Below, piece after piece: positions 1-34,854 of a DNA stretch of 34,854 nt. This stretch comes from a virus. The DNA is taken from IMG/VR virus record IMGVR_UViG_3300047476_000932, positions 1-34,854 of that record. One strand, 5' to 3'. Positions within the stretch are counted from its first letter, which is position 1. Each line of letters begins with the position of its first letter. Below the pieces are notes generated by a model. The model made no database searches and was not told the origin of the DNA. It worked only from the letters and a program-made list of their open reading frames with translations. The translations under genes were made by a program, and so were the position numbers.

Positions 1-925
1 GAGCCTCAGCTGCCTCAGCGGCGTCATCTTCCCAAGGAGGAGTTTCTGCCTTTGCTGGTGCAGACACAGCTGGCTTAGAAGCCGCCGGTGCAGATTCAGC
101 AGTTGCTACATCTGCTTCAGCATCACCAAAGTTCATTCCGCTTGGCTTGTAGTATTGACCCCAACGATCAGGATCATATTCTTCGCCATTAACACTGGCT
201 TCAAACATTTCCTTGATAACCTTGAGTTCAACATCGCCGGGCTTCTTGGGCAGGAAGCTGGCCAAATCAAACAAACCAAATTGCTCAATGGCTGCCAATT
301 CTGTAGAGCTCAGTGCGCTTTCCTTACGAGCCCAGGTGCTGGTGCTGTAGTCAGCATAGCCACCTTTGCTGGTCTTCTTGATGTTAAAGTCAAGTCCAGA
401 CTCGTAGTCGGTAGGCAGGCTTTCTAGCTCGGGATCCATAAGAGCGTTCTTGATCAGATTATAAATCTGCGGGCTGATAATGAATCGACGAATTGGATTC
501 TCAGGTGCCTTATCGTCAGACAAAGGATTGTCTCGAATAAAACCTTGGAACAAGTAACTGCGTTTCTTCCAGTACTTGCGACCCATTTCTTCCAATGCTG
601 GATCTTTGAACCAGGTACGAACTTCAGTAAGAATTGGGCAAGGTGTGTCTTTACCATACATTTCCATGCAGGGAACTTGCACAACAACCGGACGGCTGTC
701 TGATTGTCCTTTAACACCTGAGAATGGAAGTTTGATTAAGGCACGCTCAACCCAAAAGAAACTGTTCTTTTCGTTTGCGTCTGGTAGGAATCGTACACGG
801 GCTGTACTGCCCTCTTGAATGTTCCAGTGTGCGTAAATGGAACTAGGTTCATTGTTTCCTGAACCTTGGCTGCGATTCTCAGCCGCTTGTAGTTTTGCAC
901 GAATTTCTGCTAATGTAGTTGCCAT
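1..925 (-). CDS. gp32: Single-stranded DNA-binding protein gp32 (3' end outside window)
   Basis: T4 gene 32 family: binds ssDNA cooperatively during replication, recombination and repair and recruits replisome partners through an acidic tail. The window holds 308 codons from ATG at 925, preceded by a good Shine-Dalgarno (AAGGAG). The translation carries the core typical of marine T4-like gp32, e.g. VRFLPD near residue 44, FFWVER near 56, GRKYWKKRSYLFQGF near 115-129, ENPIRRFII near 142-150 and FLPKKPGD near 224. Two cysteines (about 86 and 96, in VPCMEMYGKDTPCP) correspond to the T4 zinc region, but the full T4 His/Cys3 set is not evident. From residue 265 the protein becomes Ala/Pro/Glu/Asp rich (PPWEDD), as expected for the acidic protein-interaction tail; the stop lies beyond the left edge. 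It has its own sigma70-type promoter and a late-type element upstream, and a leader of about 80 nt. Confidence 0.95.
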   Translation of the reverse strand, partial: MATTLAEIRAKLQAAENRSQGSGNNEPSSIYAHWNIQEGSTARVRFLPDANEKNSFFWVERALIKLPFSGVKGQSDSRPVVVQVPCMEMYGKDTPCPILTEVRTWFKDPALEEMGRKYWKKRSYLFQGFIRDNPLSDDKAPENPIRRFIISPQIYNLIKNALMDPELESLPTDYESGLDFNIKKTSKGGYADYSTSTWARKESALSSTELAAIEQFGLFDLASFLPKKPGDVELKVIKEMFEASVNGEEYDPDRWGQYYKPSGMNFGDAEADVATAESAPAASKPAVSAPAKAETPPWEDDAAEAAEA

Positions 926-994
926 GATGATTTCTCCTTAAGATGGTCTTAGTTTATGTCCTAGATACACAACAGAATTGTTGCGTAACAAATG

Positions 995-1002
995 TATTTA
1001 GC
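995..1002 (-). promoter_or_regulatory. Late-type promoter element upstream of gp32
   Basis: Minus-strand GCTAAATA, a variant of the T4 late -10 box TATAAATA. The same octamer precedes the 469-aa gene (2516-2523) and gp13 (16195-16202). It lies 70 nt from the gp32 ATG, downstream of the sigma70-type promoter, so gp32 may be expressed in two phases. Confidence 0.45.
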
Positions 1003-1014
1003 GACACAGTATGT

Positions 1015-1043
1015 ATAATAAAATAATATTTTATCTAAGTCAA
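1015..1043 (-). promoter_or_regulatory. Sigma70-type promoter of gp32
   Basis: On the minus strand, TTGACT (1043-1038), a 17-bp A/T-rich spacer and TATTAT (1020-1015). Five of six bases match consensus in each box. Predicted start is near 1008, giving a leader of about 80 nt that contains a small hairpin, CAACA-GAAT-TGTTG, at 970-983. Confidence 0.7.
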
Positions 1044-1056
1044 ACTGTATGGAGAA

Positions 1057-1083
1057 AAAAATTGGGCTGTTAGCCCAATTTTT
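1057..1083 (-). terminator. Intrinsic terminator after the 469-aa gene
   Basis: Near-perfect 12-bp stem (AAATTGGGCT / AGCCCAATTT core) with a 3-nt GTT/AAC loop, followed on the minus strand by a T-run. It overlaps the stop codon of the gene ending at 1082 and separates the packaging block from gp32. Confidence 0.85.
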
Positions 1084-2491
1084 ATAGTCCTGCTAGTTTT
1101 TTCAAACTTTCCAGGGTCGGTAAAGTTGGCTCAGGATTTTTCATACGGCGTTCAAAATCGGCGCTCCAATTATTGAAGTCACTACCAGGTTCGGATTTAG
1201 TTTCTGGCTCTGGTACATATAATGATGGATACCCGTTTCCAGTTAACCATTGATTGACCACAGATCTTGCATCTGCTTCGGCACCCATTTCTCTGCTTAA
1301 CTCAGTAATGGCTGTAAACAGTTCGTCGTCTGATGGAACAAAATCTTTTATGGTATTAATGGCGTCAATACCGTCAACTCCAACTTCAATAGGTTTTTGC
1401 ATTATAGAAGTTAGGCCTTCAACATCGACATCTTCAAGTTCTTTGTTTTCAGTAACATCGTCGGCCCACTCGTCAAATTCTTTAAAATAACGATCGCTGG
1501 CGACAGCCTTTTTATTTTGATAAGCACGGTGAACATAAGGCAATGCCTGTGTAATACGATCATCAAGCATCTTTTTAACAAAACGCTCTTTGAGTGATTC
1601 AATATCGTATTCCTCCTCAACGGGAGTATCAGGTTGGAAAGTTTCAGCAAAGGATTCGTAACCTCTAGGTCCACTCATTCTTTTTAGGTTATGTCTAAGC
1701 TCGTGATATCTTTCAACGGCGGCTTCGACCATTGCCTGTGTTTCTCCATCTTCAAACATTCTATGTTTTGTATTTCTTACAAAGAATGACAAGTTATTCA
1801 TTTCTTCAACCATGCCAACAATGTGCTTGGCTGCGGCATCGTGAATAAGTCCGCCGTGTGCTATATGTTCGGCCATTGCACGACCAGCACTTAACTTTTT
1901 AAACGGCATTAAAAATCTTTCGCCTTGGTTTGTTTCTACATACATGCGATCAATTTTACGGCTTCTGGCACCCGGAATCTCTTCGTTAACTGCTTCGCTA
2001 TGATAGATTAGCAGTTTGGCAGGTCCGAAGTCTTGTGTACTGACACGACTAGTGCCAGTAAGTCTACTTTCAATTACAGTGTCAGGAGTATCAGCCGCTG
2101 TATAAGATGCGTTTTTAGTTAACTGTTTAAGATCTCTTGTAGTAAGGTTACTTCTAGTAATATCTCTAGTATCAAACTTTAGTAAGTTACGCTTGGCAAA
2201 ATATCTTAGACCTTTTAAAAAGTCAAACCATTCTCTTTCGTCTTCGGGATTTTCAAGTAGTTTATCAGTTAAATTTTTGCTAAAAATTATTTTCAATGAT
2301 TCTTCGTCCATTAGACTCAGAGTTATGTTTCCATAGTTTACGCCTGTTTGGCTTACATAATCAAAATTAATAATTCTGGCTTGTTCAGGGTCGTCTGTCT
2401 CTTTGGTTTCCTCGTCACCGAGAACCACATGATCAAAACGACTGCGTACTTTATCAAATAATTCTTCAGCAATTCTTTCAATATTTTTCAT
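1082..2491 (-). CDS. Conserved phage protein of unknown function, 469 aa
   Basis: I cannot assign a function. ATG at 2491. The protein is soluble, charged and mostly helical in appearance, with no signal peptide or membrane segment. Notable stretches are FDFLKGLRYFAKRNLLKFD (about residues 88-106), followed by a basic/polar DITRSNLTTRDLKQLT segment, and a mid-protein helix-rich part with several histidines (EHIAHGGLIHDAAAKHIVG). It ends in LESLKKLAGL; a similar hydrophobic motif, EIQKLAGI, occurs in the small protein at 4123. From memory, similar proteins are common in marine T4-like phages and are usually annotated hypothetical. It lies directly downstream of gp17 with a GCTAAATA late-type box at 2516-2523, and is closed by a strong terminator. 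Context suggests a late virion- or packaging-related role, which is inference only. Confidence 0.85.
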   Translation of the reverse strand: MKNIERIAEELFDKVRSRFDHVVLGDEETKETDDPEQARIINFDYVSQTGVNYGNITLSLMDEESLKIIFSKNLTDKLLENPEDEREWFDFLKGLRYFAKRNLLKFDTRDITRSNLTTRDLKQLTKNASYTAADTPDTVIESRLTGTSRVSTQDFGPAKLLIYHSEAVNEEIPGARSRKIDRMYVETNQGERFLMPFKKLSAGRAMAEHIAHGGLIHDAAAKHIVGMVEEMNNLSFFVRNTKHRMFEDGETQAMVEAAVERYHELRHNLKRMSGPRGYESFAETFQPDTPVEEEYDIESLKERFVKKMLDDRITQALPYVHRAYQNKKAVASDRYFKEFDEWADDVTENKELEDVDVEGLTSIMQKPIEVGVDGIDAINTIKDFVPSDDELFTAITELSREMGAEADARSVVNQWLTGNGYPSLYVPEPETKSEPGSDFNNWSADFERRMKNPEPTLPTLESLKKLAGL

Positions 2492-2515
2492 AAATTAACC
2501 CTGAGTCTAATACTA

Positions 2516-2523
2516 TATTTAGC
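2516..2523 (-). promoter_or_regulatory. Late-type promoter element (GCTAAATA)
   Basis: Minus-strand GCTAAATA overlapping the gp17 stop codon, 24 nt before the ATG of the 469-aa gene. Identical to the octamers before gp13 and gp32. Confidence 0.4.
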
Positions 2524-4087
2524 TCATCATAATGAACGGCATCGGCTCAATGTATTCGATGTCGTTGCCCCGTAGTCTGGTGTCCAATGCTTGATCGTAG
2601 TTTTGCAAGATTTGTATCATCCTTATTGCCAATAGCAACGACATAACCAAATCATCTGTTTCGCCAACTTTGGCTGCAAAACTTCCGCCTGATGCCACAA
2701 AGTTCTTTAATTCACTGATCAAATTAGAACTGTTAATAGTCATCTTTTTGTATTCAACCATTGTTTTTAGTTTTGCACAAGCAGCGAGTTTGGCTTTGTT
2801 TGTTGTAGTAAAACCTTTTCGGTGCCTGCGAACTTGACCCGCTTTGGCAGGCTCATTTAAAAATATTCCTCGAATATTTTCTTCACCAAGTTCACTTATG
2901 GCCACTAGCACTGCTTCGCCTAATGTATTGTTCTCAACACTGTAATAGATATCGTTTTCTAAACCAATCTGTTCGTAGATGTGTAGACAAATTTGTTGTA
3001 ATACACGAACTTGCCCTTGTATAATTGTTCGGTTATGCTGCCACTCGCCAACTTGTTCGCAACTTGGTAGTTCTAAAACCTGTATCGCAGAGCTATCACC
3101 ACCTGTACCAAGACTTGGGTCCAGTGCCACAAGATAAGTGTTACCCTTGGTAGGACGCTTGAACCAACGAACCTGGCCCTGCTTTTCAATTGGGTCTCGG
3201 CCCTCTAAGTCAAGCAAACAATTACTGCTAATCAAGGTTTCATCGAAGATTAAGAATTCGCAACCGTGCTCGCGGCGGAATCTTTCTTCACCAATACGGC
3301 CCATTTCTTCTTGGGCCCATTGATCGTTTCTGTCAGGGTGCTCATTCCAGTAACTGCGATATGCTTTAAAACCGTTAACACCAATTTCAGTTTTGTTGCC
3401 ATACTCGTCAAGACAACGATTAGCCTGTTTCCAAATTGTAGCAAACTGATCTTCGTCACTGTTTGGTGTACTGGTAATAATAGCTTTACCACCAGTGCTC
3501 AGAGTAGGAGAAATACTAGTCCAAAACTCACGAGCAATAGTAGGGCGAACAAACGCAAACTCGTCGCAGTATAGTAATGTAATAGACATACCACGGCCTG
3601 TTGTTTCTGTAGTTGTTTGGCTGACAATTCTGCTTCCATTTTCAAACTCAATACTTCCTTTGTTATAACTTGTACTACCGGCGCGAATAAAGTCAGGACA
3701 CAATTCATAAGCATATCTTATTCGTTGCATAATTTCCTGAGCACCAGTGTATTTGTGTGCGGCAATGAGAATAGTGCTATCTGGATTAAACATAGCGTAC
3801 CAGAGTAGATAACCTGCGGCACTGGTTGTTTTACCAGTCTGCCTTGGCATTAGACTGATACTAAATCTATAGTTGTGATAGGTATCAATTAAACGATCTT
3901 GGTATTCAAAAGGCACATAATTCATTCGTCCCTTAGTGGGATGCTGAATATAAAAGTACCTGCTCATAAAGTACTTGGGACCAGTGACTGGATCAGCGCA
4001 CTTAATAAACTCCTCTAGCTCGTGGTCAGAGAACTGCTGAGCAGTATAGGGCTTTTTGACTAGTGCGTTTTCTAGTGGTTTACTCAT
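2519..4087 (-). CDS. gp17: Terminase large subunit gp17 (packaging ATPase/nuclease)
   Basis: Motor and headful nuclease of DNA packaging, docking on the portal. At 522 aa it is shorter than T4 gp17 (610 aa) but complete. N-terminal ATPase: Walker A PRQTGKTT at residues 81-88, Walker B LLYCDE at 171-176, and a coupling-motif region TSTPNSDEDQ near 205. C-terminal RNase H-like nuclease: VALDPSLGTGGDSSA around residue 322 supplies the first metal aspartate, VENN around 385 a second acidic site, and DDLVMSLLLA near 480 the last acidic pair. ATG at 4087 has no obvious Shine-Dalgarno; a perfect 10-bp inverted repeat ends three bases upstream. The small subunit gp16 lies upstream at 6227, separated by four ORFs. 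Confidence 0.97.
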   Translation of the reverse strand: MSKPLENALVKKPYTAQQFSDHELEEFIKCADPVTGPKYFMSRYFYIQHPTKGRMNYVPFEYQDRLIDTYHNYRFSISLMPRQTGKTTSAAGYLLWYAMFNPDSTILIAAHKYTGAQEIMQRIRYAYELCPDFIRAGSTSYNKGSIEFENGSRIVSQTTTETTGRGMSITLLYCDEFAFVRPTIAREFWTSISPTLSTGGKAIITSTPNSDEDQFATIWKQANRCLDEYGNKTEIGVNGFKAYRSYWNEHPDRNDQWAQEEMGRIGEERFRREHGCEFLIFDETLISSNCLLDLEGRDPIEKQGQVRWFKRPTKGNTYLVALDPSLGTGGDSSAIQVLELPSCEQVGEWQHNRTIIQGQVRVLQQICLHIYEQIGLENDIYYSVENNTLGEAVLVAISELGEENIRGIFLNEPAKAGQVRRHRKGFTTTNKAKLAACAKLKTMVEYKKMTINSSNLISELKNFVASGGSFAAKVGETDDLVMSLLLAIRMIQILQNYDQALDTRLRGNDIEYIEPMPFIMMS

Positions 4088-4089
4088 AA

Positions 4090-4116
4090 TATATGTACTT
4101 ATCCAGAGTACATATA
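4090..4116 (-). repeat. 10-bp perfect inverted repeat at the gp17 start
   Basis: TATATGTACT and AGTACATATA separated by 7 bases, ending just before the gp17 ATG (4085-4087). In RNA it would form a hairpin abutting the start codon. No U-run follows, so it is not a standard terminator. It could mask translation initiation or be a protein-binding dyad. Confidence 0.6.
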
Positions 4117-4122
4117 AATGAC

Positions 4123-4404
4123 TTATTTGTCTACAGGTTTTTCACCTGTTAGGTAAGGTAAACTAAACCAAAGCTGAAACCACTCTGGTGTACCTGGTTT
4201 GATATTATGTTTACGCATCAACTCAGCTTTTTCGTTACCAGTATTACTGATGTTAATGCCTTGTAATTCAGTTAGAGTAGGACCAGCTTTAATTCCTGCC
4301 AGCTTTTGTATTTCTGCCAGGTCCTGGGAGTCCAGGTGTGCGTCTGGAATATCTGGTTCCCCCGATTGGTGAAAATTCTCCGCCCTTATTCGGTATTGTT
4401 TCAT
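4123..4404 (-). CDS. Small protein ending in PGTPEWFQLWFSLPYLTGEKP; probably the 3' part of a frameshifted gene
   Basis: The open frame runs from a TTG at 4446, with the first ATG at 4404; neither start has a convincing Shine-Dalgarno. The frame carries EPDIPDAHLDSQDLAEIQKL in its first half and a well-formed C-terminus, PGTPEWFQLWFSLPYLTGEK, which to my recollection recurs in small proteins of marine T4-like phages. It overlaps the ORF at 4289-4564 by over 100 nt in the +1 frame. If ribosomes (or the true sequence) shift +1 at the G5 run at 4359-4363, the two ORFs join as ...FSPIG-EPDIPDAHLD... into one protein of about 146 aa. I favour that reading, but a separate overlapping gene is possible. 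Confidence 0.6.
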   Translation of the reverse strand: MKQYRIRAENFHQSGEPDIPDAHLDSQDLAEIQKLAGIKAGPTLTELQGINISNTGNEKAELMRKHNIKPGTPEWFQLWFSLPYLTGEKPVDK

Positions 4405-4564
4405 TTTTATTTTTAGGTCTTCTTTGTAATTTTTCAGAGTTGGCAAAATTAGAACTGCCGTGTATAGGACTTGTACTATCTACGGCAGCAGGCATATTTG
4501 CCATTTCTTCAACTTGACTGAGCCTTTGTTCAGCTTCAGTCAAGTATTCTTTAAAAGACTTCAT
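4289..4564 (-). CDS. Candidate internal-head protein with capsid-targeting N-terminus, 91 aa (probably the 5' part of a frameshifted gene)
   Basis: ATG at 4564, overlapping the stop of the upstream acidic gene by one base (TAATG). It begins MKSFKEYLTEAEQRL. This closely resembles the capsid-targeting sequence of T4 internal proteins (MKTYQEFIAEA type), which the prohead protease gp21 cuts after an (L/I)-x-E motif; here that would be L-T-E before A11. The rest is polar and low in hydrophobics, becoming Gly/Pro/Arg-rich (GGTRYSRRTPGLPGPGR) after the point where it overlaps the next ORF. The unusual composition of that tail suggests the normal reading frame has been left at the G5 run at 4359-4363. 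Role in the prohead is inferred from the N-terminus and from neighbouring core-like proteins. Confidence 0.65.
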   Translation of the reverse strand: MKSFKEYLTEAEQRLSQVEEMANMPAAVDSTSPIHGSSNFANSEKLQRRPKNKNETIPNKGGEFSPIGGTRYSRRTPGLPGPGRNTKAGRN

Positions 4565-5616
4565 TACTTTTTAGTAACAACCTTAAGCGACTCGAGTTGC
4601 TCCATCAATTTCTTTTCAAGAGCTTCAATGTCAGATTGTGCTTTTGCTTCCATAGTAGCAATTGCTCGCTGTAGAGGGTTGTCGCCGCCTGCTACCTTAG
4701 GATGTGTAGCCTTAGGACGATTTAGATCGTTGCCTTGCTGGATTTGGGCATCAATACCTTGCATTTGAGTATTTGGCTTATTGGCATATTCCCCTTCTTC
4801 CATAGAGACTTCAATTTCGTTGCTGTGGCTATGGTCGTGGCCACCTAGTATACCAGACAACTTTAACAATTGTGCAAGTTCGTCAGCAGCAGGGCCTTGT
4901 GCAGTTACCGTTAGACTTTGGTTACCAGTCTTGGTGTCCATGTTACTGCTAATGTTCATACCAGATTCTTGTTGTGACTGCATCTGACCCATTGCTTGAT
5001 CATAGCACTCTTGTAAAGATTCGTCAACTTTCTTCTTGTCGTCGTCTTTATCATCATCCTTATCTTCATGATCATGGTCATCGCACTCGCAATCATCAGT
5101 GGGCTTGCCGCAGTCGTCGCATTTTTCTTCTGCTTCGGCTACTTTCTTTTTGGCCTTTTTCTTATCTGCGTTGTCGTCTTCACCCGGCTTCTTGTCAGCC
5201 CAATTTGGAACACCATCATCGTCGTCGTCGGGTTTTTTACTTTCCTTTACAGGATAAGTCTTTCCGCCAACTGTGAATTCTTTCTTACCAGCTTTAACGG
5301 CTGCATCACGAGCTCCGCTGAATTCGTTACCTTCTTCAACATCATCTTCGTCGACTTTTTCTTCGCCTTCTTTTACCTTGGCTTTCTTGGCTTTTTCTTT
5401 GGCCTTCTTGGTATCCTTGTCATCGCCGCCGTCATCAAATGTACTAGACTTGCGAGTATAAACTGTACCGGTGCTAGTTTCCTTTTTGTCAAACTTGCCT
5501 GTACCTTTTTCTTTTTCCTTCTCTTTGGAAGCTTTCATCATATCGTCCCAACCTTCATTGAGGTTTTTCTTAGAACCAATGACATCTAATTTAGATAATA
5601 GTGATTTAAAATCCAT
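4564..5616 (-). CDS. Acidic, lysine/aspartate-rich prohead-core-like protein, 350 aa
   Basis: ATG at 5616 with AAAGGAAA upstream. Extremely charged: Lys/Glu/Asp-rich stretches alternate over residues 28-200. Residues about 130-150 (DDDDGVPNWADKKPGEDDN) resemble thrombospondin type-3 calcium-binding loops. Residues about 165-183 hold CDDCGKPTDDCECDDHDHED, a compact Cys/His/Asp cluster likely to bind metal. A second His patch, GGHDHSHSNE, lies near 258. The C-terminal 60 residues are predicted helical and would suit coiled-coil packing (MEAKAQSDIEALEKKLMEQL). The Ser/Thr-rich middle (MNISSNMDTKTGNQSLTVTA) followed by ADELAQLLKLSGI resembles a conserved marine phage family annotated hypothetical or structural. 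Charge and position suggest scaffold or internal core, but this is not proven. Start and stop abut both neighbours, indicating translational coupling. Confidence 0.8.
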   Translation of the reverse strand: MDFKSLLSKLDVIGSKKNLNEGWDDMMKASKEKEKEKGTGKFDKKETSTGTVYTRKSSTFDDGGDDKDTKKAKEKAKKAKVKEGEEKVDEDDVEEGNEFSGARDAAVKAGKKEFTVGGKTYPVKESKKPDDDDDGVPNWADKKPGEDDNADKKKAKKKVAEAEEKCDDCGKPTDDCECDDHDHEDKDDDKDDDKKKVDESLQECYDQAMGQMQSQQESGMNISSNMDTKTGNQSLTVTAQGPAADELAQLLKLSGILGGHDHSHSNEIEVSMEEGEYANKPNTQMQGIDAQIQQGNDLNRPKATHPKVAGGDNPLQRAIATMEAKAQSDIEALEKKLMEQLESLKVVTKK

Positions 5617-5617
5617 T

Positions 5618-6199
5618 TTATTTTCCTTTTACTGGGCTGGGTATTTTATTTTGTTTTGAACCAATCGGACTGGCTGTTCCTGGTGGCATGTCAACAGTCT
5701 TGGATGTTTCGCCTTTGGCTGCAAATTCATATTTGCGTGTTTCCAACTCTTTGAGCAAACTGTCTTTACGACTTTGACCCACTAGATCTTGTGCACCCGA
5801 TTCACTGTCTAGTTCAGGGTTGTTTAGTACCGATCCATCCTTGGCTTTTTTGGGCTCATAAAAAGATGAATGAATTTCTTCTTCACCTTTAGTGCGTACC
5901 AAAACTTGTTTTCTTGATATTCCAAGTTTTTCTGCGACAACCTGTGCTACTTGATCACTGACCACCGGGTAGCGAACAGCAACTTCAAGCATACAGCACT
6001 CGCAGGGACCTTGCCCAGGGAAATCACTGTGTTCTTGTATTGGTAATCTTTTAGCTTTACCAACGGACTCAACAACATAGGCTTCTAGAGCAGATTTTAA
6101 TTTTGCTTCAGCTTCGGAGTTGTAGTCGCAATTGGCTAGCTTGACTACAAACTCGTAGACTCGATTCATTTCTTGTAAGTATTGTGCATAGGGTTTCAT
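5618..6199 (-). CDS. Conserved protein with capsid-targeting-like N-terminus, 193 aa
   Basis: ATG at 6199. It begins MKPYAQYLQEMNRVYEF, again similar to the T4 capsid-targeting sequence with an L-Q-E cleavage-type triplet. Residues 15-110 form a compact domain (VYEFVVKLAN..., then RLPIQEHSDFPGQGPCECCMLEVAVRYP) with a Cys-rich CECC motif near residue 66. The segment QVVAEKLGISRKQVLVRTKGEEE resembles a helix followed by a strand, as in small alpha/beta (ferredoxin-like) folds. The C-terminal 80 residues are polar and probably flexible (KTVDMPPGTASPIGSKQNK). A TATAAATA late promoter and AACAGGA Shine-Dalgarno lie immediately upstream. From memory, related proteins sit beside prohead genes in marine T4-like phages. 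Function unknown. Confidence 0.8.
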   Translation of the reverse strand: MKPYAQYLQEMNRVYEFVVKLANCDYNSEAEAKLKSALEAYVVESVGKAKRLPIQEHSDFPGQGPCECCMLEVAVRYPVVSDQVAQVVAEKLGISRKQVLVRTKGEEEIHSSFYEPKKAKDGSVLNNPELDSESGAQDLVGQSRKDSLLKELETRKYEFAAKGETSKTVDMPPGTASPIGSKQNKIPSPVKGK

Positions 6200-6218
6200 A
6201 AGGAATCCTGTTATTTTA

Positions 6219-6226
6219 TATTTATA
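6219..6226 (-). promoter_or_regulatory. T4-type late promoter (TATAAATA)
   Basis: Exact T4 late consensus on the minus strand, abutting the gp16 stop codon (6227). AACAGGA (6212-6206) follows after 6 nt and the ATG (6199) after another 6, so the predicted transcript starts at or next to its ribosome site. Confidence 0.75.
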
Positions 6227-6730
6227 CTATTTGGTAGACTTTTCGGCTTTGTTTTGCTGTAAGATACGGGATAGTAGTTCGTTTCTGTCAATTACCGTGG
6301 CTTGCCCTTCAACAGCATTACCCGCAGGATCTTTGTTTGCACTCTGATCTAAACGCATTTTTTTAAGTTGTAAGTCTACCATGCGTAGCTTTTTATCAAT
6401 TTTGGCCTGTTTAGCACTAATCGCATGACCTAATAATACCCCAGCTGTTTGTAGTATAGTGCCACTAAATCTAGCTTCGACATTCATGCCCAAATCCATA
6501 AGATCTTCGAACTTTTCTTTAGCCAAATTGCTTAATTCGTCAAGTTCCGCATCAGCATTGTCTAAGTCCTTAACTTGTGGCAAAGCCTGATCGATTCGGT
6601 CAATAATGTCATTGGCACTGTCTAGTACCTGTTGATTTTCCTCTATAGCATCTTTAATGCTATCAGAGTCAGCATACTGCCCAGGGTCGCTTTCGGGCAA
6701 ATTGAATAGATCTTCTAATTTCTTTGTCAT
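6227..6730 (-). CDS. gp16: Terminase small subunit gp16
   Basis: At 167 aa this is close to T4 gp16 (164 aa). Gp16 forms rings that recognise DNA for packaging and stimulate the gp17 ATPase. The sequence is almost wholly helical. Residues 60-130 match the family layout: an acidic helix with LAKEKFEDLMDLG, then ARFSGTILQTAGVLLGHAISAKQAKIDKKLRMVDLQLKKMR in the place of the T4 helix pair containing AYEVAGQLIKT and LLDLQKK. Acidic N-terminus (LPESDPGQYADSDSIKD) and basic C-terminus (NKAEKSTK). Sits between gp4 and the prohead-like genes. The start lacks a clear Shine-Dalgarno and follows the gp4 stop by 8 nt, so coupling to gp4 translation is likely. Confidence 0.75.
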   Translation of the reverse strand: MTKKLEDLFNLPESDPGQYADSDSIKDAIEENQQVLDSANDIIDRIDQALPQVKDLDNADAELDELSNLAKEKFEDLMDLGMNVEARFSGTILQTAGVLLGHAISAKQAKIDKKLRMVDLQLKKMRLDQSANKDPAGNAVEGQATVIDRNELLSRILQQNKAEKSTK

Positions 6731-6738
6731 AAGAATAT

Positions 6739-7173
6739 TTACCGGCGACGAGTACCGTGGTAGATATCATGCTCAGTAACTATTCTAAATTTAAGCCCAT
6801 GTGCTTCGCAAAAAGCCTTGGCTGCTGTCCATTTTGCTATGTTTAACGCTACTGCGGCTTTGTCCCTAACCGATTTAGCTGACTCCATGCTAGTTTCTTT
6901 TAACGGCTTAACTTCGATTACTTCGGCATGTTTTTGATTATTTTTATCTATGTAAACCATCATAAAATCAGGTACATAGATTGTATTTTTTCCGTTAAGT
7001 GGATTGCGGTAGGGAATCATAAAGGGCTCGCTAGCCCATTGTATAACCGCTGGATTGTTATCACAAAAAGCACAAAAAGTAAATTCCCAACTACTGCGAT
7101 AGGTAGGCTGTTTGCGGCCTACATATTTTTCTATATTTTTTATTTGATATTTGCCTTGTGCATATTTGCTCAT
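6739..7173 (-). CDS. gp4: Head completion protein gp4 (nuclease-like fold)
   Basis: 144 aa, matching T4 gp4 (150 aa), which finishes the DNA-filled head before tail joining. Family features are clear: basic N-terminus (KYQIKNIEKYVGRKQPTYRSSWE) like the T4 segment around TYRSNWE; PAVIQWASEPFMIPY; PDFMM and EVIEVKPLKE, the acidic-x-Lys pattern of the PD-(D/E)XK nuclease fold that gp4 is thought to adopt; then a long helix with WTAAKAFCEAHGLKFRIVTE close to the T4 WKAAQSLAEKRGIKFRILTE. The ATG overlaps the stop of the upstream ORF (7170) by 4 nt, indicating coupling. Confidence 0.92.
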   Translation of the reverse strand: MSKYAQGKYQIKNIEKYVGRKQPTYRSSWEFTFCAFCDNNPAVIQWASEPFMIPYRNPLNGKNTIYVPDFMMVYIDKNNQKHAEVIEVKPLKETSMESAKSVRDKAAVALNIAKWTAAKAFCEAHGLKFRIVTEHDIYHGTRRR

Positions 7174-7550
7174 GGTCTCAGCATTCTTTGAACATACTTA
7201 CCAACCTTAGGAACGCCATTGAGTCCTAGATAGCTAGTTCCAACTCTGTTGATGTTTAAAAAAACAGCCACATAAGAACTTAACTCGCCGTCGCTCATTC
7301 CAGAAAACTTAGACAGAACTTCCATTGGATCCATGTCTCTAGCCAGGCTGGTATAGATAACTGAACTTGCAAGTACCTTGGCTGCTTCTTTGTTTTCAGT
7401 TATTTTTTCAAAGAAAGATAATATAGCATCGTCAATGTTTTGACTTACTGTAAATGTTGGTGTAAAGTAATTACTGAAAAAATAGTCAGTTTCGTTTGGC
7501 TTTGCACCATTTATTATATCGATTGCGTTGATATTTCCAGGTTGTGACAT
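7170..7550 (-). CDS. Conserved small virion-associated protein, 126 aa
   Basis: No T4 homologue recognised. The protein has an N-terminal DYFFSNYFTPTFTVSQNID segment, a helical centre (ILSFFEKITENKEAAKVLASSVIYTSLARDMDPMEVLSKF) and a conserved-looking C-terminus (FLNINRVGTSYLGLNGVPKVGKYVQRML). From memory the same layout is widespread in T4-like cyanophages and pelagiphages, usually unnamed. Gaps of 3 nt to the upstream 534-aa gene and a 4-nt overlap with gp4 place it inside a coupled late operon, so a head, neck or baseplate role is likely. Confidence 0.8.
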   Translation of the reverse strand: MSQPGNINAIDIINGAKPNETDYFFSNYFTPTFTVSQNIDDAILSFFEKITENKEAAKVLASSVIYTSLARDMDPMEVLSKFSGMSDGELSSYVAVFLNINRVGTSYLGLNGVPKVGKYVQRMLRP

Positions 7551-7553
7551 AAT

Positions 7554-9158
7554 TTATACCAGTGTATCCCTTTCGGCTCTGAGTGCTTGAATTTCGCCTT
7601 TAATTGTTGTTTGCTGTTGTAATTTACTGTTATATATTGATTCAGAGTTATCAATGATTTCTTTTTGCACACTAATGCTTTGATTAATTCTATTGATAAT
7701 TTCTTGTTTATTAGGAGCATTGTCTGGTAATGCATTAGCCTGTGTTAACTGCGAATTAAGAGCATTGAAGTTTGTTGTAGCAATTGTCTGTTGAGAATTT
7801 GCTGCCGCTGTTTCTGCAGATACAGCACCCAACTGTTCATTCAAATAGTTTATTCTATTTGTAATTTCTTGCTTTCTTTGTGTGGTATTAACCTGCTGTT
7901 GATTTGTACTTGATGTTTGATTATCTTGATTGTTCACCGTTTGTACCACAGAAAAATCAACCGGTGTTGGTCGAATCAATGGTGGTGGTGGCCACGACCG
8001 ATTGTAATTTGTTGGAGGATTAGATCCGCTAGTTGCCTGCGTAACTGGATTTACAGAAGATCCGTTAATAGGCGACGGTGGCGACGACGATGCTAACATT
8101 TGTGCGCCAGCCAAGGCTACCAATGATGTATTAACATTGATACCATTAAATGGCATATTTGTAATCCCGGAAGTTGTTAACAAGTTAGGAACCATTATCC
8201 TTTTATTAGTGATACTATCTTTAATTGCATTATTGATTGCTGCATTAACTTCTTGCTTGGCAGCATTTTTAAGGTTCATATCTTTGGCGCTTTTAATTCC
8301 CCTGGCGGCCTTAAACAAAGCCATTCCGTAATCGCCATTTTCAAAATCTTCAAAGACTTCTCTGCCGGTATCCAATAAGCCGCCAGGACCAAAAATAGTC
8401 TTTGGCCCTCCTCCGGCCGGTGTTAACGGACTTGGTGAATTGTCGTAGTGTAATTCAGCAAAACCTTTAGGTGTTCCTAATCTAACGCGACCTGCATTGT
8501 ATAAAACAGATTCATATTCGATAACCATTTCGTGTGTCATGATTGAATCTGTACTCTGATTATCATGAGTGCCATGTCTTAGCGTTTTAATAATAGGATT
8601 AACAAGAATATACTCGCTAAAACGCTTTTTGTGTAAACTATAAATCCTGATAGCTTTTAAAAAAGGACCGCCATTGGGTGTAAAACCAAAATTTGTTATT
8701 TGTTGATCGGTATACTTAAATGGCAAAGAGTACTGCGACAAATTATAGTCGCCGTCTCTATAATAGCGACGGTAGTAATTGATCCAAAAGTTTCTAACCA
8801 AATTTGAACTATCGTCATGAAATGTCAATGTCACAGGATCGTATTTTACTTTTGACTGCACCACAGTGGCCCTATTATAGGTGTTCATTGTTTTTGTTTC
8901 AACACTGAACCTAGGAAGATCTGCAGACTTTGCCATTAGTCCTAATTCTCTTAGACCATTGGGATTAGCAGCATCTTGAATTATGCCGTTAATGTCGATA
9001 AACACATGAAATAAGAAACCGTTCTTTGGAACCAATCTAAATTGGTCGCCAACATATAATCTATTTGCGTGTGCAAAGTCTTTAAGATTACTAGTGGTAA
9101 GTGCTTGGCTTAAAGTTGCACCAGCAAAGTTAATTAATCCAGAGAGAAGGTCTGCCAT
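7554..9158 (-). CDS. Virion protein with tail-tube-like domain and C-terminal coiled coil, 534 aa
   Basis: ATG at 9158, with AACAGGAC as Shine-Dalgarno and a late promoter directly upstream. The first 240 residues resemble a marine-phage structural family: FAHANRLYVGDQFRLVPKNG, KSADLPRFSVETKTMNTYNR, VKYDPVTLTFHDDSSNLVRN, SLHKKRFSEYILVNPIIKTL. The order 'particle-axis strand, parameters of a beta-barrel, TFHDD' recalls the gp19/gp48/gp54 tube fold, so a tube-initiator or baseplate-tube role is plausible. Residues 240-430 are Gly/Pro/Asn-rich and probably flexible; from about 425 to the end a Gln/Asn-rich coiled coil is likely (RKQEITNRINYLNEQLGAVS... IKGEIQALRAERDTLV). It lies between gp19 and gp4. 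Function is inferred, not established. Confidence 0.8.
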   Translation of the reverse strand: MADLLSGLINFAGATLSQALTTSNLKDFAHANRLYVGDQFRLVPKNGFLFHVFIDINGIIQDAANPNGLRELGLMAKSADLPRFSVETKTMNTYNRATVVQSKVKYDPVTLTFHDDSSNLVRNFWINYYRRYYRDGDYNLSQYSLPFKYTDQQITNFGFTPNGGPFLKAIRIYSLHKKRFSEYILVNPIIKTLRHGTHDNQSTDSIMTHEMVIEYESVLYNAGRVRLGTPKGFAELHYDNSPSPLTPAGGGPKTIFGPGGLLDTGREVFEDFENGDYGMALFKAARGIKSAKDMNLKNAAKQEVNAAINNAIKDSITNKRIMVPNLLTTSGITNMPFNGINVNTSLVALAGAQMLASSSPPSPINGSSVNPVTQATSGSNPPTNYNRSWPPPPLIRPTPVDFSVVQTVNNQDNQTSSTNQQQVNTTQRKQEITNRINYLNEQLGAVSAETAAANSQQTIATTNFNALNSQLTQANALPDNAPNKQEIINRINQSISVQKEIIDNSESIYNSKLQQQTTIKGEIQALRAERDTLV

Positions 9159-9177
9159 TATTGTGTCCTGTTAAAAA

Positions 9178-9185
9178 TATTTATG
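9178..9185 (-). promoter_or_regulatory. T4-type late promoter (CATAAATA)
   Basis: Minus-strand CATAAATA followed by TTTTT and then AACAGGAC (9172-9165), with ATG at 9158. Same promoter/Shine-Dalgarno fusion as at 6199 and 16173. Confidence 0.7.
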
Positions 9186-9189
9186 CCAT

Positions 9190-9218
9190 AAAAAAAGGGC
9201 CCTGTTGGACCCTTTTTT
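9190..9218 (-). terminator. Intrinsic terminator after gp19
   Basis: A-run/T-run flanked hairpin with 12-base arms (9191-9202 and 9207-9218, one internal C/A mismatch) and a 4-nt loop. It follows the gp19 stop (9233) by 14 nt and precedes the late promoter of the next gene. Being symmetric it could act in both directions. Confidence 0.8.
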
Positions 9219-9232
9219 GTTTGTCAAACATA

Positions 9233-9850
9233 TTACTGAGTAATATTTTGACCGATTGTACGACCAATAAATGTCCCGATACCAGTTCCGCCCGGTGTTT
9301 GAACAGCATTATCAAAACGGATGGACATCTGAATTGTAACAGGATCGCTGTTAGCATAGTTAACTTCTTGGTAGTTTGCTTCTTTGATGTAGCAACCATA
9401 AAGTTCCCATGTCTCAAGGATGGTTGGATCGTTAGCGCCGTTACCACCGTCAAGCATTTCGCAACGAGTAATAAACTTATAGTCACTACCACTTGCGGCA
9501 CTGCTTTGTTCCATGAAGTCAAATTGCTTCTGTAGTTGCTCGCCAATTAGACGAGTAACATTACCAGCTGCATCGTCACGGATTGTTGTGCTAACATCAC
9601 CCCAGGTGTGCTTGCCAGCAAGTCTTACAATGCTGTTATAGACATGAACATCGACATCAGCAAAGCTAACTGTTGGACGACTAAAAGAAACAACTTGTTT
9701 TGTCATTTCAACTTTGTCAGAACTAACACCAAATCCTTCAAAGCTGACTCTGAAACGATACTGGAGCTTAGGCATTAATAGGCCTTGTGCACTAGCACTT
9801 TGGTTACTATTTAAAGGTACGGTAAATCTTGTTAATGAGGCTACTGCCAT
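9233..9850 (-). CDS. gp19: Tail tube protein gp19
   Basis: Monomer of the inner tail tube that is extruded through the baseplate. 205 aa, somewhat longer than T4 gp19 (163 aa). Family features: LMPKLQYRFRVSFEGFG near residues 24-40, KVEMTKQVVSFSRPTVSF and the segment NSIVRLAGKHTWGDVSTTIRDD (residues about 71-92), TWELYGCYIKEANYQEVNYANSDPVTIQMSIRFDNA (about 147-182), the last strands that stack hexamer rings. ATG at 9850 with TTAGGAG Shine-Dalgarno and a CATAAATA late promoter at 9875-9882. Independent terminators before and after make it a monocistronic unit, suited to a very abundant protein. Confidence 0.93.
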   Translation of the reverse strand: MAVASLTRFTVPLNSNQSASAQGLLMPKLQYRFRVSFEGFGVSSDKVEMTKQVVSFSRPTVSFADVDVHVYNSIVRLAGKHTWGDVSTTIRDDAAGNVTRLIGEQLQKQFDFMEQSSAASGSDYKFITRCEMLDGGNGANDPTILETWELYGCYIKEANYQEVNYANSDPVTIQMSIRFDNAVQTPGGTGIGTFIGRTIGQNITQ

Positions 9851-9874
9851 GATTATCTCCTAATCTTATAAAAA

Positions 9875-9882
9875 TATTTATG
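9875..9882 (-). promoter_or_regulatory. T4-type late promoter of gp19 (CATAAATA)
   Basis: Minus-strand CATAAATA 24 nt before the gp19 ATG, just downstream of the two stem-loops that follow gp18. Confidence 0.75.
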
Positions 9883-9883
9883 A

Positions 9884-9953
9884 TTTTTTGGTCCATTTTG
9901 TCTCGGCCTTAGTTGGCCATTAACAATAGTTTTATTGATCAAGGACCAAAAAA
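9884..9953. repeat. 11-bp inverted repeat bracketing the gp18-gp19 spacer
   Basis: TTTTTTGGTCC (9884-9894) pairs with GGACCAAAAAA (9943-9953). A smaller GGCC-AACTAA-GGCC hairpin lies inside it. In the RNA it would form a second large stem after the compact terminator, with its own T-run on each strand; a backup terminator or an RNA-processing/stability element is possible. Confidence 0.6.
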
Positions 9954-9975
9954 ATAGGCACATCTCTGTGCCTAT
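9948..9975 (-). terminator. Intrinsic terminator after gp18
   Basis: Perfect 9-bp stem ATAGGCACA / TGTGCCTAT with a 4-nt loop, followed on the minus strand by seven T's (9954-9948). It lies 18 nt past the gp18 stop codon. Confidence 0.88.
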
Positions 9976-9992
9976 CTTTTGTGCAACTATCA

Positions 9993-12900
9993 TTACTGAG
10001 TTGTTGTGCTGGTAGTTGCGGAACCAGAAATTGTTCCTGGGTTCTTGAGTCTAATCGGAATGTAGATAAACTCAACATCCTTCATTGGCTCAATAGCAAC
10101 ATCGATGTATAACTCGTTACGAGCAATACGATCTGGTGTGTTGTTGCTGGTGTCGCAAACTACTAGGTAGTCGTATAGACCACGCTTGGCAATCAAGTCG
10201 TTCAGAACGCTCTCAACTAATTGCTTAACTTGATCACGAGTGATCTTGTCGTTTGGTTCGAACAAGAACTGGTTAGCAACGCCACGCAACACTACACGGA
10301 GGTAGTTTACTAGACGAGCAACATTGATACGATCCATGGAAGAACCACCGCCGCCAATGCTTGGGCTTAGTGTCTTCTGACCGTAAACCGTGATACCAGA
10401 ACCACTAGCCAATGTAATTGGGTTGATGCGTAGCTCATATAGTCTATCACGAAGCTGTTGGTTAATACCACTACGGATAAACAAACCAGAATCTGCATCC
10501 AAGTAACCAATTGCGCTGGCATTGTCAACTAGACCACGGCGTGTACCAGCTGGAGCAAACCATTGGTAACTAATGTTATCGCTGTGCAAGAATGTGCGTA
10601 GCATCATATGACTTGCTGGTACAGCAATTTCGTTACCAGCAAGATCAGTTGTTAGTGCACTTGGATAGAATACACCAACATAAGGATCATTTGTACTCAT
10701 TGTTGTAGCATAAGCTGTGATATCACTCATGGTCGAAGGCAATGTCATCTTAGTATCACCGATAATAAAACCAGTGTTGCTACGATCATTGTTTAATGCA
10801 ACCAAGTTAGGAATCAATTCAGGATAGCCAGGAGCTGCCAATAAGTTAAAGTTATAGGCTTCTTCACGGATATCTAAGTTTCCATCAACAGCAGCCTTCA
10901 TTGCCTGTACAATAAAGTCACGCTGTGCAAAGTGTCCAAAATATGGAACACCGTCGCTATTTAGACCAAGGTCACTAACCCATGTGCTCTTCTGTGCAGG
11001 TAGTGCACCAGCACTGACATTAAACGATTGTGTGTTAAAGTAGTTATGGATAAACTTCTTAACAGTATAACCGCTACGGCGTGTATTGAATAGCAATGTA
11101 CCGCGTGGATATAGACGATAATCAGGAGCGTCAATATCTGTGTAATCAACTGTTAACAGTGATGCAGTACTTGGCAAGTCACCGGTGATTGGATTAGTAG
11201 TACCATTACTATCCCAACGAGCATCAGCAAATACAATGCCGTTCTGACTTACACGATCGGTGTTGTCAATTAGATCCCATGTACCTTGTGCATTGTAACG
11301 ATATAGTCTTGGATAGTTTTCTAGATCGCCGCTATCAAGCCACATATCGCCTGGAACCAATGGAGTTCCTAGTGAACCAGACTGTGTAGTTGGCTTAATT
11401 GGGCTAACAATTACACCGTTTGCATCTGTTTGGGTTAAGTTATATCCACGAGGATCTCTTGTTACATTACGATAACCCTTCCAACCTGTGCTGTCATTAA
11501 TCATAATGTCAACACTAGTTGGGTCATTGTAGTACCAAAGCCTTCCGTTGGCTGGATCAGTAAACGGTTCGTTGTTACTGAATGTGTAGACTTCTTCTCT
11601 CCAATTTGTTAGGTTAATTGCACCTGTAACAATATTAGAAACTACACCAGCAGTTGTACCAGCAATAAAGCCTGCTGTAGTTACTGGAGTACCAGTTAAG
11701 TTAGTTAAGGTAACAATACCACCACCGCGATGTGTAATGCTGATTGCACCATTGGCTTCAACTTGTGCAGACACATTAGGAATGTTGGCTGCTAGAATTG
11801 CGGCTACAAAGTCTGCGGGACCTGTACCAGCTAGTGTACAAGTGGCAGTTACAGGAGTTGCTGTACCAGGTTGGCTAGCAACAACACTAAACTGGTTACC
11901 AGAAGTAAATGAATTGCTTGCTGGACTTGTTGTTCCAGTTACTTTAACTACTCCAGATTGTCCTAGTTTGTAAATCTTGAAGCTGGCAATTCCATTATTG
12001 TTTGTGTTATACTTAACAAATGCAGAGTTGACTGCAATACTGTTGCCGCCTGCTAGTGGATCTAAACCGTATAGAGCATCAAATCCGTTAGCGTAAATTG
12101 GCATAGCACGAGTTGACCATGTATTAAGTGCACTATCGTACATCTTAACTACAAAGTTTGTACCTGCACCTTGTGTAGATGTTTTAATCCATACAGATCC
12201 AGCTGGTCTTGTAATTGGATCAAAGATGCTCCAAGTTGGAACTTGTGCATATGTTCCGTGTGTTAAGGCAGCACGGCCATATACAGCATTAACAATACCA
12301 ATTGATGTTAGGTCGTCTTCAACTTCTGGAGTAGCAGTTCCAGTTCCAACACCAACACCAGTTGCTGTAAAGACTGTACCAACTGCATTTGCGGCTGCAC
12401 CAATCAATGTAAAGTCTGTTGTACCAACTGTAGCAATCTTATAAGCTCTGCCGGATACAAAACTTCCAGCAGTAACTGGAGTAGTACTTGCAGTACCGGC
12501 AGCAATTTCGCAAACACCAGTGCTTGAACCGTTTGTAGCACCAGCGCCTGCTTTGATTTCAAGTCGTCCAGTGGTAGCAGATGCAGTAATTCCAGAAATT
12601 CCTGCTCCAGTAATTGCAGTAGCCAATGCAGCCATTGTTGTTACTGCGGTTGAAAGTGTAATAGTTGTACCGTTAATAACAAACTCGGTACCAGCTGGTA
12701 AACTTACTGTGGTTGTTGTACTAACAACAACAGGCTTGTCGTTAGCCCAGGAAACACTACCAACTTGATTCCAGTTGTTTGTGCTGTCCTTTTGATAGAC
12801 ATAGTTGTTGTTGTCAAATACTGTGACAGCATATTCACCAATAGAACCAATACTTGGTTTTGGTGTAGATGTACCAGTTAGGCAATCAACTGCTGTGGTA

Positions 12901-13385
12901 ATTAGTCTAGGTGCAACCTTAGCAAAGGTATTTGTAGTTCTATTGTACTCAAAAATACCAAAGCTAGTAGTTGATGTATCTAGCCAAACAGTGCCATCAA
13001 CAGGCTTACCAACAGGACGAATGCTGGTGCCTACTAGATCATCTAGGTTAACATCAGCACGGATAATCCATACTCTGTTGCCTAGACCTAGTGCGCTGTA
13101 GGCAGCCATAAGTCCGTATTCGTTTAGTTCGTTACCATGTAAAGGTGTACCGGCACTGCTTTGGCGGAATCTCGGATAACCAAAAGTGGTTGCCAATTCG
13201 CGCTGGCTGCTGATGCCATACACTTTTCCAGTGTTTTCCTTAACAGTACCGGGTGCTGTTACTCCGTTAATTGTTTTATTTTCAGAGGTTGCAACTAGCA
13301 CGAACGGAACTGTACCTACTGCGGTTGGTAGATACTGGCTCTCATCGGTAACTGTAATTTGTAATCCAGGGGATACTAATGCCAT
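9993..13385 (-). CDS. gp18: Tail sheath protein gp18, greatly enlarged (1130 aa)
   Basis: Contractile sheath subunit. T4 gp18 has 659 aa; this one has 1130. The N-terminus (PGLQITVTDESQYLPTA; VATSENKTINGVTAPGTVKENTGKVYGISSQRELATTFGYP) and the C-terminal domain (NVARLVNYLRVVLRGV; FEPNDKITRDQVKQLVE; KRGLYDYLVVCDTSNNTPDRIARNELYIDVAIEP; VEFIYIPIRL) are classic sheath. The extra mass is between about residues 125 and 740: low-complexity Thr/Ala/Gly beta-rich modules, including four short Trp modules beginning GTVWLD (131), GSVWIK (396), GRLWYY (614) and GDMWLD (679), and a 48-residue segment at 305-352 (TAGSFVSGRAYKIATVGTTD...) of a type that recurs in unrelated phage tail proteins. These probably decorate the sheath surface. 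ATG at 13385, AAAGGAC Shine-Dalgarno, late-type promoter at 13417-13424, strong terminator after the stop. Confidence 0.97.
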   Translation of the reverse strand: MALVSPGLQITVTDESQYLPTAVGTVPFVLVATSENKTINGVTAPGTVKENTGKVYGISSQRELATTFGYPRFRQSSAGTPLHGNELNEYGLMAAYSALGLGNRVWIIRADVNLDDLVGTSIRPVGKPVDGTVWLDTSTTSFGIFEYNRTTNTFAKVAPRLITTAVDCLTGTSTPKPSIGSIGEYAVTVFDNNNYVYQKDSTNNWNQVGSVSWANDKPVVVSTTTTVSLPAGTEFVINGTTITLSTAVTTMAALATAITGAGISGITASATTGRLEIKAGAGATNGSSTGVCEIAAGTASTTPVTAGSFVSGRAYKIATVGTTDFTLIGAAANAVGTVFTATGVGVGTGTATPEVEDDLTSIGIVNAVYGRAALTHGTYAQVPTWSIFDPITRPAGSVWIKTSTQGAGTNFVVKMYDSALNTWSTRAMPIYANGFDALYGLDPLAGGNSIAVNSAFVKYNTNNNGIASFKIYKLGQSGVVKVTGTTSPASNSFTSGNQFSVVASQPGTATPVTATCTLAGTGPADFVAAILAANIPNVSAQVEANGAISITHRGGGIVTLTNLTGTPVTTAGFIAGTTAGVVSNIVTGAINLTNWREEVYTFSNNEPFTDPANGRLWYYNDPTSVDIMINDSTGWKGYRNVTRDPRGYNLTQTDANGVIVSPIKPTTQSGSLGTPLVPGDMWLDSGDLENYPRLYRYNAQGTWDLIDNTDRVSQNGIVFADARWDSNGTTNPITGDLPSTASLLTVDYTDIDAPDYRLYPRGTLLFNTRRSGYTVKKFIHNYFNTQSFNVSAGALPAQKSTWVSDLGLNSDGVPYFGHFAQRDFIVQAMKAAVDGNLDIREEAYNFNLLAAPGYPELIPNLVALNNDRSNTGFIIGDTKMTLPSTMSDITAYATTMSTNDPYVGVFYPSALTTDLAGNEIAVPASHMMLRTFLHSDNISYQWFAPAGTRRGLVDNASAIGYLDADSGLFIRSGINQQLRDRLYELRINPITLASGSGITVYGQKTLSPSIGGGGSSMDRINVARLVNYLRVVLRGVANQFLFEPNDKITRDQVKQLVESVLNDLIAKRGLYDYLVVCDTSNNTPDRIARNELYIDVAIEPMKDVEFIYIPIRLKNPGTISGSATTSTTTQ

Positions 13386-13416
13386 AATCGTAGTCCTTTA
13401 TAATCGTGGTTGTAGT

Positions 13417-13424
13417 TATTTATT
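13417..13424 (-). promoter_or_regulatory. Late-type promoter of gp18 (AATAAATA)
   Basis: Minus-strand AATAAATA in an A/T-rich tract 31 nt before the gp18 ATG. One mismatch to the T4 late box. Confidence 0.55.
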
Positions 13425-13489
13425 TTTTATTGTTAAAAAGGGCTTCGTTTACGGTCCTTTCCTTGGTCCTTTCCGGGATAAGTATATGC

Positions 13490-13837
13490 ATGGAAAGAAA
13501 AATTTGTCCAGTATGTAAAAAGTTTCCGGTGGCATTAAACTACTATCGCAAGGACAAGCCTTACTATAGGACTACCTGCACCAGTTGCATACATCGAGGG
13601 CGAAAAATAAAGCCCGAGGCACCAAATTGGTTTCGCTCGGGCTATCGTAAAAAAGAAAAGTGCGACAAATGCGGGTTCAAGTTTAAGTTTTTAGAACAAT
13701 CAAATGTCTACTATGTAGATGGCAATACTGAGAACATGCATTGGGCCAATTTAAAAACCATTTGCCTAAACTGTCAGCAAGAATTAAGCAAGATACCGAC
13801 TAGCTGGAAGCCTGGACCTATTAGGCCAGACTTTTAA
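13490..13837 (+). CDS. Four-zinc-knuckle, HNH-like small protein, 115 aa
   Basis: The best start is the ATG at 13490 (MERKICPVC); a longer frame from 13406 adds a poor N-terminus. Four CxxC knuckles: C6/C9, C30/C33, C58/C61 and C92/C95. The C-terminal half (YYVDGNTENMHWANLKTICLNC) has the DGN...NLxxxCxxC skeleton of HNH/endonuclease VII-like zinc nucleases, but the usual His-His before xDGN is Tyr-Tyr and the final His after the last Cys is Gln, so catalysis is doubtful. From memory, close relatives (also beginning with MERKICPVC) occur in many marine T4-like phages. It is the only plus-strand gene between gp18 and 17699, and its end overlaps the convergent dNMP kinase by 17 nt. The upstream region has a direct repeat GGTCCTTTCC (13456-13477), no clear promoter. 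Confidence 0.82.
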   Translation: MERKICPVCKKFPVALNYYRKDKPYYRTTCTSCIHRGRKIKPEAPNWFRSGYRKKEKCDKCGFKFKFLEQSNVYYVDGNTENMHWANLKTICLNCQQELSKIPTSWKPGPIRPDF

Positions 13838-14441
13838 GTTGATTATACAAATTCTCAATTGTACTATTGTTATTAATTTCGTGGTCAAACCTGGTTCCTG
13901 CCCATGAGTATTCGCTGGCATGAATACCTTCATTTTCTATCCAGGCTAGTGCTTTTTTATCGCCACGATTTGCACCTGCGGCAATATCGTACCAATGCGG
14001 TTTTGGGCCCCGCTGTATCCAAATAATTTGTGCACCTTGTTCTTTGAGCACTTTGATTTCGTTAGGAAATCTACAATCGCTGATAACAATATTATCTTTG
14101 GATTTTCTAATTTTGTTTTCTAGACTAGCGATCCAGATGTCGTCATGAAAATGTCGTCGAAGAACATCTGTACCCCAATATTGCAGTATCCATCTTGGCG
14201 TTAAATGCTCTATACCAAGTCTGCTTGCCCACCATTGATCAACTTGTTCTCTCCAAGCTCGTGCTTCAGCAGTGCGTCCTTCTAGTAGATCTCTATCCCA
14301 GCCAAACACTGCCGAGACTGCATCCTTGAGTGTGCTGGCAAAACTTTCTCTGCGATATTCGTGAAAGTTAACAAGATAGTCAGCGGCTGTATCTTTGCCA
14401 GATCCAATAAAGCCACAGATGCCAATGATTTTTTTAGTCAT
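13821..14441 (-). CDS. Deoxynucleoside monophosphate kinase (T4 gp1-like)
   Basis: Phosphorylates dNMPs from degraded host DNA to dNDPs for phage DNA synthesis. The start chosen is ATG 14441 (MTKKIIGICGFIGSGKDTAADYL), which places the P-loop GFIGSGKDT at residues 10-18, as in T4 gp1; the longer frame from 14516 overlaps the zinc-ribbon gene and adds unconserved sequence. Further family features: FASTLKDAVSAVFGWDRDLLEGRT (about 37-60), LTPRWILQYWGTDVLRRHF (about 80-98), then NIVISDCRFPNEIKVLKEQGAQIIWIQR (about 117-145), the substrate/lid part. C-terminus FDHEINNNSTIENLYNQL is typical. It overlaps the upstream zinc-ribbon gene by 8 nt and is presumably transcribed from the sigma70-type promoter at 14643-14670. 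Confidence 0.9.
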   Translation of the reverse strand: MTKKIIGICGFIGSGKDTAADYLVNFHEYRRESFASTLKDAVSAVFGWDRDLLEGRTAEARAWREQVDQWWASRLGIEHLTPRWILQYWGTDVLRRHFHDDIWIASLENKIRKSKDNIVISDCRFPNEIKVLKEQGAQIIWIQRGPKPHWYDIAAGANRGDKKALAWIENEGIHASEYSWAGTRFDHEINNNSTIENLYNQLKSLA

Positions 14442-14637
14442 CGATATTGTATTTTCTTTCGATAGATGTTTCGGTAGTCGAAGTCCAAATCTTAATTGGA
14501 CAAGAGGCCTTGCCAATGGTAACTTTAAGTGGCATAAAACAGCCGCATTTCCTGCATATTCGTATATCAGGAAAAAAGTTATTACAAGATTTGCAGTGAT
14601 TATACCGCTCTCGTGCCAGATCTAAATTTACAAACAT
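14434..14637 (-). CDS. Small zinc-ribbon protein, 67 aa
   Basis: Cysteines at residues 15, 18, 28, 31, 33 and 46 in the pattern CKSCNNF...CRKCGCFMPLKVTIGKASCP. From memory, this layout, including CGCFMP and a terminal Cys-Pro, is shared by many small phage zinc-ribbon proteins of unknown role found near metabolic genes. ATG at 14637 has no Shine-Dalgarno, but a TAAAAT -10 box ends 5 nt upstream, so the message may be leaderless. The stop overlaps the dNMP kinase start, implying coupled translation. Confidence 0.8.
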   Translation of the reverse strand: MFVNLDLARERYNHCKSCNNFFPDIRICRKCGCFMPLKVTIGKASCPIKIWTSTTETSIERKYNIDD

Positions 14638-14642
14638 ACTGT

Positions 14643-14670
14643 ATTTTATACAATATGCAAATTAAGTCAA
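14643..14670 (-). promoter_or_regulatory. Sigma70-type promoter, leaderless geometry, for zinc ribbon and dNMP kinase
   Basis: Minus strand: TTGACT (14670-14665), 16-bp spacer, TAAAAT (14648-14643), then ACAGT and the ATG at 14637. Transcription should start at about the first base of the start codon. Confidence 0.65.
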
Positions 14671-14674
14671 TTAT

Positions 14675-15040
14675 TTAGACACCGTATTTGTTTCTTCTGG
14701 GCTGAGCAGTTGGGCTAGTTTTATTAACTGTGGGTAATTCTTTACTGCCTTTGCCAGTGGATCTGCTGGGTTTGATACCGATTGTTTTTTCGGCGCCTTG
14801 TCGTATTTTAGAGTCGGCATCTGTGTAGTCAATCATATTGAAATTGCTACCAATGGTGCCTTTTTTGTCCATATCACCTCTTGGTGAGGAGGCCAATGCA
14901 ATACCAAATCTGTATGCTAGATAAGGATTGTTATTGTTATCAAGTGCATCATATTGGGTCAAATTTGACAGAGCTTGTTTATGCATCGGACGCATCTTTT
15001 TCCTGTCCTGACCTTCAATGATTATTTCATTTATTTTCAT
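14675..15040 (-). CDS. Small conserved phage protein, 121 aa
   Basis: No function recognised. Begins MKINEIIIEGQDRKKMRPMHKQAL; the MKxxEIIxE start is common in small proteins of marine T4-like phages. The core, LDNNNNPYLAYRFGIALASSP, resembles a recurrent phage motif ('...YRFGVALAGAP'), and TDADSKIRQGAEKTIG follows. C-terminus is Ser/Lys/Pro-rich (STGKGSKELPTVNKTSPTAQ). Its ATG touches the stop of gp13 (both at 15040), so it is translated with gp13 and may be virion-associated. Confidence 0.78.
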   Translation of the reverse strand: MKINEIIIEGQDRKKMRPMHKQALSNLTQYDALDNNNNPYLAYRFGIALASSPRGDMDKKGTIGSNFNMIDYTDADSKIRQGAEKTIGIKPSRSTGKGSKELPTVNKTSPTAQPRRNKYGV

Positions 15041-16173
15041 TATCCGATCACCCAGGTTAGAGGTTGTGATCCGTCGACATAATTCTTAAGATCATTTTCT
15101 AGCTGTTCCATTTCGGTCTGTGCTTCGGTTTTTAATGCATCACCGTTAAGTGTGGTGCCACCTTGGGGTCCTGCAAGTTGTGCAAACTTGCTACGAGCTT
15201 CACCAACAATTCGCTTGGCAAAACTATAGGAATACTCTTGTATCCACGGAAATACTAAATGATCATTAAGTAGCATAACATCAGGCTTGTAATTAAACAC
15301 ATGAAGCATCACTACTTCTGCTGGCGAATCAGTCGAAGGACTTGATACTTCAACTTTCCTCAAATCAAAACCAGTAATACTGGTTGCCTGAAGTGCGTTA
15401 ATTGCTGTGATTGTTACAGTTTTTGTTGCACGGTTAATTGACTGTATCAAATAATTTCCATTGTAGCCTCCAACGGACGAGTTGGCAATTATAAGACTAT
15501 CTCCAGCATTAACTGTCCAAACATCTTCGGTAACAATGGTAATTGTGCTACCAACTGCTGTTCCACTGGCAGTGATACTGGTTAGGCGAACATAGGTCCT
15601 GCCACTAGTAGGCATTTTTCTTACAATAGAAAGCTTCTTGCTTGCAGGGTTCCATGTAAAATTCATGAAACCACCAAACATTTTCATTGCCTGTTCCTGA
15701 TACTGAACAAACAATTCATAATTTAATAGGCCGCCTACACGACCAGCTACCAACATATAGGTATTAAGATAGCCAGAAGCAAATGGTTCAAATTGACTTG
15801 CTGTTGTACCAGTAACACTACCAATACCCCTACGGTAGATTTGCTTTACTGTAACAATTTCTTGAGGTAAAATGTACTCTTGTGTTTCAGGTAACAGTTT
15901 TAAAAAGGCATAACTTTCCTCAGTTGAGTTTTGTGCCTTTTGTCTGTACTTGATTAGTGCCTGCTTGATTGCAAGCTCGTAGTGTTCTTTATCTAATTCA
16001 ACATCAACAATACCGTCGCCGAGACGCAAACGAATATAGTCAATAATTTCGTTCTTTTTTGTTGCTAAACTTGTAACTGTAGTTGGATCAAAATCAATAG
16101 GTCCCGGGCCACCAAGGCTGTCGGTACTAATAGTCAGAAGATTTGGATCCAGTCCTGGTTTAATTGTGGCCAT
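15040..16173 (-). CDS. gp13: Neck protein gp13
   Basis: Part of the head-tail connector collar joined to the portal. 377 aa against 309 in T4. The N-terminal part EIIDYIRLRLGDGIVDVELDKEHYELAIKQALIKYRQ (residues about 37-73) matches T4 gp13 [28 protein letters not shown]. The C-terminal part YSFAKRIVGEARSKFAQLAGPQGGTTLNGDALKTEAQTEMEQLENDL, ending in PLTWVIG, matches the T4 ending. Between them, residues about 195-270 (RLTSITASGTAVGSTITIV ... VTITAINALQATSITG) form a Thr/Val-rich beta insertion absent from T4. ATG at 16173 has AACAGGAC as Shine-Dalgarno, which lies in an 11-bp inverted repeat whose loop holds a late-type promoter box. Confidence 0.87.
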   Translation of the reverse strand: MATIKPGLDPNLLTISTDSLGGPGPIDFDPTTVTSLATKKNEIIDYIRLRLGDGIVDVELDKEHYELAIKQALIKYRQKAQNSTEESYAFLKLLPETQEYILPQEIVTVKQIYRRGIGSVTGTTASQFEPFASGYLNTYMLVAGRVGGLLNYELFVQYQEQAMKMFGGFMNFTWNPASKKLSIVRKMPTSGRTYVRLTSITASGTAVGSTITIVTEDVWTVNAGDSLIIANSSVGGYNGNYLIQSINRATKTVTITAINALQATSITGFDLRKVEVSSPSTDSPAEVVMLHVFNYKPDVMLLNDHLVFPWIQEYSYSFAKRIVGEARSKFAQLAGPQGGTTLNGDALKTEAQTEMEQLENDLKNYVDGSQPLTWVIG

Positions 16174-16181
16174 AAAATCTA

Positions 16182-16218
16182 GTCCTGTTGCAAATATTTA
16201 GCATAAATGCAACAGGAC
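16182..16218 (-). promoter_or_regulatory. Inverted repeat masking the gp13 ribosome site in read-through RNA
   Basis: GTCCTGTTGCA (16182-16192) and TGCAACAGGAC (16208-16218), perfect 11 bp, 15-nt loop. The minus-strand Shine-Dalgarno of gp13 (AACAGGAC, 16189-16182) is the downstream arm. RNA coming from the upstream gene would fold it away; RNA starting at the late box in the loop would lack the upstream arm. No U-run, so it is not a simple terminator. Confidence 0.65.
16195..16202 (-). promoter_or_regulatory. Late-type promoter of gp13 in hairpin loop (GCTAAATA)
   Basis: Minus-strand GCTAAATA, 5 nt before AACAGGA and 21 nt before the gp13 ATG. Same spacing as the elements at 6219 and 9178. 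Confidence 0.55.
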
Positions 16219-16223
16219 CAGTA

Positions 16224-17384
16224 TTAGGCAACCTTCAGAAGTAGTGTTTCAGTACCAATCCTGCCATTGAGCTTGACTTCAACGGCTTTGATATCCTTGA
16301 GCCAAGTCCTTAGTGCAACTTTACCAGCCTTAGCAAACTCTTTGAGCTGTTCTTCAGGCTTGCGTAGAGTTTTGGCTACACTTTTGTCTACATCAAACCC
16401 AACGATTGATGTGCCCTTAACGCCAAGTGTTTGGTAACTTGCGGCAATGTACTTACCCAACTTTCGGGTTTTGATGTTGTAAACCCAAAGCTCGCTAGCG
16501 CCAATGATGTCAGCAGGGTTAATGCTAACAATTTTGAGTCCTTTGTCCTCTTTAGCGTACTTAATTTTGGCTACAACCTTTTCTTTGCTAGGAGCCTTTT
16601 TAACACGAGCTTTTTTAGCCGCTTTCTTGACACCGCGATATTGCTCAATTGCTTCAAGCAGGCTGTCAATCCAATTCACTCGCTTTTTAAAGTCGGTGGA
16701 TTTGAAATGGCTATAGGCTTCTTTGAGCTGTGGGTCTGTTTTGGCTTGTGCTTCTGCAAGCTCAGCTCGCCTGCGTTGGTAAAGATTTTCGTATTTTGTC
16801 AACTGGCTCTGAACAACATTGTTGCTAACAAGCCAATCGTAGAACTTAACTGTAGTGTCCAGGTCGTCGTAGTAGCCTTCCAGTTCGCCAATAAGCTCAC
16901 CGGTACGCTCTGCCAGGCGGTCTTGAATAGTTGGGCGCATGGCAACCTGCTCGGGTGTAGCAACCTTGACTTCTTCGTCCGGTTCGCCTTTACTACGCTC
17001 GATAACTTCAAGAATACTCTTGTCCAAAAACTCAATATGACGAGGACGCAAGGGCATTCCCTGCCGATGTGCCATAATAAGACTACAGGCAGTCATGGGC
17101 AACCACTTGTCGTTGGCACGCTCGAAGGCACGGATCTCGTCGCGATCAAATTCAGTGGCAGATTTCATCCACTCAACAACATACTTCTTGCAGTCTTTTT
17201 GACTGTAGTAATAATTGTAGTAATAAAAACTGCGACGAAGCAAATTGTCAAACTTTTCCTCAGACCAATCATGTGCATCTGCTGGCCAAACAGGTTCGCC
17301 GCCAGTGTATTTTTCATCAAAGAAAAGTGGGTTTCGTGCTTTTGTAACTTTAGTTTTAATTTTAACACCAGCAACTGTAGCCAT
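16224..17384 (-). CDS. Conserved phage protein of unknown function with early-type promoter, 386 aa
   Basis: No function assigned. ATG at 17384 with CAGGAG Shine-Dalgarno. Residues 17-33 (ARNPLFFDEKYTGGEPVW) are followed by an aromatic cluster FYYYNYYY at 53-60 and a helical region to about 250. A strongly basic Lys/Ala/Arg/Val linker follows (about 250-280, GVKKAAKKARVKKAPSKEK), then a beta-rich C-terminal domain (ELWVYNIKTRKLGKYIAA... LNGRIGTETLLLKV). The basic linker suggests nucleic-acid contact, which is inference. From memory, homologues are widespread in marine T4-like phages. Unlike its virion-gene neighbours it has a near-consensus sigma70 promoter, so it is probably made early. A 323-codon stop-free frame on the opposite strand is an artefact. 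Confidence 0.88.
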   Translation of the reverse strand: MATVAGVKIKTKVTKARNPLFFDEKYTGGEPVWPADAHDWSEEKFDNLLRRSFYYYNYYYSQKDCKKYVVEWMKSATEFDRDEIRAFERANDKWLPMTACSLIMAHRQGMPLRPRHIEFLDKSILEVIERSKGEPDEEVKVATPEQVAMRPTIQDRLAERTGELIGELEGYYDDLDTTVKFYDWLVSNNVVQSQLTKYENLYQRRRAELAEAQAKTDPQLKEAYSHFKSTDFKKRVNWIDSLLEAIEQYRGVKKAAKKARVKKAPSKEKVVAKIKYAKEDKGLKIVSINPADIIGASELWVYNIKTRKLGKYIAASYQTLGVKGTSIVGFDVDKSVAKTLRKPEEQLKEFAKAGKVALRTWLKDIKAVEVKLNGRIGTETLLLKVA

Positions 17385-17410
17385 TTCTGCTCCTGTTTGT
17401 GAATACCATA

Positions 17411-17439
17411 ATTATACTGTCTTTTGGGTGCAAGGTCAA
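17411..17439 (-). promoter_or_regulatory. Near-consensus sigma70 promoter of the 386-aa gene
   Basis: Minus strand TTGACC (17439-17434), 17-bp spacer, perfect TATAAT (17416-17411). Predicted start near 17404 gives a 20-nt leader containing CAGGAG. The -35 box overlaps the stop codon of the 87-aa gene. Confidence 0.85.
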
Positions 17440-17699
17440 CCGCCCGAAAGATGTGCAAACATTACATACTTTTCTAGTATATCTACAGCATTAACATAAT
17501 ATGTAACTAATTCGTTATACCTTACTGTAATATGTCGTCGTTGTCTGCAAACAACTTCTTCTTTACTTATTTCATCTAATATGTTGACACAGTTATGACT
17601 AAACTTGGCTAGGTCGGCACGAAACTCTCGTTTCTGTATGGCTGTCATTGACGGCAGTAAGTCCGTATAACGCTGTTTGGCCTGCTCGAGTTCGTCCAT
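17436..17699 (-). CDS. Small helical protein of unknown function, 87 aa
   Basis: Unrecognised. MDELEQAKQRYTDLLPSM, then an Arg/Lys-rich helical stretch (QKREFRADLAKFSHNCVNIL, RQRRHITVRYNELVTYYV). No signal or membrane segment. Support for it being real: a TTGACA/TAAAAT promoter sits directly upstream with the -10 box 7 nt from the ATG, the composition is protein-like, and the next gene's promoter begins exactly at its end. No strong Shine-Dalgarno. Confidence 0.65.
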   Translation of the reverse strand: MDELEQAKQRYTDLLPSMTAIQKREFRADLAKFSHNCVNILDEISKEEVVCRQRRHITVRYNELVTYYVNAVDILEKYVMFAHLSGG

Positions 17700-17706
17700 A
17701 ACGCCT

Positions 17707-17736
17707 ATTTTACACTAAACTCCATTGAAGTGTCAA
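17707..17736 (-). promoter_or_regulatory. Sigma70-type promoter, leaderless geometry, for the 87-aa gene
   Basis: Minus strand consensus TTGACA (17736-17731), 18-bp spacer, TAAAAT (17712-17707), then 7 nt to the ATG at 17699. It lies next to the oppositely oriented late promoter at 17740-17747. Confidence 0.65.
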
Positions 17737-17739
17737 ACC

Positions 17740-17747
17740 CATAAATA
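17740..17747 (+). promoter_or_regulatory. T4-type late promoter of the plus-strand virion genes (CATAAATA)
   Basis: Plus-strand CATAAATA, 24 nt before the GTG start at 17772, with AAGGAC between as Shine-Dalgarno. Divergent from the early promoter at 17707-17736. Confidence 0.7.
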
Positions 17748-17771
17748 ATTAATATTCTAAGGACATTTATA

Positions 17772-18884
17772 GTGCCAAGACTCTCACTTTGGAAAGACGG
17801 TAAACACACCAATGATTACAAGTTCTTTGATCGCAGGATTTCAGAGATGTTTTCCATTGGCGGCACCGGAATTCATGTACACAAGTATTTAGGACCACAA
17901 ACTAGCACTACTCCAAGCGGTGATGCTACTCGTCCTAGTTATACTACCCAAAGCGAACTCAACATACAAGATTTGCTGTTTCTTGAAAACAGAGATCGCA
18001 AGTATGACACCAGTGTTTACAGTCTTCGAGGTATTTACCAAGTCTCAGACAACGACTTTGACCTGACACAATTTGGGCTGTTCCTGCAAACTGGAACATT
18101 GTTTATGACTTTTCATATCAATGACATGACAGAAACTCTAGGTCGCAAACTAATGAACGGCGATGTCTTAGAGCTCATGCACTTAATTGACTACGAAACA
18201 CTGAACCCAGACTTGCCAGCTGCTCTAAAACGATTTTTTGTAGTTAGTGACGCTACTAGAGCCGCAGAAGGATTTAGCCCAACTTGGTGGCCGCACCTAT
18301 GGCGTGTCAAGTTGAATCCATTGGTGGACAGCCAAGAATACAAAGACATACTTAAAAATATTAAAACAGTGGATACTAATGGTGACGGAGAGCCAGATGC
18401 TAATCCACTGGGCGATTTACTAAGCACCTATAATCGTTATAAAGATGTAAACGAAGCTATTGTAACTCAAGCCGAAATTGAAGTTCCAAAATCGGGCTAC
18501 GATGTTGACCAATTGTTTCATAACTACGAAAAGGACGGGACCTCTCCGGCAAAAACAGTTGAAGGTTATTTGTCAGGCGAGGGTCTGGCACCAAACGGAC
18601 TTCCAGTTGTCTCGGGCATTGCATTTCCGCCAAGCCCGCAAAAGGGCAATTATTGCCTAAGAGTAGATTATATGCCAAACCGACTATTCCGCTTCGATGG
18701 TAAAAGATGGATTAAGGTTGAAGATGCAGTTAGAACTGACCTAACCAACGGTGCCGACACTAATAAGACACTACGAAATTCGTTTATTAACAACACTAAC
18801 ACATTTACTGATGTTAACGGTAATGTACACGATGAAAAGCAGAATTTACACGAGGTTCTTAGACCTAAAGCCGATTACAATTAA
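17772..18884 (+). CDS. Conserved virion structural protein, probably neck/tail-completion region, 370 aa
   Basis: Starts with GTG at 17772 behind AAGGAC. Resembles, from memory, a structural family of marine T4-like phages: RLSLWKDGKHTNDYKFFDRR (residues 3-22), then FSIGGTGIHVHKYLGP, IQDLLFLENRDRKYDTSVYSLRG (about 66-88), FDLTQFGLFLQTGTLFMTFHINDM, WWPHLWRVKLNPLVDSQEYKDI. The C-terminal 100 residues hold GEGLAPNGLPVVSGIAFP followed by an aromatic module (YCLRVDYMPNRLFRFDGKRW) like those inserted in gp18. It precedes gp15 by 2 nt, the place where gp14 sits in T4 and cyanophages, but the sequence does not show the gp14 signature (e.g. the YYVPRE-type motif), so I do not call it gp14. Confidence 0.85.
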   Translation: MPRLSLWKDGKHTNDYKFFDRRISEMFSIGGTGIHVHKYLGPQTSTTPSGDATRPSYTTQSELNIQDLLFLENRDRKYDTSVYSLRGIYQVSDNDFDLTQFGLFLQTGTLFMTFHINDMTETLGRKLMNGDVLELMHLIDYETLNPDLPAALKRFFVVSDATRAAEGFSPTWWPHLWRVKLNPLVDSQEYKDILKNIKTVDTNGDGEPDANPLGDLLSTYNRYKDVNEAIVTQAEIEVPKSGYDVDQLFHNYEKDGTSPAKTVEGYLSGEGLAPNGLPVVSGIAFPPSPQKGNYCLRVDYMPNRLFRFDGKRWIKVEDAVRTDLTNGADTNKTLRNSFINNTNTFTDVNGNVHDEKQNLHEVLRPKADYN

Positions 18885-18886
18885 AA

Positions 18887-20266
18887 ATGAACTCATACTT
18901 TTACTCAGGTCAAACCAGGCGTTTCCTACAACAGTTTATTCGTATGCTCAGCAACTTTCAAGTTTCTATGGGCAAAGACGACAACGGTAACCCCGTACTA
19001 TTACAAGTACCAATCTACTATGGAGACAGTAGTAGACAGGCAGCAACTATACTTAGAAACAACAGTGAAAACTCACTGTCTACTGTTCCAGCAATGAGCG
19101 TTTACATTTCGGCCATGCGCTACGACCAAAAAAGAGTGCAGGAGCCTTTTTTTGTTAGCAAAATGCATCTAAGGTATAGAGATGTTGACCAAACAGGAAA
19201 CCTGACTGCAACACTAGGTGATACTGTCACAGTCGAAAGATTAATGCCTGTACCCTACAACCTGACATTAAAGGTCGATATCTGGACCAGTAATACAGAT
19301 CAAAAATTACAATTACTAGAACAAATTTCTGTATTGTTTAATCCAAGTTTAGAAATACAAAGTACAGACAACTATGTTGACTGGACTAGTTTAACCTACA
19401 TTACCTTAAACGATCTTAATTTTAGCAGTCGTAGTGTTCCTGTGGGCACAGAAGATCCTATTGACATTGCTACACTAACTTTTGAATTACCTGTCTGGTA
19501 CAGTGCACCAGCTAAAGTAAAGAGAATGGGTGTTATTGAGAAGATTATTACCAGTGTTTGGGATGCCAACAGCACCATTGATCACTACGAAGACACCTTT
19601 GATATAGGTGCTTCTACTTTGCTCAGTAGAGAATCTTATACCATATTCAACTACAATGTCCTTTATATCGGCAATACCATTAAACTATTCCAATCTGAAA
19701 ACCAGACTCCGTATAATCCTGTTGAGTATTCGCCTAGTTCGGGTTACAGCTGGTCCCTGCTGTTAAAAAATTATGCACAACTGACCAACGGAATAAGTCA
19801 AATTAGACTACAGCAGGAAGGTGTCACCATAGTCGGTACAGTCAGCTACCACCCAACTGATCCAACCTTACTGCTATTCTCGCCTTTGATTGACACATTA
19901 CCTGCTAACAATCTTGATCCAGTTAATGCTATTATTGATCCGCAGAATGTAACAGTAGATAGTACATTGGCTAATCCTCCTGCAGGAACTAGATATCTTA
20001 TTATCAACCCCATTGGTAACACTGGTAACGAAGATGGTGCAACCATCTGGAATCGTACAGGTTACCCTGACTTAATTGCCAATGCCAATGATATAATTGA
20101 GTACACAGGAACAAACTGGATTGTAGACTTTGACAGCGACTCTGTGACCAGTGTAAAATATCTAACTAATCTCAGAACTAATATTCAATATAAATGGAAA
20201 AATCAACAATGGACAAAATCCGTGGAAGGTCGATACGGCGTAGGGGCATGGAGTTTCGTTCCATAA
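18887..20266 (+). CDS. gp15: Tail completion / sheath-stabilising protein gp15
   Basis: In T4, gp15 hexamers cap the finished tail and bind the neck. The N-terminal 230 residues match that family: MNSYFYSGQTRRFLQQFIRML (T4: FGYFYNSSFRRYATLMGDLF), SNFQVSMGKDDNGNPVLLQVPIYYGD, LPYNL/VPYNLTLKVDIWTSNTDQKLQLLEQISVLFNPSLEIQS (T4: YELSIFTRYEDDMFQIVEQILPYFQP), FELPVWYSAPAKVKRMGVI. At 459 aa it is far longer than T4 gp15 (272 aa). Residues about 240-459 are an added region rich in Asn/Thr/Asp with Trp modules (ATIWNR, TNWIVDF, YKWKNQQW, GAWSFVP) similar to those in the sheath. Starts 2 nt after the preceding gene; its end overlaps the Nudix start by 19 nt. Confidence 0.87.
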   Translation: MNSYFYSGQTRRFLQQFIRMLSNFQVSMGKDDNGNPVLLQVPIYYGDSSRQAATILRNNSENSLSTVPAMSVYISAMRYDQKRVQEPFFVSKMHLRYRDVDQTGNLTATLGDTVTVERLMPVPYNLTLKVDIWTSNTDQKLQLLEQISVLFNPSLEIQSTDNYVDWTSLTYITLNDLNFSSRSVPVGTEDPIDIATLTFELPVWYSAPAKVKRMGVIEKIITSVWDANSTIDHYEDTFDIGASTLLSRESYTIFNYNVLYIGNTIKLFQSENQTPYNPVEYSPSSGYSWSLLLKNYAQLTNGISQIRLQQEGVTIVGTVSYHPTDPTLLLFSPLIDTLPANNLDPVNAIIDPQNVTVDSTLANPPAGTRYLIINPIGNTGNEDGATIWNRTGYPDLIANANDIIEYTGTNWIVDFDSDSVTSVKYLTNLRTNIQYKWKNQQWTKSVEGRYGVGAWSFVP

Positions 20267-20691
20267 CTAACGGTGTTGGCGCACTAATTTATGCACAAAA
20301 TACTGGAAGATATTTGTTCTTACTAAGATCGTCCGGTAGCTGGTCCCATACTTGGGGAATACCCGGCGGCAAAGTTGATCCCGGGGAGTCAACTGTCGAA
20401 GGTCTGAACAGAGAAATACACGAGGAACTAGGCGGTAAGATCATCGATCCTAAATTTGTTCCTATAGAAATGTTCACCAGTGGCAACGAACAGTTTGTTT
20501 ACCATACATATTTTATTGCTGTAAACTACGAATTTGTACCCGAACTCAATGATGAACACATTGGTTATGCTTGGGTTCCGTTAACCGCTGTACCCAATCC
20601 ACTACACCCAGGCCTACAAAGAACCTTAACCACTGAAGATATTGTTAAAAAAATTCAGGTGGCCGAGGAGAATCACCGCGTGGCATGTTAA
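20248..20691 (+). CDS. Nudix hydrolase
   Basis: Hydrolyses nucleoside diphosphate-linked compounds; the substrate cannot be read. The Nudix box is present as GGKVDPGESTVEGLNREIHEEL, with G, E, RE and EE in the right spacing (Gx5Ex7REUxEExG). Upstream strands GVGALIYAQNTGRYLFLLRS and WGIPGGK are typical. Start chosen at 20248 (MEFRSITNGVGAL) because TAGGGG lies 4 nt before it; longer starts at 20194 or 20209 would overlap gp15 further and add a basic tail (RGRSIRRRG) not needed by the fold. The 3' end overlaps the convergent HAD phosphatase gene by 47 nt. It may belong functionally with the neighbouring nucleotide-sugar genes, though on the other strand. Confidence 0.85.
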   Translation: MEFRSITNGVGALIYAQNTGRYLFLLRSSGSWSHTWGIPGGKVDPGESTVEGLNREIHEELGGKIIDPKFVPIEMFTSGNEQFVYHTYFIAVNYEFVPELNDEHIGYAWVPLTAVPNPLHPGLQRTLTTEDIVKKIQVAEENHRVAC

Positions 20692-20977
20692 AGTAAGTTT
20701 CAACATTTATAGCTTTATCGTCGATCCAGAGATCATAACTTGGTTTCTTAAAACTCAAACTGGTATATTTAACTCCCCATTGTTTGAGTTGTTGTGTAGT
20801 TAACTCTGACCAGTCTTTACCTGTGGTGCCACCCCGAGCAGTCCAATAGTGTACTTCAAAACCTAAGTTATATAGCTCATTGAAATGTTGTATTCGTGTA
20901 ACATGCGGTTCGGCCTTTTCATAATCGCCATTGGTGTTAGAACATATAGTTCCGTCTATATCAACCATATATTTCAT
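20645..20977 (-). CDS. HAD-family phosphatase (sugar-phosphate type), 110 aa
   Basis: Short HAD enzyme without a cap domain. Motif I MVDIDGTI (nucleophile D6, general acid D8); motif II in HYWTARGGTTG; motif III Lys and motif IV acidic pair in KKPSYDLWIDDKAINV. This arrangement is typical of small HAD proteins in capsule and LPS clusters. Last gene of the sugar operon, overlapping the cupin by 4 nt (ATGA). Because a heptose-type kinase and adenylyltransferase are upstream, the natural hypothesis is a GmhB-like step, removing the C7 phosphate of a heptose bisphosphate, although true GmhB is larger (about 190 aa) and has zinc cysteines that are absent here. Confidence 0.85.
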   Translation of the reverse strand: MKYMVDIDGTICSNTNGDYEKAEPHVTRIQHFNELYNLGFEVHYWTARGGTTGKDWSELTTQQLKQWGVKYTSLSFKKPSYDLWIDDKAINVETYFNMPRGDSPRPPEFF

Positions 20978-21333
20978 CGTTGGCTATCTCCTGGTAAAAT
21001 CCTGTAATTATCTTCAACACTATCGGGTGTGCTAACTTCAATAATTGTGCCTTCTTCTTCACAGATAATCTGATGCGGTAGCAAGGGAGTATTTCTCCAT
21101 GTGTCCCCTGGATTAAGGTAGTGCATCTCTTGTTTTGCATTAGCAGTATCAATAGTTAGCACATAAAATTTTCCATCAAGTACATACCAAGTTTCATCTT
21201 TTTCAGCGTGGAAGTGCATACTGAATCTAGCACCTTTATTAAACTTTAAAAGTTTTCCACAGTACTTGTCGTTGGTTGCCCAAATTAATTCGTGACCCCA
21301 ACCTTTTTCTACAAATCCATCTAGTCTAGTCAT
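20974..21333 (-). CDS. Cupin-domain protein, 119 aa
   Basis: Single conserved beta-barrel. Metal site HxHx4E at H40, H42 and E47 (SMHFHAEKDETWYV) and second-motif His at 87 (LLPHQI), with the usual Gly (VLDGKFYV). The leading KGWGHELIWATNDKYCGKLL resembles the cupin part of mannose-6-phosphate isomerase/guanylyltransferase-like enzymes and small cupins found in LPS clusters. Possible roles are sugar-phosphate isomerase/epimerase or binding; no reaction can be assigned. Coupled by 4-nt overlaps to both kinase and phosphatase genes. Confidence 0.85.
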   Translation of the reverse strand: MTRLDGFVEKGWGHELIWATNDKYCGKLLKFNKGARFSMHFHAEKDETWYVLDGKFYVLTIDTANAKQEMHYLNPGDTWRNTPLLPHQIICEEEGTIIEVSTPDSVEDNYRILPGDSQR

Positions 21334-22103
21334 AGTATTTCCTCTGGTGTTGGTGCATAGACACCCACATGTTGTACTGTTACACCAGCTGCACGATTGG
21401 CATAACTTACAGCCTTGTCCATATTTTTGGTCCGTAAGTACTCAACCACCAATGCCGATAGAAAAGTATCCCCAGCACCACAAACATCAAGAACACCACT
21501 TACTATTCTAGGCAGATATAACCTTCCGTCCCACATAGCACCTTGAGATCCTTGGGTAACAATTAACCAGTTACCACTGGGTAAAGTTTTTGCCCGGGAA
21601 AATTCGTCACTGTTTATTTTTACAAAACAGCCTTCGAATCTGGCAAGGTCATCTTTTTTAGTGTCAATAAAAATTACACCATTGTAAGCATTGCGTACTT
21701 GATCAATAAGATTGTAACTGATTGTTCCTTTATTGTAATCACTGATGACCACAGCATGGTAGCTGTTTATCTGTAACATGGTCATAGAGGACAATTTTAG
21801 TTCTGAGCATACTGCATCGCGGTCTATTCTAATCAAGTGCTGTTTACTGCGCGAATCAATAAGTCGCTCTTTACGGCTAGTTTCGGTATGCAGGTATGTA
21901 ACTTCGCAACCAAGTGCCTTTAAGTTTTCGTTAACATTTCCGGCCATGCCGGCAAATTCAACTTCGTAAGCGTGTTCAAAAATTGGAACTGGTGCTTCTG
22001 GGCTAAGACGAGCAACACGACCATAACGGTATATGTCAGTGCAGTTATCCCCTAGCAATAATATCTTGAATTGCTTTTGTTGTTGAGTGTGGTGTTCTAT
22101 CAT
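21330..22103 (-). CDS. HldE-type (RfaE1) PfkB-family sugar kinase, compact
   Basis: Ribokinase/PfkB fold. Residues 12-42 (FKILLLGDNCTDIYRYGRVARLSPEAPVP) carry the LSPEAPVP signature typical of D-glycero-D-manno-heptose-7-phosphate kinase, the N-terminal half of HldE. Residues 51-57 AGMAGNV replace PGGAANV. The active-site motif DVCGAGDTFLSALV is at 206-219, catalytic base D212. At 257 aa it is shorter than the usual kinase domain (about 310-330); roughly 40 residues of the lid region after CEVTYLH appear deleted. The start at 22103 overlaps the adenylyltransferase gene by 59 nt. Predicted product: heptose 1,7-bisphosphate, if the substrate is as in bacteria. Confidence 0.85.
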   Translation of the reverse strand: MIEHHTQQQKQFKILLLGDNCTDIYRYGRVARLSPEAPVPIFEHAYEVEFAGMAGNVNENLKALGCEVTYLHTETSRKERLIDSRSKQHLIRIDRDAVCSELKLSSMTMLQINSYHAVVISDYNKGTISYNLIDQVRNAYNGVIFIDTKKDDLARFEGCFVKINSDEFSRAKTLPSGNWLIVTQGSQGAMWDGRLYLPRIVSGVLDVCGAGDTFLSALVVEYLRTKNMDKAVSYANRAAGVTVQHVGVYAPTPEEIL

Positions 22104-22440
22104 AAAATTTTATTTCTTTACAGTACTGCTCACCAAGTACCGAACGCCCTTGGTAGTCGCTGCCTTTGACCATGATGTCAGGGCTGTACTTTCTAATAAT
22201 GTTTTCAAGTTCTTGATCTGAATCAAAGTACAGAACACTGTCTACTGCCTTTAAGTTTTGCAGTGCATAGGCTCTGTCTTTTTGATTGTTGACAGGCCTC
22301 GATTGGCCTTTTAATTCTTTGACCCTGCGATCGGTGTCAATGGCTACCAATAATTGGTCGCCAAGGCTTCGTGCATAGTTTAAAAGTTCGATATGTCCTC
22401 GGTGAAGAATATCGAATGTTCCATTTACAAAAATTTTCAT
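22045..22440 (-). CDS. HldE-type (RfaE2) sugar-phosphate nucleotidyltransferase
   Basis: 131-aa cytidylyltransferase-fold enzyme. NGTFDILHRGHIELL holds the HxGH motif (H13-H16); LKGQSRPVNNQKDRAYAL, PDIMVKGSDYQGRSVLG and HSTTKAI follow in order, matching the C-terminal half of HldE (LKGxxRPVNxxxDR; DVLVKGGDY; STT). It should join a nucleotide (ADP for HldE) to a heptose 1-phosphate. In bacteria HldE is often kinase-then-transferase in one polypeptide; here the halves are separate, in reverse gene order, and overlap. The ATG overlaps the stop of the large glycosyltransferase by 4 nt. Confidence 0.9.
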   Translation of the reverse strand: MKIFVNGTFDILHRGHIELLNYARSLGDQLLVAIDTDRRVKELKGQSRPVNNQKDRAYALQNLKAVDSVLYFDSDQELENIIRKYSPDIMVKGSDYQGRSVLGEQYCKEIKFYDRTPHSTTKAIQDIIARG

Positions 22441-25400
22441 GTTCTACGGCGGAAATGATAATCACCATCTGGACCATTATTGCAAAACAGGCCAAGGCAA
22501 TCAAAACCCAATTGGTTCATGTAGTTAATAACTTCGTCCCTAAGAGGTGCACCCTTATTGTATTCAACAACTTGAAGCTCTAGTATTACATCATTTACTG
22601 ATTTAATCAACTCTGTAGCACCTTTTAATATGTCCAATTCAGCACCTTGTACATCCATCTTAAGCAGGTCGGGTGCAGAGAATCCTCTTTCTTTGACTAC
22701 GCTATCTAAACTACGACTAATCAATCTACGACGATGTCGTTCATTAAAGTACTGATCTGCCTGCGGATTAACTGCGGTGTTCTCTCTATAGTAACTGTTT
22801 CCACCCGGGTGTTCTTCATTTTGCCAGAAATCAATTTCAACTCCATCTTGACTACTAAGAACACCCATTTGATATTCGTAACCGTTTTCCCTGTATAGGA
22901 ATTCGCAACTGCTCATTGCTTCAAACAAATAAATTTTTGCACTAGGCCAAATTTGTCGTGCTTCGTTGGTCCAGTGTAGTACACACGATCCAATGTCATA
23001 TATTACTTTTGGTTGAAATCCAGATGCGGCCAACGATGCTAGATAATTAACATGGTCTCTAGGTAGTAGTCGTTGACCACCTAGTTCTCTAAGTCTTGAC
23101 TCAACAGATGCTGGTCTAATACTGGTATCGATGACAAATTCTGCCTGACCAATATGCCGGCAATGGATATCGGTGTCGGCCCAAATTTTAAATCCTGCAC
23201 CTAGTGCTTTACGACAAAAATCAACATCTTCACTGACAGTATTTCTATGATCAATTGCGCTGTGATATTTAAAGTGCGGATAAGGAATAGCTCGCATTAC
23301 TTCAGCTTTGATTAGTACACAGCCGAACCCACAACTGGCTATTTCAACTAAGCCACGACCAACAAGTTTTTCATAAGGTATGTTACTTACACCGCCGTGA
23401 CTGTTGTGCTCATAGACTTCTAAGATGTGTAGCCCGGGCTTACGCTGAATATATAAACCAGAAACCATGTCCTTATTGTGTGCCAATAACTTCTTTAGTG
23501 TGTCAGGTGGAAATGCTATATCCGAGTCTACACTAAACAAGTAATCGTAACCTTTGACTACCCAATCTGCAATTAAATTGCGAACCTGATCTATGTTATA
23601 CCCATAGAAGTATTGAAACACGGTTTCGTAGCCGTCGGGTACTTCAAGATTGTAGATACTTTTAAAAGTTTCTGGTTCAATGTTGCGAGCAGTAGGAATA
23701 GCAATTAATATTTTCTTTTTTGGTGCATTGGCCAATACAGGTTGTGTCTTTGTCTGCACTGTATTTTCTAAAGTCATTTGTGCCTTTACTTGTTGATAGA
23801 CGGGTGTTTCTTTTTCTAGTACGCCGCCGGTAAGTGATCGATCAGATGTTGTTGCGGCAAACTGAGATTGAAACATCATATTGGTAATTAGATAATTAGT
23901 TTTCTTTCGTTCTAATTGTAGATCAAAAATATAGTTATCGCCGTAGTAGATGTCTAGGCCTTTGGGTATATCTTGCCAGGATCGACGATGCATAATCATC
24001 AAGCAACCAAAACCATATGTGTGTTGACCGGTCCATGGGATTATGTCAATGGTACCTGTGGTAACCGGGGGTTGATTAAAATCTGCTGTTCCCGGGCAAA
24101 GTCCAAAAACGCCCTCAGTTGGTGTTACTAGACCTTGAAGCTTTTCAAATAATTTTAAATCAAAAACTACATCATCGTTAACTATGCATACACGATCAAA
24201 TTGACTAGAACGAACGCCAAAGTTCCAGGCAGGGTTGACAAAAATATTCTTTCCAAAGTCATAGATCTTAATCTTAGCATGTTCAGGAAAGTCTGCGGGC
24301 TTTTGACTGTGGTCATTGTCAATGACAATTATTTCGCCTACATAGTCAGACTCGCAAAGAGATTTAACAAAGTTTGTAAACTGATCTGGAACACGCCACA
24401 TTGTGGGCACTATGACTGAAAATTTCTCTACAGGCTTTTTGTTGAGGATAGATCTAGCTGTTCGATTTTGTTCGTCGCCGTTTACCTTATAGTCATTTAA
24501 AGGGCTAGCATCGTTGTAGTTATAGACAACTTCTTGCAGGCACTTAACCTTGGCAGGATCTGCAGCCTCAATTAAACTGTAAAAAGTAGATCCGTCGCCT
24601 CCGGCTCTGTACCAGTTCCCTTGTTCATCTTGGAATGCCGAATCGGGTATAGCATCAATTAGTCGTTGTTTAAATGTTCTTAGATGTGTGTAAGGCAAGA
24701 TCCAATTGAAATGATGTTGTCTATAAGCACGAGCCTGCTTAACTGATTCTGGATAAGGTTGGCTGATTAAAGGAATGTTATCAACCATACTCCAGCAACT
24801 TCCATAGGTAAACTCTGTGGTTCCGTCATAGACGCCGTTGTAGTAGGTAAAAATATCATTGCGATTAACCAGGCTGTCGTCTCCATCGAGTATCATTACA
24901 ATAGCTTCAGGATCTGGTAACTGTCTGAACACATTAACTTGGTTGGCTACTGCACCACGATTTTCAGTGTTATTGATTATGTTAAAACGATCTTGTATAT
25001 CCTCGGGTAGCCGAGCAATGGCTCCAGCAATAGCACCCAAGGTATTGTCAGTGCTGGCATCGTTAACCAAGTATACCTGATAGTTATCATAATCCTGGCA
25101 GGCAATGCTTTCAATGCAACGACCAATATAGTTTTCAGCATTGTAAAAAGTACTAACAATGGCAATTGGTTGTTCTTTACTGGGCTTGTAATGGTCAAAC
25201 TCGGCTGGATTGGTATAACGACGACCCCAGATTCTATGAACTTTCTTGTTTATTTTAGTCACACGGATATAGTCATCGCGAGATAGGTAGTGCCCAGTCT
25301 GTCGATAGAAATGTTGTTTCCATTGTATTGCTACGCTATCCCAACCTGCAATGTCTTTGATGCTGTTACAGTAATATTGTTTCTGTTGGTGCAGATAAGT

Positions 25401-26495
25401 GTCCGTATAAGCTCTGACTGCCATTGCGGCAAACTTTTGTACTTGTTCTGCGCGATTTATGTCCGGAAACAGACCATTGGGCTCAACTGGATAGTCAATT
25501 TGATAGCAGGCCTGATCAAGTGCAATTTCTTCTAGGGCACCAAATCTGCAGGTAATGCTAGGTGTGTTATATAGCAGACTCTCCAGTGTGCTTATTCCGT
25601 AAGTTTCAGGAAATGCACAAGGATAGATCATGTAGCTGGCTTCTGTGAGAATATTTGCTATCTCTCGCTGTGGAATAACACCAGTGAACTCAATGCCCAT
25701 TGTGGCATACTTTGGATCAGCAACCATTCGGCGCCAGTCTTGTTCTTGCTGGTCAGGACCCGAACTGGCGCTAAAACGATAATAGCCACCAATGACTTTT
25801 AATCGAGCAGTGGGAATTTCTCTTTTAACAATGGGCCAAATGTCATTGACCAATGGTACCATGCCTTTGGTTACACTTGCATTATAGACAAACAGGTTTC
25901 GATCTTTGGCTGCTATGTCGATTTCGGATCGATAACTTTTTGCACCGTTGCGAGTAATAAAGAACTTTCTCTTTAGCACTTCAAACATTCTGCGGCGTCC
26001 GTGATTACATGTACCCACATAACTCAAATGGAAATCGCTGAGTGTAAAGATATCTGTGATCCTGTTGCTGGTTGCCAGTTCTTCGATTAGGTTATCACCG
26101 AGACAAAATGTGTCATGCATCCATAGTACACGCATCTTGGCTCTCTCAACTACATTTTGATAAATGTTGTAATTTTGCAGGACCATGGCACGACCATCAC
26201 CTAATAGGTGGTAGTTAGCTGGGTCTACAAATGGAATAACTGTTCGACTGCTAATAACTATGTCGAATTCGATTGGGGCTGCCAGGTCAGCTAAGGGTCT
26301 GTAATTAACTCCGTTATACATGCCTGGTCGAGCATGATCAATGTCGCAGTTGTTAAAAACGGTTACAGAGAATCCAATTTGTGCAAGTTCTTCGGCAATA
26401 AAAGTTACTGCACTTTCCGAGCCGCCTAGTCCTTGACTGTATACTGTGGTGCCATCGTAGGGCAAACCAATTATATCTATAATAGCGATTTTCAT
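22437..26495 (-). CDS. Five-domain fusion: GT-B + three GT-A-like glycosyltransferases + FkbM methyltransferase, 1352 aa
   Basis: Residues 1-400: GT4-like GT-B glycosyltransferase, GLGGSESAV at 22-30, donor-site PETYGISTLES at 296-306 (Ex7E). Residues 442-680: GT2-like GT-A domain, VSTFYNAENYIGRCIESI, VNDASTDNT, metal motif DGDD at 537-540. Residues 690-890: second GT2-like domain, FSVIVPTMWRVPDQF, IDNDHS, VNDD at 772-775. Residues 927-1120: third GT-A-like domain, ILIAIPTARNIEPETFKSI, FSVDSDIAFPPDTL with DSD at 990-992. Residues 1150-1350: FkbM-type SAM methyltransferase, VIYDIGSCVLHW, FEA, LLKMDVQGAELDILKG at 1277-1292. No signal peptide or membrane helix, so it should be cytoplasmic. It heads a five-gene operon with nucleotide-sugar enzymes and starts from a perfect sigma70 promoter with almost no leader. 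It probably builds and O-methyl-caps a glycan on a host surface polymer or on virion proteins. Confidence 0.93.
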   Translation of the reverse strand: MKIAIIDIIGLPYDGTTVYSQGLGGSESAVTFIAEELAQIGFSVTVFNNCDIDHARPGMYNGVNYRPLADLAAPIEFDIVISSRTVIPFVDPANYHLLGDGRAMVLQNYNIYQNVVERAKMRVLWMHDTFCLGDNLIEELATSNRITDIFTLSDFHLSYVGTCNHGRRRMFEVLKRKFFITRNGAKSYRSEIDIAAKDRNLFVYNASVTKGMVPLVNDIWPIVKREIPTARLKVIGGYYRFSASSGPDQQEQDWRRMVADPKYATMGIEFTGVIPQREIANILTEASYMIYPCAFPETYGISTLESLLYNTPSITCRFGALEEIALDQACYQIDYPVEPNGLFPDINRAEQVQKFAAMAVRAYTDTYLHQQKQYYCNSIKDIAGWDSVAIQWKQHFYRQTGHYLSRDDYIRVTKINKKVHRIWGRRYTNPAEFDHYKPSKEQPIAIVSTFYNAENYIGRCIESIACQDYDNYQVYLVNDASTDNTLGAIAGAIARLPEDIQDRFNIINNTENRGAVANQVNVFRQLPDPEAIVMILDGDDSLVNRNDIFTYYNGVYDGTTEFTYGSCWSMVDNIPLISQPYPESVKQARAYRQHHFNWILPYTHLRTFKQRLIDAIPDSAFQDEQGNWYRAGGDGSTFYSLIEAADPAKVKCLQEVVYNYNDASPLNDYKVNGDEQNRTARSILNKKPVEKFSVIVPTMWRVPDQFTNFVKSLCESDYVGEIIVIDNDHSQKPADFPEHAKIKIYDFGKNIFVNPAWNFGVRSSQFDRVCIVNDDVVFDLKLFEKLQGLVTPTEGVFGLCPGTADFNQPPVTTGTIDIIPWTGQHTYGFGCLMIMHRRSWQDIPKGLDIYYGDNYIFDLQLERKKTNYLITNMMFQSQFAATTSDRSLTGGVLEKETPVYQQVKAQMTLENTVQTKTQPVLANAPKKKILIAIPTARNIEPETFKSIYNLEVPDGYETVFQYFYGYNIDQVRNLIADWVVKGYDYLFSVDSDIAFPPDTLKKLLAHNKDMVSGLYIQRKPGLHILEVYEHNSHGGVSNIPYEKLVGRGLVEIASCGFGCVLIKAEVMRAIPYPHFKYHSAIDHRNTVSEDVDFCRKALGAGFKIWADTDIHCRHIGQAEFVIDTSIRPASVESRLRELGGQRLLPRDHVNYLASLAASGFQPKVIYDIGSCVLHWTNEARQIWPSAKIYLFEAMSSCEFLYRENGYEYQMGVLSSQDGVEIDFWQNEEHPGGNSYYRENTAVNPQADQYFNERHRRRLISRSLDSVVKERGFSAPDLLKMDVQGAELDILKGATELIKSVNDVILELQVVEYNKGAPLRDEVINYMNQLGFDCLGLFCNNGPDGDYHFRRRT

Positions 26496-26512
26496 ACGCT
26501 ATTATATAGCGT
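26496..26512. repeat. Palindrome containing the -10 box of the sugar operon
   Basis: ACGCTAT-TAT-ATAGCGT, perfect 7-bp arms, ending right at the ATG. It covers the TATAAT element. No T-run follows on either strand, so an operator is more likely than a terminator. Confidence 0.6.
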
Positions 26513-26529
26513 GTATTTTAGTTTGTCAA
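26501..26529 (-). promoter_or_regulatory. Perfect consensus sigma70 promoter of the sugar operon (leaderless)
   Basis: Minus strand TTGACA (26529-26524), exactly 17 bp, TATAAT (26506-26501), then AGCGT and ATG (26495). All twelve hexamer bases match. Initiation 6-7 nt past the -10 box coincides with the A of the start codon. There is no Shine-Dalgarno. Confidence 0.88.
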
Positions 26530-26531
26530 AA

Positions 26532-29500
26532 TTATTTTGTTTTAACTGATTCTGATAGTGGGGTGAAGTTTTCAGTGTATCGTGCATGACCTCTTGTAAG
26601 CCTAATATCACTTATGTAACCGGTAAACGGTAAACTTGCATCAAACTGCCTTGCGCCAATTCTAAGAGAAACTTGTTCGTTTGCACTTGTAATTGTAACA
26701 CCGGTTGAACTTGTAGATAACGATCCGTTAACATAAATTCGTGTTGTCGTACCGTCGTGCGTAACAGCCACATGAGTCCAAGTATTTGCATTGGCCGTTG
26801 CAGTACCGGCAGTCATATTTGTACTGTCTGTTCTGTAACAGACAACATTACCGGTGCTTAGATAAAGCAAATATCCAAATGTGCCAGAACCGTTTTTATT
26901 AAAAATTCTGCGTTCGGTTCCAGATGTAGTTGGATATAACCACATTTCGATAGTGTAGGATATACCAGATAACTGGTTTAATACACTGTTTGCTATATCC
27001 AAATAATCGCCGGCGCCATCAAAATAAATGCTAGATCCTCCGGCAAATTTAACTACCGAAGTTGAACATTTAACATCAGCAACTGTTTCAATATTCACCT
27101 GCATCGACGAATCGTAAATAGAAGAGCCAGAACCGTTGACTGCTAATACTGTATTTTTTGCCACCGACGAAATATCTAACGGTGCAACTGGAGGAACAAA
27201 ATTACTGGTATAAATTGCAAGTCCTTTAACCACCCTGACATCAGAAATAAACCCAGTGAATATGTTACTGCCAGTATTTGATGCTCCAATGCTAGGCGAC
27301 GAAGCAGACTGACCCAGTGTTGACGAGTTTGTCAATGTTGTAGCTGTGGCAACACCGTTGACATATAATTTAATAGAGCTACCGCTACGAACACAGGCAA
27401 CATGTGTCCAAGAATTGTTTACTGGTGCCGGAGTTGTTCCTATATCAGTACCAGAGCCTGCATTTAAACTAACTTGCCATCTAGTAGTGAACCACCGAAC
27501 ATCAAATTCAGTGGTACCAGACTTTACACCAAACAATACCTGCGGTGATCCTCCGCCGGTGTTTGTAAAATACATCCACCCTTCAATTGTAAAATCTCCT
27601 GGAAACAAATAAATTGGTGCCGACGAAACTGTTAGATAATCCCCTGTGCCATCAAAGTACATGCTGCCAGCATATGTTGCAGGAGTATAGGATTGCCTAG
27701 AATATGAAGCGGTAAACGGTGCAAAAGTAGTTGGTTGACTATTTCCATTGGCAGTCACAGTAAAAACATTAGTCGAGTTATCAACAAAAGTGTTATTTTG
27801 ACAAGTTAGTAGACTGGTATCAGTTATAGCAGTTAGTGGTGCAGTAGGTGTTGTAAATGCTGTAGTATAAAGAGCTGTGCCTTTAATTATTCTTACATTA
27901 GAAATATAACCAGTGAAATCTCTAAAAATTGTATCACCAACTGCTGAGTAATTTAAAGCACCAATGTAATTTAATGTACCGTTATAAACTGCACCGGAAG
28001 TATAAGTAGATCCAATTTGTGTTCCATTAAGAAATACTCTAATTGACGATCCTGATTTTGATACTGCAACATGGTACCAGGTGTTAACTACTAGAGTAGG
28101 ACCAATGGCACCTGTGTTAATTCCCCAACTTAGGCTAGTGTTTGCTTGATGGAATGTTATTCCATTGTTTTCTATACCCAATCTTACAGCAGCATAAGCG
28201 TCAGTATTACCATTTAACCATATTAATGTTTGTGAGGCACTGACACTGCTAGTAGCATAGAACCAACATTCTGCTGTGTAATCCGCAGTTAGTGTTAGTG
28301 CGGTAGTATTAGTTATACTTAGATAATCATCTACACCGTCGAAGTATGCACTGTAGTATGGTGCAGGTAATACAGTTCCTGCAAATGGGCTAAACTTTTG
28401 CACTCTTACATCGCCGTTCCTAGTAAGAGTGAAGTTATTCGAGGAATCGTCAATAAAATAAGGGTCAGTACAAGTCAATAAACTTGTATTTGCAATTGGT
28501 TGTAAAGGTGTACCACTTGGGGTAAAGTTGGCGGTGTAGAGTGCGGTGCCTTTTATTATTCGTAGATTAGAAATATAACCTGAAAAATAATTTTCAAATC
28601 CTGTGTATAAAAACCCACCAATAACGGTCAACCGAGAAGTAACTGTTTTTGTAATAGTCACCGGTGTTCCCGAAACACCATTGACAAACACACGCACAGT
28701 TCCTGAATTTCTTGAAACCGCAATATGATTCCAAGTATTAGCGGTGAGTGTTGGGCCATATGCATAAGCCTGACTCGAATCATCTCTAACTTGATAAGTT
28801 GCCTGAGCGTTAGTGGCATCGAGCACAAAATAATTATTATTAGTGCCGCCGTCTTGATTACTTACAACAGGTTTACCTGCACTTACTGTTTTATAAAACC
28901 AAGCCTCAATGGTAAAATCACCAGTGCCAAAATTAGAAACTGTGTTGGGTGCAGTTAAATAATCACCTGTGCCATCAAAGTAATTACTCCAACCTGCACC
29001 ATAAGGACTAAATGTACCTTGTGTCGGGTTACCAAGCCTGTTGATCACTGAGCTATTAGGACCAGCATCAATGAATACTGAATTATTTGCTGGTCTGTTA
29101 TATTGACAAATTAATAGATTTGTATTTGCAACTGCGGCTAACGGTGCAGAGGGAACAGTAATAGTTGTTTGTGTTGGATCATATACTGTGCTACCAACTA
29201 CTAATCTAACATCGCTCATGTAGCCAGAGAAATTTGTTAATTCTATACTTGCACCAATTCTACTAGATGTAGAATAACTAGTTGATATTGCAACTGCCCC
29301 AGTAGATGACCTAACACCATTTAAAAATACTGTTGTTTGATTTGAGGCTCCTCTACAAACAACCAAATGATACCATTGTCTAACAGTCATTGTCGGAACT
29401 ACAAATCCTGTTGCACTATTATTATAGGCATCGACATTTATCTGAGTTGCGCTATTTAAACGGATATTGAGCCCTGAGCCTGCTGTTGTTCCTAGCATAC

Positions 29501-31019
29501 CAATAATACCAAATGTACCAGTATTATAAAACCAACACTCAAATGTATATTGATTTGACCCGATGCTTACACCCGACCATGTTAATTCGTCACCAGTACC
29601 ATCAAAATAGGTACTACCATATGAGGCATAACTGGTATTGGGTGCAAATGGCTCAAATGCACTCACTGACACATCACCGGTTCGTGTAATTGTAAAGTTG
29701 TTTGATGAACTATCAATAAGTCTATTATCCCGACAAGTTAGTAAACTAGTTCCAGATATTACTGCAAGAGGAGCAGTGGGTAGAGTAAATGCCGAAGTGT
29801 AAACTGTATTATTTTTTACATAGCGAACATTAGAAATATATCCTGTTACTAAATATTGTCCCGCTAGATCGCCGCCGCCATGAGCGATAGCAATACCAGT
29901 TGCAGATCCATTTAGAGTTTTTCCAGTTGTTGTTGCTCTACTGACTCCATTTACATAAAATGTTCCAGACCCATCTGACCCCATAACCATTGCAACATGA
30001 TTCCAAGTGCCTATTACAATAGCAACACCCACATCAACTGCGGTTGCATCACCCCAAGAAATTCTCCAATTTCCGCCACTGGTTGATCCAATAAACCAGT
30101 ATGGATTGTAATTGTTGGCCCCTGTTGTACTAGCAACTATAAATGAAAAATTTGTAATAGAAGTATAATATACCCATGCTTCTATAGTAAATCCGTTAGT
30201 GCTAGCTATAAATTCATTGCTGTTAGATGTTGTTAGGTAATCACCAGTACCATCAAAGAAATTACTATAGTATCCAGGGGTATAAGGATTAAAGTTATTT
30301 GGTCGGGTGTCGCCAGTTACTGTAACAAGAAAATTATTTGTACTAGAATCTTTGATAAAGGTATTACCAGTATTGCCAGCACTAATTAATGTAGTAACAT
30401 AACTAAAATAAGGATCGCCAACTGAAATTGTAATACTAAACGATCTAGGACTATCCTGTAATTCAGCATCTGTAGCAAGAATGGTAAAGTTATAAACTGT
30501 TTCCGACGAAAGCCCTGTGACTGTACCACTAATTAATCCCACATTGGATAATGTTAAACCCACAGGCAAACTGCTACCGGCCTGTAAAGAATAGGTACTT
30601 GCACCTGTGGCATTGAGTTGCAAACTAATAACTGCGTCAGCATCACCAGTAAGACTGCTACTGGTTACCCAAGTTGGAGTTGTACTAAATGTTACTGCAT
30701 TAACTCGAATAGCAGTATCACCATTGGGATTTACCAAGTATAGTATATAGGTGCCGGCTGCTGTTGCCGGTAATTGTGCTCGGACTTCAGAGCTACTAAC
30801 AAAAGTAACACTAGTAGCGGCAGTTGATTCAATTAAGACTTGGCAACCGGTGACAAAGTTTGCACCAATGATTTTAATATAGCCGCCGGCTATGTCTACA
30901 GCAGTATCGTCAAGTACAGTATAACCACTGTCTGTTACTTGTACACCAGTGATGCGGGGACCCGCCATAATGGCCAACGCTGAATCTTGAATGTTATTGG
31001 TTGTTACTTTTAATACCAT
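26532..31019 (-). CDS. Large adhesin/tail fibre with six LamG-like repeats, 1495 aa
   Basis: Residues 1-112: IPT/TIG-like immunoglobulin domain (GPRITGVQVTDSGYTVLDDT; GGYIKIIGANF; VTFVSSSEVRAQLPATAAGTY). Residues about 115-200: putative Ig/cadherin-like domain (LPVGLTLSNVGLISGTVTGL). Residues about 250-1495: six tandem concanavalin/LamG-like units of roughly 205 aa, each starting with a YFDGTGDYLT-type strand, followed by FTIEAWFY, WYHVAV, VFLNG, GYISNVRIVKGTALYT, and separated by DSSSNNFTITRTGD-type linkers. LamG folds commonly bind glycans, so this is a likely receptor-binding fibre. No transmembrane helix. It lies 4 nt after the stop of the 113-aa IPT mini-protein and directly upstream of the glycosyltransferase operon. 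Confidence 0.9.
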   Translation of the reverse strand: MVLKVTTNNIQDSALAIMAGPRITGVQVTDSGYTVLDDTAVDIAGGYIKIIGANFVTGCQVLIESTAATSVTFVSSSEVRAQLPATAAGTYILYLVNPNGDTAIRVNAVTFSTTPTWVTSSSLTGDADAVISLQLNATGASTYSLQAGSSLPVGLTLSNVGLISGTVTGLSSETVYNFTILATDAELQDSPRSFSITISVGDPYFSYVTTLISAGNTGNTFIKDSSTNNFLVTVTGDTRPNNFNPYTPGYYSNFFDGTGDYLTTSNSNEFIASTNGFTIEAWVYYTSITNFSFIVASTTGANNYNPYWFIGSTSGGNWRISWGDATAVDVGVAIVIGTWNHVAMVMGSDGSGTFYVNGVSRATTTGKTLNGSATGIAIAHGGGDLAGQYLVTGYISNVRYVKNNTVYTSAFTLPTAPLAVISGTSLLTCRDNRLIDSSSNNFTITRTGDVSVSAFEPFAPNTSYASYGSTYFDGTGDELTWSGVSIGSNQYTFECWFYNTGTFGIIGMLGTTAGSGLNIRLNSATQINVDAYNNSATGFVVPTMTVRQWYHLVVCRGASNQTTVFLNGVRSSTGAVAISTSYSTSSRIGASIELTNFSGYMSDVRLVVGSTVYDPTQTTITVPSAPLAAVANTNLLICQYNRPANNSVFIDAGPNSSVINRLGNPTQGTFSPYGAGWSNYFDGTGDYLTAPNTVSNFGTGDFTIEAWFYKTVSAGKPVVSNQDGGTNNNYFVLDATNAQATYQVRDDSSQAYAYGPTLTANTWNHIAVSRNSGTVRVFVNGVSGTPVTITKTVTSRLTVIGGFLYTGFENYFSGYISNLRIIKGTALYTANFTPSGTPLQPIANTSLLTCTDPYFIDDSSNNFTLTRNGDVRVQKFSPFAGTVLPAPYYSAYFDGVDDYLSITNTTALTLTADYTAECWFYATSSVSASQTLIWLNGNTDAYAAVRLGIENNGITFHQANTSLSWGINTGAIGPTLVVNTWYHVAVSKSGSSIRVFLNGTQIGSTYTSGAVYNGTLNYIGALNYSAVGDTIFRDFTGYISNVRIIKGTALYTTAFTTPTAPLTAITDTSLLTCQNNTFVDNSTNVFTVTANGNSQPTTFAPFTASYSRQSYTPATYAGSMYFDGTGDYLTVSSAPIYLFPGDFTIEGWMYFTNTGGGSPQVLFGVKSGTTEFDVRWFTTRWQVSLNAGSGTDIGTTPAPVNNSWTHVACVRSGSSIKLYVNGVATATTLTNSSTLGQSASSPSIGASNTGSNIFTGFISDVRVVKGLAIYTSNFVPPVAPLDISSVAKNTVLAVNGSGSSIYDSSMQVNIETVADVKCSTSVVKFAGGSSIYFDGAGDYLDIANSVLNQLSGISYTIEMWLYPTTSGTERRIFNKNGSGTFGYLLYLSTGNVVCYRTDSTNMTAGTATANANTWTHVAVTHDGTTTRIYVNGSLSTSSTGVTITSANEQVSLRIGARQFDASLPFTGYISDIRLTRGHARYTENFTPLSESVKTK

Positions 31020-31023
31020 GACT

Positions 31024-31365
31024 TTAACTGAATGAAACTCCGTTTACTCGAAGACCAAAAGCACCATCGCTGTTGACCACAAATACTCTATAACTACCCG
31101 CAGATTTTGCTGGAACTTGCACATTTAATTGTGTTGAGCTAACAAAAGCTATAGCTGTTGCCGGAGTACGATCTATTAGTACTTGACTGTTAGCCGCAAA
31201 ATTGATACCATTTATTCTAACATAACCACCACCAACACCGACATTTGCATTTCCTGTAACTGTATAACTGCCATCGGTTACCTGTACATTAGCAATAACC
31301 GGAGTAGTTATAATCGCAGTTAGTGCCGTTGCGGTAAAACTGTTTAGAACTAATTGGTGTGCCAT
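31024..31365 (-). CDS. IPT/TIG-domain mini-protein, 113 aa
   Basis: Consists of an N-terminal strand (MAHQLVLNSFTATALTAIIT) and one Ig-like IPT domain: VIANVQVTDGSYTVTGNANV, GGGYVRINGINFAANSQVLI, AIAFVSSTQLNVQVPAKSAGSYRVFVVNSDG. It is clearly paralogous to residues 20-112 of the 1495-aa neighbour (ITGVQVTDSGYTVLD; GGYIKIIGANF; VTFVSSSEVRAQLPATAAGTYILYLVNPNG). Probably an attachment or fibre-linking domain encoded separately. Late-type AATAAATA lies upstream at 31389-31396. Confidence 0.85.
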   Translation of the reverse strand: MAHQLVLNSFTATALTAIITTPVIANVQVTDGSYTVTGNANVGVGGGYVRINGINFAANSQVLIDRTPATAIAFVSSTQLNVQVPAKSAGSYRVFVVNSDGAFGLRVNGVSFS

Positions 31366-31388
31366 TGAATACTCTGCGATTTATTTTA

Positions 31389-31396
31389 TATTTATT
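31389..31396 (-). promoter_or_regulatory. Late-type promoter before the IPT/LamG fibre genes (AATAAATA)
   Basis: Minus-strand AATAAATA in an A/T-rich gap, 23 nt upstream of the ATG at 31365. Same variant as before gp18. Confidence 0.45.
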
Positions 31397-31410
31397 TTAA
31401 CAACTTACTC

Positions 31411-32376
31411 TCATTGAGGTATTAAAAATGACCCTGACGAATTAAAGACAAAAATCCTAGATCCGCTTGTTTCAGTATAAACAGGAGATCCAGTTACAGT
31501 TGCATTACCATAGATGGTAGAATATTTAAGTATTACCACACCACTACCGCCGGCGCCAGACCCAGCTTGACTAGTCCCTGATGAATTGGGTGTATATGCA
31601 CCTGCACCACCGCCACCAGTATTTACGGTACCGCTATTGGCAGGGCTATTGGTGCTACCACTACCTCCGCCACCCAGGCCACCAGTTCCAAGAGTGCCAC
31701 CTGAAGTATAAGGGCCGGCGCCGCCGCCGCCTGCATAATAAACTGACGAACCTGTAATAGAGCTTTGAAGTCCAATGCCGCCATTTTTTCCTGATCCAGC
31801 TGCTCCAGCGCCTCCGCCACCGCCGCCTTCGTAAGTGCCACTATAGGACGATCCGTTATTGCCTTGTCCTGCAGTACCAGTTCCCGCTGAAGTTGCATAG
31901 CTGGCGCCGCCACCTGATCCACCGTTGACACTACCAGTAGGTGTTATCCCATAGGTTGCACCTGCTCCTCCGCCTGTGGCTGTTATATTGCCAAATACAC
32001 TGTTGGACCCTGATGACCAAGTGTTACTAGCATATGTACCTGACGATGCACCAGTTCCGCCGGCACCAACTGTAATTGTATACTGTGTCCCGGGAGACAC
32101 AGCAATATTGCCAGTTAAAAGACCTCCGGCGCCACCACCTCCACCGGCCCAGCCACCTCCGGCGCCGCCGCCTGCAACTACCAGGTATTGTATGTTAGAA
32201 CTAGGAACCTCAAGTAGGGATATACTAGTCCAAATTCCACTATAGTATACTTCAAATTGATTTGTAGTAGAGTTAATATACATGGCACCGTTGCTGGCAG
32301 TTGCCGGTCGTTGTGCTGTAGTACCAACTGATATAACACTACTGATTGCCGAAGATTTAATTCTTGTTCTTGCCAT
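31411..32376 (-). CDS. Glycine-rich fibre/adhesin protein, 321 aa
   Basis: N-terminal 60 residues are a fibre-attachment-like strand region (RPATASNGAMYINSTTNQFEVYYSGIWTSI), then LVVAGGGAGGGWAGGGGGAGG and long Gly/Ser runs (residues about 65-275) with spaced Tyr/Asn/Thr. The end, GAGGSGVVILKYSTIYG... GSRIFVFNSSGSF, is beta-rich. This type (Gly-rich with ITVGAGGTGA and GGSGVVI) forms polyglycine-helix or beta structures in phage tip adhesins such as gp38-like proteins. Paralogue of the next gene (32389) and of the partial gene at 34784. Likely receptor-binding or structural fibre component. Confidence 0.88.
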   Translation of the reverse strand: MARTRIKSSAISSVISVGTTAQRPATASNGAMYINSTTNQFEVYYSGIWTSISLLEVPSSNIQYLVVAGGGAGGGWAGGGGGAGGLLTGNIAVSPGTQYTITVGAGGTGASSGTYASNTWSSGSNSVFGNITATGGGAGATYGITPTGSVNGGSGGGASYATSAGTGTAGQGNNGSSYSGTYEGGGGGGAGAAGSGKNGGIGLQSSITGSSVYYAGGGGAGPYTSGGTLGTGGLGGGGSGSTNSPANSGTVNTGGGGAGAYTPNSSGTSQAGSGAGGSGVVILKYSTIYGNATVTGSPVYTETSGSRIFVFNSSGSFLIPQ

Positions 32377-32388
32377 GATTAATTCCGT

Positions 32389-33327
32389 TTAGGCTGTAAA
32401 TGTTCCCGAGGAGGTAAAGGTATGAACCCAGTAGGTTACACCGCCTGAAACATAATTGGTTACTGTTCCTCCTAAGGCTCTTTGTGTTGAGTTTGCGTAC
32501 GATACAATAACTATGCCGGAACCGCCAGCCGCAGGAGAACCGGATACGGCGCTTCCCATGCCGCCGCCGCCACCACCAGTATTGACTGTTCCGGCGGCCT
32601 GTCCACCTGTGCTACCACCACCTGCACCTCCGCCGCCAGCACCGGCATTGCCCCCAGTGCTATCGTAGGAGCCGCCACCACCACCACCAGCGTAAGTTAC
32701 GCTTGTACCTGTAATAGACGATGCTAATCCTGTTCCGCCATGTCCGCCCGAAGCACCCGCTGTGCCAACTGCGCTAGCGCCACCACCGCCTCCCCCTCGG
32801 TTGGTAGTTGCTACACCACCACTGTTACCTTGACTAGCAGTAGCGGATCCACCAGTTCCAGCAGTGTGTCCGCCACCGCCGCCACTACCACCAGTTCTTC
32901 CGTTTGACCCTTTAGAACCGCCACCGCCGCCACCAGCAGTAGATATACTGTAAAACGACGATGTGCCACCGTCGCTACCTTGTGTTCCGGTTGTTGGAGA
33001 TGTTGGTGCGCCGGCACCACCGGCACCTACGGTAACTGTGTATGTAGTTCCTGGTGATACCTGAAGGCTGCTTGTTAAAAGGCCACCGGCACCGCCACCA
33101 CCGGCACCATCGTAGCCACCTCCACCTCCGCCGGCAACCACCAAATAACTAAGAATATATGTAGGTCCTTGAAATATTGCAAGCCATCCGGCAGTACTTG
33201 AATACCACTCAATGTAACCTAATGTTGTGTTTAATCCAAACTGACCAGCAGCCGGACTACTAGGACGACCAGCAGTGGTCCAAGTTGGTAATGTTATGCC
33301 TGCGGTTCCGTCTAGTGTTAATGCCAT
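32389..33327 (-). CDS. Glycine-rich fibre/adhesin protein, 312 aa
   Basis: Same architecture as the 321-aa neighbour: RPSSPAAGQFGLNTTLGYIEW and STAGWLAIFQ at the start, LVVAGGGGGGYDGAGGGGAG from residue 63, TVTVGAGGAGAP, many GGGGG tracts, and SGIVIVSYANS near the end. The N-terminal segment (LDGTAGITLPTWTTAGRPSS) resembles tips of other phage fibre proteins that start a trimer. Shine-Dalgarno AAGGA/AGAGG precedes ATG 33327. Paralogy to the flanking genes indicates duplication followed by divergence, as seen for host-range determinants. Confidence 0.88.
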   Translation of the reverse strand: MALTLDGTAGITLPTWTTAGRPSSPAAGQFGLNTTLGYIEWYSSTAGWLAIFQGPTYILSYLVVAGGGGGGYDGAGGGGAGGLLTSSLQVSPGTTYTVTVGAGGAGAPTSPTTGTQGSDGGTSSFYSISTAGGGGGGSKGSNGRTGGSGGGGGHTAGTGGSATASQGNSGGVATTNRGGGGGGASAVGTAGASGGHGGTGLASSITGTSVTYAGGGGGGSYDSTGGNAGAGGGGAGGGSTGGQAAGTVNTGGGGGGMGSAVSGSPAAGGSGIVIVSYANSTQRALGGTVTNYVSGGVTYWVHTFTSSGTFTA

Positions 33328-33343
33328 TGCCTCTAATCCTTGC

Positions 33344-34006
33344 TTATAGTTTAGTAATTATTATGCTATTGTAATAACCGGTAGTTGGCGCAGTGCCCAC
33401 CTGAGGGGTGATAAAAAATGATGCTGGAGGATTTCCTACAGCGTGAGCTAACTGTGCTCCTGTAGAAGCTTCCACACACCAATGAAACACCGAAAATCTA
33501 TCTGAGGTGTCAGTGACTCGATATAAACACTCTAAAGTTATACCCATTGCGCCAGCGGCGGCTCCTGTTCTAAAACCGTTGCCTGCGGGCAGTGCTGCGT
33601 TATTATTTTTACACACTGATATCATATTCCATGTATCGGTTGATGTTCTTACATCATACCTAACACGGTAAACTCCAGTAGTTGAGTGTCGCCAATGGTA
33701 CGCTTCAATGCCGTTAACTGTGGATGCTGTAGGATTAATAGTAATGTTTTCAGCAATTAATACTGTATTAAAGGGCACAACAGCCGAACCGGCGTCTGGA
33801 ATATTGTATGTTACGGTACTGGCCAACTGAGCACACTCTGTTAAATTTGACGATCCGGTAACTGTTAAATTACCAGTAACCGCTAAATTACCCGAAGTTG
33901 AAATATTACCAGTAACCGCTAAATTACCCGAAGTTGAAATATTACCAGTAACCGCTAAATTACCCGAAGTTGAAATTGCGTCTAATGCTAGTGTTCCGTA
34001 TGGCAT
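33344..34006 (-). CDS. Fibre protein with 12-aa tandem repeats, 220 aa
   Basis: Residues about 10-48 contain three units ISTSGNLAVTGN (encoded by the 36-bp repeats at 33870-33977) and a degenerate fourth (LTVTGSSN), a pattern of the beta-helical 'SGNxxVTGN' repeats of fibre shafts. Residues 55-220 form a globular beta domain (YNIPDAGSAVVPFNTVLIAEN; VYRVRYDVRTSTDTWNMISV; GAAAGAMGITLECLYRVTDTSDRFSVFHWCVEAST), reminiscent of C1q/TNF-like knobs. ATG 34006 follows GAGGATTAG. A short fibre or fibre-tip role is inferred from composition and neighbours. Confidence 0.85.
   Translation of the reverse strand: MPYGTLALDAISTSGNLAVTGNISTSGNLAVTGNISTSGNLAVTGNLTVTGSSNLTECAQLASTVTYNIPDAGSAVVPFNTVLIAENITINPTASTVNGIEAYHWRHSTTGVYRVRYDVRTSTDTWNMISVCKNNNAALPAGNGFRTGAAAGAMGITLECLYRVTDTSDRFSVFHWCVEASTGAQLAHAVGNPPASFFITPQVGTAPTTGYYNSIIITKL
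33870..33977 (-). repeat. Three 36-bp tandem repeats coding a fibre-shaft motif
   Basis: Three nearly identical copies of a 36-bp unit at 33870-33905, 33906-33941 and 33942-33977, the last with one base changed at its end. Unit length equals 12 codons, so copy-number change stays in frame. Coding, no spacers. Confidence 0.92.
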
Positions 34007-34021
34007 TGTGTCTAATCCTCG

Positions 34022-34780
34022 TTAAGCCCAAGTTCCGATTGAAGTGTTGCTTCCTGCGTTACCAATTGGATAAATTAGGAAATAACTACCTAGTTGTATA
34101 GTATATGCGCCTCCGGGGGCAGCACTGAGTGAATATTGCGGAATGAAGGTTCCTCCGTTAGCAACAGAAACTGTTCCAGAAAGTCTAGTCATAAAACGCA
34201 CCGTTGCGGTAGTGGTGGCTGTAGTAACTGCTGTAAGTGTTGTTGTTTGAACAAAAGTCATAACATCAGGCGAAACAGATGCATCAGTAAACGCCGCTGC
34301 TGTAAAAAGTCCTGTATTTGTGTACGCAATATTGTTTACGGTTGCTGTTCCACCAAATCCAAGATTTACTGTATGGGAAGTTGTTCCGGCGGTTTTACTC
34401 AGCGCATATAATGCCTCAAATGCATATACTACTCCGCTACTTAATGTACAACCTACCCCTAATATATTTTGACCACCGGTAGCATTAGATCCTACTAAGT
34501 TGCTATCCAATCTAAAATACTGCATATTTGGTATCAAACCTCGCTGTGTACCTAAAGGAGTGAAATACAATTCCCCGCCGTCATATTCAAATTCTCCTGT
34601 GGTAGCGGTGCCTAGTGTCATACCAGACATTATTATGCCATTGGCTGCGGTAATCACACCGCCCGAACCTACAGTTAATCCTGTGGTGCCGTTACTTTGT
34701 AACTGTAGAATACCCGATGCATCAGCAGTTTGTAACAGACCTGATGTACTTGTCGTTGATGCGTTTATTGTGCTTGCCAT
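34022..34780 (-). CDS. Fibre/adhesin protein, 252 aa
   Basis: Begins MASTINASTTSTSGLLQTADASGILQLQSNGTTGLTVGSGG, a repeat-rich strand region common at fibre N-termini. Residues 60-252 make a single beta-rich domain (LYFTPLGTQRGLIPNMQYFRLDSNLVGS; GVVYAFEALYALSKTAGTTS; FMTRLSGTVSVANGG; GGAYTIQLGSYFLIYPIG). The final TWA is preceded by SIGTW. It shares the 'shaft plus knob' plan with the 220-aa neighbour but little sequence. ATG 34780 has no clear Shine-Dalgarno and lies 3 nt past the stop of the preceding partial gene. Confidence 0.83.
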   Translation of the reverse strand: MASTINASTTSTSGLLQTADASGILQLQSNGTTGLTVGSGGVITAANGIIMSGMTLGTATTGEFEYDGGELYFTPLGTQRGLIPNMQYFRLDSNLVGSNATGGQNILGVGCTLSSGVVYAFEALYALSKTAGTTSHTVNLGFGGTATVNNIAYTNTGLFTAAAFTDASVSPDVMTFVQTTTLTAVTTATTTATVRFMTRLSGTVSVANGGTFIPQYSLSAAPGGAYTIQLGSYFLIYPIGNAGSNTSIGTWA

Positions 34781-34783
34781 GGT

Positions 34784-34854
34784 TTATATTGCATACCTTA
34801 TAATAACTATTCCTGACCCACCGGCACCGCCGGCTCGGTCATCAGGATTGGCGC
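34784..34854 (-). CDS. C-terminus of a third glycine-rich fibre protein (5' end outside window)
   Basis: The last 23 codons are open to the window edge and read ANPDDRAGGAGGSGIVIIRYAI then stop. GAGGSGIVIIRY matches the ends of the two glycine-rich proteins (GAGGSGVVILKYS; GSGIVIVSYA). Too short for an independent ORF call, but the match to local paralogues supports it. Confidence 0.8.
   Translation of the reverse strand, partial: ANPDDRAGGAGGSGIVIIRYAI

Follow-up and report, generated by a model that had tools for sequence, protein, structure and literature searches.

The window, that is, the whole stretch of DNA analysed (a virus record of 34.9 kb, 34,854 nucleotides), encodes a terminase, tail sheath and tail tube proteins, a gp15-type sheath stabiliser, a LamG-repeat fibre and other virion proteins. 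By its terminase, the window is closest, among cultured phages, to the Pseudomonas jumbo phages PA5oct, MIJ3 and Paride (approximately 54% identity). Among the virion genes, in a T4-like late region, lies a five-gene heptose-type operon, which is preceded directly by the co-directional fibre gene:

26532..31019, minus strand: LamG-repeat virion/fibre gene, directly upstream of the operon
22437..26495, minus strand: operon gene 1, a fused glycosyltransferase/FkbM methyltransferase (GT) of 1352 aa, with its ATG at 26495
22045..22440, minus strand: HldE-type adenylyltransferase (rfaE domain II; heptose-1-phosphate adenylyltransferase-like), overlapping the GT gene by 4 nt
21330..22103, minus strand: HldE-type heptose-7-phosphate kinase-like protein (rfaE domain I/PfkB)
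20974..21333, minus strand: cupin
20645..20977, minus strand: small capsule-type phosphatase-like protein (weak EcbF/BcbF match)

Short overlaps join most neighbouring genes of the operon. An earlier note on this DNA had described a sugar operon behind a promoter, and the GT/FkbM gene, the two HldE-type halves, the cupin and the phosphatase-like gene bear that description out. The two halves of HldE are encoded here by separate overlapping genes, with the C-terminal domain first (22045-22440, then 21330-22103, both on the minus strand). Elsewhere in the window, the dNMP kinase ORF at 13821-14516 (minus strand) probably starts at an internal methionine (MTKKIIGICGFIGSGK) and not at the listed TTG.

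The gap of 36 nt between the fibre and GT genes carries the two elements of a sigma70 promoter:

26524..26529, minus strand: -35 hexamer TTGACA, belonging to a 12/12 promoter match with a 17-bp spacer
26501..26506, minus strand: -10 hexamer TATAAT, conserved in homologues, followed by AGCGT (5 nt) and the ATG at 26495-26493

The perfect consensus reported earlier, TTGACA-17-TATAAT with its -10 box 5 nt from the ATG, was confirmed on the minus strand from 26529 to 26501, and the 17-bp spacing falls within the 16-18 bp of sigma70 promoters. No other 12/12 match exists in the window. Dinucleotide shuffles of the window contained a mean of 0.08 perfect matches, and since at least one was present in 8 of 100 shuffles the match by itself is just mildly improbable; chance is excluded by the placement and conservation of the promoter, not by the match alone. 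Neither a Shine-Dalgarno sequence nor a late motif was found before the GT ATG at 26495, and AGG-type sites are present in most late-motif structural genes of the window. Between 15000 and 34854 there are four sigma70-like sites with 11 or 12 matches out of 12, all at gene starts, at distances of 5, 7, 26 and 34 nt from the ATG. Apart from the GT promoter, they include the following two:

17707..17736, minus strand: near-leaderless sigma70-like site of an 87-aa gene (17436-17699), TTGACA-18-TAAAAT at 7 nt from the ATG
17411..17439, minus strand: long-class sigma70-like site TTGACC-17-TATAAT, 26 nt before the ATG of the gene at 16224-17384, with a CAGGAG Shine-Dalgarno sequence

Perfect -10 sites also precede the ATG, by 6-7 nt, in homologues of the 87-aa gene from three other loci (L194, L108 and L044).

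The start regions of GT homologues were compared using 80 viral contigs, which yielded 44 non-redundant loci. In 18 of the 44 the ATG follows a sigma70 site by 5-11 nt, and no more than 1.5% of shuffles match that site. Its usual form is TTGAC(A/C)-16/17-TATAAT-TAATAGC-ATG, the form in the window being TATAAT-AGCGT-ATG, and the remaining homologues lack the promoter element. Loci without the sigma70 site (L005, L052, L063 and L075 among others) often have TTAAATA/TTAAGTA-like motifs directly before the start codon, which are possibly a late-type replacement.

Sites of the form TTGAC-N-TATAAT number in the tens in each related long record, compared with 0-3 for the reversed pattern. For 357 distinct sigma70 sites in related loci (-35 with at least 5/6 matches, -10 perfect), the distance to the first ORF-opening ATG was measured, and two classes were distinguished. 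This ATG lies 5-9 nt from the -10 box at 56 of the sites (mode 6 nt) and 10-19 nt away at just 13; a further peak follows at 24-35 nt, where the starts are led by Shine-Dalgarno sequences. Counted as start positions after the -10 box, the short class comprises 4, 32, 13 and 1 sites at 6, 7, 8 and 9 bp, plus 6 at 10, a spread resembling the use of positions 6, 7, 8 and 9 measured for RNA polymerase (8, 55, 29 and 7%, respectively; PMC5730371). The A of the ATG thus falls at the usual start of RNA polymerase and leaderless mRNAs are therefore expected for this class, apart perhaps from around ten near sites at which an in-frame ATG with a Shine-Dalgarno sequence follows further on. Among the matches listed for perfect promoters, an ORF of at least 40 aa opens at 81 of 120 sites with the ATG at 6 nt, compared with 37 of 118 with the ATG at 14 nt. 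The short class is absent from the T4 control (99 kb, looser sites), with an ATG ORF 4-9 nt away at only 1 of 39 sites. In G016, G017 and related records, early-type clusters with repeated promoters and a common leader (TATAATacacac...aaggagc-ATG) were also observed; this combination is a second standardised promoter-leader module.

The 5 nt found in the window corresponds to start position 6, next to the mode of the short class (6 nt, position 7). Judged from the sequence, the GT mRNA made from its own promoter should therefore be leaderless. The earlier suggestion that transcription begins at the start codon is supported as a prediction, given that the promoter and its short distance recur in diverged homologues and that such sites form a distinct class in related phages; the same evidence supports a host-type sigma70 promoter as the predicted driver of the operon.

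The view that neighbouring genes use late promoters held in part. A T4-type late sigma factor (gp55 family, phrog_234) is encoded by 12 of the 14 related long records, and ATAAATA/CTAAATA motifs occur 26-38 nt upstream of several structural genes in the window, including a 113-aa gene that precedes the LamG gene. The LamG fibre gene, however, has no such motif of its own. The likely source of RNA reading through into the operon is one of these sites:

31389..31395, minus strand: ATAAATA motif resembling a late promoter, upstream of the 113-aa gene and of the fibre gene that follows it

The layout would allow read-through, the upstream gene being on the same strand 36 nt away with no terminator-like site on the LamG/GT strand in the gap between them.

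A short dyad overlies the -10 box, as had been pointed out:

26496..26512, minus strand: dyad ACGCTAT-ATA-ATAGCGT, centred on the -10 box and abutting the GT ATG

Its 7-bp arms are perfect. In the window, however, perfect repeats of this kind (inverted, 7-bp arms, loop of 3 nt) outnumber those in shuffles about fivefold (9 and 1.9, respectively), so the dyad is unremarkable by itself. Few close relatives keep it; it is intact in the window, its outer pairs are broken in L013 and it is altered in L115. The earlier note took the dyad to be an operator at which a phage or host repressor would control the GT promoter, and the perfect 7-bp arms over the -10 box, together with the recurrence of -10 dyads abutting the ATG in the exonuclease loci discussed below, are in keeping with this. 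However, the dyad sequence is poorly conserved among GT homologues, in which complementarity across the ATG is conserved instead, and a dyad kept at fixed spacing among relatives was found in neither the GT nor the exonuclease loci. The loop of the cross-ATG repeat ranges in length from 9 to 13 nt, and the exonuclease arms differ between phages yet stay complementary. RNA pairing fits this variable spacing and the unrelated exonuclease arm sequences better than a protein-binding sequence does. An operator was accordingly rejected as the main explanation of the dyad, and we regard it as unlikely. Two observations may be added on similar repeats. Read on the plus strand, the dyad resembles a weak terminator antisense to the operon, which was set aside, and in L138 a 255-aa gene (18118, minus strand) has an 11-bp inverted repeat, AGTATCGTAAA/TTTACGATACT, which covers a promoter-like region and ends at the ATG.

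A longer inverted repeat that the earlier note had missed spans the ATG, pairing 26506-26497 with 26487-26478:

26497..26506, minus strand: 5' arm of the predicted hairpin, TATAATAGCG, formed by the -10 box and discriminator; upstream of the predicted transcription start and so expected on read-through RNA only
26478..26487, minus strand: 3' arm, CGCTATTATA, spanning the last part of codon 3 and on to codon 6

Because transcription is predicted to start downstream of the 5' arm, RNA from the local promoter would lack that arm, and the start region would be covered by the predicted hairpin only on longer transcripts. The read-through RNA of the window folds with z = -3.0. Opening the start region is predicted to cost approximately 8 kcal/mol on the read-through RNA of the GT and exonuclease genes, compared with approximately 5 in controls, and 0.5-1.3 kcal/mol on leaderless RNA.

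Codon conservation in the GT gene speaks for this pairing. All of the 27 GT loci that bear the promoter, a set with AATAGC-type discriminators, have GCT as codon 4, and 93% have ATT as codon 5; these codons rank first and third of 107 degenerate codons, and in the 21 loci without the 5' arm they are ordinary (42% and 52%). The predicted fold of the region from -22 to +33 is -10.1 kcal/mol in loci with the 5' arm against -6.3 for a synonymous-codon null; without the arm the values are -4.4 and -5.6 kcal/mol. All changes in the core helix keep pairing (four C-G to U-G and one A-U to G-U; 99.3% paired), the changes in the 5' arm being those that preserve a G-U pair, and loop length varies from 9 to 13 nt. 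Two-sided compensation was not seen in the core helix and covariation was not above that of shuffles; fixed-structure covariation was rejected for the GT helix on the latter result. The outer helix is paired in just 64% of cells, swapping promoter and start halves among GT loci gave only p = 0.02, and two loci (L115 and L265) have the promoter with no cross-ATG helix. In many GT loci the AUG lies in the loop rather than in the stem.

Among the other near-leaderless genes, the clearest case of such a hairpin is the exonuclease phrog_298. Eighty homologues were fetched and 81 non-redundant loci were compared, of which 67 have a near-leaderless promoter; in the eight loci checked for context, a co-directional gene lies 31-63 nt upstream. 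Co-adaptation was assessed by joining the half up to the -10 box to the half after it, either from the same locus or swapped between loci, with permutations. For the 32 exonuclease loci with TATAAT, halves from the same locus fold at -11.0 kcal/mol compared with -6.4 for swapped halves (z -12.4, with no permutation coming near), and z was -9.5 in a stricter set. Neither leadered genes (z -0.8) nor other leaderless genes (z -1.3) showed co-adaptation. Arm sequences and register vary from phage to phage while the arms still match each other, which indicates conservation of complementarity and not of a sequence for protein binding. In PA5oct the exonuclease gene lies within a run of genes for virion proteins found by mass spectrometry, and in Paride it is nested among virion genes; in both phages the annotated start is the predicted leaderless ATG, at 158242 in NC_071039 for PA5oct and at 29530 in OR805295 for Paride. 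In a subclass of exonuclease loci (L547, L584, L522 and L576 among others) TATAAT is replaced by TAATAT(ATA), and the arms directly before the ATG covary (CCTGTA/TACAGG, AGTGTA/TACACT and CGTGTA/TACACG).

The hairpin was rejected as a rule for every leaderless phage gene, with a mean z of -0.13 for 76 genes with a perfect promoter at 6 nt and a swap z of -1.3. The other leaderless genes of these phages have no such hairpin, and homologues of the 87-aa window gene (17436-17699) in L194, L044 and L108 have no cross-ATG helix. That window gene is divergent from its upstream neighbour, and read-through would therefore not be expected there.

It could be argued that the leaderless sigma70 promoter is the only functional element, and that the repeat across the ATG is a functionless product of descent and A+T-rich codons. 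The lack of the hairpin in most other leaderless genes of these phages agrees with such a view, as does core pairing without two-sided compensation in the GT gene. On the other hand, codons 4 and 5 are among the most conserved degenerate codons only where the 5' arm exists, and the two halves of the exonuclease start region are strongly co-adapted. A functionless repeat therefore appears doubtful to us.

The reading that we prefer begins with a host sigma70 promoter in the 36-nt gap, from which RNA polymerase would start at or next to the A of the GT ATG, so that ribosomes could begin on a 5'-terminal AUG with no Shine-Dalgarno sequence. The promoter DNA (-10 box and discriminator) would double as the 5' arm of a hairpin with the first codons as its 3' arm, and both arms would be present only on RNA entering from upstream, such as late transcripts leaving the fibre operon. 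The ribosome landing site would be closed on that read-through RNA since both arms are present there. The gene would then be on from its own promoter while the host-type RNA polymerase is active, that is, early in infection, and silent on late read-through RNA. It seems probable that the leaderless message is translatable and the late read-through message masked in this way, by the logic of T4 gene e and I-TevI but with a host promoter and reversed timing. One argument against masking is that read-through RNA with no Shine-Dalgarno sequence might be poorly translated regardless.

Transcription might instead start upstream or at a late-type promoter, in which case the hairpin would simply belong to the 5' UTR of the usual mRNA. 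Relatives do encode a late sigma factor, and in some GT homologues that lack the sigma70 site TTAAATA-like motifs directly precede the ATG. Yet it is with TATAAT, not with a late motif, that the -35 box and the 16-17-bp spacing are conserved, and a hairpin on the main mRNA, which has no Shine-Dalgarno sequence, would block expression. We consider such a start very unlikely.

The textbook example of a hairpin-embedded promoter, which delays a gene to the late phase, comes from T4. In the T4 genes e, soc, 49 and I-TevI, a hairpin that blocks translation contains the promoter in its 5' arm. This promoter is of the phage late type (TATAAATA) and its RNA has a leader and a Shine-Dalgarno sequence, so that expression is off in the early phase and on in the late phase (PMC3014915, PMC2988022). 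The GT and exonuclease genes resemble these in the predicted helix over the start region on longer upstream transcripts, in an adjacent promoter predicted to yield a shorter, translatable RNA without the 5' arm, and in their position within transcription units of another time class. They differ in having a host sigma70 promoter and no gp55-type late promoter, with an RNA predicted to be leaderless, and the order of on and off should therefore be the reverse of that in T4. What is new is the combination of this anatomy with a host promoter and a predicted reversal of timing, a variant and not a new category. A literature search of partial coverage found no description of phage leaderless promoters with such hairpins.

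Leaderless genes with a -10 box adjoining the ORF are common in Deinococcus-Thermus (PMC12340547). As in the present loci, the -10 box of these genes and of lambda cI (transcribed from PRM) is only a few nucleotides from the ATG and a Shine-Dalgarno sequence is lacking; their messages begin at or close to the start codon, as is predicted here. The present loci differ from both in having a consensus -35 box too, in the second, Shine-Dalgarno-led sigma70 class in the same genomes, and in the cross-ATG hairpin added in two gene families. Phage morons, or cargo genes, are non-virion genes with their own promoter. The GT operon is similar to them as a non-virion operon in a late region with its own host-type promoter, but no flanking terminator was found and its polarity is that of the surrounding late genes.

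More tentatively, and with somewhat less confidence than for the GT gene itself, it is possible that a family of T4-like large phages marks non-virion genes within late operons by a leaderless sigma70 promoter that is also the 5' arm of a silencing hairpin, a design that would be used for at least two unrelated genes and reach as far as PA5oct and Paride. The exonuclease gene of either phage would allow the proposal to be tested in culture. Phages would also have leaderless mRNAs as a regular class, and not as a curiosity of lambda cI, with the warning that Shine-Dalgarno sequences cannot be used to call the start codons of such genes. If the proposal is true, the genes concerned would be expressed only early despite their position in late operons, which would explain how metabolic genes are kept in the virion clusters of large phages.
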